Source: Pannonibacter carbonis (GTDB lineage Bacteria > Pseudomonadota > Alphaproteobacteria > Rhizobiales > Stappiaceae). From it: a stretch of DNA of 64,000 nt. How positions within the stretch are numbered: position 1 is the first letter of the stretch; every line of letters starts with the position of its first letter. This document shows positions 1-64,000 of this stretch, piece by piece. A program made the translations under genes and the position numbers. The stretch is from assembly GCF_003012935.1 (NCBI RefSeq), contig NZ_PUDR01000018.1, positions 1 through 64,000 on the forward strand, written 5' to 3'. The notes below the pieces were generated by a model. That model was not told the origin of the DNA. It did not search any database and worked only from the letters and a program-made list of their open reading frames with translations.

Positions 1-59
1 ACGGCCTCCAGCGCCACGCGGGCCTTGAACCCAGCATCATGGTTCCTGCGTTTCTTCAT
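1..59 (-). CDS. IS3-family transposase OrfA, N-terminal fragment cut by window edge
   Basis: Reading leftward from the ATG at 59-57, the frame gives MKKRRNHDAGFKARVALEAV, the characteristic opening of the helix-turn-helix OrfA of IS3-family elements, which binds the IS ends and is normally frameshift-fused to the DDE protein OrfB. A good ribosome site (GGAGA) lies just upstream on the minus strand. Only about 19 codons are in the window, so it cannot be told whether the element is complete. The assignment rests on this short but distinctive N-terminus. Confidence 0.7.
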   Translation of the reverse strand, partial: MKKRRNHDAGFKARVALEA

Positions 60-150
60 GTCCTGATCTCCTCGTTCTTGGAGACCAGCAGACGTCAGAT
101 CGTAGCTTCCGTCACTGTCCGATTTTCTGGGGGTAGCTTACCCTGCCCCC
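60..150 (-). mobile_element. probable terminal region of the IS3-type element
   Basis: This stretch lies upstream of the OrfA start and contains GGGTAAGCTACCCCCA (minus strand), with a short inverted repeat, followed by AAATCGGACAGTG. IS3 elements start their orfA within about 100 bp of the left terminal repeat, so the end of the IS should fall near 110-150. The other end is outside the window, so the exact boundary and target duplication cannot be determined. Confidence 0.35.
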
Positions 151-228
151 AAGGCGGATCCTTACCGTTGAGCCTGTATCAAGGCTTTCTGGCCAGACGC
201 ATGCAGGCCGGGAGTTAGACAGGCCCGG

Positions 229-286
229 ACGCAGGCAGGCCGTACGCAGGCAGGCCATACGCAGGCAGGTCAGGACGCAGGCAGGC
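229..286. repeat. four-copy 15-bp tandem repeat
   Basis: The core ACGCAGGCAGGC recurs at 229, 244, 259 (last base changed) and 275, a period of 15-16 bp. It abuts the presumed IS end. No protein reading frame is convincing across it. From 301 to 666 I see no gene that I can support; the short reading frames there have no recognisable content. Confidence 0.8.
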
Positions 287-666
287 AAATCTGCGCTTGC
301 GATGCGGGCGCACATGCTCCGCCAACACCACCAAACCATAAATCTTGAGAACGCCGCTGATATATTGGCGATCGGGCATAGCTCTGCATCCGCCTTACAG
401 GCGTCGAAGACGTTTGCGTCAGAGCACAAGCAGAACGTCCAACGGTTTCATGTTGGCAGCGCCAGAACGCCCTCGAACTTCTGCCGGTTGAAATGACACC
501 AATTGAAAACAGCATGACGGCTTCGAGAAAGTCAAGAATAGCGGCCATTTGAACATGAAACCATACTGCCGCCTCGATCATGACAGATCACCGACACAAT
601 CGGACAGTAGTACCATCCAATGTTGCGTCGCGGGTTGACCTCGTCATCTGAGGCGCTAGGATGAGC

Positions 667-680
667 TGAATTCGAATTCA
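667..680. promoter_or_regulatory. 14-bp perfect palindrome upstream of the Sel1 gene
   Basis: TGAATTCGAATTCA is perfectly self-complementary and sits 44 bp upstream of the ATG at 724, where an operator would be expected. No regulator is identified. Confidence 0.3.
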
Positions 681-723
681 CCTTTGATACGCTGAACTGT
701 CATTTTTGAAGAAGGAATTGACT

Positions 724-2856
724 ATGACGATTGCATCCCGTCTCTCCCCTTTCCCAAAACTGCAGTCGCAGTCAGGCGCCTCACGCAGTCTGAGCCTGGC
801 CCTTAGCCGGAGCCTGCTCATCACCACCGCGCTGCTGCTTGTCCCGCCTGGCATTGCAACGGCAGAGGAGGCGCAGAAGCCGGCGAGTATCAGTGAGTTG
901 CGCCAGATTGTCCGCGACGGCGGCGCAGATGACGCGATCCAGTCCGCACTGGCGCAGATCAAGGCCCGAGCCGAGGCCGGCGACAAGGATGCGCTTCATG
1001 CGATGGGCGACTTCTATTCACGCGGCAACGCCGTGCCGCAGGACCCGAAGTCGGCAATCGAGTTCCTGACAAAGGCAGTGGAAGCCGGCAACGTCTGGAG
1101 CAACGTCCGTCTCGGTGAGATCCACCGTGACGGCATCGGCGTCGACAAGGACCTCGCCAAGGCCTTCCAGTATTTCCAGGCAGCCGCCGAGGCTGGCAAC
1201 ACCTCGGGCAAGATCGCCGTCGCCCGCGCCCTGATCAGCGGACTGGGCACCGAGGCCAATCCTGACCAGGGCATAACCCTGCTGACCGAAGTCGCCGAGA
1301 CCGGTGATCGGGGCGCACTTTACACGCTTGGCAATCTCTACACCCGTGGTGGGCCAATCCCCGTTGATGGCACCAAGGCAACCGAATTCCTCACCAAGGC
1401 CGCAGAAGCCGGAAACACCAGCGGCTACGTCCGCCTTGGTGAAATCTACCGCGATGGCATTGGTGTCGACAAGGACCTTGCCAAGGCCTTCGCCTTTTTC
1501 CAGGCTGCCGCCGATGCCGGACATACAAGCAGCATGATCGATGTCGCCCGCGCGCTAATCAGTGGTCAGGGCACCGACGCCAATCCGGACCAAGGCATTG
1601 CTCTCTTGACCGAACTGGCCGACTCTGGCGATCGCAGCGCACTTTATACCTTGGGTGACCTTTACACCCGTGGTGGTCCTGTTGCCGTCGACGGCGGCAA
1701 GGCCGTCGAATATCTCACGAAATCTGCCGAGGCCGGAAACAGTGGAGCCTATACGCGCCTCGGCGAGATCCACCGTGACGGCATCGGCGTTCCGGTCGAT
1801 CCGGCCAAATCACTCGTCTACTTCCGTGAGGCCGAAAGCGCCGGCTCCTCAAGCGCCAGCCTGCGCCTGGCGGAAGCAGCTCTTTGGGGCTTTGGAGAGC
1901 CCCAGGATGTCGAAAAGGGTCTTGGCCTGCTGCGCGCGGCGGCAGACGCAGGTGATGTATCGGCGATGCTGTCCCTGTCAGATGTCCTGCTGCGCGGCGA
2001 ACTGGTGGCGCCGGATGCGCCTGAAGGTCTGCGCCTCCTCCAGGCGGCAGCTGACAAGGGCAATGTGACCGCCCTTCTGCGCCTTGGGTCAGCCTATAGG
2101 TCTGGTACCGGCGTGCCGAAGAACCCACAAAAGGCGCTGGCTGCCTATGAAAAGGCGGCAGCCGCCGGCAACAACGGTGCGTTTCTGGACCTTGCACGCG
2201 GCCATATGAATGGCGACTTTGGACGCAGGTCCAGTCAGAAGGAAGCTCTGGCCTATGCCCGCAAGGCGCAGGAACTCGGCAGCTCTGGGGCAGCAGTCCT
2301 CCTCGCCGACTGGGCGCTGTACGGCAAGGGCCAGACGCGAAATGTCCGCGCGGCGCTCGCGAGCCTGGAGACCGCGGCCAAGGCTGGCAATGCCGATGCC
2401 GCCCGCCGGCTGATCGGCCTCTACCGCAGTGGCGCCGGCAAGGCCCTCAGCGCCAGTCCGGCCAAGGCGAGGGCAGCCCTTGCCGCCTATGCCCCGCTGC
2501 TGAGCCCGGCGCAACGAACCCAGGAAGAGCTGTTGCTCCTCGGCACATCGGCCCGCACCCGCGCCGAGTTCGAGGCCCTAGCCAAGGCCTTCAAGGCCGC
2601 GCCTCAAACAGCCCGCATCAACTTGCTGACCACTTTGCGCCGGTCCAATGCCAACGCCTTTGTCTATCTGGTGCAGGACGAACTGAAGACGCGCGGGCTC
2701 TACAAGGGCGCACTGAGCGGTCTGCTGACCAGCGACACAATCCGCGCTGTTACGGCACTGTGTGACAGCGGCCCCTCAGGCGACCGCTGCCGCAAGGGCC
2801 CGCTCTCGGGCGACGCTGCCCGCCTGATCGCCGTCCGCGTCGCCACAGGCGCCTGA
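724..2856 (+). CDS. secreted Sel1-like (TPR-type) repeat protein
   Basis: A protein of about 710 residues made almost wholly of Sel1-like repeats (pattern A..G...A...LG..Y..G.GV..D..KA), which form a helical solenoid used for protein-protein contacts. The N-terminus has a basic stretch, then a hydrophobic segment ending near ATAEEAQKP, a likely signal peptide, so the protein should be periplasmic. I chose ATG 724 because AAGGA lies 8 bases upstream; a TTG at 706 is in frame but lacks that support. Two consecutive 324-bp units (1114-1437 and 1438-1761) are close copies. The last about 50 residues (LVQDELKTRGLYKGALSGLL and following) resemble a peptidoglycan-binding-like end seen in Sel1 proteins near polysaccharide loci. 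In rhizobia and Pseudomonas, Sel1 proteins (ExoR, AlgK) regulate or scaffold exopolysaccharide export. A link with the locus that begins at 5009 is inference. Confidence 0.75.
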   Translation: MTIASRLSPFPKLQSQSGASRSLSLALSRSLLITTALLLVPPGIATAEEAQKPASISELRQIVRDGGADDAIQSALAQIKARAEAGDKDALHAMGDFYSRGNAVPQDPKSAIEFLTKAVEAGNVWSNVRLGEIHRDGIGVDKDLAKAFQYFQAAAEAGNTSGKIAVARALISGLGTEANPDQGITLLTEVAETGDRGALYTLGNLYTRGGPIPVDGTKATEFLTKAAEAGNTSGYVRLGEIYRDGIGVDKDLAKAFAFFQAAADAGHTSSMIDVARALISGQGTDANPDQGIALLTELADSGDRSALYTLGDLYTRGGPVAVDGGKAVEYLTKSAEAGNSGAYTRLGEIHRDGIGVPVDPAKSLVYFREAESAGSSSASLRLAEAALWGFGEPQDVEKGLGLLRAAADAGDVSAMLSLSDVLLRGELVAPDAPEGLRLLQAAADKGNVTALLRLGSAYRSGTGVPKNPQKALAAYEKAAAAGNNGAFLDLARGHMNGDFGRRSSQKEALAYARKAQELGSSGAAVLLADWALYGKGQTRNVRAALASLETAAKAGNADAARRLIGLYRSGAGKALSASPAKARAALAAYAPLLSPAQRTQEELLLLGTSARTRAEFEALAKAFKAAPQTARINLLTTLRRSNANAFVYLVQDELKTRGLYKGALSGLLTSDTIRAVTALCDSGPSGDRCRKGPLSGDAARLIAVRVATGA

Positions 2857-2989
2857 CAATCCTCCCACCCGGTCCGGCAGGCACGATATGCCGGCACGAG
2901 TGGCAGAGCGAGTGGCAGACCTGGTGCCTAAGCGCGGACTTGAGCGGGTACCTGACAGCTGGCCCGATGCCGCATGCGCGCCCTCACCC

Positions 2990-3030
2990 GGACGTCATCC
3001 CGGGCGCAGCGCAGCGAAGACCCGGGACCG
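2990..3030. repeat. REP-like palindromic intergenic element
   Basis: GTCATCCCGGG, then a purine-rich GCAGCGCAGCGAAGA, then CCCGGGA form a stem with TCCCGGG pairing with CCCGGGA. Sequences of this kind (CCCGGG arms around AGCGAAG) are common dispersed intergenic elements in Hyphomicrobiales. The 2857-3246 gap holds no other feature I can support; the 134-codon frame crossing it reads through this element and looks spurious. Confidence 0.5.
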
Positions 3031-3246
3031 GAGAGCCCAGGGCTTTCAAGCACTTGGTCAGCCAACCCCGGCTGATCACTGCCTGATCTCGACCCAAAGC
3101 CCGCTTGCCGGATGTGTCCAGACGTTCGGACCGGTTCAGCAGTTCAGCGGCGCATTCCCCGTCGCGCGAAACCTGTGCAGCGCGTCAATCACAATCCCTG
3201 ACTGCAAACTTATCCCCGGTCTGCCGTGCTGTGAGACACTCTTGCT

Positions 3247-3265
3247 GTTCCCGTTTTCCGGGAAC
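3247..3265 (+). promoter_or_regulatory. hairpin just ahead of the capsid gene
   Basis: GTTCCCG, a TTTTC loop and CGGGAAC form a 7-bp perfect stem seven bases before the AGGAG ribosome site of the gene at 3285. There is no T-run after it, so it is more likely an mRNA 5' structure or an operator than a terminator. Confidence 0.35.
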
Positions 3266-3284
3266 GGCAACAGGAGTGTCATGA

Positions 3285-4655
3285 ATGAGTGAACCGAACA
3301 CGCCACAGGATGGCCTTCTCGAATATGGTGCCCCCGTCGGCGGACTGGAACTGCGAGCCGATGCGGACGACCACCACGCGCCCTATCGCAGGCCGGGCAT
3401 GCCCTTTCTGGAAACCAAGGCCTATATGCAGCCTGCCTTCGCTGAGGCCCGCCCCGACCCGCAGGTGGAAGGCCTGGCCCGGGTGCTGGACGAGCACCGG
3501 CGCAGCTTCGAGGAGTTCAAGCAGGCCAATGACCAGCAGCTTCTGGAGCTGAAATCCCTGCGCGGCCCCGATGTTCTCACCGAAGACAAGCTGAAGCGCG
3601 TTGAACGGCGCATGGACGATCTGGCCTTGACCGTGCGGCGCATGCACCTCCACGGCGGCGAACCTTACGATGACCCGGACAAGATCGAGCTGAAAAGTGC
3701 GATTGACAATTACGTCCGCCGCGGCCGTACCGATGGCTTCCATGCGCTGGAGACACGCGGCATGTCCGTCGGATCGGAAGCCGATGGTGGCTATCTCGTC
3801 CATCCGGACATGGAAAAGGCGCTGTTTGCGCGGCTGCGCAAGGACACGCCAATCCGTGCCTTGGCCAGTCAGCTGACCATTTCGACGGGACTGTACAAAC
3901 GCCCCTTCGTGATCAGTGGCGCAGGCGCCGGCTGGGTGGCGGAAACCCAGGTCCGGCCGACCACATCCAGCCCGCAGATCGCTGAACTGAACTTCCCGAC
4001 GCATGAACTGTATGCCTGTCCGGTTGCGACCAAGCAACTGCTCGATGACGGCATCATCGACATCGAGGCCTGGCTGGCCGTGGAGCTCTATTCGGCCTTT
4101 TGCGCCCAGGAGGCGACCGCCTTTATCACCGGCAATGGCACATCACAGCCGAAAGGAATTTTATCCTATCCGCAAGTCAACCCGGAAACGGCGGGCTTTG
4201 GCGAAGTCGGCACGCTGGTGACCGGGGCAAATGGTGGCTTCAAGCAGGATGCCCCGATCGATTGCCTGATGGATCTGGTGCATTCGCTGCCGGCCGTCTA
4301 TCGCAAGAACGGTACCTTCCTGATGAACCGCATGACGCTGAGCGCCGTGCGGCGGCTGAAGACGGAGAGCGGCGACTACCTCTACCAGACCCGGATGTCC
4401 AACAAGCTGGAAGAGACGCTGATGGGCTTTCCGCTGGTCGAATGCGACGACATGCCGGGAATCAGCCCGGGCAGCACCGCAATCGCCTTTGCCGATTTCC
4501 AGCGGGCCTATCTCATCATTGACCGCCAGGGCGTCCAGATCCTGCGCGATCCCTATTCTGCCAAGCCCTACATCACCTTCTATGCCACCATGCGCGTCGG
4601 CGGCGGCATTGCCGATTTCAACGCCATCCGCCTGTTGAAATTCGCGGCCAGCTGA
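3285..4655 (+). CDS. HK97-type phage major capsid protein, orphan
   Basis: A 456-residue protein with the layout of HK97-fold major capsid proteins. Residues about 45-130 form a charged helical coiled-coil delta domain. The mature region starts near GMSVGSEADGGYLVHPDM and carries E-loop and P-domain sequence such as TGNGTSQPKGILSYP. It closes with a capsid-like tail (LRDPYSAKPYITFYATMRVG). Start ATG 3285 has AGGAG 8 bases upstream. Capsids of this subgroup occur in tailed phages and in Rhodobacter-type gene transfer agents. No portal, prohead protease, terminase, head-tail or tail gene lies nearby: the neighbours are a Sel1 protein and a UDP-glucose dehydrogenase. It is therefore an orphan: a prophage or GTA relic kept intact, or a domesticated shell protein. 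Codon use looks like the host's. Confidence 0.85.
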   Translation: MSEPNTPQDGLLEYGAPVGGLELRADADDHHAPYRRPGMPFLETKAYMQPAFAEARPDPQVEGLARVLDEHRRSFEEFKQANDQQLLELKSLRGPDVLTEDKLKRVERRMDDLALTVRRMHLHGGEPYDDPDKIELKSAIDNYVRRGRTDGFHALETRGMSVGSEADGGYLVHPDMEKALFARLRKDTPIRALASQLTISTGLYKRPFVISGAGAGWVAETQVRPTTSSPQIAELNFPTHELYACPVATKQLLDDGIIDIEAWLAVELYSAFCAQEATAFITGNGTSQPKGILSYPQVNPETAGFGEVGTLVTGANGGFKQDAPIDCLMDLVHSLPAVYRKNGTFLMNRMTLSAVRRLKTESGDYLYQTRMSNKLEETLMGFPLVECDDMPGISPGSTAIAFADFQRAYLIIDRQGVQILRDPYSAKPYITFYATMRVGGGIADFNAIRLLKFAAS

Positions 4656-4682
4656 GCGCAGAAACGCACTGAAAATGCTGAG

Positions 4683-4710
4683 GTCCGGCCCGTCCTGCGA
4701 TGGGCCGGAC
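4683..4710 (+). terminator. hairpin after the capsid gene
   Basis: GTCCGGCCC and GGGCCGGAC form a 9-bp perfect stem with a 10-nt loop, 27 bp after the capsid stop codon. No T-run follows, so termination is likely but not certain. The rest of the gap up to 5008 is AT-richer and probably carries the promoter of the polysaccharide genes. Confidence 0.5.
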
Positions 4711-5008
4711 TAGCCCCGGCACACCATCACCGGCCTGGTGACCATGCCCATGGCTTAACCTTGATGACACGTTAAGCGGCCCTTGCCTCTCCCGGCGGCA
4801 ACGGCGAATTGAAACCGACATTAAACTCGGGTAACAACAAGTCATGTGGCCTGCTGCGCTGCAAACAAGCGCGCAGATCATCCGGAATGTTGACAGGGCA
4901 CCTCGTCGCGCCAGCAGATTGGTTGGTACCGGCTGCTGGTAGCAGGATATCGTCCCTGACACACCGATTGCTATTGTACAGTTCTATTCGCCTGGTCGGG
5001 ATTTTGAC

Positions 5009-6316
5009 ATGAAGATTGCGATGATCGGCTCCGGTTATGTGGGCCTGGTTTCTGGTGCCTGCCTTGCCGATTTCGGCCATGAGGTGAGTTGCGTCGACAA
5101 GGCCGTTGACAAGATCGAGGCGCTGAAGCGCGGCGAGATCCCGATCTTCGAGCCGGGCCTGGACCAGCTGGTCGCCACCAACGTCAAGGCCGGGCGCCTG
5201 TCCTTCACCACCGATCTCGCCGGCCCCGTGGGCGAGGCCGATGTGGTGTTCATCGCCGTCGGCACCCCGTCGCGGCGCGGCGATGGCCATGCGGATCTGT
5301 CCTATGTCTATGGCTGCGCCCGCGAGATCGCGGCGGCCGTGAAGGGCTTCACCGTCGTCGTCACCAAGTCGACCGTGCCGGTCGGCACCGGCGACGAGGT
5401 TGAGCGCATCATCCGCGACACCAACCCGGATGCCGATGTGGTCGTCGTCTCCAACCCGGAATTCCTGCGCGAGGGCGCGGCCATCGGCGATTTCAAGCGT
5501 CCGGACCGCATCGTCATCGGCATCGAGGACGAGCGCGCCCGCGAGCCGATGACCGAGGTTTACCGCCCGCTCTATCTCAACCAGGCCCCCCTGCTCTTCA
5601 CCGCCCGGCGCACGTCTGAGCTGATCAAATATGCCGGCAATGCCTTCCTCGCCATGAAGATCACCTTCATCAACGAGATGGCGGACCTGTGCGAGCGCGT
5701 CGGCGCCGATGTGCAGGACGTGGCGCGCGGCATCGGCCTTGACGGCCGCATCGGCTCGAAGTTCCTGCATGCAGGCCCCGGCTATGGCGGCTCGTGCTTC
5801 CCGAAGGACACGCTGGCCCTCGTCAAGACCGCGCAGGACCATGACAGCCCTGTGCGCCTGATCGAGACGACAGTCGCGATCAACGACCAGCGCAAGCGCG
5901 CCATGGCGCGCAAGGTGGTGGCGGCTGTCGGCGGTGACCTGCGCGGCAAGACGATCGCCATTCTCGGCCTCACCTTCAAGCCGAACACCGACGACATGCG
6001 CGAGGCCCCCTCGCTGTCGATCATCCAGGCCTTGCTGGATGGCGGTGCCACCGTGCGCGGCTATGATCCGGAGGGGATGGAGGCGGCGAAGGGCCTGCTC
6101 GACACCATGACCTACACCAAGGACGCCTATGACTGCGCCTCGGGCGCGGATGCCCTCGTCATCGTCACCGAGTGGGATGCCTTCCGCGCCCTCGACTTCC
6201 CGCGCCTCAAGACCGTGATGAAAGCCCCGGTCCTCGTCGACCTGCGCAATGTCTACAAGGCCGGCGACGTCACCCGGCACGGGTTTGCCTATGCGAGCGT
6301 GGGACGGGTGGCATGA
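5009..6316 (+). CDS. ugd: UDP-glucose 6-dehydrogenase
   Basis: It oxidises UDP-glucose to UDP-glucuronate with two NAD+, giving the precursor for glucuronic and galacturonic acid in surface polysaccharides. The N-terminal Rossmann motif is GSGYVG at residues 7-12. The catalytic cysteine is in GPGYGGSCFPKDT (Cys263). The C-terminal UDP-binding domain contains LTFKPNTDDMREAPS. The 435-residue length is normal. It overlaps the next gene by ATGA at 6313. Its product is the substrate of the UDP-glucuronate 4-epimerase at 13738-14769 in the same locus. The rhizobial name is rkpK. Confidence 0.95.
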   Translation: MKIAMIGSGYVGLVSGACLADFGHEVSCVDKAVDKIEALKRGEIPIFEPGLDQLVATNVKAGRLSFTTDLAGPVGEADVVFIAVGTPSRRGDGHADLSYVYGCAREIAAAVKGFTVVVTKSTVPVGTGDEVERIIRDTNPDADVVVVSNPEFLREGAAIGDFKRPDRIVIGIEDERAREPMTEVYRPLYLNQAPLLFTARRTSELIKYAGNAFLAMKITFINEMADLCERVGADVQDVARGIGLDGRIGSKFLHAGPGYGGSCFPKDTLALVKTAQDHDSPVRLIETTVAINDQRKRAMARKVVAAVGGDLRGKTIAILGLTFKPNTDDMREAPSLSIIQALLDGGATVRGYDPEGMEAAKGLLDTMTYTKDAYDCASGADALVIVTEWDAFRALDFPRLKTVMKAPVLVDLRNVYKAGDVTRHGFAYASVGRVA

Positions 6317-7314
6317 CGCAGACAAGCGCCACCCTAGACACCTCGACATCCGCCTCCGCGACAATTGTCGTTTTCGGAGGCAGCGGTTTCATTGGCAGCC
6401 ACCTTATCCGGACACTACAAGCACGGGGCGCCGACAAAATTGTCAGCGTTGACCGACGTGCGCCGAAGACCCGGATCAACGACGTCACTTACATCGATGC
6501 CGATGTACGCGATCTCAGCGCATTCGACGTCTCTGGGCCTGTCTCAACGATCTACAATCTGGCTGCCGTTCATACGACGCCAGGGCATCCGACACACGAG
6601 TACTTCGAGACAAACATCGCTGGTGCCTCTCAGATCACCGCATTTGCGCGGCGCAAGGGGGTGCGTGAGGTCGTCTTCACCAGTTCGATTTCTGTCTATG
6701 GCCCAGGCGAGGAAACAAAAAGCGAGAGTTCTGTTCCTGCACCTGAATCAGCCTATGGCTGGTCAAAATGGCTGGCCGAGGGCATTCACCGAGACTGGCT
6801 GGCCGAAGCGTCGGACCGACGCCTCGTCATCTGCCGCCCGGCGGTGATTTTCGGCCCCGGCGAAGGCGGCAACTTTACCCGGCTCGCCAAACTGATGAAG
6901 AAGGGGCTTTTCGTCTATCCGGGACGCAAGGACACCATCAAGGCTTGCTTCTATGTCGACGACCTCGTCGATTCACTTCTATATGCTAAGGACCTCGGTC
7001 GGCCTTACGTGCTGTTCAACGGGTGCTACTCTGATCGTTATACGCTGGAACAGATCGTCGATACCTTCAGGTCTCAGCATTTTCCCAAGGTCCGGACTTT
7101 CATGATCCCTCTTTGGGTGGTTTTGGGCGCTGCCAAGGCGCTACGCCCCTTTTCGATGCTCGGGCTTGGAATCCACCCGGACAGGGTCATGAAACTCGTT
7201 CGCTCGACGGACATCGTCCCGAACTGGCTGGAGGCGGAAGGCAAGTCAGCACCTGGGCGCCTTCCCTCCGCCTTCGAGCGATGGTCAACTGGATCTGACG
7301 GGGCGTTTATCTGA
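6313..7314 (+). CDS. NAD-dependent sugar-nucleotide epimerase/dehydratase
   Basis: A 333-residue extended short-chain dehydrogenase. The nucleotide-binding motif is GGSGFIGSHL, the serine of the catalytic triad is in VFTSSISVYGPG, and the Tyr/Lys pair is in YGWSK. I took the ATG at 6313, translationally coupled to ugd (ATGA); a longer in-frame reading from 6172 lies inside ugd and has no homology-like content. The exact sugar substrate cannot be read from the sequence. The family includes UDP-glucose/GlcNAc 4-epimerases, dTDP-sugar reductases and sterol-type dehydrogenases. Role in the locus: making a nucleotide sugar for the repeat unit. Confidence 0.8.
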   Translation: MTQTSATLDTSTSASATIVVFGGSGFIGSHLIRTLQARGADKIVSVDRRAPKTRINDVTYIDADVRDLSAFDVSGPVSTIYNLAAVHTTPGHPTHEYFETNIAGASQITAFARRKGVREVVFTSSISVYGPGEETKSESSVPAPESAYGWSKWLAEGIHRDWLAEASDRRLVICRPAVIFGPGEGGNFTRLAKLMKKGLFVYPGRKDTIKACFYVDDLVDSLLYAKDLGRPYVLFNGCYSDRYTLEQIVDTFRSQHFPKVRTFMIPLWVVLGAAKALRPFSMLGLGIHPDRVMKLVRSTDIVPNWLEAEGKSAPGRLPSAFERWSTGSDGAFI

Positions 7315-7439
7315 GCCCATTTTCGGCGCATCCGACAAACTCAAAGGATGCGCAGCTAACTTAAAAATATTTTTTCATCAGTGGCATACATCGATAAAGC
7401 TTGAGTTTCTCAAGTCGTGTTCGCCGGGAGGTCCGCATC

Positions 7440-8573
7440 ATGTCGCTCGCGCTGGGAATGTCACTGTCCATTACATTGGTTTGCGCGATACTAGTCATCT
7501 ATCCCTATCTGATCTACCCAGTGCTTCTGCGGTCAGTAAAGACGCGTCCTGTCGCCGCTAGCGAAGGGAATAAAGTATCAGCCACGCTTGTCTTTTGTGC
7601 CTTTAACGAGGCGAAGGCAATGCCTGACAAGATCGCCAACATCGCATTGCTCAAGGCACGGCATCCTGATCTCGAAGTCCTTGCCTTCGATGACGGTTCG
7701 GCCGACAGCACGTATGACCAGCTAGCCGCGCATCCCGAACTCCTCACGGTCGTCCGGGGGGGAGGACGCAACGGCAAGGCCCATGGTATGAAGTTGTTGG
7801 CTGCCAGGGCGCAGGGTGAAATCATGATTTTCACCGATGCGAACGTGACTCTCAAGGAAGATGCGATCGACCGGCTGATGGCTTATTACGCTGACCCGCA
7901 GGTTGGAGGTGTGTGTGGCTCGCTCCACTACATGGGCGAAGACAGTTCGGCCACGGCTGCAGTGGGTTCGCTTTATTGGCGGCTCGAGGAATATCTCAAG
8001 AAGGAAGAATCTCGCACCGGAAATGTCATGGGGGCAGATGGGTCGATCTTCTCCCTGCGCCGCAAGCTCTACCCGAGCTTTCCCGACACGGTACTCGACG
8101 ACCTGACCGTTTCGATGGCAGCCGTCTTCTCCGGACATCGGCTGATCAAGGCAGAAGACGTGATTGCCTATGAGGGCCTGGTTGCCAAGCGTGGCGAGGA
8201 ATTCGCCCGAAAAGTACGTATCGCAGCCCGTGCCTTCCACACCCATCTGTTTCTATCGCCTCAGTTGCGCCAGATGACGCTGCTCGACAAGTTCAAATAT
8301 GGCTCCCGCAAGATGGTGCGCTGGTTCGGTGCCGTTTTCCTGACGATCGGAGCACTGTCTGCAGCAATGGCCGCCGCACTCATCTCGCCCATTCTCCTGG
8401 CCTTAGGCCTCGGAACGGCATTCGCGCTAATCCTCCTAGGACTGCGAGCCGAGAAAGGCCCGCTCGCTTCGATCATGGAAATCGTCATCGCGCTCTACGC
8501 GACACTGCTCGGAGTATTCCGCGCTTTGCGCGGCCAGACATTTGCCGTCTGGAACCCGGCAAAATCTCGGTGA
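7440..8573 (+). CDS. membrane glycosyltransferase, family 2
   Basis: A 377-residue processive-type GT2 protein. It has an N-terminal membrane segment, a GT-A nucleotide-binding domain with DDGSAD, a metal-binding FTDAN motif (the DxD equivalent) and the acceptor/base motif LDDLTVS, then two or three C-terminal membrane helices near residues 300-365. ATG 7440 is preferred because GGGAGG lies 7 bases upstream; a TTG at 7401 is also in frame. It probably adds a sugar to the lipid-linked repeat unit on the cytoplasmic face. G+C is falling here and drops sharply in the following gene. Confidence 0.8.
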   Translation: MSLALGMSLSITLVCAILVIYPYLIYPVLLRSVKTRPVAASEGNKVSATLVFCAFNEAKAMPDKIANIALLKARHPDLEVLAFDDGSADSTYDQLAAHPELLTVVRGGGRNGKAHGMKLLAARAQGEIMIFTDANVTLKEDAIDRLMAYYADPQVGGVCGSLHYMGEDSSATAAVGSLYWRLEEYLKKEESRTGNVMGADGSIFSLRRKLYPSFPDTVLDDLTVSMAAVFSGHRLIKAEDVIAYEGLVAKRGEEFARKVRIAARAFHTHLFLSPQLRQMTLLDKFKYGSRKMVRWFGAVFLTIGALSAAMAAALISPILLALGLGTAFALILLGLRAEKGPLASIMEIVIALYATLLGVFRALRGQTFAVWNPAKSR

Positions 8574-8625
8574 ATAGTTAGCATTCCGCCCGGGCAACTA
8601 TAAATTTTGATGCAATATAACAACC

Positions 8626-9984
8626 ATGGAGGCAGACTTGATCATTGCTTTAGCAATCATTCAGTCCACTCTTGCCGCAACTCTTTTTCTGAGAAACCCA
8701 ACTAACATCGCCGCAATCATTTCATTCTTGACTTCAATATTTTTCATTTTCCCTGCGGTGCTATTTCTTGAAGGCGGAATAATGATTTCGTACTCATGGC
8801 GCAATTTTGAGCGCTTTAGTGACATCCTAACTTCATCAGAGATCAATGAATATGCATATGCCTTGTGCGTAGCTGTGTCATTGCTGTTTACGATTGGCGC
8901 CACATTAGCTCAATACAGAAGTCAACGCGCAAGCCCCACTAACGACACGCCGACGCATATGATTGCCGGCTTTAAATCAGTTTCCAAGAGACGTATTTCT
9001 ACTGCATACATCCTGCTTTTTTCAATATGGCTTCTTGGGGCAATATACTATTACTATTTATCCGGATTCTCAATTAGTAAGTTCCTCCTTCCAATTGTTG
9101 ATAGGAATGCAGAAAAGGCGCCGGGCTATATCAAATTATTTTATTTAGCAATACCCCCAGTTCTGTATGCTCTAGCTTATTGGCGCAACGGTCGCATTGG
9201 CAGTCTCAGTCTATTTTCAATAGCAATCTGCGCAGTGTCCGTTTTCTCATCACATCAGCGGCGAGAAGCTGTGACCATGTTGCTATTCATTTCATTTCTA
9301 CCAATATTAGTTGAACGTACCTTGCTTGGGCTTAAGTCTGCCTCCCTTGATGAGCGGAAGTCTCTGGCGGCGAAAAGTGCCCGCGGCGCGAGAGCTAAGG
9401 CATTTTTGTTTCTTTCAACCGGCCTCGCGCTGGTACCACTCCTATGGTACACACGCGTGAATCTTACTGCGGCAAGTGAAGGAAATACGAATTTTTCCGC
9501 GATAGATCACAGATCGATCCTGGACGTTGTATTTGGAAGTCCAGCAACAGGCTTTCCTACACTACTAACAATATCAAAATACGTTGATTCCGTCGGAATT
9601 AATCCATTTTACCTATTCGAGTTTATCATTGCAGCCCCTATTCCTCGGACCTTGTGGACAAACAAACCAATCGATCTCGACAGTTCATTGCAGAATTACT
9701 ATGCTCTAATGGAGAATCCGTCTAGCTTTTGGATCGGCGAACTATACTACATGCAAGGAATCAGCTCTGTTTTATTTGCATCACTGCTTGGGTACGGAAT
9801 GTTTCGCATTCATTTCATACTATCTCGATCACTAAATTTGTATCATAGGACATTAGCCACATTAATTCTCATGCAGTCACTAACCCTTTTCAAAAATGGT
9901 TTTGCAGTAACTGCCCTTAATCTAATCTTTATTGGTGGTCTTCTCACAATTAGTTGGAAGTTTTGCCTCACTCGAACAAAGTAG
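8626..9984 (+). CDS. Wzy-type oligosaccharide repeat-unit polymerase
   Basis: A strongly hydrophobic protein of about 450 residues with 10-12 predicted membrane spans and a large periplasmic stretch around residues 280-380. This is the layout of Wzy polymerases, which join repeat units in the periplasm; sequence is poorly conserved in this family. It lies directly before a Wzx flippase, the standard pairing. The start is ambiguous: ATG 8626 has no clear ribosome site, while the in-frame TTG at 8638 is preceded at ideal distance by GGAGG (8628-8632). The gene is strikingly AT-rich compared with the ends of the window, pointing to horizontal origin. Confidence 0.75.
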   Translation: MEADLIIALAIIQSTLAATLFLRNPTNIAAIISFLTSIFFIFPAVLFLEGGIMISYSWRNFERFSDILTSSEINEYAYALCVAVSLLFTIGATLAQYRSQRASPTNDTPTHMIAGFKSVSKRRISTAYILLFSIWLLGAIYYYYLSGFSISKFLLPIVDRNAEKAPGYIKLFYLAIPPVLYALAYWRNGRIGSLSLFSIAICAVSVFSSHQRREAVTMLLFISFLPILVERTLLGLKSASLDERKSLAAKSARGARAKAFLFLSTGLALVPLLWYTRVNLTAASEGNTNFSAIDHRSILDVVFGSPATGFPTLLTISKYVDSVGINPFYLFEFIIAAPIPRTLWTNKPIDLDSSLQNYYALMENPSSFWIGELYYMQGISSVLFASLLGYGMFRIHFILSRSLNLYHRTLATLILMQSLTLFKNGFAVTALNLIFIGGLLTISWKFCLTRTK

Positions 9985-9993
9985 GTTAGCTCG

Positions 9994-11253
9994 ATGATCG
10001 GCAATTTAGGATTAAAGCTAAGAACACTGGCAGGTCGACCGATTACTAGCGCGCTTAAGCGAAGCGCCGCCGGGCAACTACTCCTAGTTGTCCTATCGCC
10101 TCTACTTGCCCGGCTGTACACACCTGAAGACTTCGGCACATATGGGCTCTATTCTAATGTTCTGGGAGTACTAGTAGTTGTGGCATCAATGCGCCTAGAG
10201 TTAGCGATTCCAAGTGCGCAGTCAAACCGCGACGCTACGCTATACGTAATGTTTAGCTTGCTTTCCAGCTTAATTTTTTCAGTTTTATTTATCATAGCTC
10301 TTTCAATTTATTCATGCGTATTTACGATTTACAGAACCGATATACTTTATTATGGGTGGGTAATTCCGCTCTCAATTTTAGTTTCTGGACCAGCTAATTG
10401 CTTAATTGCATGGTCATTACACCATAGACAGAGCCGATCTGTCGGAAAGATATTTTTACTCCAAAGCATTCAAACTGCAACAATACAAGTAATTTCGCCT
10501 CTATTTGTTAATGGCCCAATCGGTCTATTGATAAGTTTAACTTTCGGACCAGCGGGTGGCTTGTTCCACGCCGGGACAATGTGGGTGAAACGCCTACGCA
10601 GAATAGATCTTTCCATTGATCTCATGAGGAATACATTCCTAAAAATTTGGCATTTCCCTGTGTACGCGGTTCCCGCATCATTGATTGCGAGAATGGCAGT
10701 CCATGCACCAGTACCGATCCTATTCGGTTTGTATGGCGCAGAATTTGCCGGCTTGGTAATTCTCGCGCAACGCGTAATCGGACTACCCACCGCACTCTTC
10801 GGGCGTGTCGCTGCGAGCTTTTTTCAACAATACCTCGGTAATTCACTAAAGAAAAAACATGACGCGACAAAGGGAATTTTAGGCATTACTTTTTTATTGG
10901 GTTCCATTGGCGGGATCACAATGATAGTTACTATCATATTTGCTCCTGATTTTTTTTCCCTCACTTTCGGAACCAGTTGGCGATCCGCTGGGGAAGCCGC
11001 CCAGATTCTTGCTCCCATGTATTGCATGCAGCTTGTCGCTGCACCTTTGTCCCAGGCCCAAATAATCGCCCATCGAATGTCGGGCCAGATTAAGGTTGAA
11101 ATTATTCGTCTACTAATCGTTTGTCTCTCGATCTTCGTGCCCAACTATTTTGAATATAGCCCCTACTACGTTCTTGGTACATACAGCATTGGAATGACAC
11201 TCGTCTACGCCTTGTATGTCTTGGCGGCATTCCGAAGTGCCCGTACACTTTGA
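9994..11253 (+). CDS. Wzx-type polysaccharide flippase
   Basis: A 419-residue membrane protein of the MOP (polysaccharide transporter) superfamily. It has 12 hydrophobic segments and the typical N-terminal region with LSPLLARLYTPEDFGTYGLY. It would flip undecaprenyl-linked repeat units to the periplasm. It sits 9 bp after the polymerase and is similarly AT-rich. Specificity for its repeat unit is expected, but the structure of the unit cannot be inferred. Confidence 0.85.
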   Translation: MIGNLGLKLRTLAGRPITSALKRSAAGQLLLVVLSPLLARLYTPEDFGTYGLYSNVLGVLVVVASMRLELAIPSAQSNRDATLYVMFSLLSSLIFSVLFIIALSIYSCVFTIYRTDILYYGWVIPLSILVSGPANCLIAWSLHHRQSRSVGKIFLLQSIQTATIQVISPLFVNGPIGLLISLTFGPAGGLFHAGTMWVKRLRRIDLSIDLMRNTFLKIWHFPVYAVPASLIARMAVHAPVPILFGLYGAEFAGLVILAQRVIGLPTALFGRVAASFFQQYLGNSLKKKHDATKGILGITFLLGSIGGITMIVTIIFAPDFFSLTFGTSWRSAGEAAQILAPMYCMQLVAAPLSQAQIIAHRMSGQIKVEIIRLLIVCLSIFVPNYFEYSPYYVLGTYSIGMTLVYALYVLAAFRSARTL

Positions 11254-11282
11254 CGCCTAACTCAGAAAAAAGGTGGTTCTCA

Positions 11283-12347
11283 ATGAAAGTCGTCGTTCAC
11301 GGTTCCTACTTTGGGTATAATTTTGGCGACACGCTACTATGTCGAATATTCTCTGACTGGGCGCGCTCTGTTGACGGGGTTGACGAGGTTATACTTCCTT
11401 TGGCCGACGCGGCGAACCGAAAGTACATCGGCGGTGACAAGAGTGGCTTTCTCCGCGCCCTATCAGCCGACCGAGCGATTTTCTGCGGCGGGGGCTATTT
11501 CTCAGCACCGAACGCGAGCCGCGCCTGGCAGATTCGCGCCTTCTGGCGACACTTGGCGCTAGCAGAGGCTCTTCAGATGCGAGGCGTGCCGATCGCTTTA
11601 CTCGGTGTCGGCGTGGGGCCACTTCACGGCAAGTTGCTCAAGGCTCGCGTCGTCCGACTTTTCGAGTATGCGAAGATCGTGGTCGTTCGCGACGAACAAT
11701 CGAGGCAATACCTCACCGACTTGGGTTTGAAGCGTGATGTACTCGTGCGGACTGATGCCGCTTTGAGCATGGATCTGTCGCGGTTTGACCTTGCGTCTTG
11801 CAATTTGCTGTCGAAGACTGACCCATCTTTTCGCCGGTTGCTGGTTCACACAACGGCGACCCCCGATGCGCGCGAACTTGCGATTGTTTCTTATGCCGCG
11901 AAGTGGGCAGACGGAAAGAGAGATGTACAGCTTATTCTCGGCACCGACAGCAGACCACGAAGGGCGCGCGTGGTTTGGCCAAGCGACCTTATGGAGACAC
12001 TGAATAAATCAAAGACACTCGTTTATAAGTATCCTGGCGACGTTGATAACCTGATCAGCCTACTCAGCAGCGTCGACGGCATCGTTACGACGAAGCTGCA
12101 CGTCGGCATTGTCGGCTCTGTCCTTGAAAAATTCGTAGTTTCGGTTCCGCATCATACGAAGACACCCAGATTTTATAGTCAGATCAATCTGGAGCAGAAT
12201 TGCGTCCCGCCGCACGCTCAATGGGAAGCACCGTTGCAATCTTTGCTTGACGACTGGTACTCGGGATCTACCCTTGACTTCTCAGCTCTACGCAATGTGA
12301 GGATGAAGAGCGATTATCTACCATTCATTTCTGCGTTTATCCATTGA
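11283..12347 (+). CDS. polysaccharide pyruvyl transferase family protein
   Basis: A 354-residue protein of the CsaB/WcaK family, whose members transfer pyruvate from phosphoenolpyruvate to make a sugar ketal. Visible family motifs are GYNFGDTLL near the start, FCGGGYFSAP, a central LLGVGVGP and the C-terminal TTKLHVGI. I chose ATG 11283 because AAGGTGG precedes it. A TTG at 11250 overlaps the end of the flippase. Pyruvyl ketals add negative charge to exopolysaccharides such as succinoglycan. The gene belongs to the AT-rich block but is less extreme than its neighbours. Confidence 0.8.
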   Translation: MKVVVHGSYFGYNFGDTLLCRIFSDWARSVDGVDEVILPLADAANRKYIGGDKSGFLRALSADRAIFCGGGYFSAPNASRAWQIRAFWRHLALAEALQMRGVPIALLGVGVGPLHGKLLKARVVRLFEYAKIVVVRDEQSRQYLTDLGLKRDVLVRTDAALSMDLSRFDLASCNLLSKTDPSFRRLLVHTTATPDARELAIVSYAAKWADGKRDVQLILGTDSRPRRARVVWPSDLMETLNKSKTLVYKYPGDVDNLISLLSSVDGIVTTKLHVGIVGSVLEKFVVSVPHHTKTPRFYSQINLEQNCVPPHAQWEAPLQSLLDDWYSGSTLDFSALRNVRMKSDYLPFISAFIH

Positions 12348-12356
12348 GGTTTCAGA

Positions 12357-13601
12357 ATGGTAAATGATGCACGTCCGCTTCGAATTAGCTACATCTTTCC
12401 ACAATTTCCTGTTGCAACACAGACGTTTGCTGCCTCTGACATCAATGAACTCGCCGCAAACGGACACGCAGTTACTGTCTATTGTATAAAGCCCCTGGAC
12501 AAAGCAACGGTAGAGGCTCTGAAAAGCATACCGGTCTCTCCTTCTATTACTGTTCTTAGACCGTCGAGGAAGTTGCCTATCCGAGCGGTCTTTCAGGCGC
12601 TATATAGTATCCCTGCAGTCGTCGCTGTTCTTTGTGTAATATTTAGAAATTTCATACATCACCCAAAACTTGCGATCGAATGCCTTTTCTGCGTCCCGCG
12701 AGTAGTAGAAATTGCGACCGACATAGAAGATAAGAAATTTGATATTGTCCATAGTTTCTGGGGGCGTCACCCTAGTCTCGTCTTGGCTTATCTACGAAGG
12801 CTACGCGGGGATAGAACGTATCCCGTATTATCTTCTTTTGCAGGGGCATATGATCTAGTTGCCGACGATTTCTTAGTCGACCTTGGCCTGAATACTGCTG
12901 ACGTTCTATTTACGCATGCAGAAACTAATAAAAAATTCTTTTACCTAAAATCAAAACCAGAAGTCCATGTAGTGTACCGAGGCATTCCTCTTTTGCTCGA
13001 TCAGTCAGTTCCTCCAAAACGCGACCCGTTCACGATTATCACGGCGTCTGCGTTAACCGAGGACAAGAATGTTATAGGCGTAATCGATTCGTTTGCCCGC
13101 GCCCACAATGTCGAGCCCCGTTTGAGGCTTGTAGTATGTGGTTCAGGTCCAGACGAACCGCGATTAAGGGCGTATGTTTCCTCAATCGGACTTGAAGAAT
13201 CAATATGCTTCACCGGCTATATACCGCGGGAAATACTTTTCAGTACCATGCAAGCCTCAAGGGCCTTTCTGTTTCTCTCGTTCAAAAAATCCGAAAGGCT
13301 TCCGAATGTCGTGAAAGAGGCGATGTTGGCCGGATGCTTCGTTATTTCCTCGCGAACTGAAGGGATTGAAGAACTTCTCTACTCCGAAGACGTCGGCCGC
13401 ATCGTCAACTATCAAGACGCGGATGGCATCCACTCGGCCATATCCTTCGCGATAGCTGAGAGCGAGGAGGCCGCTAAACGTCGTCGCGAGGAGGCGAGGA
13501 ACTACATCATTGAGAAATTTTCAACTGCAGGCACAATGGCATCTTACGTTTCTACTTGGCGCAGGGCGCTAGCCAAACGCGGTAACCCCCACGCGAATTA
13601 A
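12357..13601 (+). CDS. glycosyltransferase, GT-B fold (GT4-like)
   Basis: A 414-residue retaining GT-B glycosyltransferase. The N-terminal acceptor domain starts SYIFPQFPVATQTFA, and the C-terminal donor domain carries the EX7E-like motif in LPNVVKEAMLAGCFVISS with the trailing EGIEELL. It is the last gene of the AT-rich collinear set 8626-13601. The following 136 bp before the convergent lpsL gene are AT-rich and contain no clear terminator stem. Confidence 0.85.
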   Translation: MVNDARPLRISYIFPQFPVATQTFAASDINELAANGHAVTVYCIKPLDKATVEALKSIPVSPSITVLRPSRKLPIRAVFQALYSIPAVVAVLCVIFRNFIHHPKLAIECLFCVPRVVEIATDIEDKKFDIVHSFWGRHPSLVLAYLRRLRGDRTYPVLSSFAGAYDLVADDFLVDLGLNTADVLFTHAETNKKFFYLKSKPEVHVVYRGIPLLLDQSVPPKRDPFTIITASALTEDKNVIGVIDSFARAHNVEPRLRLVVCGSGPDEPRLRAYVSSIGLEESICFTGYIPREILFSTMQASRAFLFLSFKKSERLPNVVKEAMLAGCFVISSRTEGIEELLYSEDVGRIVNYQDADGIHSAISFAIAESEEAAKRRREEARNYIIEKFSTAGTMASYVSTWRRALAKRGNPHAN

Positions 13602-13737
13602 TAGGCTTCAAAAGTATAAGTTTTCCAGTCGTTATGCTCGAGGAGACTCTAATGCGATGTTTCATATCTATCTTCCATAAAGTTACATAGCATAAGATTC
13701 TTTACAGATTGAAGTCCGTTGGCATGCTGACTGTTCT

Positions 13738-14769
13738 TTAGGCATCAGGAAAAGCTGACGTAGGATAGAATGCTCGGTACCACTCCACAAACCGCGCCAC
13801 GCCCTCTTCTACTGTCGTCGCCGGGCGGAAGCCGGTGAGGTGTTCGAGGAGGCTGGTGTCGGCCCAGGTGGCGGGAACATCGCCCGGCTGCATCGGCAAC
13901 AGGTTGCGGATCGCCTTGCGGCCCGTGGCGGCCTCGATGGCGGCGATGTAGTCGGTGAGCTGAACCGGCGCCGAATTGCCGATGTTGACAATGCGCCAGG
14001 GCGCAACCGGCGACAGGCTGTCGCCCTCCGGCACGCCCTCCCCGTCCAGGGGGCGCTGCGGCAGCGCGTCGATCAGCAGCCGGATGCCCAGGACCAGATC
14101 CTCGACATAGGTGAAGTCGCGGCGCATGTCGCCGTGATTGTAGACGTCGATCGGCTCGCCTGCGAGGATCGCCTTGGTGAACTTGAACAGCGCCATGTCC
14201 GGCCGGCCCCAGGGGCCATAAACCGTGAAGAAGCGGAACAGCGTCGTCGGCAGGCCATAGAGATGGGCATAGGAATGGCTCATCACCTCGCAGGCCTTCT
14301 TCGTCGCCGCGTAGAAGGACATCTGGTGGTCGGCCTTGGCTGTCTCGACATAGGGCATCGTCGTGTTGGCGCCATAGGCCGACGAGGTCGAGGCGATCAA
14401 GAGGTGCTGCGGCGGGGTGGCCCTCGCCGCTTCCAGCAGCTCGAACGTGCCGGCAATGTTGCTGTCGAGGTAGGAGCGCGGCGCCTCGATCGAGTAGCGC
14501 ACGCCGGCCTGCGCCGCCAGGTGGATGACCACATCCGGCTTTTCGCGGGCGAGGAGATCCACCAGATAGCCCGGCGTCTCGACCCGTTCGTTGAGCGCAC
14601 GGAAGTTCGGGCTCTGCAGCAGCATCTGGTGCCGCCGTTCCTTTAGGCGCACATCGTAGTAATCGGTCATGGCATCAAGGCCGATCACCTCGAACCCGTC
14701 CGCAATCAGCCGCTTGCACAGATAATAGCCGATGAAGCCGGCCGACCCGGTAACCAGTGCCTTGCGCAT
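13738..14769 (-). CDS. lpsL: UDP-glucuronate 4-epimerase
   Basis: A 343-residue SDR epimerase that converts UDP-glucuronate to UDP-galacturonate. The N-terminus MRKALVTGSAGFIGYYLCKR and the DYYDVRLKERR stretch are typical of the LpsL/Cap1J group. Catalytic Tyr/Lys occur in YAATK, and VYGPWGRPDMALFKF is the usual substrate-loop signature. It uses the product of ugd at 5009. In rhizobia, galacturonate made this way enters lipopolysaccharide and capsular polymers. It is transcribed toward the AT-rich block and is itself high-G+C, so it is probably native. Confidence 0.9.
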   Translation of the reverse strand: MRKALVTGSAGFIGYYLCKRLIADGFEVIGLDAMTDYYDVRLKERRHQMLLQSPNFRALNERVETPGYLVDLLAREKPDVVIHLAAQAGVRYSIEAPRSYLDSNIAGTFELLEAARATPPQHLLIASTSSAYGANTTMPYVETAKADHQMSFYAATKKACEVMSHSYAHLYGLPTTLFRFFTVYGPWGRPDMALFKFTKAILAGEPIDVYNHGDMRRDFTYVEDLVLGIRLLIDALPQRPLDGEGVPEGDSLSPVAPWRIVNIGNSAPVQLTDYIAAIEAATGRKAIRNLLPMQPGDVPATWADTSLLEHLTGFRPATTVEEGVARFVEWYRAFYPTSAFPDA

Positions 14770-15098
14770 AAATCCTCAATCTCCGAAAAAAATATTCCTT
14801 TGGCTTGCATGTTATTGCAGGCACATGGGCAAAAAACGCATTGCAGCAATAGCACTTTCGCGGGCGCAGCCCAAGCTGAATCCACCCCGCCCCGGCTTGG
14901 CGAGAAGACTGTAAGCACGTCCCGCTCTCCCCCTCGCCGCAACAAAAACGCAGATCGGTAAAATTGTATTTTCCCACTTAAACGGGCTGCAGGTGTTGGG
15001 CTGCTAGACCAATCCCAGGATGAGGGAAAGATCCGGGATGCAAGGCGGCAGGGGGTCGCGGCGCCGGGATCAGACCCTGGACAACAGGGAGTGGGGTT
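14770..15098. other. divergent intergenic region lpsL / BTLCP gene
   Basis: This 329-bp region separates two divergent genes and must hold both promoters. An A-rich tract (CGAAAAAAATATTCC) lies about 20-30 bp upstream of lpsL. GGGAGTGGGG is the ribosome site of the rightward gene. No further element is clear. Confidence 0.4.
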
Positions 15099-15725
15099 AT
15101 GAAGACCTTCTTGATCGCAGCTGCCACCGGTGCCTTGATGCTGGCCAGTGGCCTTGCAACCGATGCCAACGCCGGCTGGTTCGGCAATACGCGCGCCCTT
15201 GGCGAGCCGGAGCTGTTCCAGCCCGAGGTCTCGCGCAGCCCGCAGACTTACAAGCCGCGCGGCAACCCCGAGACATTCACGGCCACAAGCGCCCCGCGCG
15301 CCTATATGATCTTCTGCCTGCGCAATCCGGGCGAATGCCGGCCGGCCCAGAGCAGCGACACGGTGGCCTATAGCCCGCAGCTTGTTGCCAAGCTCAACCG
15401 CGTCAACAACGAGGTCAATCGCTCGATCCGCTGGACCGGTGACCAAGGCGACGTCTGGCGCATTGGCGGCCAGACCGGCGACTGCGAGGACTTCGCCCTG
15501 ACCAAGCGCAGCAAGCTGATCAAGCTCGGCGTTCCGGCCGGATCCCTGCGCATGGCCGTGGTCCGCACCTCCAAGGGCGAAGGACACGCCGTTCTGGTGG
15601 TCAAGACCAGCAAGGGCGACCTGGTTCTCGACAACATCAAGAAAACCATCGTCTCACGGCAGCAGACCGACTACCGCTGGATCGCCATGGCCAGCTCCAA
15701 TCCGGCGGCCTGGAAGAAGCTCTGA
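15099..15725 (+). CDS. transglutaminase-like cysteine peptidase (BTLCP, family C93)
   Basis: A 208-residue secreted protein. A signal peptide covers residues 1 to about 24 (hydrophobic core then ANA-G). The papain-like triad is visible: Cys in GDCEDFAL, His in GEGHAVLVV and Asp in LVLDNI. This is the bacterial transglutaminase-like cysteine proteinase family, common in Hyphomicrobiales; the related LapG cleaves a surface adhesin in the periplasm. Substrate and role of the rhizobial members are not established. Its position inside a polysaccharide locus suggests a surface or biofilm function, which is inference. Confidence 0.85.
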   Translation: MKTFLIAAATGALMLASGLATDANAGWFGNTRALGEPELFQPEVSRSPQTYKPRGNPETFTATSAPRAYMIFCLRNPGECRPAQSSDTVAYSPQLVAKLNRVNNEVNRSIRWTGDQGDVWRIGGQTGDCEDFALTKRSKLIKLGVPAGSLRMAVVRTSKGEGHAVLVVKTSKGDLVLDNIKKTIVSRQQTDYRWIAMASSNPAAWKKL

Positions 15726-16180
15726 TCCTGACGCCGCCCCGCCCTGCTTCCGGCCGTGCCGTTCCCGCCTGGGACCGCACGGTCCTTGGGCGACGCCCCG
15801 GCCTGCGCACTCTCCGGTGTGCTCGCAGCCAGCCTCGAGCCCAGTCCTGAAAGCCCTTTCCGGTGACCAGACCGGCCAGACCGGTTGTCACACCGGCGGC
15901 AGCGCCTGGCCAGGCTGGCCGCGGGGGCGTGCACCTTGCAAGCTGCCCGTATGGTCAAAGAGCTGCGGACCGGCGCTTCCTTACCGCGATTTTCGGCTGT
16001 CAGGCGCCTTGCGAAACGCAGGCGGTTTCTGTCATGCTCCTGATGGGCAATTCGGCTACAAGCCGTTCAGTTGCTTCATTTTTCGCAAAAGATGTGGGCA
16101 GATATCTCGATACAGCGCCGTGCACGGCGAAGCCATCGGCCTGCCCTTTTTTGAACCATTTAATCCAGGAGACAGAAGTT
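15726..16180. other. 455-bp gap before galU
   Basis: An in-frame upstream extension of galU (from 15863) exists, but its sequence has no GalU-like content and the GalU start motif follows ATG 16181. I see no gene here. The lower-G+C stretch around 16060-16100 is the likeliest place for the galU promoter. Confidence 0.4.
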
Positions 16181-17071
16181 ATGGTCAGGCCAATCCGCAA
16201 GGCAATTCTGCCGGTCGCAGGTCTGGGGACACGGTTCTTGCCCGCCACCAAGGCGGTGCCGAAAGAAATGCTGACCATCGTTGATCGCCCGATCATCCAG
16301 CATGTGGTGGATGAGGCGCGCGAAGCCGGCATCGAACACATTGTCTTCGTCACCGGCCGCAACAAGCAGGTCATCGAAGACCATTTCGACATGGCCTATG
16401 AGCTGGAAGACACCCTGCGCCGCCGCAACAAGACCGCCGCCCTCGAGCTGCTCAACTCCATGCGCCCGCATGCCGGTGCCACCAGCTTCACGCGCCAGCA
16501 GGAGCCGCTTGGTCTTGGCCATGCCATCTGGTGCGCCCGCGATATCATCGGCGACGAGCCCTTCGCGATCCTCTTGCCGGACGTCATCGTCAAGTCTGAG
16601 AAGAGCTGCCTTGCCCAGATGGTCGACGTCTATAACCAGACCGGCGGCAACATCATCGCCGTCGAGGAAGTGCCGGAAGACCAGACGCACCAATATGGCA
16701 TCGTCAAGCTGGCCGAGGGCCCGCGCAAGGCCGCCATGCCGATCACCGGCATGGTCGAGAAGCCGGCCCCGGGCACCGCGCCGTCGAACCTGATGATCAC
16801 CGGCCGCTACATCCTGCAGCCTGAGATCTTCGGCCTGCTGTCGCGCCAGGACAAGGGCGCGGGCGGCGAGATCCAGCTGACCGACAGCATGATCAAGCTG
16901 ATGGACGTCCAGCCCTTCACCTCGCTTGCTTTCGAGGGCCGCTCCTATGACTGCGGCTCGAAGATCGGCTTCCTCGCCGCCAACCTCGCCTTCGGCCTCG
17001 ACCAGCCGGATCTGGCCGCCGACTTGCTGCCGATGCTGCAGGACGTAATCAAGGCCAAGACCGGCGCGTGA
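16181..17071 (+). CDS. galU: UTP-glucose-1-phosphate uridylyltransferase
   Basis: It makes UDP-glucose from UTP and glucose 1-phosphate and so feeds ugd and the glucosyltransferases. The 296-residue protein starts with the nucleotidyltransferase signature GLGTRFLPATKAVPKEML. It has the QEPLGLGHAIW motif, metal and sugar-binding segments (LLPDVIV, GMVEKP) and the C-terminal YDCGSKIGFL. ATG 16181 is preceded by AGGAGA. The rhizobial name is exoN. Confidence 0.95.
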   Translation: MVRPIRKAILPVAGLGTRFLPATKAVPKEMLTIVDRPIIQHVVDEAREAGIEHIVFVTGRNKQVIEDHFDMAYELEDTLRRRNKTAALELLNSMRPHAGATSFTRQQEPLGLGHAIWCARDIIGDEPFAILLPDVIVKSEKSCLAQMVDVYNQTGGNIIAVEEVPEDQTHQYGIVKLAEGPRKAAMPITGMVEKPAPGTAPSNLMITGRYILQPEIFGLLSRQDKGAGGEIQLTDSMIKLMDVQPFTSLAFEGRSYDCGSKIGFLAANLAFGLDQPDLAADLLPMLQDVIKAKTGA

Positions 17072-17115
17072 GGACGCGGCCCTTGCCTTCGCAGAAGCCA
17101 GCAGTCTAGACAGTT

Positions 17116-17140
17116 CGGGCCGGGCTGGCACAACGGCCCG
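17116..17140 (+). terminator. hairpin after galU
   Basis: CGGGCCG and CGGCCCG form a 7-bp GC stem with an 11-nt loop, 45 bp after the galU stop. There is no T-run, so it may be a weak terminator. From 17141 to 17504 I see no gene I can support. Confidence 0.4.
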
Positions 17141-17504
17141 GCACTATGGTTCAGCGCAACGGTTCGGCGCATCAAGGCGGACTGCCTTCGGGCACGCTAT
17201 TCAATCTTCTGCGGAGGAAGTCGCCATCATCGCTGCCATGGCGCCTACGCGACAGCCGGCCAGCCCTATGCGCGAGAGGCTGGATGCAGATCTGTTTCTG
17301 CCTCCTCAGCCCGTAAAGGTCCGGCCCCCGATTGTCGATAAAGCCTCTGTGATCAACCCGGATAAGAGCGAAGCGGTGATCCGGTACCTGAGAACCACGG
17401 CCAAGGCGGCAAACACGGATTGAGAGATCGCGATCTCGCCTCTCCGGCCCCGAAACGAGCAGACGACCATCCCGGACGACACCGGTGAGGACAGGGTTTG
17501 GCAA

Positions 17505-17531
17505 CAAAAAAGCCCGCAAGCTGCGGGCTTT
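17505..17531 (-). terminator. intrinsic terminator of the small secreted protein gene
   Basis: On the minus strand AGCCCGCAG and CTTGCGGGCT form a strong stem followed by TTTTTT (plus-strand A-run at 17505-17510). This is a textbook Rho-independent terminator, placed 36 bp after the stop codon of the gene at 17567-17977. Confidence 0.85.
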
Positions 17532-17566
17532 CTGTATTCTTGGCTCTATTGCGCGCTGATCAAGGA

Positions 17567-17977
17567 TCAGTTCGCGCTGCCAGCGTCCGGACCGTCCAGC
17601 GCATCATCGCCAGCTGCGGCCGTCACGACGTCGGCAGCACCGCCACCGCCAGCGATCGAGTCGGCAAGGGCGGCAATCTGTTCAGCCTGGGCTGCATCCG
17701 GGGAGGCAGCAGCCGCCGCACGCAGACCGGCAGCAATGTTGGCACCTGCGCCCCGAATTTCGGCCAGCGAGGCAGCCAGTTCAGCAATGACAGCAGCGCG
17801 CTGCGCAGCCGGAACACGCGCCAGATAGGCGGTGACCAGCGGAGCGCAGGGGGTGCCTGCAGCGCAAGCAGCAACGACAGACGCGACGCTCAGGTTCTGT
17901 GCCTGTACGCCTGCGGGAACTGCCACTGACAGGGCAACTGCAGCGACAGCGACCTTGGCGATGTCAAAAATCTTCAT
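17567..17977 (-). CDS. small secreted Ala-rich protein, function unknown
   Basis: A 136-residue protein beginning MKIFDIAKVAVAAVALSV, with a signal peptide cleaved near VQAQN. The mature part is alanine-rich, probably helical, with two cysteines close together (ACAAGTPC) that could form a disulfide, and ends in a Gly/Asp-rich tail. The ATG at 17977 has GGAGAG five bases upstream; an in-frame ATG 15 bases earlier is less likely. It has its own strong terminator, so it is a single-gene unit. I do not recognise a family. An envelope or surface location is all that can be inferred. Confidence 0.65.
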   Translation of the reverse strand: MKIFDIAKVAVAAVALSVAVPAGVQAQNLSVASVVAACAAGTPCAPLVTAYLARVPAAQRAAVIAELAASLAEIRGAGANIAAGLRAAAAASPDAAQAEQIAALADSIAGGGGAADVVTAAAGDDALDGPDAGSAN

Positions 17978-18263
17978 CACACTCTCCAGCAATTCATATA
18001 TCGAACAACAATGAGTCCAGTTCCCGCAGCTTTCCGCAGGGTCTCACGCAAATCTATGCCACATGCATCTAAGCTTGTCACTTCCTTTTAAGGATATCGT
18101 TAACCGAGCCGCTTGGGCAAATTGCCGTTGCGGCTCCAACCGTGTCGCAACGACGCCACAGGCCCCCCCTATCAGGCAAAAGTGTTCTGCTTCCCCGTTT
18201 GCCAGCTTGAGTTTCCGTCCGGTTTCCGGCATCGGATGATCCCAATGAAAAGTTTGCCCCGAC

Positions 18264-19037
18264 ATGGCCGGTTGGTGGCGCCACATGTTGACGTTCCGAA
18301 GCGGAACACACCATAAATTTGGGATCAGCCCTTTGGGATCAAACTTCCAAACTCATTCCGCGAGACCACAGGTGGCGAGGGCCTTCTCCTTGACCGTGAT
18401 CCTGCTTGGAGCGATTGTCGCGGCACTCGGCGGCATTCTCCTGTATACCGAGGCATCGATTTTCCTCAAAAGCGCCGGGGGGCGCAACGAGCGCTTGTCT
18501 CCGTTGCTGTCAGGCACCTATGCGACCGGGCTATCGGGCTTTTCCAACCGGATCCTGATGCTGGACTGCGATGAGGCCTTGAACTCGACCTTCGGCAAGC
18601 TGCAGCCGGCTGAAACGCGGGTCGCCTATGCGCAAAACTGCCTAAAGGCCGCCGATGATGTCTTGAAGCGCCGCCCCTCCGATGGGCTTGCATATCTCGT
18701 CAAGGCCAATGCCTATCAGTATCTCGGTGACAGCCAGGCTATGGCCCGATCCCTGGTGCAGTCGCGGCACATGTCTCCGGGTGAAGGCTGGATCGCCGAT
18801 GGACGCCTGCGCCTCGGGCTCCCGATCTATCCGGAATTGCCGGCAGACGCGGCGGCTGCCGTTACAGCCGATGTCGCCTTGCTGGCGTCGTCCCGGCGCA
18901 GTGCAGCCTGGCTGGCCCGCCTCTATCTGCGCAAGGACAAATCACCAGAGGTCTTGCTGAGCCTGGTCGACACCCTGCCAGACCGCTCGAAAGCAAATGT
19001 TCTTGCTGAAATCCGCGCTGCAACCCGTCTGCGCTGA
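18264..19037 (+). CDS. membrane-anchored protein of unknown function in the polysaccharide locus
   Basis: Up to 257 residues. A single membrane helix (SLTVILLGAIVAALGGILLY) is followed by a periplasmic domain of about 200 residues that reads as helical and TPR-like (AYAQNCLKAADDVLKRRPSD, AYLVKANAYQYLGDSQAMAR). The start is uncertain: ATG 18264 is used here, but GTG 18372, directly before the helix, would fit a normal membrane anchor better. It ends 34 bp before the O-antigen-ligase-family gene and is probably co-transcribed with it. It may be an accessory factor for polymerisation, which is inference. Confidence 0.6.
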   Translation: MAGWWRHMLTFRSGTHHKFGISPLGSNFQTHSARPQVARAFSLTVILLGAIVAALGGILLYTEASIFLKSAGGRNERLSPLLSGTYATGLSGFSNRILMLDCDEALNSTFGKLQPAETRVAYAQNCLKAADDVLKRRPSDGLAYLVKANAYQYLGDSQAMARSLVQSRHMSPGEGWIADGRLRLGLPIYPELPADAAAAVTADVALLASSRRSAAWLARLYLRKDKSPEVLLSLVDTLPDRSKANVLAEIRAATRLR

Positions 19038-19071
19038 TCGCCCGGCTGTTCCTTCTCAGAAAGACCCCGAC

Positions 19072-20523
19072 ATGACGTCATCCTCGCCGGCCTCGCAGGA
19101 CGATTTACTGGCCTCCGGACGCAGCAGCACCTCCCGCCTCAATGACCTGACGGGCCGCGCAGTCCTTCTTGTCCTGGCTCTGGCGCCTGTACCGCTTGGC
19201 AGCAACCGCCCGTTTTTCTGGTCCCTCTGGGCGCTGGTTCTGGGTCTTCTGTTGATCGCCTATGGTGCGGCACTTTACCGCAAGGGACTAAGGCTTCGCC
19301 TCCCTTTCACTGCGTTTCAGGGGCTTACATTCCTGTTCACACTGGTCTCATTCTGGATGGCCCTGCAGGTGCTGCCCATCGGCAAGATCCTGCCGCTGCC
19401 GGATATCCGGTCCACCACAGGAACCAGCTTTGCCTTCTCCAGCATCAGCTTGACCCCGGGTGACACGTTGCTCGCACTGTTGCGCTGGCTGAGCTATGGC
19501 GTGCTGTTTTTCCTGGCGCTGCAGGCCAGCGTGCGCAAACAGCGCGCCCGGCGCCTGACATGGTTCCTGCTGCTGTTCGTCGCGATCCAGGCGGCTTATG
19601 CGATTATTGCAATGCTTTACCTGGCCGATCAGGTCGTTCTGGTCGAGAAGACGCAATATCTGGGGGAAGCGACAGGCACCTTCGTCAACCGCAATTCACT
19701 GGCGACCTACCTGGGCTTCGGCTGTGTGCTGGCTCTGCTGCTGGCTCTGCCCGAGGTTGACGGACCACAAGACGCTCCCCGCAAACGGTCCCGCCGCGGC
19801 GGATTTTCGCTCGCCCTCACGTCAGACAATATCCTCGCCGGCGTTGCGCTCCTGATCATGCTTGCCGCATTGCTTGCAACCGGCTCCCGTATGGGACTTT
19901 TTGCCACATTCTGCGGCCTTGCCACCGCCTTGCTGGCCCGGCTGCCGGGCTGGCGGTCGCGTCTGACCGGTCTCGGCGTGATCGCCGTGGCTGGCGTCGG
20001 CTTCGTTGCCATCTATGGCGCCGGCACTCTGGAACGGCTAATCACCGTCGAGCGCGATTCTGAATCTCGCCTTTCGCTGTATCGCGACACCCTGGCCATG
20101 ATCTCCGACCGGCCACTGCTCGGCTTCGGGGCACAGTCCTTTGAGTATGCATTCCCGCTTTACGATACGGACCCGGGCAACAGTGCCTACACCTATGACA
20201 AGGCACATTCCACCTATCTGACCCACTGGAGCGAACTGGGGCTGGTCTTCGGCAGCCTGCCGTTGATCCTTGTCCTGGTCATCGCAGTCACTCTTCTACG
20301 CGCCTTGTGGGTCTACGGGTTGCGGGAGGTCGAAATCTGCGCCGCCTTGGCCGTGATCGCGGTCGCCGCCGTCCACTCGCTCGTTGACTTCAGCCTAGAG
20401 ATTGAAGCGGTGACCTTCCTGTTCGTCACGATCCTCGCAATCGGGTTTGCGACCGCCTATGAAGGCATTCAGAAACAGGGCCGCAGATCCTCCGGGTCAA
20501 GCAACGGGCAAGCCACAAAATGA
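19072..20523 (+). CDS. O-antigen ligase / ExoQ-like polymerase family membrane protein
   Basis: A 483-residue polytopic protein of the Wzy_C/WaaL family. It has about 10 hydrophobic spans, the family's TFVNRNSLATYLGFG region before a basic cytoplasmic loop, ATGSRMGLFA, and a large periplasmic loop with SRLSLYRDTLAMISDRPLLG and HSTYLTHWSELGLVFG, the usual catalytic region. Proteins of this family either polymerise repeat units (ExoQ) or ligate polymers to an acceptor. Because a Wzy-like gene is already present at 8626, this one may be a ligase or serve a second polymer. I used ATG 19072; a longer reading overlaps the preceding gene. It is coupled by ATGA to the phosphatase gene at 20520. Confidence 0.8.
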   Translation: MTSSSPASQDDLLASGRSSTSRLNDLTGRAVLLVLALAPVPLGSNRPFFWSLWALVLGLLLIAYGAALYRKGLRLRLPFTAFQGLTFLFTLVSFWMALQVLPIGKILPLPDIRSTTGTSFAFSSISLTPGDTLLALLRWLSYGVLFFLALQASVRKQRARRLTWFLLLFVAIQAAYAIIAMLYLADQVVLVEKTQYLGEATGTFVNRNSLATYLGFGCVLALLLALPEVDGPQDAPRKRSRRGGFSLALTSDNILAGVALLIMLAALLATGSRMGLFATFCGLATALLARLPGWRSRLTGLGVIAVAGVGFVAIYGAGTLERLITVERDSESRLSLYRDTLAMISDRPLLGFGAQSFEYAFPLYDTDPGNSAYTYDKAHSTYLTHWSELGLVFGSLPLILVLVIAVTLLRALWVYGLREVEICAALAVIAVAAVHSLVDFSLEIEAVTFLFVTILAIGFATAYEGIQKQGRRSSGSSNGQATK

Positions 20524-21320
20524 GCGACTTTTTTAAAAGTCTTTTCCGGAGAACGACCGGCCAATCTGCTGCGCGCAACCGGATACGGTCGGCAGACAGG
20601 CGTCCGGATCTCCTTTATGTCATCGGCGACGTCCACGGTCGGCTGGATCTGCTGCAAGACCTTGAGAGCCAGATCGATGCGGACGCCCGCCGGCTAGGTC
20701 TGCCGCCGACAGTGGTCTATCTCGGGGATCTGGTTGACAGGGGCCCGGCTTCGGCGCAGCTGCTCGACCGGGCAACCGGGCCGGGACCTGAAGGCTGGAC
20801 CCGGCATTTTCTGGCCGGAAATCATGAACTGATGATGCTCGGGTTCATGCAGAACCCGAAAGCCAATCTCGCCTGGCTCGACTTCGGCGGCATCGAGGCT
20901 CTCTATTCCTACGGGTTTCAACCCCCGGAAATCGAGCAGATCCGGCGCCACCCGGCAAAATCTGTCAATCTGCTGCGATCCTACGTGCCCGAGGATCATG
21001 TCACTTTTCTCGAGACCCTGGTGACCGGGCTCCTGTATCCGGGGCTCCTGCTGGTGCATGCCGGGATCCGGCCGGGCGTTCCGCTGCGGGAACAAAACGA
21101 TCTCGACCTCACCCGCATCAAGGCCGATTTTCTCGACAGCACCGCCGATCACGGCGTGCTGGTCGTCCACGGCCACAGCATCGTTAAGACACCGGAGGTA
21201 CGCCCGAACCGCATCGCCATCGACACCGGTGCCTATGCGACCGGCGTCCTGACCGCCCTGCGTCTGGCCGGCACTTCCCCCATGGCGTTTCTCCAGACAG
21301 GCGCTGGACGCAATCCCTAA
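20520..21320 (+). CDS. PPP-family metallophosphoesterase / protein phosphatase
   Basis: A 266-residue calcineurin-like phosphatase. The motifs are complete: GDVHG, GDLVDRG, GNHE, LLVHAGIRPG and VVHGHS, giving the two-metal site of bacterial serine/threonine phosphatases such as PrpA/PrpB and lambda phosphatase. It overlaps the ligase-like gene (ATGA) and is followed 96 bp later by the tyrosine autokinase gene, so a role in controlling polysaccharide export by dephosphorylation is plausible but inferred. BY-kinases are usually paired with low-molecular-weight or PHP-type tyrosine phosphatases, which are absent here. Confidence 0.85.
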   Translation: MSDFFKSLFRRTTGQSAARNRIRSADRRPDLLYVIGDVHGRLDLLQDLESQIDADARRLGLPPTVVYLGDLVDRGPASAQLLDRATGPGPEGWTRHFLAGNHELMMLGFMQNPKANLAWLDFGGIEALYSYGFQPPEIEQIRRHPAKSVNLLRSYVPEDHVTFLETLVTGLLYPGLLLVHAGIRPGVPLREQNDLDLTRIKADFLDSTADHGVLVVHGHSIVKTPEVRPNRIAIDTGAYATGVLTALRLAGTSPMAFLQTGAGRNP

Positions 21321-21416
21321 GCTCAGCTATGTCATGCTTTGTATGAAAGTCTTCAATATTTTAGGTTGATGTCGTAGCGTGTTTTGCTGCGGATCCATTA
21401 GGAAAGTTGTTTGCTT

Positions 21417-23552
21417 ATGGATGAGACAGAAATCGATTTCCGGCACCTTTTCGGAATTGTGCGCCGGCAGATTAAGCTGATTGTAGCGACCATCGCTCTC
21501 GTCCTTGCCATTGCAGTCGTCGCCGTCTTTTCAATTACGCCGATGTACAGCGGGACAACGCTCATTCTGGTGGACCCCAGCCGCAAGAATCTTCTGGATC
21601 CAAGCAATATCTCAGGCTCTTCTTCAACCGACAGCGCCCGCGTCGAAAGCGAGGTCGAGATTGTCGATTCCGACGCGGTTCTGCTCTCGGTGATTTCCGA
21701 AAAGGGCCTGATCACCGACCCTGAATTCGGCGTCAAACTCGGGTTGAGAGCCAAGATTCTTGCAGCGCTGCGCATTCGGGAGCTGACCTTGCCGACTGGC
21801 CAGGATGCGCTCGGCGTGGTGCTGTCACGCTTCAAAAGCAACATCACGGTTTCGCGTCGCGGCCTCACTTATTTGATCGCCGTCACCGTCCGGTCTGAAA
21901 ACGCCGCCCGCGCGGCCGAACTCGCCAATGCAATTGCCGAGACCTACATCCGCAGCCAGATCGATTCCAAGATTTCGACAACGCGGGAATCCCGGGACAT
22001 TATCCAGCGCCAGCTGATCGATGCGGAAAAGGCGGTTGTCCTCGCCGAGAAAGCCTTTGACGACTATATCTTCGGCAATGTGAATTCCTTTGTCACCGCC
22101 ACCGGACGCTCCGATCTCGCCGATCTGCGCAACCGGATCAACGAGTTGACCTCTGAGCGCAGTTCGACAGAGAGCCGCGTAGCGGACTTGCGGCAAAAAC
22201 TTCAGGGCAACGATTACCAGACGCTTGCGGCCGAACTCGAGAACGAGGCAGTGGCCGCCCTGAGCAAGCAACGGGCCGATCTGCAGCGGGCGCTTGGCGA
22301 GGCCGCCGCAGGCTCGGCGCGCGCGGTCAACCTGCGCCAGGAACTGGAGAAGATCGAACGCAATCTGGCCGTCGAAGCAGAAACCGCGCTGAGCGAGCTT
22401 CAGGCCTCGGTCGGCGACTACGACAAGCAGGCGAGCACGCTGCGCCGCGACCTCAACACCGCAATCCTTGGCAGCAATCTTCCGGCCGATACACTGGCGC
22501 AGATCTATCGCCTGCAGCAGATGGCACGCAACGCCGCCACGCAGTACCAGGCGCTTCTCGCCCGCTCGCAGACCCTTGAGACCGAAAGCGCACTGCAGAT
22601 CGCCGACAGCCGCGTCGTCTCGCCGGCCTTTCCGCCAACTGGCCCGAGTTCACCAAAGGTCATGTTGATCCTTGCTGTAGCCGGTCTGTTCGCAGTCGGC
22701 GCCGGCTTCGCGCTTGCCTTCATCTTCGAGAACTTCATCGGTGGCTTCACCAGCGAAGAGCAAGTCCAGGCCATCACACGCCTGCCCCTGGCGACAGTCG
22801 TCCCGCGCCACTCGGCAACCACCGCCCAACACTCGGTTTCCGATGCGCTGATCGACAGTCCCTTGTCCATGTATGCGGAATCAATAAGACGTTTGCGTGC
22901 AACCATCGACAATACATTGCAGGCCAACATGCCGCCGCCCGTCGACGGGCGGCCGCGGCTTGGCTTTGTGATCATGATGTCCTCTGCCTTGCCGGGCGAG
23001 GGCAAGTCGACCATGTCTCTTTCGCTGGCCCGAACTCTGGCCCTCTCGGGTGCGAGTACCCTGATCATCGACTGCGACTTCCGCAAGCCGAGCATCCAGA
23101 GGCACCTGAACCTTGAACCGTCCAGCGGTCTGGTTGATTTCCTGGTCGGAGACATCGCCTCTGACGATCTGCTGCAGAGCATCGTCAAGACCGATGAGAA
23201 GACATCGCTGACCGCCATCGTCGGCGCGCGCCGGTCTGATGTTCCGACCGATCAACTTATCACCCAGGAGCGGTTCACTCGGCTCGTGCAGACGGCCCGC
23301 AGCCGGTTTGATTATGTGGTCCTAGACTCGCCACCCATCGAACCTGTCGTCGATGGCCTGTATCTCGCAAAATATGCAGATGTGATCACTTTCGTGATCC
23401 GCTGGGCAAAGACCCCGCAGCGGCTTTGCGTGCATTCCCTGCAGCGGCTTGCACAGACCAAAGCCGAGCATTGCCGCATCATGACGCTGCTGAACCAGCA
23501 GGAAGGCAAGATCGGGTATTATTCGGCGTATTCGGACTACTACTCGGAGTAA
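21417..23552 (+). CDS. exoP: polysaccharide co-polymerase / tyrosine autokinase (Wzz-BY-kinase)
   Basis: A 711-residue inner-membrane protein. The Wzz domain has its first membrane helix near residues 20-40. A long periplasmic coiled coil lies around residues 180-350, and the second helix (VMLILAVAGLFAVGAGFALA) around 415-440. The cytoplasmic kinase has Walker A PGEGKST (Lys530), Walker A' LIIDCDFRKP and Walker B YVVLDSPP, and a tyrosine-rich tail (GYYSAYSDYYSE) for autophosphorylation. It controls chain length and export, as in succinoglycan ExoP. ATG 21417 is used; a TTG at 21411 lies closer to AGGAAAG. A strong hairpin follows the stop codon. Confidence 0.92.
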   Translation: MDETEIDFRHLFGIVRRQIKLIVATIALVLAIAVVAVFSITPMYSGTTLILVDPSRKNLLDPSNISGSSSTDSARVESEVEIVDSDAVLLSVISEKGLITDPEFGVKLGLRAKILAALRIRELTLPTGQDALGVVLSRFKSNITVSRRGLTYLIAVTVRSENAARAAELANAIAETYIRSQIDSKISTTRESRDIIQRQLIDAEKAVVLAEKAFDDYIFGNVNSFVTATGRSDLADLRNRINELTSERSSTESRVADLRQKLQGNDYQTLAAELENEAVAALSKQRADLQRALGEAAAGSARAVNLRQELEKIERNLAVEAETALSELQASVGDYDKQASTLRRDLNTAILGSNLPADTLAQIYRLQQMARNAATQYQALLARSQTLETESALQIADSRVVSPAFPPTGPSSPKVMLILAVAGLFAVGAGFALAFIFENFIGGFTSEEQVQAITRLPLATVVPRHSATTAQHSVSDALIDSPLSMYAESIRRLRATIDNTLQANMPPPVDGRPRLGFVIMMSSALPGEGKSTMSLSLARTLALSGASTLIIDCDFRKPSIQRHLNLEPSSGLVDFLVGDIASDDLLQSIVKTDEKTSLTAIVGARRSDVPTDQLITQERFTRLVQTARSRFDYVVLDSPPIEPVVDGLYLAKYADVITFVIRWAKTPQRLCVHSLQRLAQTKAEHCRIMTLLNQQEGKIGYYSAYSDYYSE

Positions 23553-23565
23553 GGCGACCGTCAAA

Positions 23566-23595
23566 TTCCCGAGCCATTAAGACCAGGCTCGGGAA
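23566..23595 (+). terminator. hairpin after the autokinase gene
   Basis: TTCCCGAGCC and GGCTCGGGAA form a perfect 10-bp stem with a 10-nt loop, 14 bp after the stop codon. No long T-run follows, but the position and strength fit a terminator. Confidence 0.7.
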
Positions 23596-23806
23596 ACCGC
23601 TTGACGCAGATGCATTGCGCTCAAGGCGCCCTGCCCCTCGGAAACCTGACTGGTATGCTAAACGCCCCACCAAGAGACCAGCATTGCTGATTGCCGCCCG
23701 CCGGGCGCACCAAGCCGCGATTGCCTCAGCGCATTAAGCCGCGAAATCCGCAGCGTTCTTGAACATCATTTGCTCACATTTCTGTTTGCAGTGCCACATA
23801 CGCCGT

Positions 23807-23823
23807 GTTAGGAAATGCCTAAC
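23807..23823. promoter_or_regulatory. inverted repeat in the region upstream of the ExoY-like gene
   Basis: GTTAGG, AAATG and CCTAAC form a 6-bp inverted repeat followed by an A/T-rich stretch (23824-23860) suited to a promoter. It is about 240 bp upstream of the chosen exoY start. It is a candidate operator; no regulator is known. The rest of 23596-24065 has no supportable gene. Confidence 0.3.
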
Positions 23824-24065
23824 TAAAAATGTAAAATTCTAAACAAAATTGAAACTTCTTCTTTCGGCGTGCTGCGTACCGGGACCGAAGCTTTTTACCC
23901 GTGGCCCGGAGTTGCAACCAAATTTTTTCGGGGCTGGTCATGGTGCACGAGTATTTTGATCGTGGGCGCGAACCTCGCGCGAATCGTCGCGGTGTTCGCC
24001 GCATTTCTTTTTTCTCCAGGTCTCTCGCCGAGCGCAACCTTGCCGCTGATCGGCATATTGGGCCA

Positions 24066-24806
24066 ATGAGCCTTGGACGACAGGCTCCACTGGCCAGCTC
24101 ACAGGACCTTCGCGGGACCTTTTCTCATTCGGCCTTTACGAGTATTGCTCCGGCCGCAGACGCGACCTTCGATACTGACGCAGCGTCAAACTTTCGCAAG
24201 GCGCTTCGCCCAGGCCTCAAACGCACTCTTGATATTGCTGGTAGCGCCACTGGTCTCCTTTTGCTCAGCCCGCTTTTCGTCGGCATCGCAGCCGCCATCA
24301 AGCTTGGCAGCCCGGGTCCGGTGATCTTCCGCCAGGCCCGCTATGGCCGCAATGGCGAGTTGTTCTACGCCCTGAAGTTCCGCTCGATGTATGTCGCGAC
24401 ACAGGACGCCACCGGCGTTGCCCAGACCCGCAAGAACGATCCCCGCATCACGCCGATCGGCCGTTTCCTACGCCGCTCCAACTTCGATGAACTGCCGCAG
24501 TTGTGGAACGTTCTGAAAGGCGAGATGTCGCTGGTCGGCCCGCGCCCCCATGTACCTGGCATGTTGGCGGCAGGCGTTCCTTACGAAGAGTTTGACCCGC
24601 GCTATATGGATCGCCATCAGGTCCGCCCGGGTATCACCGGTCTTGCCCAGGTCAATGGCTTCCGTGGTGAAACCACCGAGGAATACCACGCCCGCATGCG
24701 GGTCAACTATGACCTGGAATACATCCGCACACAGTCCACACGGCAGGACATCAAGATCCTGTTCCAGACCGTCTGGCGCGAATTCACCAAGGGCACGGGA
24801 TACTGA
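24066..24806 (+). CDS. exoY: undecaprenyl-phosphate sugar phosphotransferase (initiating transferase)
   Basis: A 246-residue bacterial sugar transferase. One membrane helix follows KRTLDIAG ([15 protein letters not shown]). The catalytic domain has [38 protein letters not shown] and [12 protein letters not shown]. It transfers a sugar 1-phosphate (galactose in succinoglycan ExoY) to undecaprenyl phosphate, the first step of repeat-unit assembly. The chosen ATG gives a family-like length; an in-frame ATG at 23940 would add 42 residues. It stands 514 bp after exoP and has no close downstream gene. Confidence 0.88.
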
Positions 24807-25481
24807 CCAGCTTCGCGTAACTTGCAGACTGCTACCGGCAGAGATCAACTGATCTCAAAATTAGAAGTTGCATGTTTTAGCCGATGATCCCCTCTGCCGT
24901 GCGGACTGTCGCTGCCCCACGTATCTCAATGGGGCGCCACGGGCGTGGATGGACGGGGAACTCGTCGAAATGCTCTGTCGGTCGACGAATGCACCAGACG
25001 TCTATGTCTTGACTGCAGGACCCTGTCAGGGGCGTCACTTGGCGTTGCCTTTAACCGAACACTGTTTGCTTCCGACCAGATGTCAGTGATGGCCAGTCGA
25101 GAATAACGGCCTTCATGCTTCAACACACCCAAAACGAAACTCATCGCGCCCGGTGACCTTGCCCCAGCTTTTATCTGGTACTGAGTTCGCTCTGACGTTT
25201 GGTGACGCACTCCCAGTTTGTGGACCCGCGAGAACTCGAGTTCTCCGGACTTAAGGCTTGACTGCCCCCCCCCGAAGCCGCGGCACAGATATGGGCCTCA
25301 CCGGGCATCCGATGAGGTTGAATATGGCTCGATATCAAGCGCTTGCCTCAATTGGCTGAGATTCCAGGTTCCCAGCCAAACTTTTCATTTATTTGAATAA
25401 TTTATCCTTCCCACAAAGGGTGAGGCGTGCGGTCTCGGTGAAGATTGTGGCCTGGTTATGCTTCGATCCGCATTCCTTTGA
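24807..25481. other. gap with no recognisable gene
   Basis: The region after exoY carries only short frames without family resemblance, a run of nine C at about 25263-25271 and AT-rich patches around 25380-25410. It may be decayed sequence. No RNA gene was recognised. Confidence 0.4.
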
Positions 25482-25678
25482 GAGAGCGACCTGTTGCCGA
25501 TCACGGCCCTTGAAAACGCCGCCATGCCGGAACGGGTCGTCGAACTCCTGCGCAGCCCCCCCAGTTTCCCATCCGCCTCGGCCCCAGCCTCCTGGCCGAT
25601 CTCGACCCCATGATGCGGGCGCGCTTCCTGATGGACTGGTCCGGGTCCTTCGAGCGCCCGGAAACCCCGGCACGGTAG
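25482..25678 (+). pseudogene. possible C-terminal gene remnant with a frameshift
   Basis: After a stop at 25479-25481 a protein-like frame reads LPITALENAAMPERVVELLR up to a run of seven C (25556-25562). One added C restores a second protein-like frame, IRLGPSLLADLDPMMRARFL and onward, ending at TAG 25676-25678. Both halves have natural-looking composition, unlike the surrounding sequence. I cannot name the family. It could be the tail of a decayed gene. Confidence 0.25.
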
Positions 25679-25871
25679 ACCCTTCCAGCGCCGTGTCTCC
25701 CGAAACGAATGGTGCGCCTTCAGGAAAGCCGTTGCAGTCACCGCGCCAGCGGGGGGCGGAACAAAGCGGATGCACGAGCATCGTCAGGCACTGCCCTCGT
25801 CCGCCCTGGCCAGCGCACCCTTTCGGTAGCAGCCCCATCTGGCGCTGCGTAAACTATCGAACAGACCATTC

Positions 25872-25956
25872 TTGACACGCAGAAAATCAAAATCTAAAAC
25901 GTTTTAAAGTTTGCACTTCGCCTTTTGAAACGTTTGCATATCGAGCAAACGTTTCG
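25872..25956 (+). promoter_or_regulatory. promoter with three LacI-type operators
   Basis: A consensus -35 box TTGACA (25872-25877) is followed 17 bp later by a -10-like TAAAAC (25895-25900). Three palindromes with the AAACGTTT core typical of LacI-family operators follow: TAAAACGTTTTA at 25895-25906, covering the -10 box, GAAACGTTTG at 25927-25936 and GCAAACGTTTCG at 25945-25956. They precede a LacI-type regulator gene by 40-100 bp, so repression of the regulator and its ABC operon by its own product is likely. Confidence 0.75.
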
Positions 25957-25993
25957 AGCAGCGACAAGTCCACAAGCCTGGGGAGGACCGGAC

Positions 25994-27028
25994 GTGCGTC
26001 GGCGCAGCACCTTGAAAGAGATCGCATCCGCGCTGGACCTGTCGATTGCGACCGTGTCCCGGTCTCTGGCTGGCTATGAGGACATTGCCGAGAAGACCCG
26101 CGAGCGCGTGCAGCAGAAGGCGCGCGAGATGGGCTACGTTCCCAATGTTGCCGGTCGCATGCTGGTGTCGGGCCGCAGCGGCTTTGTCGGTCTTGTTCTG
26201 AAGGTGCGCGGCCCGGACTTCGTCGACGCCTATCTGGGCGCGACCGTGACCGGGCTCTCCGAGGCGCTTGTCGCCAAGGGCACGGACCTGATGATTGCCA
26301 CGGCCCCCGAGGGCCAGGACGAGCTGGAAGTCCTGCAGCGCCTGGTCCAGTCCGGACGGGTCGATGGCATCATCCTCACCCGCATCGCCGAGGACGACGC
26401 CCGCATCCGCTTCCTGCAGGAGCGCAACCTGCCCTTCGTCGCGCTCGGCCGGACACTGGCGCCCTTGCAACCCCATGCCTGGATCGATGTGGCTGGTGAG
26501 GACGCGTTCGGCGAAGCCTTCCAGCTTCTCTACGGTCTCGGTCATCGCCACTTTGGCCTGGTCACCATCACCGACCAGATGACCTTCGCCCGCAACCGCG
26601 AGGCAGGCCTTGCCCGTGCAATGGCCGCAATCGGGGATCCATCCGTGCGCCTGACCAGCATCGCCGCGCCGCGCTTCGATGCGGAGGGGCATCGCAGCGG
26701 CATTGCCGGGCTTCTGACGGGACCGGACCGCCCGACGGCAGTGATCGGCCTGTTCGATGAACTGGCGCTGGCAGTGGTGCAGGCCGCCTCGCAACTCGGG
26801 CTGTCGATCCCGGACGACCTGTCGGTGATCGGCTTCGACAACGTGCCGGCCGCCGCCTACGCGGTCCCGGGCCTGACCACCTTCGAACCGGGCAACCGGG
26901 ACATCGGCCGCATCGCGGCCGCCACGCTTCTGGATCTCATCGAGGTCCGTCCCAAAACCCCGCCCACCTTGCTGCGCAACGCCAGCCTGGTGCTGCGAGG
27001 CAGTCACGGCCCTGCGCCGCAAAAATAA
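25994..27028 (+). CDS. LacI-family transcriptional regulator
   Basis: A 344-residue repressor. The N-terminal helix-turn-helix is TLKEIASALDLSIATVSRSL, with the hinge helix near YVPNVAGRML. The rest is a periplasmic-binding-protein-like effector domain ending in FDNVPAAAYAVPGLTTFEP. GTG 25994 is chosen because GGGAGGA lies 6 bases upstream and gives the normal length; the reading from 25925 would run through two operators. The sugar effector is probably the substrate or breakdown product of the ABC system that follows 40 bp downstream. Confidence 0.9.
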   Translation: MRRRSTLKEIASALDLSIATVSRSLAGYEDIAEKTRERVQQKAREMGYVPNVAGRMLVSGRSGFVGLVLKVRGPDFVDAYLGATVTGLSEALVAKGTDLMIATAPEGQDELEVLQRLVQSGRVDGIILTRIAEDDARIRFLQERNLPFVALGRTLAPLQPHAWIDVAGEDAFGEAFQLLYGLGHRHFGLVTITDQMTFARNREAGLARAMAAIGDPSVRLTSIAAPRFDAEGHRSGIAGLLTGPDRPTAVIGLFDELALAVVQAASQLGLSIPDDLSVIGFDNVPAAAYAVPGLTTFEPGNRDIGRIAAATLLDLIEVRPKTPPTLLRNASLVLRGSHGPAPQK

Positions 27029-27068
27029 GAACACGGCATTGCGAATTCATGGAACCGGGAGGAAAAAC

Positions 27069-28334
27069 ATGAGGACGTGGAAGACCTATCTCTTGCTGAC
27101 AGCCGCATTGACGCTGGCGACAAGCCCCGCAAAGGCGGATCTCCTGTTCTGGTCGACCCAGGCCAAGCCGGTCGAGGAAACCCAGAAGATGCGCGACAAC
27201 GTGCTCGCCGGCTTTGGCGAGACGGTTGACTATCAGGCCAGCGACGGTGGGCCTTGGCTCACCCGCATCCAGGCCGAGACCCAGGCCGGCTCTGGCACCA
27301 TCGCGGTTCTTGGCGGTCTGCACGGTGACTTCACCTCGATCAGCGCGAACCTTGCTGACCTTGGTGCCGTCGATCTGGGCGGAGCAGCGGTCAACCCGAA
27401 CTTCATGGCTCTCGGCCAGCTCGGCTCAGGCGAACAGAAATACCTGCCGTGGATGCAGGCGACCTACATCATGGCCGCCAACAAGAAGGCCCTGCCCTAC
27501 CTGCCGGCGGGGGCTGACCTGAATGCCCTGACCTATGATCAGCTGATTGCCTGGAGCAAGGCCGTTGCCGAGGCGACCGGGGGCCCGAAATTCGGCTTCC
27601 CCGCTGGGCCGAAGGGCCTGAAGCACCGTTTCTTCCAGGGCTACCTTCTGCCTTCCTTCGCCGAATCGACCGTGACCAAGTTCCGCTCGGCCGAAGCCGA
27701 ACAGGCCTGGACCAAGTTCAAGGACCTGTGGAGCTACACCAATCCCGCCTCGACCGGCTACGGCTTCCTGCAGGAACAGCTCCTGACGGAGGAAGTCTGG
27801 ATCGCCTTTGACCACACGGCCCGGCTCGCCGACGCCTTTAATCAGAAGCCGGATGACTTCGTCGCCTTCCCGGCGCCCGCCGGTCCCGCCGGCCGCGGCT
27901 TCATGCCCGTGGTTGCCGGCATTGCCATCCCATCGACAGCGCCGGACATGGAAAAGGCCAAGGCCCTCGTTGCCTACATGCTGAAGCCGGAAACACAGAT
28001 CGCAACGCTCCGGGCCACCAACTTCTTCCCGGTCGTGGACGTGACCCTTCCCGATGACATGCCGGCCTCGGTCAAGGCCTCCGGTGCCGCCATCGCAGCC
28101 ATGACGGGTGCGGCGGACGCCAAGCCGGCCCTGCTGCCGATGGGGCTTGGCGAAGCCGGTGGCAAGTTCAACCAGGTCTATATCGACACGTTCGAGCGGA
28201 TTGTCCTCGCCAACCAGGACGTCCGGACCGTGCTGGACAGCCAGGCCGAGGCGCTTCGGGCGATCATGAAGGAAACCGGTGCACCCTGCTGGGCACCGGA
28301 CAAGCCGTCCGAAGGCGCCTGCCCGGTCGACTGA
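27069..28334 (+). CDS. ABC sugar transporter, periplasmic binding protein
   Basis: A 421-residue family 1 extracellular solute-binding protein. The signal peptide (LLLTAALTLATSPAKA) is followed by the mature start DLLFWSTQAKP. GGGAGG precedes ATG 27069. It is the first structural gene after the LacI regulator and is followed by two permeases and an ATPase. The sugar is not identified; the downstream GH63-like hydrolase suggests a small glycoside. A hairpin lies between it and the permease genes. Confidence 0.85.
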   Translation: MRTWKTYLLLTAALTLATSPAKADLLFWSTQAKPVEETQKMRDNVLAGFGETVDYQASDGGPWLTRIQAETQAGSGTIAVLGGLHGDFTSISANLADLGAVDLGGAAVNPNFMALGQLGSGEQKYLPWMQATYIMAANKKALPYLPAGADLNALTYDQLIAWSKAVAEATGGPKFGFPAGPKGLKHRFFQGYLLPSFAESTVTKFRSAEAEQAWTKFKDLWSYTNPASTGYGFLQEQLLTEEVWIAFDHTARLADAFNQKPDDFVAFPAPAGPAGRGFMPVVAGIAIPSTAPDMEKAKALVAYMLKPETQIATLRATNFFPVVDVTLPDDMPASVKASGAAIAAMTGAADAKPALLPMGLGEAGGKFNQVYIDTFERIVLANQDVRTVLDSQAEALRAIMKETGAPCWAPDKPSEGACPVD

Positions 28335-28380
28335 GACATCGACGACGTCGGCTGGTTCCTCCGGCTTCCATCCCCGTCTA

Positions 28381-28412
28381 CAGCCGGGCCGCAAACCCAT
28401 GCGGTCCGGCTG
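28381..28412 (+). terminator. intercistronic hairpin after the binding-protein gene
   Basis: CAGCCGGGCCGCA and TGCGGTCCGGCTG pair over 13 positions with one mismatch around a 6-nt loop, between the binding protein and the permeases. Such hairpins commonly stabilise the upstream mRNA and cut downstream expression, matching the high need for binding protein. Confidence 0.6.
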
Positions 28413-28441
28413 ACAATCCCCTGCGGTGAAGGACCCTGACC

Positions 28442-29287
28442 ATGGGCTCGACACGCCTGCCCTATCTCCTGTTGCTGCCCTCCGTGCTGTTCCTGGGGGT
28501 GTTCTTCCTCTATCCGTTCGCGCTGGTTGCCTGGGAGGCGTTCAACCGGGACGGAACCCCGACGCTTGCCCATTTCCAGACCATGGCCAGCCACTGGAAA
28601 TTCGGCACCGCCCTGACCAACACCCTGTTGCTGGCAGCTGTAGTCGTGCCGATCCAGCTCGGGCTGGCACTTGCCATGGCCGTGCTTGTCACCCGCATGA
28701 CGCGCGGCCGCGACATGGCGCTCTATGTCTTCACCATCCCGCTTGGCATTTCGGACCTCGCCGCCGGCATCATCTGGCTCGCGATCTTTGAACAGACCGG
28801 GTTCCTCAATTCGATGCTGCAGGCCGTCGGGGCTGTGGATGGACCGCGCATCTGGCTTGGCTACCAGGACAAGGCTACGATCTTCCTCGCCGTTGTCCTC
28901 GCCGAGGTTTGGCGCGCCACGGCGATCATGCTGGTGATCCTCGTTGCCGGAATGGGCCTCATCCCGAAGGAGTACAAGGAAGCGGCCGAAGTCTTTGGCG
29001 CCTCGCCGTGGCAGCGCTTCACCCGCGTCACCCTGCCTCTGCTGCGGCCCAGCCTGCAGACCGCGCTGATCCTGCGCACGATCCTCGCACTGGAAGTTTT
29101 TGCCGTCGTCTCGGCGCTCGGCGGCACCAACCTGCCGGTGCTGATGAGTGAGACCTATGTCTGGCAATTTGATCTGCAGGACAGGCATGTGGCCGCAGCC
29201 TACGCCATGGTGATCCTCGGCATCTCGATTGCGTTCACGCTGATCATCCTGCGCGTCCTGCATGTCCCCAAGGAGGCCCGCACATGA
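28442..29287 (+). CDS. ABC sugar transporter, permease (MalF type)
   Basis: A 281-residue inner-membrane permease with six hydrophobic spans. The cytoplasmic EAA loop reads EYKEAAEVFGASPWQRFTRV, which docks to the ATPase. GAAGGA precedes ATG 28442. It overlaps the next permease gene by ATGA at 29284. It belongs to the carbohydrate uptake CUT1 class. Confidence 0.88.
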   Translation: MGSTRLPYLLLLPSVLFLGVFFLYPFALVAWEAFNRDGTPTLAHFQTMASHWKFGTALTNTLLLAAVVVPIQLGLALAMAVLVTRMTRGRDMALYVFTIPLGISDLAAGIIWLAIFEQTGFLNSMLQAVGAVDGPRIWLGYQDKATIFLAVVLAEVWRATAIMLVILVAGMGLIPKEYKEAAEVFGASPWQRFTRVTLPLLRPSLQTALILRTILALEVFAVVSALGGTNLPVLMSETYVWQFDLQDRHVAAAYAMVILGISIAFTLIILRVLHVPKEART

Positions 29288-30105
29288 CACGCGAACCGGC
29301 CCATCGCCGCCGCGCCCGGCAGCTGACTATGGCTTTGGTGATCCTTCTGGGCGCCTGGGTTCTGGTGCCGATCTACCTGCTCGTGGTCAATTCGCTGTCC
29401 TCGCCAGCCGAGGTCAATGGGTTCCCCAAGAGCTTCGTCCCCTCCTTCGACACCGGCAGCCTCGGCTTCTTCCTGGGCTTTGCCGGCGTGACCCGGGCCC
29501 TGCTCAACTCGGTTCTGGTCGCCGCCCTCACCATGGTGCTGTCGATCGGCCTTGGCGCGCCGGCGGGCTATGCCCTGTCGCGCTTCGAGTTCCCGGGCAA
29601 GAGTTCCTATCGCCTCCTGGTGCTGATGACACGCGCGTTCCCGCTGCCGCTGCTGGCGCTGCCGCTGGCGGTGCTGTTTATCCGCACCGGCCTTGATGAC
29701 AGCATCCTTGGCCTCGCCCTCGTGCACACGTCGCTGGCACTCCCCTTCGCGATCCTGATCACCTATTCCCTGTTCTCCGGCATCCCGCTCGAACTGGAAG
29801 AGGCGGCCTGGACGCTGGGCTGCACCCGGCTGCAGGCGTTTCGCAAGGTGATCCTGCCACTGGTCCTGCCGGGGATCACGGCGTCTGCAATCTTCGCCTT
29901 CGTCATCTCCTGGAACGAGGTCTTTGCCGCGTCCGTGCTGACGATCCAGAACCGGACGTTGACCGCCTTCCTGCTGCAATCCCTCGACGTGTCGCCGATG
30001 CCCCTGAAGTTCGCAGGCGGCTTCGTCCTGGTGCTGCCGGCGCTCATCTTCATCTTCGCCGTGCGTCGCTACCTCTTCGCCATGTGGGGCATTGCCAACC
30101 GCTGA
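29284..30105 (+). CDS. ABC sugar transporter, permease (MalG type)
   Basis: A 273-residue partner permease with six spans and an EAA loop in ELEEAAWTLGCTRLQAFRKV. It starts inside the stop of the preceding gene, so the two are translated together and should form a heterodimer. About 106 bp then separate it from the ATPase gene. Confidence 0.88.
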   Translation: MTREPAHRRRARQLTMALVILLGAWVLVPIYLLVVNSLSSPAEVNGFPKSFVPSFDTGSLGFFLGFAGVTRALLNSVLVAALTMVLSIGLGAPAGYALSRFEFPGKSSYRLLVLMTRAFPLPLLALPLAVLFIRTGLDDSILGLALVHTSLALPFAILITYSLFSGIPLELEEAAWTLGCTRLQAFRKVILPLVLPGITASAIFAFVISWNEVFAASVLTIQNRTLTAFLLQSLDVSPMPLKFAGGFVLVLPALIFIFAVRRYLFAMWGIANR

Positions 30106-30211
30106 AGCCGTTCCGGCAAAAGCGGGACGCCGTTTGCGGCCCAGGTCGCGTGAAACCAATGAGCGAGATTTCGCCGGCTGAGAGGCCGGCCCCAGAAAAG
30201 GGTACAATTCG

Positions 30212-31258
30212 ATGGCCGTCATCGAGATCAAATCCGTCGCCAAGTCCTTTGGCAGCTTCACCGCGCTGCACTCGGTCGATCTGGCCATTGCAGACCGCGA
30301 GTTCATGGTGCTGCTCGGCGCCTCGGGCTGTGGCAAGACCACCTTGCTGCGCATGATCGCCGGCCTCGAAACACCGAGCGAGGGCGAAATCTGGATTGGC
30401 GGCCGCCGCGTCGATCACCTGCCGCCGCGCGAGCGCGGCATCGCCATGGTGTTCCAGAACTACGCCGTGTTTCCGCATCTGACGGTCTACGAGAACATCG
30501 CCTTCGGCCTGCGGATGAAGAAGCTGCCCCAGGCCGAGGTGGACCGCCGCGTCACCCGCACGGCCGAACTGATGCATATCGAGCAACTGCTGAAACGCTA
30601 CTCGGGGCAGCTGTCCGGCGGCCAGCGCCAGCGCGTTGCGGTCGCCCGGGCGCTGGCCATGGAACCGGACGTCATCCTGATGGACGAGCCGTTGTCCAAC
30701 CTTGATGCGCTCTTGCGGCTGGAGATGCGTGCAGAGCTGAAGGGGGTTCTCGCCGCCTCCAAGACCACAACCATCTATGTCACCCATGACCAGGTCGAGG
30801 CAATGAGCCTCGCCGACCGCATCTCCGTCATGCATCAGGGCCGCATCATCCAGTCTGCGTCCCCGATCGAGGTCTACCGGGACCCGGCCGCCCGCTTTGT
30901 CGGATCGTTCATCGGCAACCCGCCGATGAATTTCCTGCCCGCCCGGCGGGTGGGACCGGGCGACTGGCAGGTCGCCGGACTGGCCCTGTCCGGGCCATCG
31001 ACGGACGCGGATGAAGCAGACTTCGCCATCCGGCCGGAAGATCTGAGCCTGGCGGACGCGGGGCTGCCGGCCGAAGTGCGCGTCGTCGAACCGCTTGGTC
31101 CCCATGTCCTGGTCACCTGCGACGTTGCCGGTCACGCCTTCCGTGCCATCCTTGACAACGAGACCCGGGCAGCCCCCGGCGACCGTCTGTCGCTCGCCCC
31201 GCTCCCCGGTCGCGCCCGCTGGTTTGATCGCACCACCCAACGCGCCCTGTCCGCCTGA
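30212..31258 (+). CDS. ABC sugar transporter, ATPase (MalK/UgpC type)
   Basis: A 348-residue ATPase. Walker A is GASGCGKTT, the signature LSGGQRQRVAVARALA, Walker B VILMDEPLSNLD, and the switch histidine lies in YVTHDQ. The C-terminal TOBE domain (from about residue 235) includes FAIRPEDLSLAD and is the usual regulatory part of CUT1 ATPases. It completes the importer and ends 7 bp before the hydrolase gene. Confidence 0.92.
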   Translation: MAVIEIKSVAKSFGSFTALHSVDLAIADREFMVLLGASGCGKTTLLRMIAGLETPSEGEIWIGGRRVDHLPPRERGIAMVFQNYAVFPHLTVYENIAFGLRMKKLPQAEVDRRVTRTAELMHIEQLLKRYSGQLSGGQRQRVAVARALAMEPDVILMDEPLSNLDALLRLEMRAELKGVLAASKTTTIYVTHDQVEAMSLADRISVMHQGRIIQSASPIEVYRDPAARFVGSFIGNPPMNFLPARRVGPGDWQVAGLALSGPSTDADEADFAIRPEDLSLADAGLPAEVRVVEPLGPHVLVTCDVAGHAFRAILDNETRAAPGDRLSLAPLPGRARWFDRTTQRALSA

Positions 31259-31265
31259 GGCTCCC

Positions 31266-32546
31266 ATGACCCCGAATGACATCCGCTCCGCCGCTGCCGA
31301 AATCCTGCGTGAGAACGACCGCGGCGCCTACACGGTCCCGACGAAGGGGCTCTATCCGTTCCAGTGGAATTGGGACAGCTGCCTCACAGCCCTCGGGCTC
31401 GCCCAGCTTGACGAAGATCGGGCCTGGACCGAAATCGAGACGCTATTTGCCCATCAGTGGCCGGACGGCATGGTGCCGCATATCGTCTTCCACGTGTATG
31501 ACGATGGCTATTTCCCCGGCCCTGACGTCTGGGCGACCGGCCGGCCGACCCCGACCTCCGGCATCACCCAGCCGCCAGTCGCGGGATTTGCCCTGCGCCG
31601 GCTGTTCGAGACCGCAACCGACGGCGAGGCTGCCAAACGGCGCGCACGCGCCCTACTCGGCGCCGTTGATCGCTGGCATGCCTGGTTCTACGAGATGCGG
31701 GACCCGGCTGGCGAAGGACTGGTGGCGATCATCCATCCCTGGGAGTCAGGCCGCGACAACTCGATTGACTGGGACGACGCCTTCGAGCGGGTGCCCCGCG
31801 ACGGCATCGCCCCCTACACACGCCGCGATACCCAGCATGCGGACCCGGACCATCGCCCGACCAATGCGCAGTACGACCGCTATCTCTGGCTCGTCGAGCG
31901 GTTCCGGTCGCTCGGCTGGGACAACACGAAGCTGCACGACGCCTCGCCTTTCCAGGTCGTCGACCCCGGTTTCAATGCCATCCTGATCCGCTCCTGCGCC
32001 GACCTTGCCTGGCTCGCCGACTGGCTCGATGAGCCCGAGATCGCCCGCGTGAACCGGGAGCGTGCCTCCAGGGGTCTTGCCGCGCTCGAAAGCCTCTGGA
32101 GCGCCGGGCATGGCCAGTACTTGTGCCGCGACCGCCGCACCGGGGCGCTGATCGACAGCCCGTCCGTAGGGGGACTGTTGCCAGCCTTTGCCCCGATATC
32201 ACCGGCCCGGGCCAAGGCCATCGCGACCCGGATCCAGGCGCTCGCCGCCAGCGCGCGGTATCTGGTCCCGAGCCACGATCCGGCCGACCCCCGGTTTTCA
32301 GCCAAGCGCTACTGGCGCGGCCCGACCTGGCTGATCGTCAACTACATGATCGCCGATGGCCTGACCCGCGCCGGCGAGTGGGAGACCGCCAACGCGATCC
32401 GCAGCGCCTCCATCGACCTCATCACCACCGGCGGCTTTGCCGAATACTACGATCCCCACACCGGCGAACCCTGCGGTGGTGGCCGCTTTACCTGGACTGC
32501 CGCCATGGTCCTTGAATTCCTCAAGTCGGCCGAGCCGCAGCCATGA
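31266..32546 (+). CDS. GH63/MGH1-like glycoside hydrolase
   Basis: A 426-residue cytoplasmic (alpha/alpha)6-barrel glycosidase with the size and motifs of the MGH1-like GH63 branch, which includes mannosylglycerate and glucosylglycerate hydrolases. Visible motifs are YPFQWNWDSCLTALGL, HPWESGRDNSIDWDD (its Asp is the likely acid), YWRGPTWLIVNYMIADGL and FAEYYDPHTGEPCGG (its Glu is the likely base). ATG 31266 follows the ATPase gene directly; a longer reading overlaps that gene. No signal peptide is present, so it acts on the sugar after import. Substrate assignment to a glycosylglycerate-type compound is inference from the family. Confidence 0.75.
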   Translation: MTPNDIRSAAAEILRENDRGAYTVPTKGLYPFQWNWDSCLTALGLAQLDEDRAWTEIETLFAHQWPDGMVPHIVFHVYDDGYFPGPDVWATGRPTPTSGITQPPVAGFALRRLFETATDGEAAKRRARALLGAVDRWHAWFYEMRDPAGEGLVAIIHPWESGRDNSIDWDDAFERVPRDGIAPYTRRDTQHADPDHRPTNAQYDRYLWLVERFRSLGWDNTKLHDASPFQVVDPGFNAILIRSCADLAWLADWLDEPEIARVNRERASRGLAALESLWSAGHGQYLCRDRRTGALIDSPSVGGLLPAFAPISPARAKAIATRIQALAASARYLVPSHDPADPRFSAKRYWRGPTWLIVNYMIADGLTRAGEWETANAIRSASIDLITTGGFAEYYDPHTGEPCGGGRFTWTAAMVLEFLKSAEPQP

Positions 32547-33256
32547 CGCCCTTGCCCGCAACCACCAGATCGCTGTTCCATGTGGCCGTGGTCATGGCCC
32601 ATCCCGATGACGCGGAGATCTATCTCGGTGGCACCATCCTGGCCTGGCACCAGATGGGAGCCCGTGTGCACATCGTCATCGCGACCGACGGGGCCAAGGG
32701 CGGACAACTTCCTCCGGCAGACCTTGCGCGCCGAAGGGTAGACGAGGCGCGTGCCGGTGCAGATATCCTTGGTGCGTCGCTGACCCTTGCCGGACATGGC
32801 GATGGCGGCCTGTCCAGCGACATGGACCTTGTGGCGCATCTGCGCTCGATCCTGATCAATCTTGCACCGGACCTAGTGGTCACCCATGCCGGGAACGACT
32901 ATCACGCCGATCACCGCGCTCTGGCCACAGCGGTTCGGGCCGCGGCGAGCTTTTCAATGCCCGTGATCGTCTGTGACACCATGATGGGCACCGGGTTCGA
33001 GCCGACCCATTATATTGACACCTCATTCTTCGCTGATACCAAAAGCGCCGCGATCCGCTGCCACGTGTCACAGGATCCGGAGCGGTTCGTTGCCTCGGCA
33101 ACGCTGCTGTCGCGGTTCCGGTCCGCTCAATGCGGCCAGCCGGAAGGCCATGCGGAAGCCTTGCGCTTCGATCCCGCCTATCCCTTTGCCGACATCCGCA
33201 ACCTGCTGCCGCCCGCCCCCGGCCTCAAGCCCGTCCGGGCCCGTGGTCCGGCCTGA
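32543..33256 (+). CDS. PIG-L (LmbE-like) deacetylase family protein
   Basis: A 237-residue zinc-dependent amidohydrolase. AHPDDAEIYLGG gives the zinc-binding His-Pro-Asp-Asp site, and HAGNDYHADHRAL supplies the third His and a catalytic pair. Members remove acetyl groups from N-acetylglucosaminyl compounds. It overlaps the hydrolase gene by ATGA at 32543, so the two activities probably act on the same imported compound, for example an N-acetylated glycoside. The exact substrate is unknown. Confidence 0.85.
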   Translation: MTPLPATTRSLFHVAVVMAHPDDAEIYLGGTILAWHQMGARVHIVIATDGAKGGQLPPADLARRRVDEARAGADILGASLTLAGHGDGGLSSDMDLVAHLRSILINLAPDLVVTHAGNDYHADHRALATAVRAAASFSMPVIVCDTMMGTGFEPTHYIDTSFFADTKSAAIRCHVSQDPERFVASATLLSRFRSAQCGQPEGHAEALRFDPAYPFADIRNLLPPAPGLKPVRARGPA

Positions 33257-33343
33257 ACCCTCAATGTACCCGCTGCTTCTCGCAAGGATTGCCGCGTCAT
33301 CGGCTGCACGTCAGCAAGGCCGCATCTCAGGCGTCATCCAAAG

Positions 33344-33375
33344 TTCATATGAAGGTCAAATAGAATTCATATGAA
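33344..33375. promoter_or_regulatory. twin palindromic operator upstream of the DeoR-type gene
   Basis: TTCATATGAA occurs twice, at 33344-33353 and 33366-33375, 22 bp apart (two helical turns), so both copies face the same side of the DNA. The pair lies 116 bp upstream of the DeoR-family gene and is most simply its operator. Confidence 0.65.
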
Positions 33376-33490
33376 AATCCTACACCGTCCGCATCGGTCC
33401 TGACCCGCCATCGCCGCTGCCCTGTTTCTCCCTTCAGGCAGATCGGATCGCTCACGGTCGGACCGTTCAGATGCAAGCGATGGCGAACGG

Positions 33491-34285
33491 ATGTTTGGGC
33501 AACAACAGGTGACAAGGCGGCAGGCCGAGATCGTCGATCTCGTCAGGGCGAACGGCTTCGTGCCGGTCGAGCGTCTCGCGACGCAGTTTGCCGTCACGGC
33601 CCAGACTATTCGCCGCGAAATCAATCACCTGTGCAAGCTCGGCCTGCTGCGCCGGACCCATGGCGGTGTCGAGCAGCCGGTGGTGAATGGCAATGCCCAT
33701 TACAGCGCCCGCCGCATTCTCAACCTGCCGGCCAAGCGCGCAATTGCCAACATCGTGGCAGGTCTTGTGCCGGATGGCGCGTCGCTGGCGTTTTCAATCG
33801 GAACAACATCCGAGATCGTCATGCAGGCGCTGGGCGGTCATGCCGGACTGCGTGTCTTCACCAACAACCTCAATGTTGCCTATGCCGCGACAGACATGAC
33901 TGGCTGCGAAGTCTCGATCGCCGGTGGACGGTTGCGGCCGGGCGATCGGGACGTGCTTGGGGCGGCAGCGGAGGAGTTCTTCGCCAGCTACAAGGTCGAT
34001 TTCGGCATTCTCGGGGTGGCTGGCATCGAGGATGATGGAACTGTCCTCGACTTCAGCGAAGACGAAGCTGGCGTCCGCCAGGCGATCATTGCGAACTGCC
34101 GCCATCCCATCCTTGTGCTTGACCACAGCAAGATCGGCCGCAGCGCCCATGTCCGGGGCGGCCACTTACGTCAGGCGCACACGATCGTTTCTGACAGGCC
34201 GCTTCCCGACACTCTTCAGGCCCTGCTTGCCGGGAGCAGCACAGTCATGCTCAGCCCGATATCGGAGGCACCATGCCCGCAGTGA
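33491..34285 (+). CDS. DeoR/GlpR-family transcriptional regulator
   Basis: A 264-residue repressor. The N-terminal winged helix-turn-helix reads RQAEIVDLVRANGFVPVERL, then AVTAQTIRREINHLCKLGLL and RTHGGV. The C-terminal sugar-phosphate-sensing domain contains AFSIGTTSEIVMQAL and FGILGVAGIEDDG. DeoR-type repressors of this GlpR branch usually respond to a phosphorylated sugar or glycerol phosphate. It overlaps the start of the ABC ATPase gene by 13 bp and should control the following importer operon. Confidence 0.9.
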   Translation: MFGQQQVTRRQAEIVDLVRANGFVPVERLATQFAVTAQTIRREINHLCKLGLLRRTHGGVEQPVVNGNAHYSARRILNLPAKRAIANIVAGLVPDGASLAFSIGTTSEIVMQALGGHAGLRVFTNNLNVAYAATDMTGCEVSIAGGRLRPGDRDVLGAAAEEFFASYKVDFGILGVAGIEDDGTVLDFSEDEAGVRQAIIANCRHPILVLDHSKIGRSAHVRGGHLRQAHTIVSDRPLPDTLQALLAGSSTVMLSPISEAPCPQ

Positions 34286-35397
34286 TGCCTCTTGCTGAAG
34301 CCGGGACCACTCCCGCAGCGCGTCCCCTCGGCACTACGGCCAGCAGCGGCCAGTCGATCCGTCTTGCCGGCGTCACCAAGACCTGGGGCGCCACAACGGC
34401 CGTCGACAATATCGACCTCGACGTTCCTGCCGGGTCCTTCACCGTCCTGCTCGGCCCGTCCGGCTGCGGCAAGTCCACCACCTTGCGCATGATCGCGGGA
34501 CTGGAGCCGATTGAATCCGGACGACTGATGTTCGGGGACAAGGACGTCACGCGCCTGCCGGCCGCGCAACGCGATATCTCGATGGTGTTTCAGTCCTACG
34601 CCCTGTTCCCGCATCTGAGCGTCGCCGAAAACATCATCTTCGGCCTCAAGGTGCGCCGCGTGTCCCGCTCCGAGCGTGATGCGCGGCTGAAGCGTGTGGC
34701 CGCGCTCCTGGGCTTGTCGGGCCTCATCCACCGCAAGCCTTCGGAACTCTCCGGTGGCCAGCAGCAGCGGGTGGCCCTTGGACGCGCGATCATCGCCGAG
34801 CGCCCGATCTGCCTGATGGACGAACCGCTGTCGAACCTCGACGCCAAGCTGCGGCACGAGATGCGCGTCGAGATCCGCGCCCTGCAGCAGCAACTCGGCT
34901 TCACCATGGTCTATGTCACCCATGATCAGGTCGAGGCGATCACCATGGCTGACCAGGTCGTGCTGATGAACAGCGGCCGGATCGAGCAGGTTGCCAGCCC
35001 GCGCGAGATTTATGCCCGGCCGGCCAGCCCCTTTGCTGCCCGCTTCATCGGCACACCGCCAATGAACATCCTCGACCTCGATCCCCTGACCGATGGCAAG
35101 GCGACGGGGTTGCTGCTCGGCATCCGGCCGGAATCTGTCGAACGCGCCGGCACCGAGCGGCCTGCGACTCTGCGCGGCACCGTGTCGGCAATCGAGTTTC
35201 TGGGTGCTGACACCCTGGTTGATTGCACGGTCGGCACGCAAACCCTGCAGCTCCGGCTCGCCGGCGGCACGGATGTCGACCGGGGCAAGCCGCTGGACCT
35301 GCATCTGCCACAGCATGAACTGCACCTCTTCGATGCAGCAACCGGCCAGCGCCAGGACCACAGGCTTCACGAAATCGGGCCGCTTCTGCGGCTCTGA
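34273..35397 (+). CDS. ugpC: ABC transporter ATPase, UgpC type
   Basis: A 374-residue CUT1 ATPase. It has Walker A GPSGCGKST, signature LSGGQQQRVALGRAII, Walker B CLMDEPLSNLDAKL and the switch YVTHDQ, with a C-terminal TOBE domain. GGAGG precedes ATG 34273 within the end of the regulator gene. The first 30 residues before IRLAGVTKTWG are an extension with no clear role. The Ugp label follows the resemblance of the binding protein at 35467; some relatives import other sugars or polyols. Confidence 0.82.
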   Translation: MPAVMPLAEAGTTPAARPLGTTASSGQSIRLAGVTKTWGATTAVDNIDLDVPAGSFTVLLGPSGCGKSTTLRMIAGLEPIESGRLMFGDKDVTRLPAAQRDISMVFQSYALFPHLSVAENIIFGLKVRRVSRSERDARLKRVAALLGLSGLIHRKPSELSGGQQQRVALGRAIIAERPICLMDEPLSNLDAKLRHEMRVEIRALQQQLGFTMVYVTHDQVEAITMADQVVLMNSGRIEQVASPREIYARPASPFAARFIGTPPMNILDLDPLTDGKATGLLLGIRPESVERAGTERPATLRGTVSAIEFLGADTLVDCTVGTQTLQLRLAGGTDVDRGKPLDLHLPQHELHLFDAATGQRQDHRLHEIGPLLRL

Positions 35398-35466
35398 CGC
35401 ATGTCTCCGCAGGGAGGCTTCCTGACCCGGCACCAGCCAGGCAGGTTCAATCAAGGGAAGGCAGCC

Positions 35467-36750
35467 ATGTTCAAGACTTCGCTTCTGAAAGCCGTCGCCG
35501 CTGCGGCACTCACGATGAGCACCTGGGCTTCGGCACAGGCCGTCGAACTGCAGTTCTACTTTCCGGTCGCCGTTGGCGGTGGCGCCGCCGAGGTGATCCA
35601 GGATCTCACCAACGAGTATGTCGCGGCCAATCCGGGCGTGAAGATCGACGCCGTCTATGCCGGTTCGTATCAGGACACCATCACCAAGGTGATCACCGCC
35701 TCGCGCGGCGGCAATGCCCCGCAGTTGTCGGTGGCCCTGTCGGCCGACATGTTCACCCTGATCGACGAGGAACTGATCGTTCCCTTCGACGACTACATCA
35801 AGACCGACGCCGACAAGGCATGGCTGAACGGCTTCTATCCCGCCTTCATGGAAAACAGCCAGACCGGCGGCAAGACCTATGGCATCCCCTTCCAGCGCTC
35901 GACCCCGGTGATGTACTGGAACAAGGAAGCCTTCAAGGAAGCTGGCCTCGATCCGGAAGTTGCTCCGGCCACCTGGGAAGAGATGGTCTCCTTCGGCCAG
36001 AAGCTGACCAAGAAGGATGCCAACGGCAACGTTACCCAGTGGGGCGTGCGCATTCCGACCTCGGGCTTCCCCTACTGGCTGTTCCAGGGCCTGACCACCC
36101 AGAACGACGTGATCCTCGCCAACAGCGACGGCAACAAGACCAACTTCGACGACCCGAAGGTCATCGAAGCAGCCCAGTATCTCGTCGACCTGTCGACCAA
36201 GCATGGCGTGATGGAGCCGGGTATCGTTGAATGGGGCGCAACGCCGAAGGCCTTCTTCGAGCGCCAGGCTGCCATCATGTGGACCACCACCGGCAACCTG
36301 ACCAACGTCCGCAAGAACGCCCCGTTCGAGTTCGGCGTCGCTATGCTGCCGGCCAACAAGCGTCGCGGCGCTCCGACCGGCGGCGGCAACTTCTACCTCT
36401 TCAAGGGTTCTTCCGACGAGCAGCTGGCTGCTGCGGTTGATTTCGTGAAGTGGATCTCGGCTCCGGAACAGGCTGCCAAGTGGACGATCGCCACCGGCTA
36501 CGTCGCCCCGCGCGCCGACGCCTGGGAAACCGCTGCCATGCAGGCCTATGCCGCCGACTTCCCGGCCGTGACCGTTGCCCGCGACCAGCTGAACCATGCG
36601 GTGGCTGAACTGGCGACCTACCAGAACCAGCGCGTCACCGGCTTCCTCAACGATGCCCTGGCCGCTGCCATCACTGGCCAGAAGGAAGTCGCGACCGCTC
36701 TGAAGGACGCACAGACCCAGGCTGACGCGGTTCTCGCAGACTACCGCTAA
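35467..36750 (+). CDS. ugpB: ABC transporter periplasmic binding protein, UgpB-like
   Basis: A 427-residue solute-binding protein with a signal peptide ending near WASAQA-VELQFYFPVAVGG. The mature start and the ITKVITASRGGNAPQLSVALSA region (shortened here) are characteristic of the UgpB group, which binds sn-glycerol 3-phosphate or its diesters. AAGGCAG precedes ATG 35467; a reading from 35401 lacks a signal peptide. A strong hairpin follows the stop. Codon use is highly biased, suggesting high expression. Confidence 0.82.
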   Translation: MFKTSLLKAVAAAALTMSTWASAQAVELQFYFPVAVGGGAAEVIQDLTNEYVAANPGVKIDAVYAGSYQDTITKVITASRGGNAPQLSVALSADMFTLIDEELIVPFDDYIKTDADKAWLNGFYPAFMENSQTGGKTYGIPFQRSTPVMYWNKEAFKEAGLDPEVAPATWEEMVSFGQKLTKKDANGNVTQWGVRIPTSGFPYWLFQGLTTQNDVILANSDGNKTNFDDPKVIEAAQYLVDLSTKHGVMEPGIVEWGATPKAFFERQAAIMWTTTGNLTNVRKNAPFEFGVAMLPANKRRGAPTGGGNFYLFKGSSDEQLAAAVDFVKWISAPEQAAKWTIATGYVAPRADAWETAAMQAYAADFPAVTVARDQLNHAVAELATYQNQRVTGFLNDALAAAITGQKEVATALKDAQTQADAVLADYR

Positions 36751-36757
36751 GGACATT

Positions 36758-36783
36758 GGCGGCGGGGCCACCGCTCCGCCGCC
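36758..36783 (+). terminator. intercistronic hairpin after ugpB-like gene
   Basis: GGCGGCGG and CCGCCGCC form an 8-bp GC stem with a 10-nt loop, 7 bp after the stop. There is no T-run. It probably stabilises the binding-protein message and lowers expression of the permeases. Confidence 0.55.
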
Positions 36784-36832
36784 GCCTCCAGCAATTTCGA
36801 TCCCGATCGGATGTTCAGGACAGGATGACAGG

Positions 36833-37723
36833 GTGACAGCGCGCTTGCCCCAGACCCGCGAATGGATCCATGGCTGGCTGCTTGTGCTGCCGGCCCTGGT
36901 GTTCCTGTTCGCCTTCACCCACATCCCGGCCGTTGCCACGATCTGGCACAGCTTTTTCTCGACCCCGCGCGGTCGTCGCCCATCCCGTTTCATTGGCATT
37001 GAAAATTACGAGAAGATGCTCGCTGATCCGGTGTTCTGGAAAGTTCTGGGCAACAATCTCTGGTTCGCCCTTGGAACCATTCCGACATCGGTCGCCATCG
37101 CCCTGGTAATGGCGCTCTGGGTGAACGACAGGCTCGCAGGTCGCTCCCTCGTCCGCATGGCCTATTTCACCCCGACGGTGCTGCCCCTGATTGCCGTCGC
37201 CAACATATGGCTGTTCTTCTACACGCCCGGTTTCGGCCTGTTCGACCAGATCACCGGCGCGCTGTTCGGCTGGCCGCAGAGCAACATGCTCGGCAGCCCG
37301 GCCTCGGCGCTCAATGCGGTCATCGTCGTCACGATCTGGAAGGAAGCCGGCTTCTTCATGATCTTCTATCTCGCCGCGCTGCAGTCGATCCCGGTGTCGC
37401 TGCGCGAGGCGGCCCTGATCGAAGGGGCCTCGCGGCGGACGATCTTCTGGCGCATCACCTTCCCGCTGCTGATGCCGACGACCCTGTTCGTCTCGATCAA
37501 TGCGGTGATCAATTCCTTCCGCCTGATCGATCACATCTTCATCCTCACCGATGGCGGACCGGATTACGCCTCCACCGTGCTGCTGTTCTACATCTACGAG
37601 ACCGCCTTCAAATACTGGGAGACCGGGTACGGGGCGACGCTGACAGTAGCGCTTCTCTTCATGATGGCACTCCTTGCCATCGGCCAGTTTTTCTTCCTCG
37701 ACCGCCGGATCCATTACAAATGA
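36833..37723 (+). CDS. ugpA: ABC transporter permease, UgpA type
   Basis: A 296-residue CUT1 permease with six spans and the EAA loop SLREAALIEGASRRTIFWRI. It starts with GTG 36833 shortly after AGGATGACAGG. It overlaps the partner permease gene at 37720 (ATGA). It pairs with the next protein to form the membrane channel. Confidence 0.85.
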   Translation: MTARLPQTREWIHGWLLVLPALVFLFAFTHIPAVATIWHSFFSTPRGRRPSRFIGIENYEKMLADPVFWKVLGNNLWFALGTIPTSVAIALVMALWVNDRLAGRSLVRMAYFTPTVLPLIAVANIWLFFYTPGFGLFDQITGALFGWPQSNMLGSPASALNAVIVVTIWKEAGFFMIFYLAALQSIPVSLREAALIEGASRRTIFWRITFPLLMPTTLFVSINAVINSFRLIDHIFILTDGGPDYASTVLLFYIYETAFKYWETGYGATLTVALLFMMALLAIGQFFFLDRRIHYK

Positions 37724-38541
37724 CAAGAGCGGGCTTCGATCTGGACCGGATCCTCAACATGCTCGGCGCCTGGACGCTGGCCGTGATGTGGGCGCTGCCA
37801 CTTCTCTACGCCATCTGGACGGCGTTCCATCCCTCGGCCTATGAGGCCCGCTTCGACCTGTTCGCCCCGCTGACCCTGGAGAACTTTGCCAAGGCCTGGA
37901 GTGCGGCCCCGTTTGCCCGGTATTTCCTCAACACCTTCGTGCTTGTCACCCTGATCCTGACTGGCCAGTTGATCCTGTGCACGCTCGCCGCCTTTGCCTT
38001 CGCCCGTTTCGCCTTTCCCGGGCGCTCGATCCTGTTCAGCCTGGTGCTGCTGCAGCTTCTGGTGATGCCCGACATCCTGATCGTCGAGAACTACAAGACA
38101 ATGGGGCATCTGGGCCTCGTCGACACGATCACCGCCATCGCCCTGCCTTATCTCGCATCGGGCTTCGGCATCTTCCTGCTGCGCCAGACCTTCATGACCA
38201 TCCCGCGCGAGTTGGATGATGCCGCAAGGATCGAGGGCGTCGGCGTACTCGGCCTCTTGTGGCGGGTGTACGTGCCCCTCGCCAAGCCGACCTATCTGGC
38301 CTTCGGCCTCGTCTCCGTATCGCACCACTGGAACAACTTCCTCTGGCCGCTGATCGTCACCAACTCTGTCAACACCCGCCCGGTGACCGTTGGTCTCAGC
38401 GTCTTTTCAGCCATCGATTCCGGCGTCGAATGGGCAACGATTAATGCCGCGACCCTGATGACCTCCGGTCCGCTGCTGATTGCCTTCCTCCTGTTCCAAC
38501 GCCAGTTCGTCCAGAGCTTCATGCGCGCCGGCATCAAATAA
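37720..38541 (+). CDS. ugpE: ABC transporter permease, UgpE type
   Basis: A 273-residue CUT1 permease. It has six spans and the EAA loop RELDDAARIEGVGVLGLLWRV. The true start is ATG 37720, coupled to the preceding stop; a much longer in-frame reading from 37207 is a shadow of the previous gene. It ends the DeoR-controlled operon. Confidence 0.87.
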   Translation: MTRAGFDLDRILNMLGAWTLAVMWALPLLYAIWTAFHPSAYEARFDLFAPLTLENFAKAWSAAPFARYFLNTFVLVTLILTGQLILCTLAAFAFARFAFPGRSILFSLVLLQLLVMPDILIVENYKTMGHLGLVDTITAIALPYLASGFGIFLLRQTFMTIPRELDDAARIEGVGVLGLLWRVYVPLAKPTYLAFGLVSVSHHWNNFLWPLIVTNSVNTRPVTVGLSVFSAIDSGVEWATINAATLMTSGPLLIAFLLFQRQFVQSFMRAGIK

Positions 38542-38670
38542 CCTTCGGACTTGCCAACCAACGGTGTCGGGAAGATTTAAGCAATTTTAGCTAGGCTTTC
38601 TCTTGAGAGGCAGCGGTCGATTTCCGGCTGCTGCGCAAACCAGGATCAGGCCGGCAAAGGCTGCAATCGC

Positions 38671-40008
38671 GTGTCATCTCCCCTCAACAGCCGCAGCCTC
38701 AGGCTTCTCCTCGGCAAGCTGGCCCCCTTCCTGAAGCTCGGCGCGGCTTCGGGTGGAGCTGCGTTGCTGGCGTTCCTGACCCAGACCCTTTTGGCGCGAA
38801 GCCTCGGCCCGGATGACTTTGGCCGGTTTTCCGCCGGCCTCAGCCTGGTCACGATCATGGCGCCGCTGGCCTGTTTCGGCATCGGCAGTTTCTGGCTGTC
38901 CGTCTTCGGCAAGGAGGGCTGGCAGGCCGAGCGCTGGCTGGGCGCATCGCTGACCTATGTCCGCCTGTCAGCCGGGCTGGTGCTTGCCGCCCTTGCCGTC
39001 TGGGCGCTGTACGGCCCCCATGACAGCACCACGACGCTGGTCATCCTGGTGCTGCTGATCTTCGTCCTCAGCCAGATCGTGATGGAACTGGTAGGCGTCC
39101 TGTTCCAGCTGGAGGAGAACTATTCGGCGTTTGCGCTGTGGCAGGTGCTGCCCCATGCGATCCGCATCGGGTTGCTCGCCCTTTTGCTGCTGCTGCCCGT
39201 GTTTGCCGCCGACCTGCACAGTGCGCTTGCGGCCTTCTTCCTCGCCGCCGCAGCGATCCTTGTTGTCGGCTTTGCACTCATGCGCCGACGGCTCTCGGGT
39301 CAACTCGCGCTGAAGGGCCACGGCGAGCGCCCGTCGGCCGCGTCGTCCGCCCCGCTCCAGGCACGCCTTGGCGATGTGGTCCGCGCCTCGATGCCCTTCG
39401 GTCTCGGCGGCTTTGCCTATCTCGTCTACACCCAGCTCAATGTCGTGCTGGTCAAGTACCTCGGGTCGGACGCCGATGCAGCCTATTACGCCATCGCTTT
39501 CATGGTGATGAATGCCTTCCTGCTGCTGCCCAACATGGCCTTCGAGAAGATCCTCGTGCCGCGCATCCACCGCTGGTACCATCAGGATCTGCCGCGGCTG
39601 AAACAGGTGCTTGGGCTCTCGGCCGGACTGGTTCTGTTGACGTCTGCCCTGGGGATCGCCGTGCTCTGGCTCAGCGCCGATCTCATCGCGCGGTTTTTCT
39701 TTGGCGCAAATTCCGCCCCGCTCGCCAGCGCGCTGCTGATCCTGATGTGGTCGATCCCGCTGCGCTCGCTCAGCCTGTGTTTTGGCTCGGTGCTCTTCGT
39801 CGGCCGCTTCATCAAGCTGCGGCTCTGGATTGTCCTGATCACCCTGTTTGTCGATATCGCGCTCTGTATGGTATTGATCCCGAACGCTGGGACAAGCGAT
39901 GGAGCGAGCGCAGCCGCCATGGCCATGGTGTGTGCAGAGGCGGTCATGTGCCTCCTCTTCCTGGCCGGCATGCGGCATGCGATCAGACACGGGGAACGGG
40001 CGGCTTGA
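38671..40008 (+). CDS. Wzx-like polysaccharide flippase / oligosaccharide translocase
   Basis: A 445-residue MOP-superfamily membrane protein with 12-14 hydrophobic spans and the usual N-terminal LARSLGPDDFGRFSAGLSLV. The start is GTG 38671. It is fused in expression with the following glycosyltransferase (TTGA overlap). This is a second flippase, high-G+C unlike the one at 9994, and 14 kb away from the main polysaccharide locus. It may serve a separate glycan or move a lipid-linked sugar made by the partner enzyme. Confidence 0.82.
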   Translation: MSSPLNSRSLRLLLGKLAPFLKLGAASGGAALLAFLTQTLLARSLGPDDFGRFSAGLSLVTIMAPLACFGIGSFWLSVFGKEGWQAERWLGASLTYVRLSAGLVLAALAVWALYGPHDSTTTLVILVLLIFVLSQIVMELVGVLFQLEENYSAFALWQVLPHAIRIGLLALLLLLPVFAADLHSALAAFFLAAAAILVVGFALMRRRLSGQLALKGHGERPSAASSAPLQARLGDVVRASMPFGLGGFAYLVYTQLNVVLVKYLGSDADAAYYAIAFMVMNAFLLLPNMAFEKILVPRIHRWYHQDLPRLKQVLGLSAGLVLLTSALGIAVLWLSADLIARFFFGANSAPLASALLILMWSIPLRSLSLCFGSVLFVGRFIKLRLWIVLITLFVDIALCMVLIPNAGTSDGASAAAMAMVCAEAVMCLLFLAGMRHAIRHGERAA

Positions 40009-40826
40009 GCACCAACGGGCACGGCAGGGTCAGCGTCATCATCCCCTGCTACAATTGCGCTGCAACGATCACGGCTGCCCTGGATTCCATTGTCAATCAG
40101 ACGCTTGCTGCATTCGAGGTGCTTTGCATCGATGATTGCAGCAAGGATGACACGGTTGCAGTCATCACCCGCTATTCCGACCGGCTGGCGGCTGAGAGGC
40201 CGGATGCCCCGCGCATTGTGCTGCACCGGATGGCACGGAACGGCGGCCCCAGTCCGGCCCGCAACGCCGGCTGGTCCATGGCCGCCGGCGACTATGTCGC
40301 CTTCCTTGATTCGGATGATGTCTGGCATCCCCGCAAGCTCGAAGCGCAGATGCGGGTGATGCTGGGCACTGGCTGTTTCGGCTCCTCGCACGCCCGCAAG
40401 GTCGACCTCGCCCCGGTGCAGGATTTGCAAACCGACGCGCGTCTGGCCGCGCTGCAGCCAGTCACCATGACCCTCGGCAGCCTTCTCTATCGCAGCCGGA
40501 TCATCACGTCCTCGGTGATCCTGCGCAACTCGCCCGACTACCGCTTTCCCGAAGACATGCGCTACTGCGAGGACTTCAAGCTCTGGTGCCAGATCCTCTC
40601 GGACGAGCAGACGTTCATGCTTCTCGAGGTGCCGCTCTCCGGCATCGTCGGCGGTCATGAGGCCACCCCCGGCCTCAGCGCCGCCGTGGTGAAGATGGAG
40701 AAGGGCAAGCTGTCGGTCTTTCGCGGGCTCTACCGGGACGGCCGGATCAGCTGGCTCCAGTTCGTCACGGCCATCGCCTTCTCGAACCTGAAATTCGTGA
40801 TCCGGCGCCTCCAGAGCCTGTTCTGA
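40005..40826 (+). CDS. glycosyltransferase, family 2
   Basis: A 273-residue cytoplasmic GT-A enzyme. The N-terminus reads VSVIIPCYNCAATITAALDS, with DDCSKDD and FLDSDDVW as nucleotide- and metal-binding motifs. The only start that fits is TTG 40005, overlapping the stop of the flippase gene; a long upstream frame is a shadow of that gene. It lacks membrane helices and probably transfers one sugar to a lipid-linked acceptor flipped by its partner. Confidence 0.83.
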   Translation: MSTNGHGRVSVIIPCYNCAATITAALDSIVNQTLAAFEVLCIDDCSKDDTVAVITRYSDRLAAERPDAPRIVLHRMARNGGPSPARNAGWSMAAGDYVAFLDSDDVWHPRKLEAQMRVMLGTGCFGSSHARKVDLAPVQDLQTDARLAALQPVTMTLGSLLYRSRIITSSVILRNSPDYRFPEDMRYCEDFKLWCQILSDEQTFMLLEVPLSGIVGGHEATPGLSAAVVKMEKGKLSVFRGLYRDGRISWLQFVTAIAFSNLKFVIRRLQSLF

Positions 40827-40851
40827 CCTCCGCTTTCCCCTTGCCAACCGC

Positions 40852-42666
40852 TCAGGCCGTCGGCTCGAACAGCTCCGTCAGTTCAAAACGGGTTACATCG
40901 ACCAGGCCCAGATCGGAAATCCTGAGCTCCGGGATCACCACCAGCGCCAGCAGCGAATGCTGCATGTAGGCGTTGTTGAGCTTGCAGCCGCAGGCCGCCA
41001 TCGCCTCCACCATCGCCGCCGCCTTCGCCGCCACCTCGGCGGCCGGCCGGTCGGACATCAGTCCGGCAATCGGCAGCTCCACCAGCGCCAGCTCCTTGCC
41101 GTCCTTCCACACCGTCACGCCGCCGCCGACCTCGCCGAGGCGATTGGCCGCCCTCGCCATCATCTCGCGGCTGGTGCCGACGACGATCATGTGGTGGCTG
41201 TCATGGGCAACGGTCGAGGCAATGGCCATCTCGCCCTGGTAGCCGAAGCCGGAGACGAAGCCGTTCACCACCTTGCCGGTCGCCTGGTGCCGCTCGACCA
41301 GCGCGATCTGGCAGACACCGTTCTCGCCTTCCACCAGCCCACCGATCACGGGCAGCTCCGCCGTCAGCGCCTTGGTCGGCGCCTGGTTCTCGACCACGCC
41401 GATCACCTTGGCCTTCACCGCATTGGCGCCCTTCGGCGCGGCAATGGCAAAGTCGGACGCGGCCAGTACCTTGCCAAGGCGCACTGTCTCGCGTGCGGAC
41501 TGCGGCCAGTCATAATGCGGGCAGGCAACGCGCATCTCGCCGTGTTCGGCCACCAGTTGCCCCCGCGCATAGACCGCCTCGATCGGCAGCTCGGTGAGGC
41601 TCGAGGTCAGGATCACGTCGGCGCGGCGGCCCGGCGCGATGGAGCCCAGTTCCCGCTCCAGCCCGAAATGCGTTGCCGTGTTGATCGTCGCCATCTGCAG
41701 TGCGATCACCGGGTCGCAACCACAAGCAATGGCATGGCGGACCACCCGGTTCATGTGGCCCTCCTGCACCAGCGTGCCGGAATGGCAGTCGTCGGTGCAC
41801 AGGATGAAGTTGCGCGGATCGAGCCCCTTCTGCGTCACCGCCGTGATCTGGCTTTCCACGTCATACCAGGCCGACCCCAGCCGCATCATCGAGCGCATGC
41901 CCTGGCGCACGCGCGCCACCGCATCGCTCTCCGCCGTGCCCTCGTGGTCATCGGCCGGGCCGCCGGCAACATAGGCGTGGAACGGGATGCCCCGGTCAGG
42001 GCTGGCGTAGTGGCCGCCGACCGTCTTGCCCGCCGCCATCGTCGCGGCCATCTCGGCCAGCATCTGGGGATCGCCGTGGATGACACCCGGATAATTCATC
42101 ATCTCGCCAAGGCCGATGATGCCGGGCCAGGCCATCGCTTCGGCCACATCCGCAGCCGACACGGCAAAGCCGGTCGTCTCGAGCCCCGGAGCCGACGGCG
42201 CGCAGGAGGGCATCTGGGTGTAGATGTTGATCGGCTGTAGCAGGGCCTCGTCATGCATCATGCGCACGCCCGCCAGCCCCAGCACGTTGGCAATCTCGTG
42301 CGGGTCATGGAAAATCGTCGTCGTGCCATGCGGGGCGACGGCGGCGGCGAATTCTGCCGGTGTCAGCATGCCGCTCTCGATGTGCATGTGGCCATCGCAC
42401 AGGCCGGGGATCAGGTAGCGCCCCTCGGCCTCGACAATCTTGGTCCCCTCGCCGATGCAATGCGAGGCGTCCGGCCCGACATAGGCAAAGCGCCCCTCGG
42501 CAATCGCCACCTGCCAGCCGTCGAGGATCTCGCGGCTCTGCACATTGACGAGCCGTCCTCCCCGGATCACCAGATCCGCCGCCGCCCGGCCCGCCGCAAC
42601 CGCCACAAGTTGGGGGGCAACTTCGGCCCAGGATTTCGTGCGGTTCTCGGCGGCGGCATGGGTCAC
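40852..42666 (-). CDS. ade: adenine deaminase
   Basis: A 604-residue amidohydrolase that converts adenine to hypoxanthine and ammonia in purine salvage. It has GHMHIESGM (metal-binding His-x-His), FHDPHEIANVLG, DDCHSGTL and the C-terminal adenine-deaminase domain ending in LVVIPELRISDLGLVDV. Length is normal for the bacterial Ade family. It lies convergent to the glycosyltransferase gene, 25 bp apart, and 78 bp after the MFS gene, so it could be read from the upstream cluster but has no evident functional link. Confidence 0.93.
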   Translation of the reverse strand: MTHAAAENRTKSWAEVAPQLVAVAAGRAAADLVIRGGRLVNVQSREILDGWQVAIAEGRFAYVGPDASHCIGEGTKIVEAEGRYLIPGLCDGHMHIESGMLTPAEFAAAVAPHGTTTIFHDPHEIANVLGLAGVRMMHDEALLQPINIYTQMPSCAPSAPGLETTGFAVSAADVAEAMAWPGIIGLGEMMNYPGVIHGDPQMLAEMAATMAAGKTVGGHYASPDRGIPFHAYVAGGPADDHEGTAESDAVARVRQGMRSMMRLGSAWYDVESQITAVTQKGLDPRNFILCTDDCHSGTLVQEGHMNRVVRHAIACGCDPVIALQMATINTATHFGLERELGSIAPGRRADVILTSSLTELPIEAVYARGQLVAEHGEMRVACPHYDWPQSARETVRLGKVLAASDFAIAAPKGANAVKAKVIGVVENQAPTKALTAELPVIGGLVEGENGVCQIALVERHQATGKVVNGFVSGFGYQGEMAIASTVAHDSHHMIVVGTSREMMARAANRLGEVGGGVTVWKDGKELALVELPIAGLMSDRPAAEVAAKAAAMVEAMAACGCKLNNAYMQHSLLALVVIPELRISDLGLVDVTRFELTELFEPTA

Positions 42667-42744
42667 GGCAACAGGCTCCAGTCTCGGGCACGATGGTCAA
42701 AATGATCGGGTAAGGTTTCCGACCAGTCCCGGACTGTCAAGCTC

Positions 42745-43953
42745 TTAACCTGCCGGCGCCTCGGCGGCGGCGGGCGGGGCTCGCCGGATGAGATGACCAT
42801 AAAAGGCAAGCCCGAGCAGACTTGCCGCCCCGCATCCCGCGCCAAGCAACATCCATCCGGTACCGGAGTTGGCTTCGGAGGCGACCAGCGGCCCCATCGC
42901 CCCTCCCAACGCCCCGCCAAACCCCCAGGACATGTTGAACAGCGCGAAATAGGTCGCAACCGCCCGCCCGTCCGCGTGACGGCCGACCAGGATTTCCGAC
43001 CCGGCCAGAACGGCAATTTCCGCGCAGGTGAACAAGCCGACAAGTACCAGCAACGCAATCAGCCCCGGGATTACCCCCACCAGTGCCATGGCAGCCCCGC
43101 CAACGGCCAGCGACAACACCAGCAGTCCGAGCGCTCCCGTAATGCGCATCAGGGGCGGGACTGCGAACAGGATCAGAAATCCAAGCGCGCCATTGACCAC
43201 CAGCACGGACCCGGCCCAACCCGCAGAACCGCCGCGCAGGGTCGCCTCAAGCGGAAAGGCGGCGAACAGCTGCGCAAACAGTGCCCACCAGGGCATGAGC
43301 GCCAGGCACAGGACGAGGAAGGCGCGATCACCAAAGACCGCCCGGTAGCTCCCGGCCACATCCTGCCTTGCATGATTGCGCAGCTCCTCAGCCCGCTCCA
43401 GCGCTGCCGCGCCCGCAAGCGCGACGAACAGCAGACCACTGAGCACCAGCGGCAGCGACAGATCAAGCACCGCAAGCCCGGCCCCGGCGAGCGGACCGGC
43501 GACACACCCCAGGTTAAGCGCCTGTGCATTCACGACAATCAGCCGGTCGCGCCGCGCAGCCGGCTGCGCGCCGATGATGCCGTAGGCGCCGGCCTCGTAG
43601 ACTGAGGTCCCGAGCCCGAGCGCGGCCGAGAAAACCATTGCCCCGGTTGCGCTTGGTGCAAAGGCAAGGCCGAGAAACCCAAGACCGCGAAGCACCAGTC
43701 CGCCAACCACAGCCGGCCACAGGCCGAACCGGTCCGCCAGTGGCGCGACCACCACCGGCGTGACGCGGGCTGCAAGGAAGTACAGCGCGAGCACCGCGCC
43801 GACATCCGTCGGTGACATGCCTAGTGTCGTTGCGCAATGCAGGGCAAGCAGAGGCATGGCCATGAAATGCGAGGCGTTCATTAGCCCCTGCAGTCCGATC
43901 AGCCGCCAGAGCGCTGGCGTCAGGGCTGACAGGTCAGATGGTTCTTTTCCCAT
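42745..43953 (-). CDS. major facilitator superfamily exporter
   Basis: A 402-residue transporter with 12 spans, starting MGKEPSDLSALTPALW. Loop 2-3 carries the MFS-type VAPLADRFGLWPAVVGG. ATG 43953 has GGAGG upstream; an in-frame ATG 36 bases earlier is less likely. It ends a row of six same-strand genes that look like one biosynthetic operon. It probably exports the product or confers self-protection, which is inference. Confidence 0.8.
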   Translation of the reverse strand: MGKEPSDLSALTPALWRLIGLQGLMNASHFMAMPLLALHCATTLGMSPTDVGAVLALYFLAARVTPVVVAPLADRFGLWPAVVGGLVLRGLGFLGLAFAPSATGAMVFSAALGLGTSVYEAGAYGIIGAQPAARRDRLIVVNAQALNLGCVAGPLAGAGLAVLDLSLPLVLSGLLFVALAGAAALERAEELRNHARQDVAGSYRAVFGDRAFLVLCLALMPWWALFAQLFAAFPLEATLRGGSAGWAGSVLVVNGALGFLILFAVPPLMRITGALGLLVLSLAVGGAAMALVGVIPGLIALLVLVGLFTCAEIAVLAGSEILVGRHADGRAVATYFALFNMSWGFGGALGGAMGPLVASEANSGTGWMLLGAGCGAASLLGLAFYGHLIRRAPPAAAEAPAG

Positions 43954-43998
43954 TCCACTGTGCCTCCACGTGTCCTTCAGGCAGGCCAAACGCTCCAG

Positions 43999-45323
43999 TC
44001 AGGCAGCAAGCCTCTTGGGGGCGGTCAGGGACAGGACCGCGTCGCTGATGCGCCGCGCCTCCGCCAGACAGTCGGCAATCACCATGTACTCGAAAGCCTG
44101 GTCCAGCGCCGGCTCGATGGTCAGCGGGATAGCGCCGGTTGCCATCCCCGGCCGGAGCAGAAGTCCTGCGTCCGACAGGACCGCGAACAGATCACAGCCC
44201 TCCTCGAGCTTGCCCCGATTGTAGGTCTTGATGTGCTTCGAATGCAAAACCTGCTCCCGAAGAGTCGCTTGGCGATCTCGAAGACATGGCTGCATCCCCC
44301 GCAGCGACCGTTGAATTCATTGACGAATATCTGCCCCTCTGCGACGAGGCCATCGACATTCATGCGCCCGCGATGCCCCATCTGGGCAGCGAGCCGCACC
44401 AGGCGGGCACTTTCGTCAAGAAACCGGATGCGGTGATGGGTTTCGTAGTCTCCGGGGATCTCAAATCCAACCCAGAGCGGCTCCATGTTCATGGTGCCAT
44501 CATTGAGCAGAAAACACCGCCCTTGCGCGTCGATCAGATACTCGCTGTAAAGCACATGGTCTGTGTCGACATACCGTTCGACGACAGCGGGCTCATGGAT
44601 GCGGCTGGCGACGGTCTGAAGGATCGCCTCTGCATCCTGTGCAGTGGAATAGCGCAGCACGGTCGATGAACCCAGCCTCTTTCCACCGCTGCGAGGTCCA
44701 TGAACGATCAGGTTCCCAAAACCGCCGGAGTGACGGTTGAGCTTGACGATGAAGTCGGCTCCCTGGGACACAAAGTGCCGCATTGCCCGTTTGAGATCAG
44801 TCTCGTTTTCGCAGACCCGTCCCTCCGGCAGCGACACACCAAGTCCGGCTGCGAGCTTCCGGAAGGTGGTCTTCTCGTTCAGCAGGGTCGCGCCGCCCTC
44901 CTGCAAGAAAGCGTCCTCGACCTCGACGCCGATGGCCTCAGCGAACTCGGCGACATAGTTGTCGGGAAAATAGGCGAGGACACTGCTTGGCTTGCGGCCT
45001 TCCGGCAGTGCGGCAACAACCTCCCGGCAGGCTGCAATGAACTCCGGCGCGAACAGGATATCCTGCCGCAGGAAAGCAAGGGGAGCGCCCGTTTTCGGCG
45101 TCAGCACCGTGAGATCATCCGCGCGGCAGCCATTCAGTTCGGCCCAGTAGGCCTTGAGCTGTTCCGTCGGCGCGGATGGCAGAACCAGCACGTCACCAGG
45201 ATCTGCCAACCACATCATCCGCTGGTTGCACAGAATGATCTCCGATTGCTCATGACGGGAGTAACCGGACACGTCAGCGACCTGATGCTCGCTGTCAACA
45301 TTGGCAAAAATCAGCTTCGGCAT
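43999..45323 (-). pseudogene. ATP-grasp peptide ligase (PGM1-like), frameshifted
   Basis: About 440 residues if the frame is repaired. The N-terminal half starts MPKLIFANVDSEHQVADVSG and has the preATP-grasp Rossmann-like region. The ATP-grasp core contains FIVKLNRHSGGFGN, VVERYVDTDHVLYSEYL and VNEFNGRCGGCSHVFEIAKR. After LFG the frame is lost. On the minus strand TTCGGGAG (plus 44256-44258) lacks one G; restoring it joins the rest in the other frame, EQVLHSKHIKTYNRGKLEEG, to the stop at 43999. The family forms amide or peptide bonds with ATP (pheganomycin PGM1). GAAGGAG precedes the ATG. The frameshift may be a real inactivation or a base-call error. Confidence 0.75.
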
Positions 45324-45362
45324 GGGAAAGCTCCTTCGGTGCAGGTTGATAAGGACATGAGG

Positions 45363-46340
45363 TCACAGGCAGGCGTCGCTCAGACGCTCCGGGCGGGGCG
45401 GGCGCGTGGCAATCCAGATGGACGCAAGGACAAGGGCGATGCCGAGGATCTGTGCCGGCGAGAGCGCTTCCCCGAGCAGCAGATAGGCAAGCGGCGCGGC
45501 CACAATCGGCTGGATCAGAAGGACAATCGAGCTTGAGGTCACAGGCAGCGTCTTCAGCGCAACCGTCACCAGCCCCTGCCCCAGCACCTGCCCGACCAGC
45601 ACCAGCACCACAAGCAAGCCGATGCTGCGGGCATCGGGTGGCACGATCTGCGCCTGCCACAGCAGTGTCGGCGCGAGGCAGAGCGTGCTTCCGGCCGTAA
45701 CGGCCACCATGATCTGCAAGGTCGATGCGCCCGCCTGCTTGAGGCGGCGGACGGTGACCAGATACGCGCCGTAGAGAAGGCCTGCGAGCAAGGCGATCGC
45801 ATCACCGGCAACGCTGCCCCCTTCCGAGATCACCGATAGCCCGACCAGAAGCACAGTTCCCGACAGGGCAACCGGCAGCGACCACCAGAAATTGGCTCCA
45901 GGGCGGTCAGACAGCCCAAGCAATCCGAACACACCGATAAAGAACGGCGCGCAGTTCGTGAAAAGCGTCGCAACAGACGCGTTGGTCAGACGGATGGCGG
46001 CATGCATCGCCAACAGATCGGCCGCAAAGAAGCCAGCCGCCAGCGCGTAAAGCCACAGGGCCGGCCGGCCAGCCGTTTGCCGCGGCTGGCCGTGCACCCG
46101 AGAGGCAGCCGCCCCACCCGCCTCCGTCGCCAGCATCAGGGCGGTGAAGATCGGAGCAGCCATCGCCACCCGATAGAACGCCGAGACATCGGCCGGAAGC
46201 GGCAGGGCTTTGACCACAACAGGCGCCAGACCCAGGCAGATCCCGCCTGCGGCAAGCACCACATAGGCTTGCGGCACGCTCAAGGTGGGGCCGCCGGAAA
46301 CGCCGGCGGTCACGGTCCAGGGTCTAGGCAAAGGGGTCAT
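45363..46340 (-). CDS. EamA-family (DMT) transporter
   Basis: A 325-residue drug/metabolite transporter with ten hydrophobic spans in two EamA repeats, such as LGLSDRPGANFWWSLPVALS and SSIVLLIQPIVAAPLAYLLL. The ATG at 46340 overlaps the end of the thioesterase gene by 17 bp, giving tight coupling. An upstream extension to 46418 lies within that gene. It is one of two transporters in the cluster and likely exports a metabolite or amino-acid-like product. Confidence 0.82.
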   Translation of the reverse strand: MTPLPRPWTVTAGVSGGPTLSVPQAYVVLAAGGICLGLAPVVVKALPLPADVSAFYRVAMAAPIFTALMLATEAGGAAASRVHGQPRQTAGRPALWLYALAAGFFAADLLAMHAAIRLTNASVATLFTNCAPFFIGVFGLLGLSDRPGANFWWSLPVALSGTVLLVGLSVISEGGSVAGDAIALLAGLLYGAYLVTVRRLKQAGASTLQIMVAVTAGSTLCLAPTLLWQAQIVPPDARSIGLLVVLVLVGQVLGQGLVTVALKTLPVTSSSIVLLIQPIVAAPLAYLLLGEALSPAQILGIALVLASIWIATRPPRPERLSDACL

Positions 46341-46737
46341 GGCGGTCTCGCTTGGCTTCGAAGCGGGCCAGAAAACGCCCCTTGTCAACGATGGCCCGGG
46401 TGTGTGTTCCCGATGCAATGACCCCCTCGCCGTCCCTCGCCTCGATTGAGAACGTGAGGATCTTGTCCTCGATGCGGATCAGCTCCGCTTCGAGCGTCAC
46501 GTTCCAGCCCTTTGGCGTCGGGGCGAGGTGGCGCATGTCATGGCCGTAGCCAAGCGTCATCTGGCCGGCCTGCAACGTGCCCTCGATCGCACGCATCGCG
46601 GCCAGTTCCCCGAGCCACAACAGCACGGGGGTTGCCAGGACCGGGACATCGTTGCGCCAGTTCGTTGCCAGATCGCTGTCTTGCACCTGATGGACGAGAA
46701 CGCCTTTGTTGCGCGACTTAAGCGGCACGAACGACAT
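46324..46737 (-). CDS. hot-dog-fold thioesterase-like protein
   Basis: A 137-residue single hot-dog domain protein (FlK-like acyl-CoA thioesterase group). It begins MSFVPLKSRNKGVLVHQVQD. The central helix reads ATPVLLWLGELAAMRAIEG, with its Glu in the catalytic position. Strands include GYGHDMRHLAPTPKGWNV and the closing VIASGTHTRAIVDKGRF. GAGGAGAC precedes the ATG. It overlaps the aminotransferase gene by 20 bp and the EamA gene by 17 bp. It probably hydrolyses an acyl thioester made or used in this cluster; the substrate is unknown. Confidence 0.8.
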   Translation of the reverse strand: MSFVPLKSRNKGVLVHQVQDSDLATNWRNDVPVLATPVLLWLGELAAMRAIEGTLQAGQMTLGYGHDMRHLAPTPKGWNVTLEAELIRIEDKILTFSIEARDGEGVIASGTHTRAIVDKGRFLARFEAKRDRHDPFA

Positions 46738-48079
46738 GGTACGTCTCCTCTGCGGAATGGGTCTGCTGCAAGCCGGACATCGCGTTCGCAAGTGCGCGCG
46801 CAAGTCGCTCGACCAGCGCGTCGAGCACCGCCTTCGGCGTGTTGAACGGGGGGGCAACAAGGATGGCATCCCCCCGCGAGCCCGCGATGAAGCCGGACAC
46901 CGGATAGACGATGAGATCCTCGGCGAAGGCGCTGCGCACGACGGCATCCGCCAGCCGGGTCTCGGCCGGCCAGGGATCAAAACTAATGTCATCACGCACC
47001 AGTTCCAGCCCCCACAGCATGCCTTGGCCCCGCACCTCTGCGACGTAGGGCAAGTCCTCGGCCATTTCGCGCAACCGCTCGCCGAGATAAGCCCCCATCG
47101 TTGCCGCCCTCGGCACCAGCCCCTCGTCCTCCAGCACGTCGAGGACGGCATTGGCTGCGGCCGCGGCAACCGGATGGTTCGAGTGGGTCTGTCCGAGGGC
47201 GAAGCTTGCCCGCTTCGAGGTCAGGACACCTGCAATGCGCGCATTGGCAAGAATGCCTGAAATGGGCAGGTACCCGGCATTGAGGCCCTTTCCCAGGCAC
47301 ACGATGTCCGCTTTCACGCTGCCATGGTCCATGCCAAGCCAGCGCCCTGTCCGTCCGAGGCCGGTCAGGACCTCATCGCCAATCAGAAGGACATCGTGCC
47401 GGTCACAGATGGCACGCATGGCCGCAAAATAGCCGGCCGGAGGAACGATTGCGCCGCCCGATGCGCCCACGATGGGTTCAAGGATGACCGCTGCGACATT
47501 GCTTGCCCCAAGGCGGAGAATCTCGTCCTCGACAGCCTGCGCGCAGGCAAGACCATGCCCTTCTGCGTCCTGACCGGGACCGGCCCGCAGCGGATACGGC
47601 GTCGGCAGGGTCGGCTCGCCAGGCAAGGCGCCCCCGGCCCGGCGGCGCGGCCAATGGCCGGACAGCGCCAGGGCACCCGTCGTGGACCCGTGGTAGGAAA
47701 TCTTGCGGCTCAGAATGCGCGTCTTGGACGGCTGGCCGGCCTCCCGCCAGAACTGCTGTGCCAGGCGAATGGCCGTCTCGACAGCTTCCGAACCGCTGTT
47801 GACGAAGAACGCTGCCGCATAGCCAAGCTTTGCGCAAAGCCGGTCCGCCAGCTGCAGGGCGGGCGCATTGGCGAACTGGGTGCGGTACAGGAAGCTCGCC
47901 GTTTCCATTTGCCGCCGGACCGCATCGATCACATGCGGGTGACCGTGTCCGATCGAACAGGCAATTGCACCGGATGATCCGTCAATCCATTCACGGCCAT
48001 GCGCATCCCGGATGAAGGGACCGCTGGCAGTCTGGGCAACCGGATAGGTTGCTCCGACCATGGGCATCAATAGCGTCAT
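46718..48079 (-). CDS. class III pyridoxal-phosphate aminotransferase
   Basis: A 453-residue fold-type I PLP enzyme. It has SSGAIACSIGHGHPHVIDAV, the phosphate-binding NSGSEAVETAIRLA, the motif SYHGSTTGALALSG, EPIVGASGG, the Asp pairing with PLP in LIGDEVLTG and the Schiff-base lysine in CLGKGLNAGYLP. The family moves an omega- or alpha-amino group between an amine and a keto acid or aldehyde. GGGAGG precedes ATG 48079, 11 bp after the ketosynthase stop. In this cluster it may aminate the beta-keto product of the ketosynthase or supply an amine to the ATP-grasp ligase (inference). Confidence 0.88.
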   Translation of the reverse strand: MTLLMPMVGATYPVAQTASGPFIRDAHGREWIDGSSGAIACSIGHGHPHVIDAVRRQMETASFLYRTQFANAPALQLADRLCAKLGYAAAFFVNSGSEAVETAIRLAQQFWREAGQPSKTRILSRKISYHGSTTGALALSGHWPRRRAGGALPGEPTLPTPYPLRAGPGQDAEGHGLACAQAVEDEILRLGASNVAAVILEPIVGASGGAIVPPAGYFAAMRAICDRHDVLLIGDEVLTGLGRTGRWLGMDHGSVKADIVCLGKGLNAGYLPISGILANARIAGVLTSKRASFALGQTHSNHPVAAAAANAVLDVLEDEGLVPRAATMGAYLGERLREMAEDLPYVAEVRGQGMLWGLELVRDDISFDPWPAETRLADAVVRSAFAEDLIVYPVSGFIAGSRGDAILVAPPFNTPKAVLDALVERLARALANAMSGLQQTHSAEETYHVVRAA

Positions 48080-48090
48080 GACTTCCTCCC

Positions 48091-49041
48091 TCAGTTCCAA
48101 TGGTGGATGGCAGCACCGGCGGTAAATCCGGCCCCGGCAGCGGCAAAAAGCACACGGTCCCCGCGTGACAGCCGGTTCTGGCGGATCGCCTCGTGCAGGG
48201 CGATCGGGATGGTCGCGCCAACGGTGTTGGCATAGCGGTCCATGGTCAGCTGGAAGCGGTCGAAGGGGATCCCGGACCGTTTCGCGATATCCGCCAGCAG
48301 GCTGCGCGAGGGCTGGTGCGGAACGACCACGTCGACATCCCCCGGCTCAAGACCGTTCCGGCTGAGCACACGCCCGATGCAGGCCGGTACCGCTTCGGAG
48401 GCAGCCCTGTAGACGCCGGGGCCGTCCATCTCGAACCGGTCGGTCTGGCCCTTGATCGTGAATGCCTCCCGATCCCGTCCGTCTGTGAACAGCTCGGCAT
48501 CGAACCCCGCATTCCGCCCGGCTGGTGCCGCCTCGATCAGCACGGCTCCCGCGCCATCTCCGAAGAAGACTCAGTCCCGGCGCTGCCAGTCAGTGGCACG
48601 CGAAAACACGTCGGCACCGACCACCATCGCCCGTTTGAACGGCCCCGTTGCCAGCATTGCGGCCGCGGCCGTGAGCCCGAACAGGAACCCGGAACAGACG
48701 GCGGAGACATCAAATGCCACGGCATTGGCAAGACCCGACTTCTGCTGGGCAAAGCAGGCCGTCGCCGGTGCCCGGCGATCCGGACTTGCCGTGGCAAGGA
48801 TGAGAAGATCGACACTTCCCGCATCGACACCCGCCTTATCAAGCGACGATGCAACAGCTGCGGCAGCCAGGTCAGAGGTCTGGATCCCCTCGCGGGCGAC
48901 ATGGCGGTGCCGGATCCCAAGGGTGTCGGCCACCCAGTCCGGATCAATGGCCGGATTGTACCTTTGCTGGATGTCTTCATTGGAAACGATTAGATCTGGA
49001 AGGCAGATCCCGGTCGACAACACTCGAAAGCTCGGTTTCAT
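48091..49041 (-). pseudogene. beta-ketoacyl synthase III (KAS III) with in-frame TGA
   Basis: A 316-codon FabH/KAS III-type reading frame. It begins MKPSFRVLSTGICLPDLIVS. The catalytic triad is intact: Cys116 in DVSAVCSGFL, His242 in VVPHQPS and Asn272 in RYANTVGATIP. Codon 157 is TGA (plus 48571-48573), between TDWQRRD and VFFGDGAGAV, where relatives usually have Cys (TGC/TGT). Both sides are in the same frame and well conserved, so one base separates it from an intact gene. KAS III enzymes condense an acyl-CoA with a malonyl-type thioester or couple acyl groups to other nucleophiles. It is the first gene of the operon, and GGGAGA precedes its ATG. Confidence 0.85.
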
Positions 49042-49099
49042 CTCGCATCTCCCTGCAACGCGGTTCCGTAGCGGCAACGGCTTGCATCAAGCCATCCTG

Positions 49100-49120
49100 A
49101 ATTGTACCATTCGATCAATT
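49100..49120. promoter_or_regulatory. LysR-type binding box
   Basis: AATTG, 11 unspecified bases and CAATT form the T-N11-A dyad bound by LysR-type regulators. It lies in the 177-bp divergent region between the KAS III gene and the LysR gene and could control both directions. Confidence 0.65.
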
Positions 49121-49218
49121 ACCCCCTTGAGGTTGCATTATTGTTGCGCCCTCGTTCGGGGGAACGGAAATGAGTTCGATTCATCGCTGCGATGAGCGGC
49201 CGTCATCGGGGATCGAAA

Positions 49219-50142
49219 ATGGGCCTGGTAAATGTCGACGTAGACCTTCTGCGCACGCTGCTCGTCGTTGCGGACTTGAGGAACTTCACGTCAGCCGGTG
49301 AGAAACTGCACCGGACACAATCCGCGATCAGCCTTCAGATCAAACGCCTCGAGCAGATCGTCGGAGAGCGGATTTTCGACCGGGGCAGTGGCAAGGACAT
49401 CCGCCTCACCAAGACCGGCGAGCTTGTGCGGTCATACGCTGCCGAGATCCTCAGGCTGAACGACGCCCTGGTCCAGGAGATCCAGTCAGGTTCCCAGCCG
49501 ACGGTCATGCGGATCGGCATGCCGGATGATTACGCGGATGTGCTTCTGCCGAAGGTGATCGCCGAACTGGCGCGGCGAAACGAAAAGATCGAGATGCAGA
49601 TCATCACCGACCTCTCGACAAGGCTCGGGTCGCTTGTTGACACCGGCCACCTCGATCTTGCCTTCATGACCCGGGACGCCGGCATTGCCGGGCTCAGCCT
49701 GCTCGAGGAGCGGCTCAGTTGGGTCTGCGCACCACAGGCACGGCTGGCCGCCGACAATCCGCTTCCCCTGGCCCTGTTTCCCGAAGGGTGCGGCGTGCGG
49801 CGCAACGCGCTTGATGCGCTCGATGCGGTCGGCAAGCGATGGCATATCGCCTACTGTTCGGCAAATTTCTCGACGCTGAAGACGGCAATCCTCGCCGAAC
49901 AGGCCATTGGCGTGCTGCCGACACGCGCAATTCCGGACACTATGATCCCCCTCGGGCCAGACGACGGCCTGCCGGAGCTGCGGAACTCGGAATTGCTTGT
50001 CCAGGTCAGCTCACAGGCAACGCCAACGGTGCTGAGGCTGGCGTCGCACCTGTTGCGCGCGTTCGAGGTCGAACTGACCACGGGCGAGATCGCCCATGTG
50101 CCGATGCCCCGGCCGGGACAAGCCGCGCCCAACCGGCATTGA
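49219..50142 (+). CDS. LysR-family transcriptional regulator
   Basis: A 307-residue regulator. The helix-turn-helix covers about residues 5-65: LLRTLLVVADLRNFTSAGEK, then HRTQSAISLQIKRLEQIVG. The effector domain starts near residue 95 with VMRIGMPDDYADVLL. ATG 49219 is preferred over 49192 because the protein then begins just before the conserved domain. It is divergent from the KAS III operon and 128 bp upstream of the acyl-CoA dehydrogenase gene, so it probably governs both. The co-inducer is unknown. Confidence 0.88.
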   Translation: MGLVNVDVDLLRTLLVVADLRNFTSAGEKLHRTQSAISLQIKRLEQIVGERIFDRGSGKDIRLTKTGELVRSYAAEILRLNDALVQEIQSGSQPTVMRIGMPDDYADVLLPKVIAELARRNEKIEMQIITDLSTRLGSLVDTGHLDLAFMTRDAGIAGLSLLEERLSWVCAPQARLAADNPLPLALFPEGCGVRRNALDALDAVGKRWHIAYCSANFSTLKTAILAEQAIGVLPTRAIPDTMIPLGPDDGLPELRNSELLVQVSSQATPTVLRLASHLLRAFEVELTTGEIAHVPMPRPGQAAPNRH

Positions 50143-50270
50143 CGCGGCTTATGCAGAGGCGAAGGAGAACTCATTTCTATCTCCGATAAGATTGGGACAC
50201 CGTCATGGCCATCGGATCGGGAGCCTTTCAGCCGGCCCCCGCCGCAACTCCGCAAAGGAAGGGACAGGCC

Positions 50271-51458
50271 ATGCAGTTCGAGTTCAGCACGCAGCAGCAG
50301 ATGATGTTCGACCGGTTCGCGGAACTTGGTCGCCAAGCAGCCGCCAGCGCCGGTCAGCACGACGCCGCCGGCAGTTTTGACCGCGGCACCTGGCAGCGTC
50401 TCGCCGACGCCGGGCTCTGGCGCATCCCAGTTCCCGTGGCACTTGGCGGACTGGGCGGCACCTGGGCCGACTGTGCTACGGCCATGGAGGGCGTTGCCAC
50501 AACGGCCGAAGACCTCGGGTTTCTGGTCACGATGCTTGGGCACATCGGGTCCCTTCGCATCATTCTAGAGGACGGCACTCCGGCCCAGCAGGCCCGCTGG
50601 CTCGAACCGATCATGCGCGGCGATGTCGGGGTCACCGCCATGACGGAGGCGACCGGCGGCTCGGACCTCGCCCGCATGCGGGTCGCCGCGACGCCGGATG
50701 GATCAAGCTGGCGGCTTGATGGCGAAAAAGTTCATATCACCAACGCGCCGATTGCGGCCCTCGGCATGATTGCCGGCCGCATCCCCTCCCTCGGCGCCAA
50801 GCGGGATATCACGCTGTTCTTCGTTGATCTGGACCAGGAGGGCATCACGATCGGCGAGACCGAGGACAATCTCGGGATCAGGACCAGCCCCACCGCCAAC
50901 ATCCGCTTCGACGGGGCAAGGCTTGACCCGATCAACATCGTCGGCAAGCCCGGTGATGGCCTGAGTGCCCTCTATCGCATCATCGCCTTCGAACGGGCGC
51001 TCTATGGCATCATGGCAGCCGGTCTGATCGAGAACATGATTGCCAAGGCCATGGCGCGCGTTGAGGCACGCATGGCCTTCAACCGGCCACTGGCGGACTA
51101 CCAGTATGTGCAAGGGCGGATTTCCGACATGAAGATCGCTTCGGTCGTCTGCCGCCTGCTGACCTATGCGGGCCTTGAGAAGCTCTCAGCCGGCAGCGAA
51201 GATGCCTCCATCGTCTGTTCGGTCGGCAAGTTCCTGGCTGGCGAGAAACTGCTTGAAGCAGCCGAGCACCTTGTGCAGCTGCATGGCCATCTCGGCTACA
51301 TGAACAATGACCTCAGCCGTCACCTGCGCGATGCTGTCGGCATGCGCATTGCCGGGGGAACCAGCGACATTCAGCGGATCAACATCTTCAACCAGATGCG
51401 TCAGCAGCATGCGCGCCGCTGGGCCAATGATACCCCCCAGACCGTTGCTGCGGAATGA
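50271..51458 (+). CDS. acyl-CoA dehydrogenase family protein
   Basis: A 395-residue flavoprotein of the acyl-CoA dehydrogenase fold. It begins [16 protein letters not shown] and has [30 protein letters not shown] (FAD and substrate region) and the C-terminal [20 protein letters not shown] and [20 protein letters not shown] precedes ATG 50271; the reading from 50205 adds a low-complexity stretch. It introduces a double bond into an acyl thioester, or acts on an amine or nitro analogue. Its place next to LysR and the KAS III cluster suggests it makes an unsaturated acyl precursor (inference). Confidence 0.83.
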
Positions 51459-51664
51459 TGAGCCGCGACGGGCCGGTCGTTCAGCCCGCCGCCAGCTCCG
51501 CCCGGCCGGATCGGCACGACCATGACATGCAGATCGTGAAAGGGGTTGATCTGGCGCAAGGCTGCAGCCGGTCGCTCAAGCTAGCGTTCCGGTTGTCCAG
51601 CCTTGCGCGCAACACCAGGGCCAAAGGACATCGCTCTTTCCTCAATCCAAGGAAGAAAGACAAA

Positions 51665-52702
51665 ATGTCAGCGACACCCAAAACTGCGACCATGAAAGCT
51701 GCGGTGGTCCGCGCCTTCGGCGCGCCGCTCGACGTTTGCGAGGTCGCCCGTCCCGTCGCCCTCCCCGGCAAGATCGTCGTCAAGGTGATGGCCAGCGGCG
51801 TCTGCCACACCGACCTTCACGCCGCCGATGGGGACTGGCCGGTGAAACCCAATCCTCCCTTCATTCCCGGCCATGAAGGCGTCGGCATCGTCTGCGAGGT
51901 CGGAGCCGGCGTGAAGGGCATCAAGGAAGGCGACCGGGTCGGCATGCCGTGGCTGCACTCCGCCTGCGGCCATTGCAAGCACTGCGTCGGCGGCTGGGAA
52001 ACCCTCTGCAACGAGCAGCAGAACACCGGCTACAGCGTCAACGGCGGCTTTGCCGAGTATGTGCTGGCTGACCCCGGCTATGTCGGGCATCTGCCGGCCG
52101 GGCTCGATTTCGCGCCCGCTGCACCCGTGCTCTGCGCCGGTGTCACCGTCTACAAAGGCCTGAAGGAAACAGAAGCCCGCCCCGGCGAGACCGTTGCCAT
52201 CATCGGCATCGGCGGGCTTGGCCACATGGCCGTGCAATATGCCAAGGCCATGGGCCTGCATGTGGTCGCCGTCGACATCCATGACGACAAGCTCACCCTT
52301 GCCCGCAATCTGGGTGCCGACCACACCATCAACGCCCTGACCACGGACCCGATTGCCGAGATGCAGAAACTGGGCGGGGCCGAGGGCGTGCTGGTTACGG
52401 CCGTTTCCACCAAGTCCTTTGCACAGGGCTTCGGCATGCTGGCCCGGCGCGGCACCATGAGCCTCGTCGGCCTGCCGCCCGGAGACTTCCCGCTGCCGAT
52501 CTTCGACACGGTGCTCAACGCCAAGACCATTCGCGGCTCCATCGTCGGCACGCGCAATGATCTGGTGGAAAGCCTGGCTTTCGCCGCCGAGGGCAAGGTA
52601 AGTGCCCATTACGCGCTGGACCGGCTGGAGAACATCAACGCGATCTTCGACCGGATGCGCCAGGGCGCCATCGACGGACGCATAGTCCTGTCCATCAACT
52701 GA
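51665..52702 (+). CDS. adhP: zinc-dependent alcohol dehydrogenase
   Basis: A 345-residue medium-chain dehydrogenase. Catalytic zinc ligands lie in [11 protein letters not shown] and PGHEGVGIV. The structural zinc site has four cysteines in [15 protein letters not shown]. The NAD-binding motif is [17 protein letters not shown]. This matches bacterial ethanol-preferring AdhP/AdhA. AAGGAAG precedes ATG 51665. It stands 206 bp from the acyl-CoA dehydrogenase gene and is probably independent. Confidence 0.9.
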
Positions 52703-52817
52703 TTTCTTTGGAAATGAAGCATGGTCGCGCCGTCTGCTCCGGACAGCGCGGCCCGACAATCTGAGCCTCCAAAATCCTGCACCGCAGAGCCGTCACAGCA
52801 ACAACAGTCCCCGTCAC

Positions 52818-52835
52818 GTCACGGGCCTGTCACGC
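52818..52835 (+). promoter_or_regulatory. Pho box upstream of phnF
   Basis: CGTCACG, GGCC and TGTCACG form an 11-bp-spaced direct repeat, the layout of PhoB binding sites (7-bp half-sites with 4-bp spacer). It lies 49 bp upstream of the phnF start. Phosphate starvation control of the phn operon is the known pattern. Confidence 0.65.
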
Positions 52836-52858
52836 AAAGCCGGTAAGACCTCCAAAGT

Positions 52859-52870
52859 CATTCGAATGAA
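52859..52870. promoter_or_regulatory. PhnF-type operator palindrome
   Basis: TCATTCGAATGA is a perfect 12-bp palindrome 13 bp upstream of the phnF ATG. A one-mismatch copy, TCATTCGGATGA, precedes phnD at 60917-60928. The shared site at both phn units and nearness to the GntR-type phnF gene make it the likely PhnF operator. Confidence 0.7.
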
Positions 52871-52883
52871 TTGGAGGCAATAT

Positions 52884-53630
52884 ATGGTGCGCGAAACATG
52901 GCAGACGATCCGCGACCGTCTGGCCGCTGAAATCCTGTCTGGCGCGCTGGCCCCTGGCGCACAGCTGCCGACAGAGCCGGATCTCTGCACCCGTTTCGGC
53001 GCCGGCCGTCATTCCGTCCGCCGCGCCATCTCCGCCCTTGCGGTCGAGGGCAAGCTGCGCGTGGAGCAGGGCCGCGGCACCTTTGTCGAAAGCGCACCTC
53101 TCATCAACTACCAGATCAGCCGGCGCACGAGGTTTCGCCAGAACCTTTTGAGCCAGGGCGTAACGCCTGCGGGCGAACAGGTGACCGATGACGTGATCGC
53201 GGCGCCGCGCCGTGTCGCAGAAGCCCTCAGTCTTCCCGAGGGCACGAGCGTTCACCGGCTCATGCGCCGGGGCCTGGCCGATGGCGTCCCTGTCAGCCTC
53301 GGCGTTGCCTACCATCCCTTCGCCCTGTTCCCTGATATGGCGGAACTGCGCCGGTCGGGTCGGTCGGTCACCGACATCTACCGCAGCCACGGCATTACCG
53401 ACTATCTGCGCAAGAGCACGACCATCTATGCCCGCCGACCGACGGTCGAGGAAGCCAGGCTGCTGAAACAGCACCCGGACCAGCCGGTCCTTGTCGTCAC
53501 CAAGACGGACGTCGACATGTCCGGCCGCCCCATCGGCTACTCCCAGGCCATCTGGGCGGCTGACCGCGTCCAGTTCACCTTCGATCTTCCTGAAGCAAAC
53601 GAAATCCGGAGCCCCGACCAGGATGACTGA
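52884..53630 (+). CDS. phnF: GntR-family regulator of phosphonate genes
   Basis: A 248-residue GntR/HutC-type repressor. The winged helix (TWQTIRDRLAAEILSGALAP, then HSVRRAISALAVEG) is followed by a UTRA effector domain from about residue 85. GGAGG at 52872-52876 sits 7 bases before ATG 52884, which I prefer to the earlier ATG at 52866. It overlaps phnG by 8 bp. PhnF represses phn genes in several bacteria until phosphonate or phosphate shortage is sensed. Confidence 0.88.
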   Translation: MVRETWQTIRDRLAAEILSGALAPGAQLPTEPDLCTRFGAGRHSVRRAISALAVEGKLRVEQGRGTFVESAPLINYQISRRTRFRQNLLSQGVTPAGEQVTDDVIAAPRRVAEALSLPEGTSVHRLMRRGLADGVPVSLGVAYHPFALFPDMAELRRSGRSVTDIYRSHGITDYLRKSTTIYARRPTVEEARLLKQHPDQPVLVVTKTDVDMSGRPIGYSQAIWAADRVQFTFDLPEANEIRSPDQDD

Positions 53631-54075
53631 CGCCGCTCACGCCGCAACGACTGTCGCCAACCACGGCGACTTTCTCACCGCCCTCTCCCACGCCGATGCA
53701 GAAAGCGTGAAGCGCTTCGCCGAAGGCCTGCTGCCGCAGCTGGGAGCCATCGAGGTCCTGCGCAGCCGCACCGGCCTAGTCATGCTGCCGTTCCGAGACA
53801 CGGTGAAAGGCACCGATTTCCACCTCGGCGAGGTGCTCGTCGCCGAAGCCGAGGTCCGCCTCACCGACCACGACGCCACCGGCTACGGCATGGTCACGGG
53901 CCGCGATCTGGAATGGGCGATGGCCATGGCACTGATTGATGCCGCCGCGACGGCCGACCTCGCGCCTGCGGCCATCGACGCCTTCGTGACCGGGCTGGAG
54001 GCGGCCAATGCCGACCGCGACCGGGCGCGCCTGTGCGCCGTCGAGGCCACCCGCGTCGACATGGAAACCTTCTGA
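53623..54075 (+). CDS. phnG: C-P lyase complex subunit PhnG
   Basis: A 150-residue subunit of the PhnGHIJ core. It includes LLPQLGAIEVLRSRTGLVML, FHLGEVLVAEAEV and the conserved GYGMVTGRDLEWAMAMALID. PhnG works with PhnI to displace adenine from ATP by methylphosphonate-type substrates. ATG 53623 overlaps the end of phnF and opens the core operon. Confidence 0.9.
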   Translation: MTDAAHAATTVANHGDFLTALSHADAESVKRFAEGLLPQLGAIEVLRSRTGLVMLPFRDTVKGTDFHLGEVLVAEAEVRLTDHDATGYGMVTGRDLEWAMAMALIDAAATADLAPAAIDAFVTGLEAANADRDRARLCAVEATRVDMETF

Positions 54076-54103
54076 TCCTCATCCTCGTCACGGAGACCCG
54101 CTC

Positions 54104-54688
54104 ATGGGTGCCCTGCCCCCCAGTTCCCACGCCCTCATCACCGCCCCCTTGCGCGGCGCGGACGAGATCCGCGACAACACGGCCTTCGAGGCGATCCTCT
54201 GGGCGCTGAGCCGTCCTGGTGAGATCCGTCATCTGCCCGAACCCGGTCCCCGCACGATCCTGCTCGCGCTCGTCGACCGCGAATGCCGCGTCCATGCGGA
54301 TGATGCGGTCATCGGCGAGCTGGCCGCCTGGACCGGCGCGACCCTGACGCCGCTGGCGGGCGCCGACCACGTCTTCCTGTCGCTGGAGCCGGGCGCCGAC
54401 ATCGCCCGCCTCAACACTCTGAAGGTCGGCTCCGCGCTCTATCCCGATGATGGGGCCACCGTGGTCGTCGAGGCCCGGCTTGGCCGTGCCGAGGGCGACG
54501 GCCAGCGCCTCAGCCTGTCAGGTCCGGGCATCGAGACCACCCGCGAGATCGCCGTCGCCGGCCTGCCGGCGGGTTTCTTCGCCCTGCGCGACCGGCTCTG
54601 CCGCTACCCGCTCGGCTTTGACCTTTTCATCGTCGATGGCAGCGATGTCATCGGCCTGCCCCGCTCGACCCTGATCGAGGTGCTCTGA
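54104..54688 (+). CDS. phnH: C-P lyase complex subunit PhnH
   Basis: A 194-residue core subunit with FEAILWALSRPGEIRHLP near the start and LFIVDGSDVIGLPRSTLIEV at the end, both typical of PhnH. PhnH binds the PhnGI tetramer and aids transfer of the phosphonate to ribose. CGGAGA precedes ATG 54104, 28 bp after phnG. It overlaps phnI by one base (TGATG). Confidence 0.9.
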   Translation: MGALPPSSHALITAPLRGADEIRDNTAFEAILWALSRPGEIRHLPEPGPRTILLALVDRECRVHADDAVIGELAAWTGATLTPLAGADHVFLSLEPGADIARLNTLKVGSALYPDDGATVVVEARLGRAEGDGQRLSLSGPGIETTREIAVAGLPAGFFALRDRLCRYPLGFDLFIVDGSDVIGLPRSTLIEVL

Positions 54689-55794
54689 TGGCCTATGTCG
54701 CAACCCGTGGCGGGGAAAAAGCCATTGACCAGTCCGAGCGCCTCTACCGCGCCGACATGGGCACCATCGATGCCGGGCGTATTGCGGAAATCCGCCGCGC
54801 CCTGCCCTGGCTGATCGACCGGGTGATGGGCGAGGCCTCGCTCTACGAGGCCGATCTGGCGGCGCTGGCGCTGGCCCAGTCCGGTGGCGACCTCTACGAG
54901 GCGGTGCTGCTGCTGCGCGCCTGGCGCACCACCCAGCCGCGCCTCACCATCGCGGAGCCGGTGACGCAGGACAAGCTCTTCACCCACCGCCGCATCTCCG
55001 CCGCCTTCAAGGACATCCCCGGCGGCCAGATCCTCGGGCCCACGCTCGACTATTCGCACCGGCTGCTCGCCACCGGCGTGCTCGAGGGCCGTCCCTTCGT
55101 GCCCGCGGCGGTCGAACCGGCCACCACGCCCGCCCCGGCTGAGCAGCCCTCGCTGGCCGCCTGGCAGAAGGCGCAAGGCCTCGTCGCCGATCCGGCGCGC
55201 GAGGATGTCGCCCTCGACGACATTCCCGACCTGACGCGCGAGCCGCTGCTGTTCCCGGCCAAGCGCGCCCACACGCTGCAGAGCCTCGCCCGCGCCGACA
55301 CCGGCGGCGTGCTGGCGCTCGGCTATTCCGCCATGCGCGGCTATGGCAACGCCCATCCGACCGTCAACGAGCTGCGCCTCGCTGAGGCCGAAGTGGTCGT
55401 CCGCCATCCGCGCGGCACCATGTTCAGCGCCGGCCGGGTCAAGGTCTCGCAGGCAGAAGTGACGTCCAAGGGCCGCTCCGGCCAGCTGGATCTCGGCTTC
55501 TGCGCCACCTTCGGCTGGAACGAGATCAAGGTCATCGCCGGCGCCACGCTCGATCTCAACGCGCCGGATGCGCCGCAGAACTCGCCGGTCAACGAGGAGT
55601 TCTTCCTCTACCACACCGAGCCGGTCGAGGCCTCGGGCTTCTGCATCCACTTCAAGCTCCCCCACTATGTCACCTTCCAGTCGGCGCTGGATGCCCTGCG
55701 CGACGCCAAGGCGAAGGCCGCAGCCTCGGACGCGGCGTCCACAGCGTCCGCCCCTGCCCGCCAGCCGGCCGTGACCGAAGAGGTTCCCGCATGA
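54688..55794 (+). CDS. phnI: C-P lyase complex subunit PhnI
   Basis: A 368-residue nucleosidase subunit that forms ribose 1-phosphonate 5-triphosphate with PhnGH. Conserved stretches include the N-terminal RGGEKAIDQSERL, RTTQPRLTIAEPVTQDKL, GYSAMRGYGNAHPTVNELR and the metal-binding HFKLPHYVTFQ, whose two histidines (321 and 326) match His328/His333 of E. coli PhnI at the PhnI-PhnJ interface. The catalytic parts of PhnI are therefore intact, unlike those of PhnJ. It overlaps phnJ by ATGA. Confidence 0.93.
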   Translation: MAYVATRGGEKAIDQSERLYRADMGTIDAGRIAEIRRALPWLIDRVMGEASLYEADLAALALAQSGGDLYEAVLLLRAWRTTQPRLTIAEPVTQDKLFTHRRISAAFKDIPGGQILGPTLDYSHRLLATGVLEGRPFVPAAVEPATTPAPAEQPSLAAWQKAQGLVADPAREDVALDDIPDLTREPLLFPAKRAHTLQSLARADTGGVLALGYSAMRGYGNAHPTVNELRLAEAEVVVRHPRGTMFSAGRVKVSQAEVTSKGRSGQLDLGFCATFGWNEIKVIAGATLDLNAPDAPQNSPVNEEFFLYHTEPVEASGFCIHFKLPHYVTFQSALDALRDAKAKAAASDAASTASAPARQPAVTEEVPA

Positions 55795-56708
55795 CCAGCC
55801 TTGCCAGTCTGACAAAGCCCTGGGAGGCCTTCTCCTACGGTTTCCTCGATGCCTCGGCCAAGCGCGAGCTGCGCCGCAAGATGCTGAAGGCGGTCGCCGT
55901 GCCCGGCTGCCAGATGCCCTATGCCAGCCGCGAGGTGCCGATTGCGCGCGGCTGGGGCACAGGCGGCCTGCAGGTGACCCTGACGCTGCTGAAGCCCACC
56001 TCCGTGGTCAAGGTCATCGACCAGGGCGCCGATGACAGCGTCAACGCCGCCTCGATCCGCAAGTTCCTCTCCCGCGTCTCCGGCGCCGGCAAGACCTGGG
56101 ACACGGGCGAGGCGACGATCCTGCAGTCGCGCCACCGGGTGCCGGAGGAAGTCCTGCGCGAGGATCAGATCCTCGTGCTGCAGGTGCCCAACCCGGAACC
56201 GTTGCGTCCTGTCGAGCCCAACATGTCGGTCGCCCGCCAGATGCACGCCGATGCTGACTACGGCCGGCTCTGGCTGACGCTCTACGAGCAGATGGTCCGC
56301 TCCGGCCGCATCATGCAGGGCGCGGCCTATCCGAGCCTCGTCAACGGCCGCCATGTCATGACGCCCTCGCCGATCCCGCGCTGGGACGTGCCGAAGCTGC
56401 ATATGGCAAGGCACCTCACCTTCCTCTCGGCCGGCCGCGAGAAGCGCCTCTATGCCGTGCCGCCCTACACCCGGGTCGAGCCGCTGGTCTTCTCCGACGT
56501 GCCCTACAAGGTCGAGGAACACCACGACCTCACCTGCCACCGCTCCGGCCTCACCGGCTATTTCATGAACGAGATCCCGCAGAACGACGGCTCGTCCAGC
56601 TTCGAGGTCTCCGACAGCCACTTCGGCATCAAGGCCATCCGCCGCAGCGAGGGCGAGGCCCTGGCCCCCATCGACACCTGGTACAAGAACGGAGAGCTCC
56701 AGCCATGA
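55791..56708 (+). CDS. phnJ: C-P lyase subunit PhnJ homologue lacking the radical-SAM cysteines
   Basis: A 305-residue PhnJ-family protein. Conserved parts include FSYGFLDASAKRELRRKML, the glycine in AVAVPGCQMPY (Gly39, counterpart of E. coli Gly32), RGWGTGGLQVT, VIDQGADDSVNAASIRKFL, LQSRHRVPEE (His115) and EKRLYAVPPYTRVE. In E. coli the C-terminus binds the iron-sulfur cluster by Cys241, Cys244 and Cys266 and uses Cys272. Here the same stretch aligns residue by residue with one gap, but only the first is cysteine: Cys249, Ser252, Val273, Gly279. The whole protein has just two cysteines (40 and 249). The tail is about 25 residues longer than in E. coli. No frameshift explains this. It may catalyse a different step or need another partner. 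Confidence 0.85.
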   Translation: MTSLASLTKPWEAFSYGFLDASAKRELRRKMLKAVAVPGCQMPYASREVPIARGWGTGGLQVTLTLLKPTSVVKVIDQGADDSVNAASIRKFLSRVSGAGKTWDTGEATILQSRHRVPEEVLREDQILVLQVPNPEPLRPVEPNMSVARQMHADADYGRLWLTLYEQMVRSGRIMQGAAYPSLVNGRHVMTPSPIPRWDVPKLHMARHLTFLSAGREKRLYAVPPYTRVEPLVFSDVPYKVEEHHDLTCHRSGLTGYFMNEIPQNDGSSSFEVSDSHFGIKAIRRSEGEALAPIDTWYKNGELQP

Positions 56709-57532
56709 CCGCCCAAAGCCCCGCGCCGCGCGGCGAGGCCGCTCCGCGCCAGCTGCCGCAGTTGATGACGACGCCGCCGATTCTCACCATGCGCGGCATC
56801 ACCCGCCGCTTCGGCAAGGTCACCGCGCTTGAGGACGTGGATGCCACCGTCTATCCGGGCGAGGTGCTCGGCATCGTCGGCGAGAGCGGCTCCGGCAAGT
56901 CGACGCTCCTGCGCATGATGAACCTCGAGGACACGCCCGACACCGGCACCTACGAGCTGGACCTGCCGGGCCTTGGCGGCAACCTGTTCGGCCTCGACCG
57001 TTTCGAGCGGCGCATGCTCTGCGCCCGCAACATCGGCATCGTCTACCAGAACCCGCATCTCGGCCTGCTGATGCGCCATTCCTCCTCCGGCAACGTGGCC
57101 GAACGCCTGCTCATCGCCGGCGAGCGCAGCTTCAAGGTGCTGCGCGACAAGGCCCGCGAGGCGCTGGACGCGTCCGAGTTCCCGCTGGAGCGCATGGATG
57201 CCCGGCCCATCGAGCTGTCGGGCGGCATGCAGCAGCGCGTGCAGCTCGCCAAGGCCATCGCGCTCGAACCGGCGCTCCTGCTGCTCGACGAGCCGACCAC
57301 CGGGCTCGACGTCTCTGTCCAGGCCCTCGTCCTCGACACGCTGAAGCGGCTGCAGCGCGACCGCTCCATCACCATGGTCATCGTCTCGCATGACCTTGGC
57401 GTCATTCACACCATGGCCGACCGGGTCATGGTCATGCGCCGCGGCCGGGTGGTCGAGCAGGGGCTGGTCGACCAGGTCTTCCAGGACCCGCAGCACGAAT
57501 ACACCCAGCAGCTCGTCCACGCGAAACTTTGA
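56705..57532 (+). CDS. phnK: C-P lyase-associated ATPase PhnK
   Basis: A 275-residue ABC-type ATPase that binds the PhnGHIJ core rather than a membrane permease. Walker A GESGSGKST, the signature LSGGMQQRVQLAKAI, Walker B LLLLDEPTTGLDVS and VIVSHDLGVIH are intact. The N-terminal 25 residues are an extension before PPILTMRGIT. It overlaps phnJ by ATGA, so expression is coupled. In E. coli PhnK contacts PhnJ directly, so it is a natural place to look for compensation of the unusual PhnJ. Confidence 0.9.
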   Translation: MTAQSPAPRGEAAPRQLPQLMTTPPILTMRGITRRFGKVTALEDVDATVYPGEVLGIVGESGSGKSTLLRMMNLEDTPDTGTYELDLPGLGGNLFGLDRFERRMLCARNIGIVYQNPHLGLLMRHSSSGNVAERLLIAGERSFKVLRDKAREALDASEFPLERMDARPIELSGGMQQRVQLAKAIALEPALLLLDEPTTGLDVSVQALVLDTLKRLQRDRSITMVIVSHDLGVIHTMADRVMVMRRGRVVEQGLVDQVFQDPQHEYTQQLVHAKL

Positions 57533-57552
57533 CAGCTAAGGATCACGCTCGT

Positions 57553-58314
57553 ATGACCCCGGTTCTCGACGTGGAAGGCCTGTCGAAGCGCTTCCACATG
57601 TATCACCTCGACCAGGACCTGCACGCCTTCAGCGGCATTTCCTTCCGTCTTCACGCCGGCGAATTCCTGCTGCTGCGCGGCGAAAACGGCGTCGGCAAGT
57701 CCACCCTCCTGCGCACCCTCTACCGCAGCTACCTGCCCCAGGCCGGTCACATCTGGTACCAGGCCGCAGAGGGCCGCATTGACCTTGCCACCGCTGCCGA
57801 CGTGGACATTACCTTGTTGCGCCGCCGCGACATCGGCTTCGTCACCCAGTTCCTCGTTGCCCGTCCGCGTGTGGCGGCCGACGAGATCGTGGCCGAACCG
57901 CTGCGCCGCGCCGGCGTGGCTCAGGCGGAAGCGCTGGACGAGGCTCGCCGCTGGCTCGGCGAGTTCGGCGTCAAGCGCGACCTCTGGCGCGCCTATCCCA
58001 CCACCTTCTCCGGCGGCGAGCAGCAGAAGGTGAACCTCGCCCGCGCGCTGATCCTGCCGCAGAAGCTCCTGCTGCTCGATGAGCCGACCGCCTCGCTCGA
58101 CGCCGGCGCCCGTGCGGCGCTCGTCCGCCGCCTCGCCGATCTCAAGTCCGCCGGGGTCGCCATGATCGGCGTCTTCCACCATCCCGGCGACGTGGCCGAC
58201 CTCATTGACCGGGAAATCCTCCTGACCACCCAGCGCCTGCCGGATGAAGCTGGCGCTGAAACCCAAGCCGCCCCCAAAGCCGCACCTGGAGACCTTGAGC
58301 ATGTGGCTGTCTGA
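57553..58314 (+). CDS. phnL: C-P lyase-associated ATPase PhnL
   Basis: A 253-residue ABC-type ATPase. Walker A is RGENGVGKST, the signature FSGGEQQKVNLARAL and Walker B LLLLDEPTASLD. HMYHLDQDLHAFSGISFRL near the start is typical of PhnL. The start is ATG 57553 after AAGGAT, with an in-frame TTG at 57529 as alternative. The end overlaps phnM. PhnL docks on PhnK as the second ATPase of the complex. Confidence 0.88.
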   Translation: MTPVLDVEGLSKRFHMYHLDQDLHAFSGISFRLHAGEFLLLRGENGVGKSTLLRTLYRSYLPQAGHIWYQAAEGRIDLATAADVDITLLRRRDIGFVTQFLVARPRVAADEIVAEPLRRAGVAQAEALDEARRWLGEFGVKRDLWRAYPTTFSGGEQQKVNLARALILPQKLLLLDEPTASLDAGARAALVRRLADLKSAGVAMIGVFHHPGDVADLIDREILLTTQRLPDEAGAETQAAPKAAPGDLEHVAV

Positions 58315-59473
58315 TTTTCGCATCGTCACCCCGACCGAGGTGATCGAGCACGGTTCGCTGCGCATCGAGGACGGGCACATCGCCGAGCTGCGCGAGGGCC
58401 CCGTCGCCGGCGCCAGCCTTCAGGGCAACGGCCTCCTGCTCCTGCCAGGCTTCGTCGACATGCACGGCGACATGGTCGAGCGCGAGGTCGAGCCGCGTCC
58501 CAACGTGCCGATGCCGCTGGAACTGGGCCTGCGCGACCTCGACCGGCGCCTGGCCGGCGCCGGCTTCACGACGGCCTATGCCGCCGTGTCCTTCAGCCCC
58601 ATGTCGACCTATGGCCACCTGCGCAGCTACGAGCACACCAGCGCGGTGATCCGCAAGCTCAAGGCCATGCGCGACAGCCTCAACGTCGACCACCGCGTCC
58701 ACGCCCGCTTCGAGATCACCTTCCCCAAGGCGCTGGACGTCATCGGCGAGCTGATTTCGGAAGGCACCGTCGACCTCATCTCCCTGACCGACCACACCCC
58801 CGGTCAGGGCCAGTACCGCGACATCGAACGCCACGCACAGAAAATGGCCCGCGAGAAGGGCATGAGCCGCGAGGAGGCCGCCGAGGCCATTGCCCGCCGC
58901 ATCGAGGAACGGACCCAGCCGGCCGACGTGCTGGCCGCCACCCTCTCGGCCATTTCCGACCTGTGCCGCAGCCATGGCGTGGCACTCGCCAGCCATGACG
59001 ACGACACGCTGGCCAAGGTCGCGCTGATGCAGGGCCTCGGCGTCGTCATCAGCGAGTTTCCGGTGACGCTCGAGGCCGCCCGGGAGGCCCGCCGCCTCGG
59101 GCTCGCCACCGCCATGGGCGCCCCCAACGCCCTGCGCGGCCAGTCCTACTCCGGCAACCTGTCGGCCCGGGAGGCCCATGCGACCGGTGTGCTCGACATG
59201 CTGGCCTCGGACTACCATCCGTCCGCCATGCTGCCGGCGCTCCTGGAACTGGCGAAGACCGATCCCGCCGGCCTGCCCGGCGCGGTGCGCCTCGCCACCC
59301 GCAACCCGTCCGAATCCTTGGGTCTGACCGACCGCGGCAGCCTCGAGACCGGCCGCCTTGCCGACCTTGTCATTGCGGATGAAACAGACATTGGCCATAT
59401 CCGCGCCACCCTGCGCCAGGGCCGGTTCATCTACTCCGACGGCTCCCTCGGCAGCACCCTGCGCGCCGCCTGA
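58301..59473 (+). CDS. phnM: alpha-D-ribose 1-methylphosphonate 5-triphosphate diphosphatase
   Basis: A 390-residue amidohydrolase that releases pyrophosphate from ribose 1-phosphonate 5-triphosphate to give the PhnJ substrate. Motifs are PGFVDMHGDMVEREVEPRP, RFEITFPKAL, LTDHTPGQGQYRD, LASHDDDT and LASDYHPSAML with the metal ligands. ATG 58301 lies inside the end of phnL, after CTGGAGA. A long REP-like region follows. Confidence 0.92.
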   Translation: MWLSDFRIVTPTEVIEHGSLRIEDGHIAELREGPVAGASLQGNGLLLLPGFVDMHGDMVEREVEPRPNVPMPLELGLRDLDRRLAGAGFTTAYAAVSFSPMSTYGHLRSYEHTSAVIRKLKAMRDSLNVDHRVHARFEITFPKALDVIGELISEGTVDLISLTDHTPGQGQYRDIERHAQKMAREKGMSREEAAEAIARRIEERTQPADVLAATLSAISDLCRSHGVALASHDDDTLAKVALMQGLGVVISEFPVTLEAAREARRLGLATAMGAPNALRGQSYSGNLSAREAHATGVLDMLASDYHPSAMLPALLELAKTDPAGLPGAVRLATRNPSESLGLTDRGSLETGRLADLVIADETDIGHIRATLRQGRFIYSDGSLGSTLRAA

Positions 59474-59574
59474 CCAGCTGCGGCTCGATCAGCCAACGCC
59501 CATGCTCACCCAGCCCGCCCTTGTGGGCTGGGTAATCGCTGGTTGGGCCAGAAGGTTTCACCCTGCCGGAGCCT

Positions 59575-59740
59575 CTCGGCTCCCCTCCCCCTCGTGGGGA
59601 GGGGGTTGGGGGTGGGGGGAGCGGACTTAAATCCAGGGTAAATACGTTGCGGATTGGGCGTACTTCGGACGCTTTGCGACCCAACGTCTGCCCGTGCCCC
59701 CCCACCCCTTACCCCTCCCCACGAGGGGGAGGGGAGCTGA
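59575..59740. repeat. long inverted repeat of a dispersed intergenic element
   Basis: CTCCCCTCCCCCTCGTGGGG with GAGGGGG (from about 59580) and the complementary CCCCTCCCCACGAGGGGGAG (from about 59712) frame an 80-bp middle, so the two arms can fold back on each other. The type (CTCCCC...CGTGGGGAGGGG) is a common dispersed element in Hyphomicrobiales genomes. It occupies the space between phnM and the convergent methyltransferase gene and may end both transcripts. Confidence 0.6.
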
Positions 59741-59827
59741 GAGGCCTCGAAAACCGTCTGGCCGCACATGCGACAGCCCCCGGTGAGGGCAGCGAGTAGC
59801 CCCTCCCCGCACCCGACCAGCCCCCGC

Positions 59828-60637
59828 TCAGCCGCCCTTGGCCGACCGGGCCCGGCGTTGCGTCCACCGCACCAGCGTGTCGAACTGCACCTCCATCCGC
59901 GCCTCGCCGGAGAGCCCGTGCCGGGCGCAGATCTCCAGATAGTCCGCCATCACCCGCGACAGCCCGAGACGCCGCACCACCGCCCAGACGGTCGCCCGCG
60001 TCAGGTAGAAGTCGATCAGCTCGCGCGCGGTGAAGGCACGCGACCAGGGCCAGCGCCGGCTGTGCGCCGTCAGGAACCCGTCTAGGCCGGAGAGCTCCGT
60101 GTGGCTCGGCTCCTTGCGCAGTTCGCGGGCTTCCAGCTCCACCCGGCTCGGATAATGCTCGCTGACATAGGCCTCGAAGTCGTCGAAGATCTGCGCCGGC
60201 CGCCGCCGGTTGCGCACCAGCGCCAGCACGCCCCCCGGTGCCAGGATCCGCGCCGCTTCGGCATAGAATTTCGGCCGGTCGAACCAGTGCACCGCCGAAC
60301 AGGCAACCACCAGCGAGGCAAAGCCCGATGGCAGCGCCAGCTGCTCGGCCGGCGCTGCGATGATCTGCACCTGCGGCGTGGTGCGGAACCTTCGCATCAG
60401 CACCCGGCGCATGTCCTCGCCCGGTTCGCTGGCGATCACGCTCCAGCCCTCGCCGAGGCCGGTCAGCAGGTTGTCGGTCGAGTTGCCCGGCCCAGCCCCA
60501 ACGTCGACGGCCACCCGAAGACCCTGCCGCGTCGGACAGGTCTGGGCCAGATGCGCAAACACATCGCAAGGGTACCCGGGACGATTGGCTTCGTAGAACT
60601 CGGCCAGTCCCTCGAACTGATCGGCAGTCTCGATCAT
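59828..60637 (-). CDS. class I SAM-dependent methyltransferase
   Basis: A 269-residue methyltransferase. Motif I is AVDVGAGPGNSTDNLL, with the acidic end of strand 2 in IASEPGEDMRRVL, then ACSAVHWFDRPKFYAEAARI and LAPGGVLALVRN. It resembles trans-aconitate-type or ubiquinone-type small-molecule methyltransferases. The ATG at 60637 begins MIETADQFEGLAEFYEANRP, the usual start of the group; an extension to 60751 has no support. It sits on the opposite strand between the two phn units. A link to phosphonate metabolism is possible but not shown. Confidence 0.82.
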   Translation of the reverse strand: MIETADQFEGLAEFYEANRPGYPCDVFAHLAQTCPTRQGLRVAVDVGAGPGNSTDNLLTGLGEGWSVIASEPGEDMRRVLMRRFRTTPQVQIIAAPAEQLALPSGFASLVVACSAVHWFDRPKFYAEAARILAPGGVLALVRNRRRPAQIFDDFEAYVSEHYPSRVELEARELRKEPSHTELSGLDGFLTAHSRRWPWSRAFTARELIDFYLTRATVWAVVRRLGLSRVMADYLEICARHGLSGEARMEVQFDTLVRWTQRRARSAKGG

Positions 60638-60881
60638 GATTGCGCTTTCGGCGGACGGTGCCAGCAACAGCAAAGGTCCGAAATTGGTTCGAATGACTTT
60701 GCGCCAAACCCATGACAGTTCCGCGACCAGCAGATGAACTTTCCATGTCATTCACTTCCCGCACGGACATCCGAAGGTAACCTAACATTCTGTTTTCAAT
60801 AACTATTCCGCCGCCCTCTGATCAGCTCGCCTCTTTGCCATAAGCGGCCCAAGTCCATGCCTGTGGCCCACCCGGTGTGTG

Positions 60882-60899
60882 CGTCACAGGTCCGTCACA
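60882..60899 (+). promoter_or_regulatory. Pho box upstream of phnD
   Basis: CGTCACA, GGTC and CGTCACA form a perfect direct repeat of 11-bp period, a clear PhoB-type site, about 300 bp before phnD and followed 18 bp later by the PhnF palindrome. It indicates induction by phosphate limitation. Confidence 0.75.
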
Positions 60900-60916
60900 A
60901 AAAGCCCAACGAAAAT

Positions 60917-60928
60917 TCATTCGGATGA
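60917..60928. promoter_or_regulatory. PhnF-type operator upstream of phnD
   Basis: TCATTCGGATGA matches the perfect palindrome upstream of phnF (TCATTCGAATGA) at 11 of 12 positions. The gap between here and phnD (60929-61195) is AT-richer and should be the leader of the phnD message. No gene is apparent in it. Confidence 0.65.
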
Positions 60929-61195
60929 CGCAGCGCTGTTACAGAGGCGAGGCAGTGTGCCCGTCATGAAGCAGGTCATCATGTCTGTGCCTGGCCAAGG
61001 CCGCACGATCATGCCGACTGGCTTGGAAGAACGACGGTTTAAATTAGCCAACCACCTACCAACCGCCTGCAAACTATGACGAAATCTGAGCAATCAGGCA
61101 GTCATAAAACAACAATGCAAAGAATATAGATAAAACGCGGCGTTGGAACACCGGTTGGCAACGAGCCATCACGCAACTTGCATCAGGAGCAGATC

Positions 61196-62119
61196 GTGTA
61201 TAGCAAGATTTTTACTGCCTTTGCCGTAGCAGCAGCTACCTTTACTGCAACGACGTCGGCCTTCGCTGATTGGCGTGACCAGATCCCGGTCGTCCGCGTC
61301 GGCATCATCGGCGGCGAGAACGAAGCCGACCGCCTGAAGCGCCTGTCCTGCCTTGAAGTCAAGATCAAGGAAAAGGTCGAGCTTCCAGTCCAGTTCTTCC
61401 CGGCTACCGACTACGCCGGTGTCATGCAGGGCCTGCTCGCTGGCCAGCTCGAGATGGCCGGCCTCGGCCCCGTCGGCTATGCCGGCATCATGCTGCAGGA
61501 CGAGAACGCGGTCGAGCCCTTCGTCGTCAGCTCGAATGTCGACGGCTCGCTCGGCTACTATTCGGTCATCATCACCCGCGCTGACAGCGGTATCACCGAC
61601 CTTGAAGGCCTGAAGGGCAAGTCGCTGGCCTGGGCCGATCCGAACTCCTCGTCCGGCTATCTTTATCCCAAGGCAGGCCTGGAACTCGCCGATATCAAGA
61701 TCGACGAGTATTTCAGCTCGACCGGTTTCTCCGGTGGCCATGAGCAGAGCGTTCTGGCCGTGCTCGACAAGCAGTATGACTCTGCTGCGACCTGGTCCTC
61801 CATGATGGGCGAGAAGGCCGAGGGCTACACCCGCGGCAACATCCGCCGCATGGTCGATAAGGGCATGTTGAAGATGGACGACATCAACATCGTCTGGCAG
61901 TCCGGCCTGATCCCGAACGGCCCGACCGTGATCCGCAAGGACCTGCCGGCTGAGTTCAAGGCTGCGATGCTGGATCTCTACACCAACCTGCATGTCTCCG
62001 ACCCTGAGTGCTACAAGGCCGTCATGGGCGGTGAAGGCGCCGGTTACGTCGTGCCGCCGGTCGGCTTCTATGACGAGACCATTGAACTGCGCCGCCGCGA
62101 AGTCGCCGGTTCGCGCTGA
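61196..62119 (+). CDS. phnD: phosphonate ABC transporter, periplasmic binding protein
   Basis: A 307-residue PhnD-family protein that captures phosphonates in the periplasm. A signal peptide ([19 protein letters not shown]) is followed by the mature domain with [40 protein letters not shown] and the ligand loop [16 protein letters not shown] 61196 is chosen because AGGAGCAG precedes it; TTG 61178 is in frame but lacks support. A strong terminator-like hairpin follows, separating it from phnC. Confidence 0.92.
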
Positions 62120-62136
62120 TCACGAGTGTCTTGGAC

Positions 62137-62161
62137 GGGCGGCGCCTTGCGCCGCCCTTTT
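62137..62161 (+). terminator. intrinsic terminator or attenuator between phnD and phnC
   Basis: GGGCGGCGC and GCGCCGCCC form a perfect 9-bp stem with a 3-nt loop, followed by TTTT. It sits 17 bp after phnD and 29 bp before phnC. It probably reduces read-through to phnC-E so that binding protein is made in excess. Confidence 0.8.
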
Positions 62162-62190
62162 CCCCTTTGGTCCCGACAGTGGAGATCGCG

Positions 62191-63009
62191 ATGCTGGAGT
62201 TCTCTGGCCTCACCAAGGCCTTTGGCAACCACAAGGCTGTCAACAATATTACCCTGACCATTCCGCAGGGCCAGATGGTCGGCGTCATCGGCCGCTCGGG
62301 TGCCGGCAAGTCAACGCTGCTGCGCATGATCAACCGCCTCGCCGCCCCGACCGAGGGCCAGATCCGCTTTGACGGCCGCGACGTCTCTGCCCTGAAGGGC
62401 CGCGATCTTCTCGCCTGGCGTTCCGAATGCGCCATGGTGTTCCAGCAGTTCAATCTTGTCGGACGCATGTCGGTCATCAACAACGTACTGATGGGCCGGA
62501 TTTTCCATCACAGTTTCGCAACCGCCATGCTGCAGGCCTTCAGCGCCGAGGAACGGGCCCTGGCCATTCGCGCTCTCGACCGTCTCGGCATGGCCCACAC
62601 CGCCTTGCAGCGCGCCGAAACCCTCTCGGGCGGCCAGATGCAGCGCGTCGCCATCGCACGCGCCCTGGTGCAGCGCCCGAAGGTCATGCTGGCCGACGAG
62701 CCGATCGCCTCGCTGGATCCGCTCAATGCCAAGGTGGTGATGGATGCCCTGCGCCGCATCAACCAGGAAGACGGCATCACCGTTCTTGCAAATCTCCACA
62801 CCCTCGACACGGCGCGCACCTATTGTGACCGTATCGTCGGCCTGATGTCTGGCGCGGTCGTCTTCGATGGCACCCCGGACCAGTTGACCGATCGCCAGGC
62901 CCGCGAGATCTATGGCGCGGAAGCCGATGACGCCTTCAGCGAAGGGGTGACGTCCACGATGCTGACCCCGCGCGCACAGGCCGCCGACACATTCGACTCG
63001 GCCGCGTGA
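62191..63009 (+). CDS. phnC: phosphonate ABC transporter, ATPase
   Basis: A 272-residue ATPase of the phosphonate importer. Walker A is GRSGAGKST, the signature [16 protein letters not shown], Walker [14 protein letters not shown], and VLANLHTLD holds the switch His. GGAGATCGCG precedes ATG 62191. It overlaps the phnE1 gene by ATG/GTG spacing at 63006. The C-terminal 30 residues are an Ala-rich extension. Confidence 0.92.
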
Positions 63010-63956
63010 TCAAGACCATGTCATCCCACCATCTTGCCACACCCGCTTTCGTGATCGAGCCCGGCCAGGACCCGGTCACGATATTCGAGAAACATCGCGC
63101 CGAACTGCAGCGGTCCCGGCTGTTCATGAACATCGCCATGGCCGTGCTGTTTGCACTGCTGCTGGCTGTCTCGATCTATGTCTCGAAATTCTATCCGGAC
63201 AGGCTCTGGGCCGGACTGCCCCGGATCTTTGAATATTTCGGCACGGTGATGCCGAACCTTGAAGCCGACAACCTGTTCGCCGCCCGCCAGGCCAACGGCA
63301 AGGCCGTACCCGGATCGATCCTCTACTGGTACAGCGACCTCGGCAAATACCTGCAGCTGTTGTTCGAAACCGTCCTGATGGCCATTACGGCCACCATGCT
63401 CGGCGCAGCGATCGCCTTCCTGCTGTCCTTCCCGGCTGCCCGCAACCTGGCGCCGCTGCGCTGGATCAACGTGCTGGCCCGGCGCACGACGGAAGTCCTG
63501 CGCGGCGTTCCGGAGATCATCATCGCGCTGCTGCTGGTGTTTGCCCTTGGCATCGGACCGCTCGCCGGGGTGCTGGCCATCGCCATCCACACCGCAGGCG
63601 CACTCGGCAAGCTGTTCTCGGAAGTGAACGAGAATGCCTCGATGCGTCCGGTCGAAGGCCTTCGGTCGGTCGGCGGAACCTGGTGGGATGAGATGCGCTT
63701 CGGCATCGTGCCGCAGGTTCTGCCCAACTTTGTCTCCTATTCACTGCTACGCTTCGAGATCAACGTCCGCTCCTCCTCCATTGTCGGCTTTGTCGGCGCC
63801 GGCGGCATTGGCCAGGAACTGAACCACACCATCAGTTTCTACAATGACGACCGGGTGATGGCGGTCCTGATCCTGATCGTGCTCCTCGTCACGGTGATCG
63901 ACCTGATTTCCGAGCGCCTGCGCACCCACCTCGTTGGCCGGGAGAACCTGATATGA
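63006..63956 (+). CDS. phnE: phosphonate ABC transporter, permease 1
   Basis: A 316-residue inner-membrane permease. The first helix is at residues about 42-60 ([18 protein letters not shown]). The transport domain follows, with [20 protein letters not shown] and [17 protein letters not shown]. It starts with GTG 63006, or ATG 63018 in frame. It is followed by a second permease gene through ATGA coupling, the phnE1-phnE2 arrangement known from rhizobia. Confidence 0.9.
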
Positions 63957-64000
63957 GCGCCGTCAAGGCCATGACCGTGTCGGCCGCCGACATTGCGGCC
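63953..64000 (+). CDS. phosphonate ABC transporter, permease 2 (start only)
   Basis: The last 48 bp encode the first 16 residues ([16 protein letters not shown]) of a gene coupled by ATGA to phnE1 and cut by the window edge. From the order phnD-C-E1 it should be phnE2. The sequence itself is too short to confirm. Confidence 0.55.
   Translation, partial: MSAVKAMTVSAADIAA

Follow-up and report, generated by a model that had tools for sequence, protein, structure and literature searches.

The window, by which we mean the whole stretch of 64,000 nucleotides of Pannonibacter carbonis that was analysed, contains a C-P lyase operon whose PhnJ lacks the radical-SAM motif CX2CX21CX5C, and this protein belongs to a clade carried by several unrelated bacterial groups, a distribution wider than the single window. 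Our leading reading, to which we assign a probability of roughly 0.45, is that PhnGHIJ, PhnK/PhnL and PhnM of this distinct lineage form a functional C-P-lyase-type complex that itself lacks a radical-SAM centre and performs a non-radical cyclisation at the PhnI-zinc/PhnJ site. The genes phnGHIJKLM form one operon (53623-59473), and the features of the locus are as follows:

52816..52833, plus strand: Pho-box-like site ACGTCACGGGCCTGTCAC upstream of phnF, 2 mismatches to CTGTCAYNNNNCTGTCAY
52866..53630, plus strand: phnF, GntR/UTRA repressor (TIGR02325 204 bits, cut-off 156.8)
53623..54075, plus strand: phnG (PF06754 81.9 bits, cut-off 32.4; TIGR03293 88.7, just under 89; start by eye)
54104..54688, plus strand: phnH (PF05845 113 bits; TIGR03292 109.3, cut-off 91.5; start by eye)
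54688..55794, plus strand: phnI, variant lineage; His223/His321/His326 correspond to E. coli His219/328/333
55791..56708, plus strand: phnJ variant, iron-sulfur/thiyl motif CX2CX21CX5C absent (open reading frame, 305 aa)
56535..56627, plus strand: phnJ codons 249-279, with Cys249, Ser252, Val273 and Gly279 at E. coli C241, C244, C266 and C272
56705..57532, plus strand: phnK, non-transport ABC ATPase, overlapping phnJ (best NCBIfam match TIGR02323, 215 bits, below its cut-off of 302.85)
57529..58314, plus strand: phnL, non-transport ABC ATPase (best NCBIfam match TIGR02324, 229.7 bits, below its cut-off of 256.3)
58301..59473, plus strand: phnM, RPnTP diphosphatase (NF011988 553.5 bits, cut-off 369; start by eye)
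61178..62119, plus strand: phnD, phosphonate-binding protein (PF12974 171 bits; TIGR03431 259.6, cut-off 261.1)
62188..63009, plus strand: phnC, importer ATPase (TIGR02315 325.8 bits, cut-off 266.1)

For phnF, a likelier start is the ATG at 52884, which, by eye, is preceded by GGAGG.

The PhnJ of the window matches Pfam PF06007 with 386.3 bits (cut-off 25) over residues 13-280 (profile positions 2-270 of 275), is 48-49% identical to E. coli PhnJ chains, and aligns through residues 13-278 with residues 6-271 of E. coli PhnJ (4xb6_D). The motif CX2CX21CX5C near the C-terminus of PhnJ has been described, in the portion of PMC4389238 drawn on here, as the cluster and thiyl motif; in the window it reads C249/S252/V273/G279. 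The sequence-only reading had placed these four residues at the cysteine sites of E. coli, had counted one other cysteine in the protein, and had listed Gly39, His115 and the PhnI histidines as kept, and alignment confirmed each of these assignments: Cys40 (E. coli position 33) is the sole further cysteine, and Gly39 and His115 correspond to E. coli Gly32 and His108. AlphaFold models were too weak for placing residues (mean pLDDT 51 for PhnJ and 54 for PhnI), and a Foldseek search with the weak PhnJ model returned E. coli PhnJ on top with a poor superposition (rmsd about 12).

Reduction of 219 PhnJ places by identity and length left 191 distinct PhnJ proteins, of which 137 have all four cysteines and 54 lack the last three, with no intermediate cysteine state among the 191. 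The gene of the window is found in three of four same-genus genomes, at 95-99% identity and with identical residues at these sites, while the fourth has a canonical PhnJ only. Because these copies and the 54 distinct proteins show the same loss, it is not a sequencing error. L102, at 563 aa, was dropped from a PhnJ alignment of 143 rows. In the PhnJ tree, the 48 variants included form one clade (SH-aLRT 99) with members from Alphaproteobacteria, Anaerolineae-type metagenome-assembled genomes and Thermus plasmids. The question of whether the CHRSG-type C-terminus marks a clade of its own is thus answered positively, and the clade also has its own PhnI lineage. The root of the tree is weakly supported (57 where it is drawn); loss of the cysteines along the stem leading to the variants is the most economical interpretation, but their absence may be ancestral.

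A decaying duplicate, an assembly error or an annotation artefact could be proposed, given that the host has a second, canonical phnJ (G000:C32:194256-195071, with CGLC...CSDSDYC). The sequence-only reading had named such a copy, with the variant as a non-functional duplicate under relaxed selection, as a threat to its proposal; the canonical copy exists, but relaxed selection and loss of function are contradicted by dN/dS values of 0.012-0.099 over the body of the gene in 10 variant pairs. Together with 54 distinct sequences without intermediates and the existence of variant-only genomes, these values refute decay or artefact as a general explanation, which we regard as scarcely credible. The earlier opinion that decay is unlikely is also upheld by the spread of the clade over several phyla and by the retention of the zinc- and PRcP-site residues. 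No other PhnJ was found in 19 of 49 variant genomes at a match threshold of E 1e-20; in this count G342 and G323 share contig places with G214 and G210, respectively, and each pair was counted once, G333, whose canonical PhnJ is in two pieces, was counted as having both types. For the Thermus carriers, the search for a further phnJ covered the plasmids. In one Devosia-group genome (G041), the canonical core that a relative has is missing: the interval from phnN to the acyltransferase gene, which adjoins the variant operon, does not contain the canonical phnF-GHIJKL block, while phnM, phnN and transporter genes are retained there. Variant-only strains and Thermus plasmid carriers represent ready-made test cases.

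The subunits and the operon setting of the variants are those of the canonical C-P lyase core of E. coli, PhnGHIJ with PhnK/PhnL (PDB 4xb6, 7z15-7z19), and the residues retained in the variants include the PhnI zinc histidines, the PhnJ PRcP contacts, the PhnK/PhnL motifs and the PhnM residues. By comparison, three of the four iron-sulfur/thiyl cysteines are always absent, and two of the 54 variants lack all four. The roles of the zinc- and PRcP-site residues in PhnJ and PhnI have been described in the sections of PMC9947105 used here. The PhnI zinc-site histidines (H219, H328 and H333 in E. coli numbering) are kept in 48/48 variants, as are PhnJ Gly32, Arg107, His108 and Gln124 and the stretch GWGT 47-50. 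The nucleotide-site motifs of PhnK and PhnL are kept, and of the PhnM residues shared by 93% or more of the canonical proteins, every one is still present in at least 25% of the variants. Conserved positions that differ between variant and canonical proteins number 17 in PhnJ (the three cysteines included) and 11 in PhnI. Sequence clusters of the two types are largely separate for PhnI, PhnG, PhnM and PhnF but not, at the same cut, for PhnJ, PhnK and PhnL. Identical and badly sized proteins were left out of the subunit comparison, and comparisons of PhnG are weak owing to a small canonical set (n=8).

A cluster could in principle still be bound through fewer cysteines, with ligands from other residues or subunits and a normal radical reaction, and a cysteine at the E. 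coli 241 place is indeed kept in 52/54 variants (absent in 2/48 of the tree set). We consider this very improbable, since L059 and L060 have no cysteine in PhnJ at all, no cysteine column reaches 80% in variant PhnG, PhnH, PhnK, PhnL or PhnM (the best is 32/45, in PhnH), and no single replacing ligand is conserved at positions 244, 266 and 272, where the variants have serine or threonine, mostly valine, leucine, isoleucine or methionine, and mostly glycine or alanine, respectively. Two candidate stand-ins were rejected. PhnJ Cys40 is a cysteine in only 31/48 variants and so is not general. In PhnI of the window an additional cysteine, Cys319, precedes the zinc ligand His321 by two residues; this cysteine is found in 46/48 variants compared to 1/47 canonical proteins, is missing in the two Thermus variants and cannot be a general replacement. 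No PhnJ or PhnI cysteine column is common to all variants.

For the leading reading of a cyclisation without a radical, the analysis itself shows that the Fe-S/thiyl residues are lost, that the zinc- and PRcP-site residues are retained, that the genes are linked and under selection, and that Pho-box-like sites recur; the reaction and the substrate class we infer. The reading is further favored by the want of a cysteine common to all variants and of a linked radical-SAM partner of the usual kind, by the variant-only genomes, by the missing canonical block in G041, and by PhnN and DUF1045 in the alphaproteobacterial variant-only genomes. PhnI with PhnG, PhnH and PhnL would attach the ribose of ATP to a phosphonate or to a comparable organophosphorus compound, and PhnM would then remove pyrophosphate. 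The product would occupy the PhnI-zinc/PhnJ interface, where PRcP lies in the E. coli complex. At this site of the variant, aided by a zinc ion bound to PhnI His321/His326 and by PhnJ Arg114/His115, the 2'-OH of the ribose would attack phosphorus and expel the substituent in a non-radical step that yields ribose 1,2-cyclic phosphate 5-phosphate; alphaproteobacteria would turn this into PRPP by means of DUF1045 and PhnN. The substituent would have to leave more readily than an unactivated alkyl group, as in an activated phosphonate or a phosphorus ester, amide or thio compound. According to the same sections of PMC9947105, the zinc site of an E. coli complex made without phosphonate contained a ligand that was modelled as PRcP and interpreted as a side-reaction product, although mass spectrometry did not confirm its identity; cyclisation at the zinc site therefore need not begin with a phosphonate. 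Several observations argue against this reading. Gly32 is invariant, although a purely non-radical enzyme could do without it unless the residue is structural. Many variant operons carry the usual phnCDE genes and a hexapeptide acyltransferase gene, which hints at ordinary phosphonates with a C-P bond that withstands non-radical cleavage. The proposed onward route of the product is doubtful in the six Anaerolineae-type variant-only genomes, which have no PhnN over the cut-off and, in one genome only, a weak DUF1045. The other conserved differences in PhnJ and PhnI indicate that the active site may be altered otherwise.

The bolder proposal that the C-P lyase scaffold breaks a P-C or other stable phosphorus bond of ribosylated substrates wholly at the PhnI-zinc/PhnJ-His108 site, by metal-assisted, cysteine-free, non-radical chemistry, is tentative. 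If true, it would represent a fourth way to release phosphorus from phosphonates and their relatives, beside the hydrolytic, oxidative and radical ones. The hydrolytic PhnX, PhnA and PalA and the oxidative PhnY/PhnZ, which we take to be proteins unrelated to PhnJ, act on free phosphonates and not on ribosylated ones. Their sole common ground with the variants is the concept of cleaving C-P bonds with no radical-SAM centre, as far as they are treated in the excerpt of PMC10574752.

Unactivated C-P bonds may instead still be cleaved by radical or oxidative chemistry that is not initiated by a cluster of PhnJ itself, through a Gly32 radical formed in trans or through the PhnI His/His(/Cys319) site with another metal and oxygen. 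Trans-activated glycyl radical enzymes have an active-site cysteine and a radical-SAM activase. Such a system would explain an invariant glycine without a cluster of its own, and Gly32, the proposed glycyl radical residue of canonical PhnJ, is present in 54/54 variants; the additional PhnI cysteine close to the zinc ligand also favors it, as do a gene content, Pho-box-like sites and transporters that largely resemble those of canonical systems. Unlike these enzymes, the variants have no general cysteine that could form a thiyl, the PhnI cysteine being absent from Thermus, and no linked activator of the usual type: CxxxCxxC occurs in only 1/910 genes predicted near variant operons (by our own choice of open reading frames of at least 90 aa), and no linked radical-SAM partner recurs among them. 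We consider this explanation unlikely, if less so than the loss of C-P cleavage discussed below. Structural work on E. coli C-P lyase left a gap between its sites: the Fe-S site lies 30 A from the radical residue Gly32, which in the open state is 31 A from the zinc ion (sections of PMC9947105). The clade is a natural case in which the Fe-S site is gone and the zinc site is retained, making the division of labour between these sites directly testable.

It is also conceivable, but rather improbable, that the complex only ribosylates a phosphonate, phosphate or analogue, in salvage, detoxification or biosynthetic transfer, with the phosphorus bond cut elsewhere or never. Retention of the PhnI histidines and PhnM residues alongside loss of the lyase-specific cysteines would fit this, as would the Anaerolineae-type variant-only genomes, with PhnN over the cut-off in 0/6 and a weak DUF1045 in 1/6. 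Against it, PhnN and DUF1045 are over the cut-off in 8/8 alphaproteobacterial variant-only genomes compared to 0/2 phnJ-less relatives, the PRcP contacts in PhnJ are invariant, and Pho-box-like control points to phosphorus release. PhnP was over the cut-off in 0/31 genomes.

The Pho box and the PhnF operator had been said, from one sequence, to look functional, which was an overstatement for both. The match of ACGTCACGGGCCTGTCAC to CTGTCAYNNNNCTGTCAY was equalled in 0/40 shuffles of that stretch but is weak taken alone; the stricter CTGTCATNNNNCTGTCAT misses the 52816-52833 site even when as many as 3 mismatches are allowed, and its 4 matches in the window compare with 3.7 expected by chance. 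A sigma-70 promoter scan found nothing. Pho-box-like sites recur upstream of variant operons (48/51 loci were scored, the others being without a usable or distinct upstream stretch), and only this comparison makes the site in the window credible. The variant is best read as being under phosphate-starvation control, judging from these recurrent sites.

We found no description of such a complex in the open-license literature searched. Annotations in PLSDB label variant proteins C-P lyase PhnJ, and phnJ serves as a metagenome marker gene for phosphonate catabolism (in the parts of PMC9381506 and PMC10574752 used here); genes lacking the radical centre may therefore be counted when methane-forming potential is estimated.

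The gene order of the window is shared by most of the 51 variant loci listed, some lists being incomplete because of gene calling, because a contig ends or because a gene is truly absent. PhnD or phnE genes lie near 38/51 variant and 35/48 canonical loci. In locus L034, phnC is followed by two phnE genes and a hexapeptide acyltransferase gene, of a kind also found in canonical operons. A UgpC/MalK-type ATPase cluster lies near 12/51 variant loci compared to 2/48 canonical loci (Fisher p 0.008, with related loci and differing scanned lengths); as this ATPase could be part of adjacent sugar operons, no substrate was deduced from it. One of these UgpC/MalK-type genes adjoins a glucosylglycerate-hydrolase-like gene, which scores below the cut-off of that model.

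The open reading frame at 55791-56708 of the window encodes a full-length PhnJ (PF06007, 386 bits), which aligns with few gaps to the E. coli PhnJ of 4xb6. In this alignment E. coli Cys241, Cys244, Cys266 and Cys272 correspond to Cys249, Ser252, Val273 and Gly279, bearing out the substitutions claimed in the sequence-only reading; Cys40 is the sole further cysteine. The window protein is PhnJ by family, within a complex of the C-P lyase type, and it lacks the feature by which the radical-SAM lyase is defined. Neither the window PhnI nor the window PhnJ matched an NCBIfam model at E 0.001, and their names in public records therefore derive from another source. The operon is arranged as follows.

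Around the window phnJ: phnF, phnG, phnH, phnI, phnJ, phnK, phnL and phnM, then phnD and phnC
59828-60751, minus strand: putative SAM methyltransferase gene, flanked by phnM and phnD of the opposite strand
After phnC (locus L034): two phnE genes and a hexapeptide acyltransferase gene

The methyltransferase annotation comes from a profile scan of the L161 member of its protein cluster (c47), and this cluster also adjoins variant operons, i.e., those whose PhnJ lacks the last three of the four cysteines, at loci L039, L161, L162 and L163.

The variant PhnJ is real, widespread and constrained. A contig scan (best 80 loci), whole-genome searches and plasmid records yielded 191 distinct full-length PhnJ, among which 137 carry four cysteines (canonical), 52 only the first and 2 none, with no intermediate pattern; identity to the window PhnJ was 58-99% for variants and 44-56% for canonical proteins. 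In a 143-row PhnJ tree, built by a quick method and with its root not resolved, 48 variants formed one side of a single branch (SH-aLRT 99). Cysteine loss thus marks a clade, not a single mutant. One PhnI cluster contained 45 variant and no canonical loci and another 48 canonical loci and one variant locus, and variant and canonical clusters of PhnG, PhnM and PhnF were also largely separate, so that much of the variant complex forms a lineage of its own; clusters of PhnJ, PhnK and PhnL were mixed at the same cut.

Among the named hosts are Devosia, Paracoccus, Hoeflea, Aureimonas, Roseovarius, Neorhizobium, Mesorhizobium and Haematobacter. The variant was also found in four Anaerolineae MAGs, in a MAG labelled Bacteroidetes and one further bacterial MAG that group with the Anaerolineae variants, and on Thermus thermophilus plasmids, pVV8 of HB8 among these. 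In a Rhodobacteraceae MAG (G350), variant genes are followed by canonical phn genes on the same contig (L068, G350:C24), and a third phnJ is located on a separate contig.

Pairwise counts, in which some dS values were high, gave dN/dS of 0.012-0.099 before the cysteine region (10 variant PhnJ pairs) and 0.024-0.35 over the C-terminal 44 codons (9 pairs where defined), compared to 0.062-0.115 and 0.067-0.147, respectively, for the three usable canonical pairs. The variant C-terminal stretch is altered yet still under constraint: Pro263, Gly267, Glu272, Ser274, Asp275 and Lys281 show no variation across a 39-row alignment. Seventeen PhnJ positions with at least 95% conservation among canonical proteins fall below 60% in variants; these are the three cysteines and others, e.g., Gly206 (to Ser), Asp252 (to Asn) and Glu138. 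Positions at least 93% conserved in canonical and below 25% in variant proteins numbered 11 in PhnI (several conservative), 6 in PhnK, 3 in PhnL, 1 in PhnH, 15 in PhnG (canonical set of 8 rows only) and none in PhnM. The PhnK residues GESGSGK, SGG and DE, which we take to be Walker A, signature and Walker B, are conserved in both groups alike.

The sequence-only reading had proposed looking for a second, canonical phnJ in the host genome, and one was found, on a different contig (488 bits) and with all four cysteines; its cluster also contains phnN and DUF1045. Elsewhere the variant can be the only PhnJ. Counting each genome once, 19 of 49 genomes with the variant gave no further match to PhnJ at E 1e-20 (variant-only); some variant-carrying genomes are MAGs. 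Of 297 genomes covered by the order scan, 161 had PhnJ and 13 the variant, 6 of these being variant-only; the phylum scan for an Anaerolineae host (251 genomes, 20 with PhnJ) found 6, all variant-only. The variant was rare in the class scan (2 genomes, host included, among 385 with 65 carrying PhnJ), and both also have canonical phnJ. The variant-only alphaproteobacteria G041, G251, G316 and G286 are listed as 99% complete, and the remaining two variant-only genomes of the order scan 94% and 91%. The Devosia-like G210 carries both systems, and gene calls made by homology allow comparison with G041, of the same genus.

G210, canonical (L167): phnM, phnN, divergent phnF, core genes, acyltransferase, phnC, phnD, phnE, phnE
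G041, variant-only (L148): phnM, phnN, acyltransferase, phnC, phnD, phnE

G041 lacks the canonical phnF-to-phnL block, and its variant operon adjoins divergently, which looks like a replacement in function of the canonical core. G251 is arranged like G041, and G316 in part.

PhnN over its curated cut-off and DUF1045, which together would convert ribose 1,2-cyclic phosphate 5-phosphate (PRcP) to PRPP, were present in all 8 alphaproteobacterial variant-only genomes; neither was over cut-off in two phnJ-less relatives. Among the six Anaerolineae-type genomes, PhnN was over cut-off in none and DUF1045 weak in one. PhnP was over cut-off in none of 31 genomes. Some phn operons without phnP have a 2H-phosphodiesterase gene, rcsF (PMC10574752), and two of the three DUF1045 proteins scanned also match LigT or 2'-5' RNA ligase models weakly. 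Fragments of DUF1045 and/or phnN, with intact copies elsewhere in the genome, occur at G276:C103 (~104000-118000) and G169:C1 (~6040463), as if these were rearranged phn islands.

PhnI (window 54688-55794) has gained Cys319, which lies two residues ahead of a zinc ligand. This cysteine occurs in 46 of 48 variants versus 1 of 47 canonical proteins; the two Thermus PhnI have Ala. No cysteine is common to every variant complex: two Anaerolineae variant PhnJ contain none whatever, and no Cys column reached 80% in variant PhnG, PhnH, PhnK, PhnL or PhnM. CxxxCxxC is present in only 1 of 910 predicted genes near variant operons. From all this, the simplest conclusion is that the clade's common chemistry is independent of an Fe-S cluster or thiyl belonging to the complex.

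In the E. coli complex, zinc is bound via PhnI His328 and His333 and, when the complex is open, also via His219; PhnJ Arg107, His108, Gln124 and loop 47-50 contact a ligand that was modelled as PRcP (PMC9947105). These zinc and PRcP residues are all kept in 48 of 48 variants. PRcP was modelled there with no phosphonate fed; it was thought a side-reaction product and was not confirmed by mass spectrometry (PMC9947105). Taken with the retained zinc and PRcP residues and the loss of the radical site, this leads us tentatively to favour a non-radical reading (probability roughly 0.45), in which the shared reaction would be a cysteine-free cyclisation at the zinc/PRcP site, the ribose 2'-OH displacing a group on phosphorus and the PRcP product going on to PRPP. 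Such a cyclisation cannot easily expel an unactivated alkyl, so the substrate should carry a better leaving group. The invariance of Gly32 and the ordinary look of the transporters count against the non-radical reading. An alternative radical or oxidative route seems rather unlikely. PhnJ Gly32, which in E. coli lies 30 A from the Fe-S site and, in the open state, 31 A from the zinc (PMC9947105), is also kept in 48 of 48 variants and could mean that a radical is made in trans, but it could instead be structural.

In the portions available of the open-licence literature on C-P lyase, PhnJ and pVV8, including those of PMC9947105, PMC9381506, PMC10574752, PMC5529391 and PMC4389238, a PhnJ clade lacking these cysteines is nowhere described.

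Scoring variant operons alone, and with related loci not independent, Pho-box-like sites with at most 2 mismatches were found upstream of 19 of 48 operons, compared to 10 of 1920 shuffles; when up to 3 mismatches were allowed, the counts were 35 of 48 and 104 of 1920. The best site had at least 4 mismatches in 13, including all six Anaerolineae-type loci. Many alphaproteobacterial sites lie at a similar distance to the first gene. Upstream of phnF, window 52792-52833 contains four GTCAC repeats, the final two 11 bases apart. The rhizobial variant operons L049, L055, L119 and L158 adjoin a dipeptide/nickel-type ABC transporter, and the binding protein at L119 has sub-cut-off matches to NikA/GsiB/DppA models. 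In G214, an apparent ABC transporter of the sugar type, which includes a UgpC-class ATPase (L153, 2442-7452), immediately precedes phnGHIJKL and has the same orientation.
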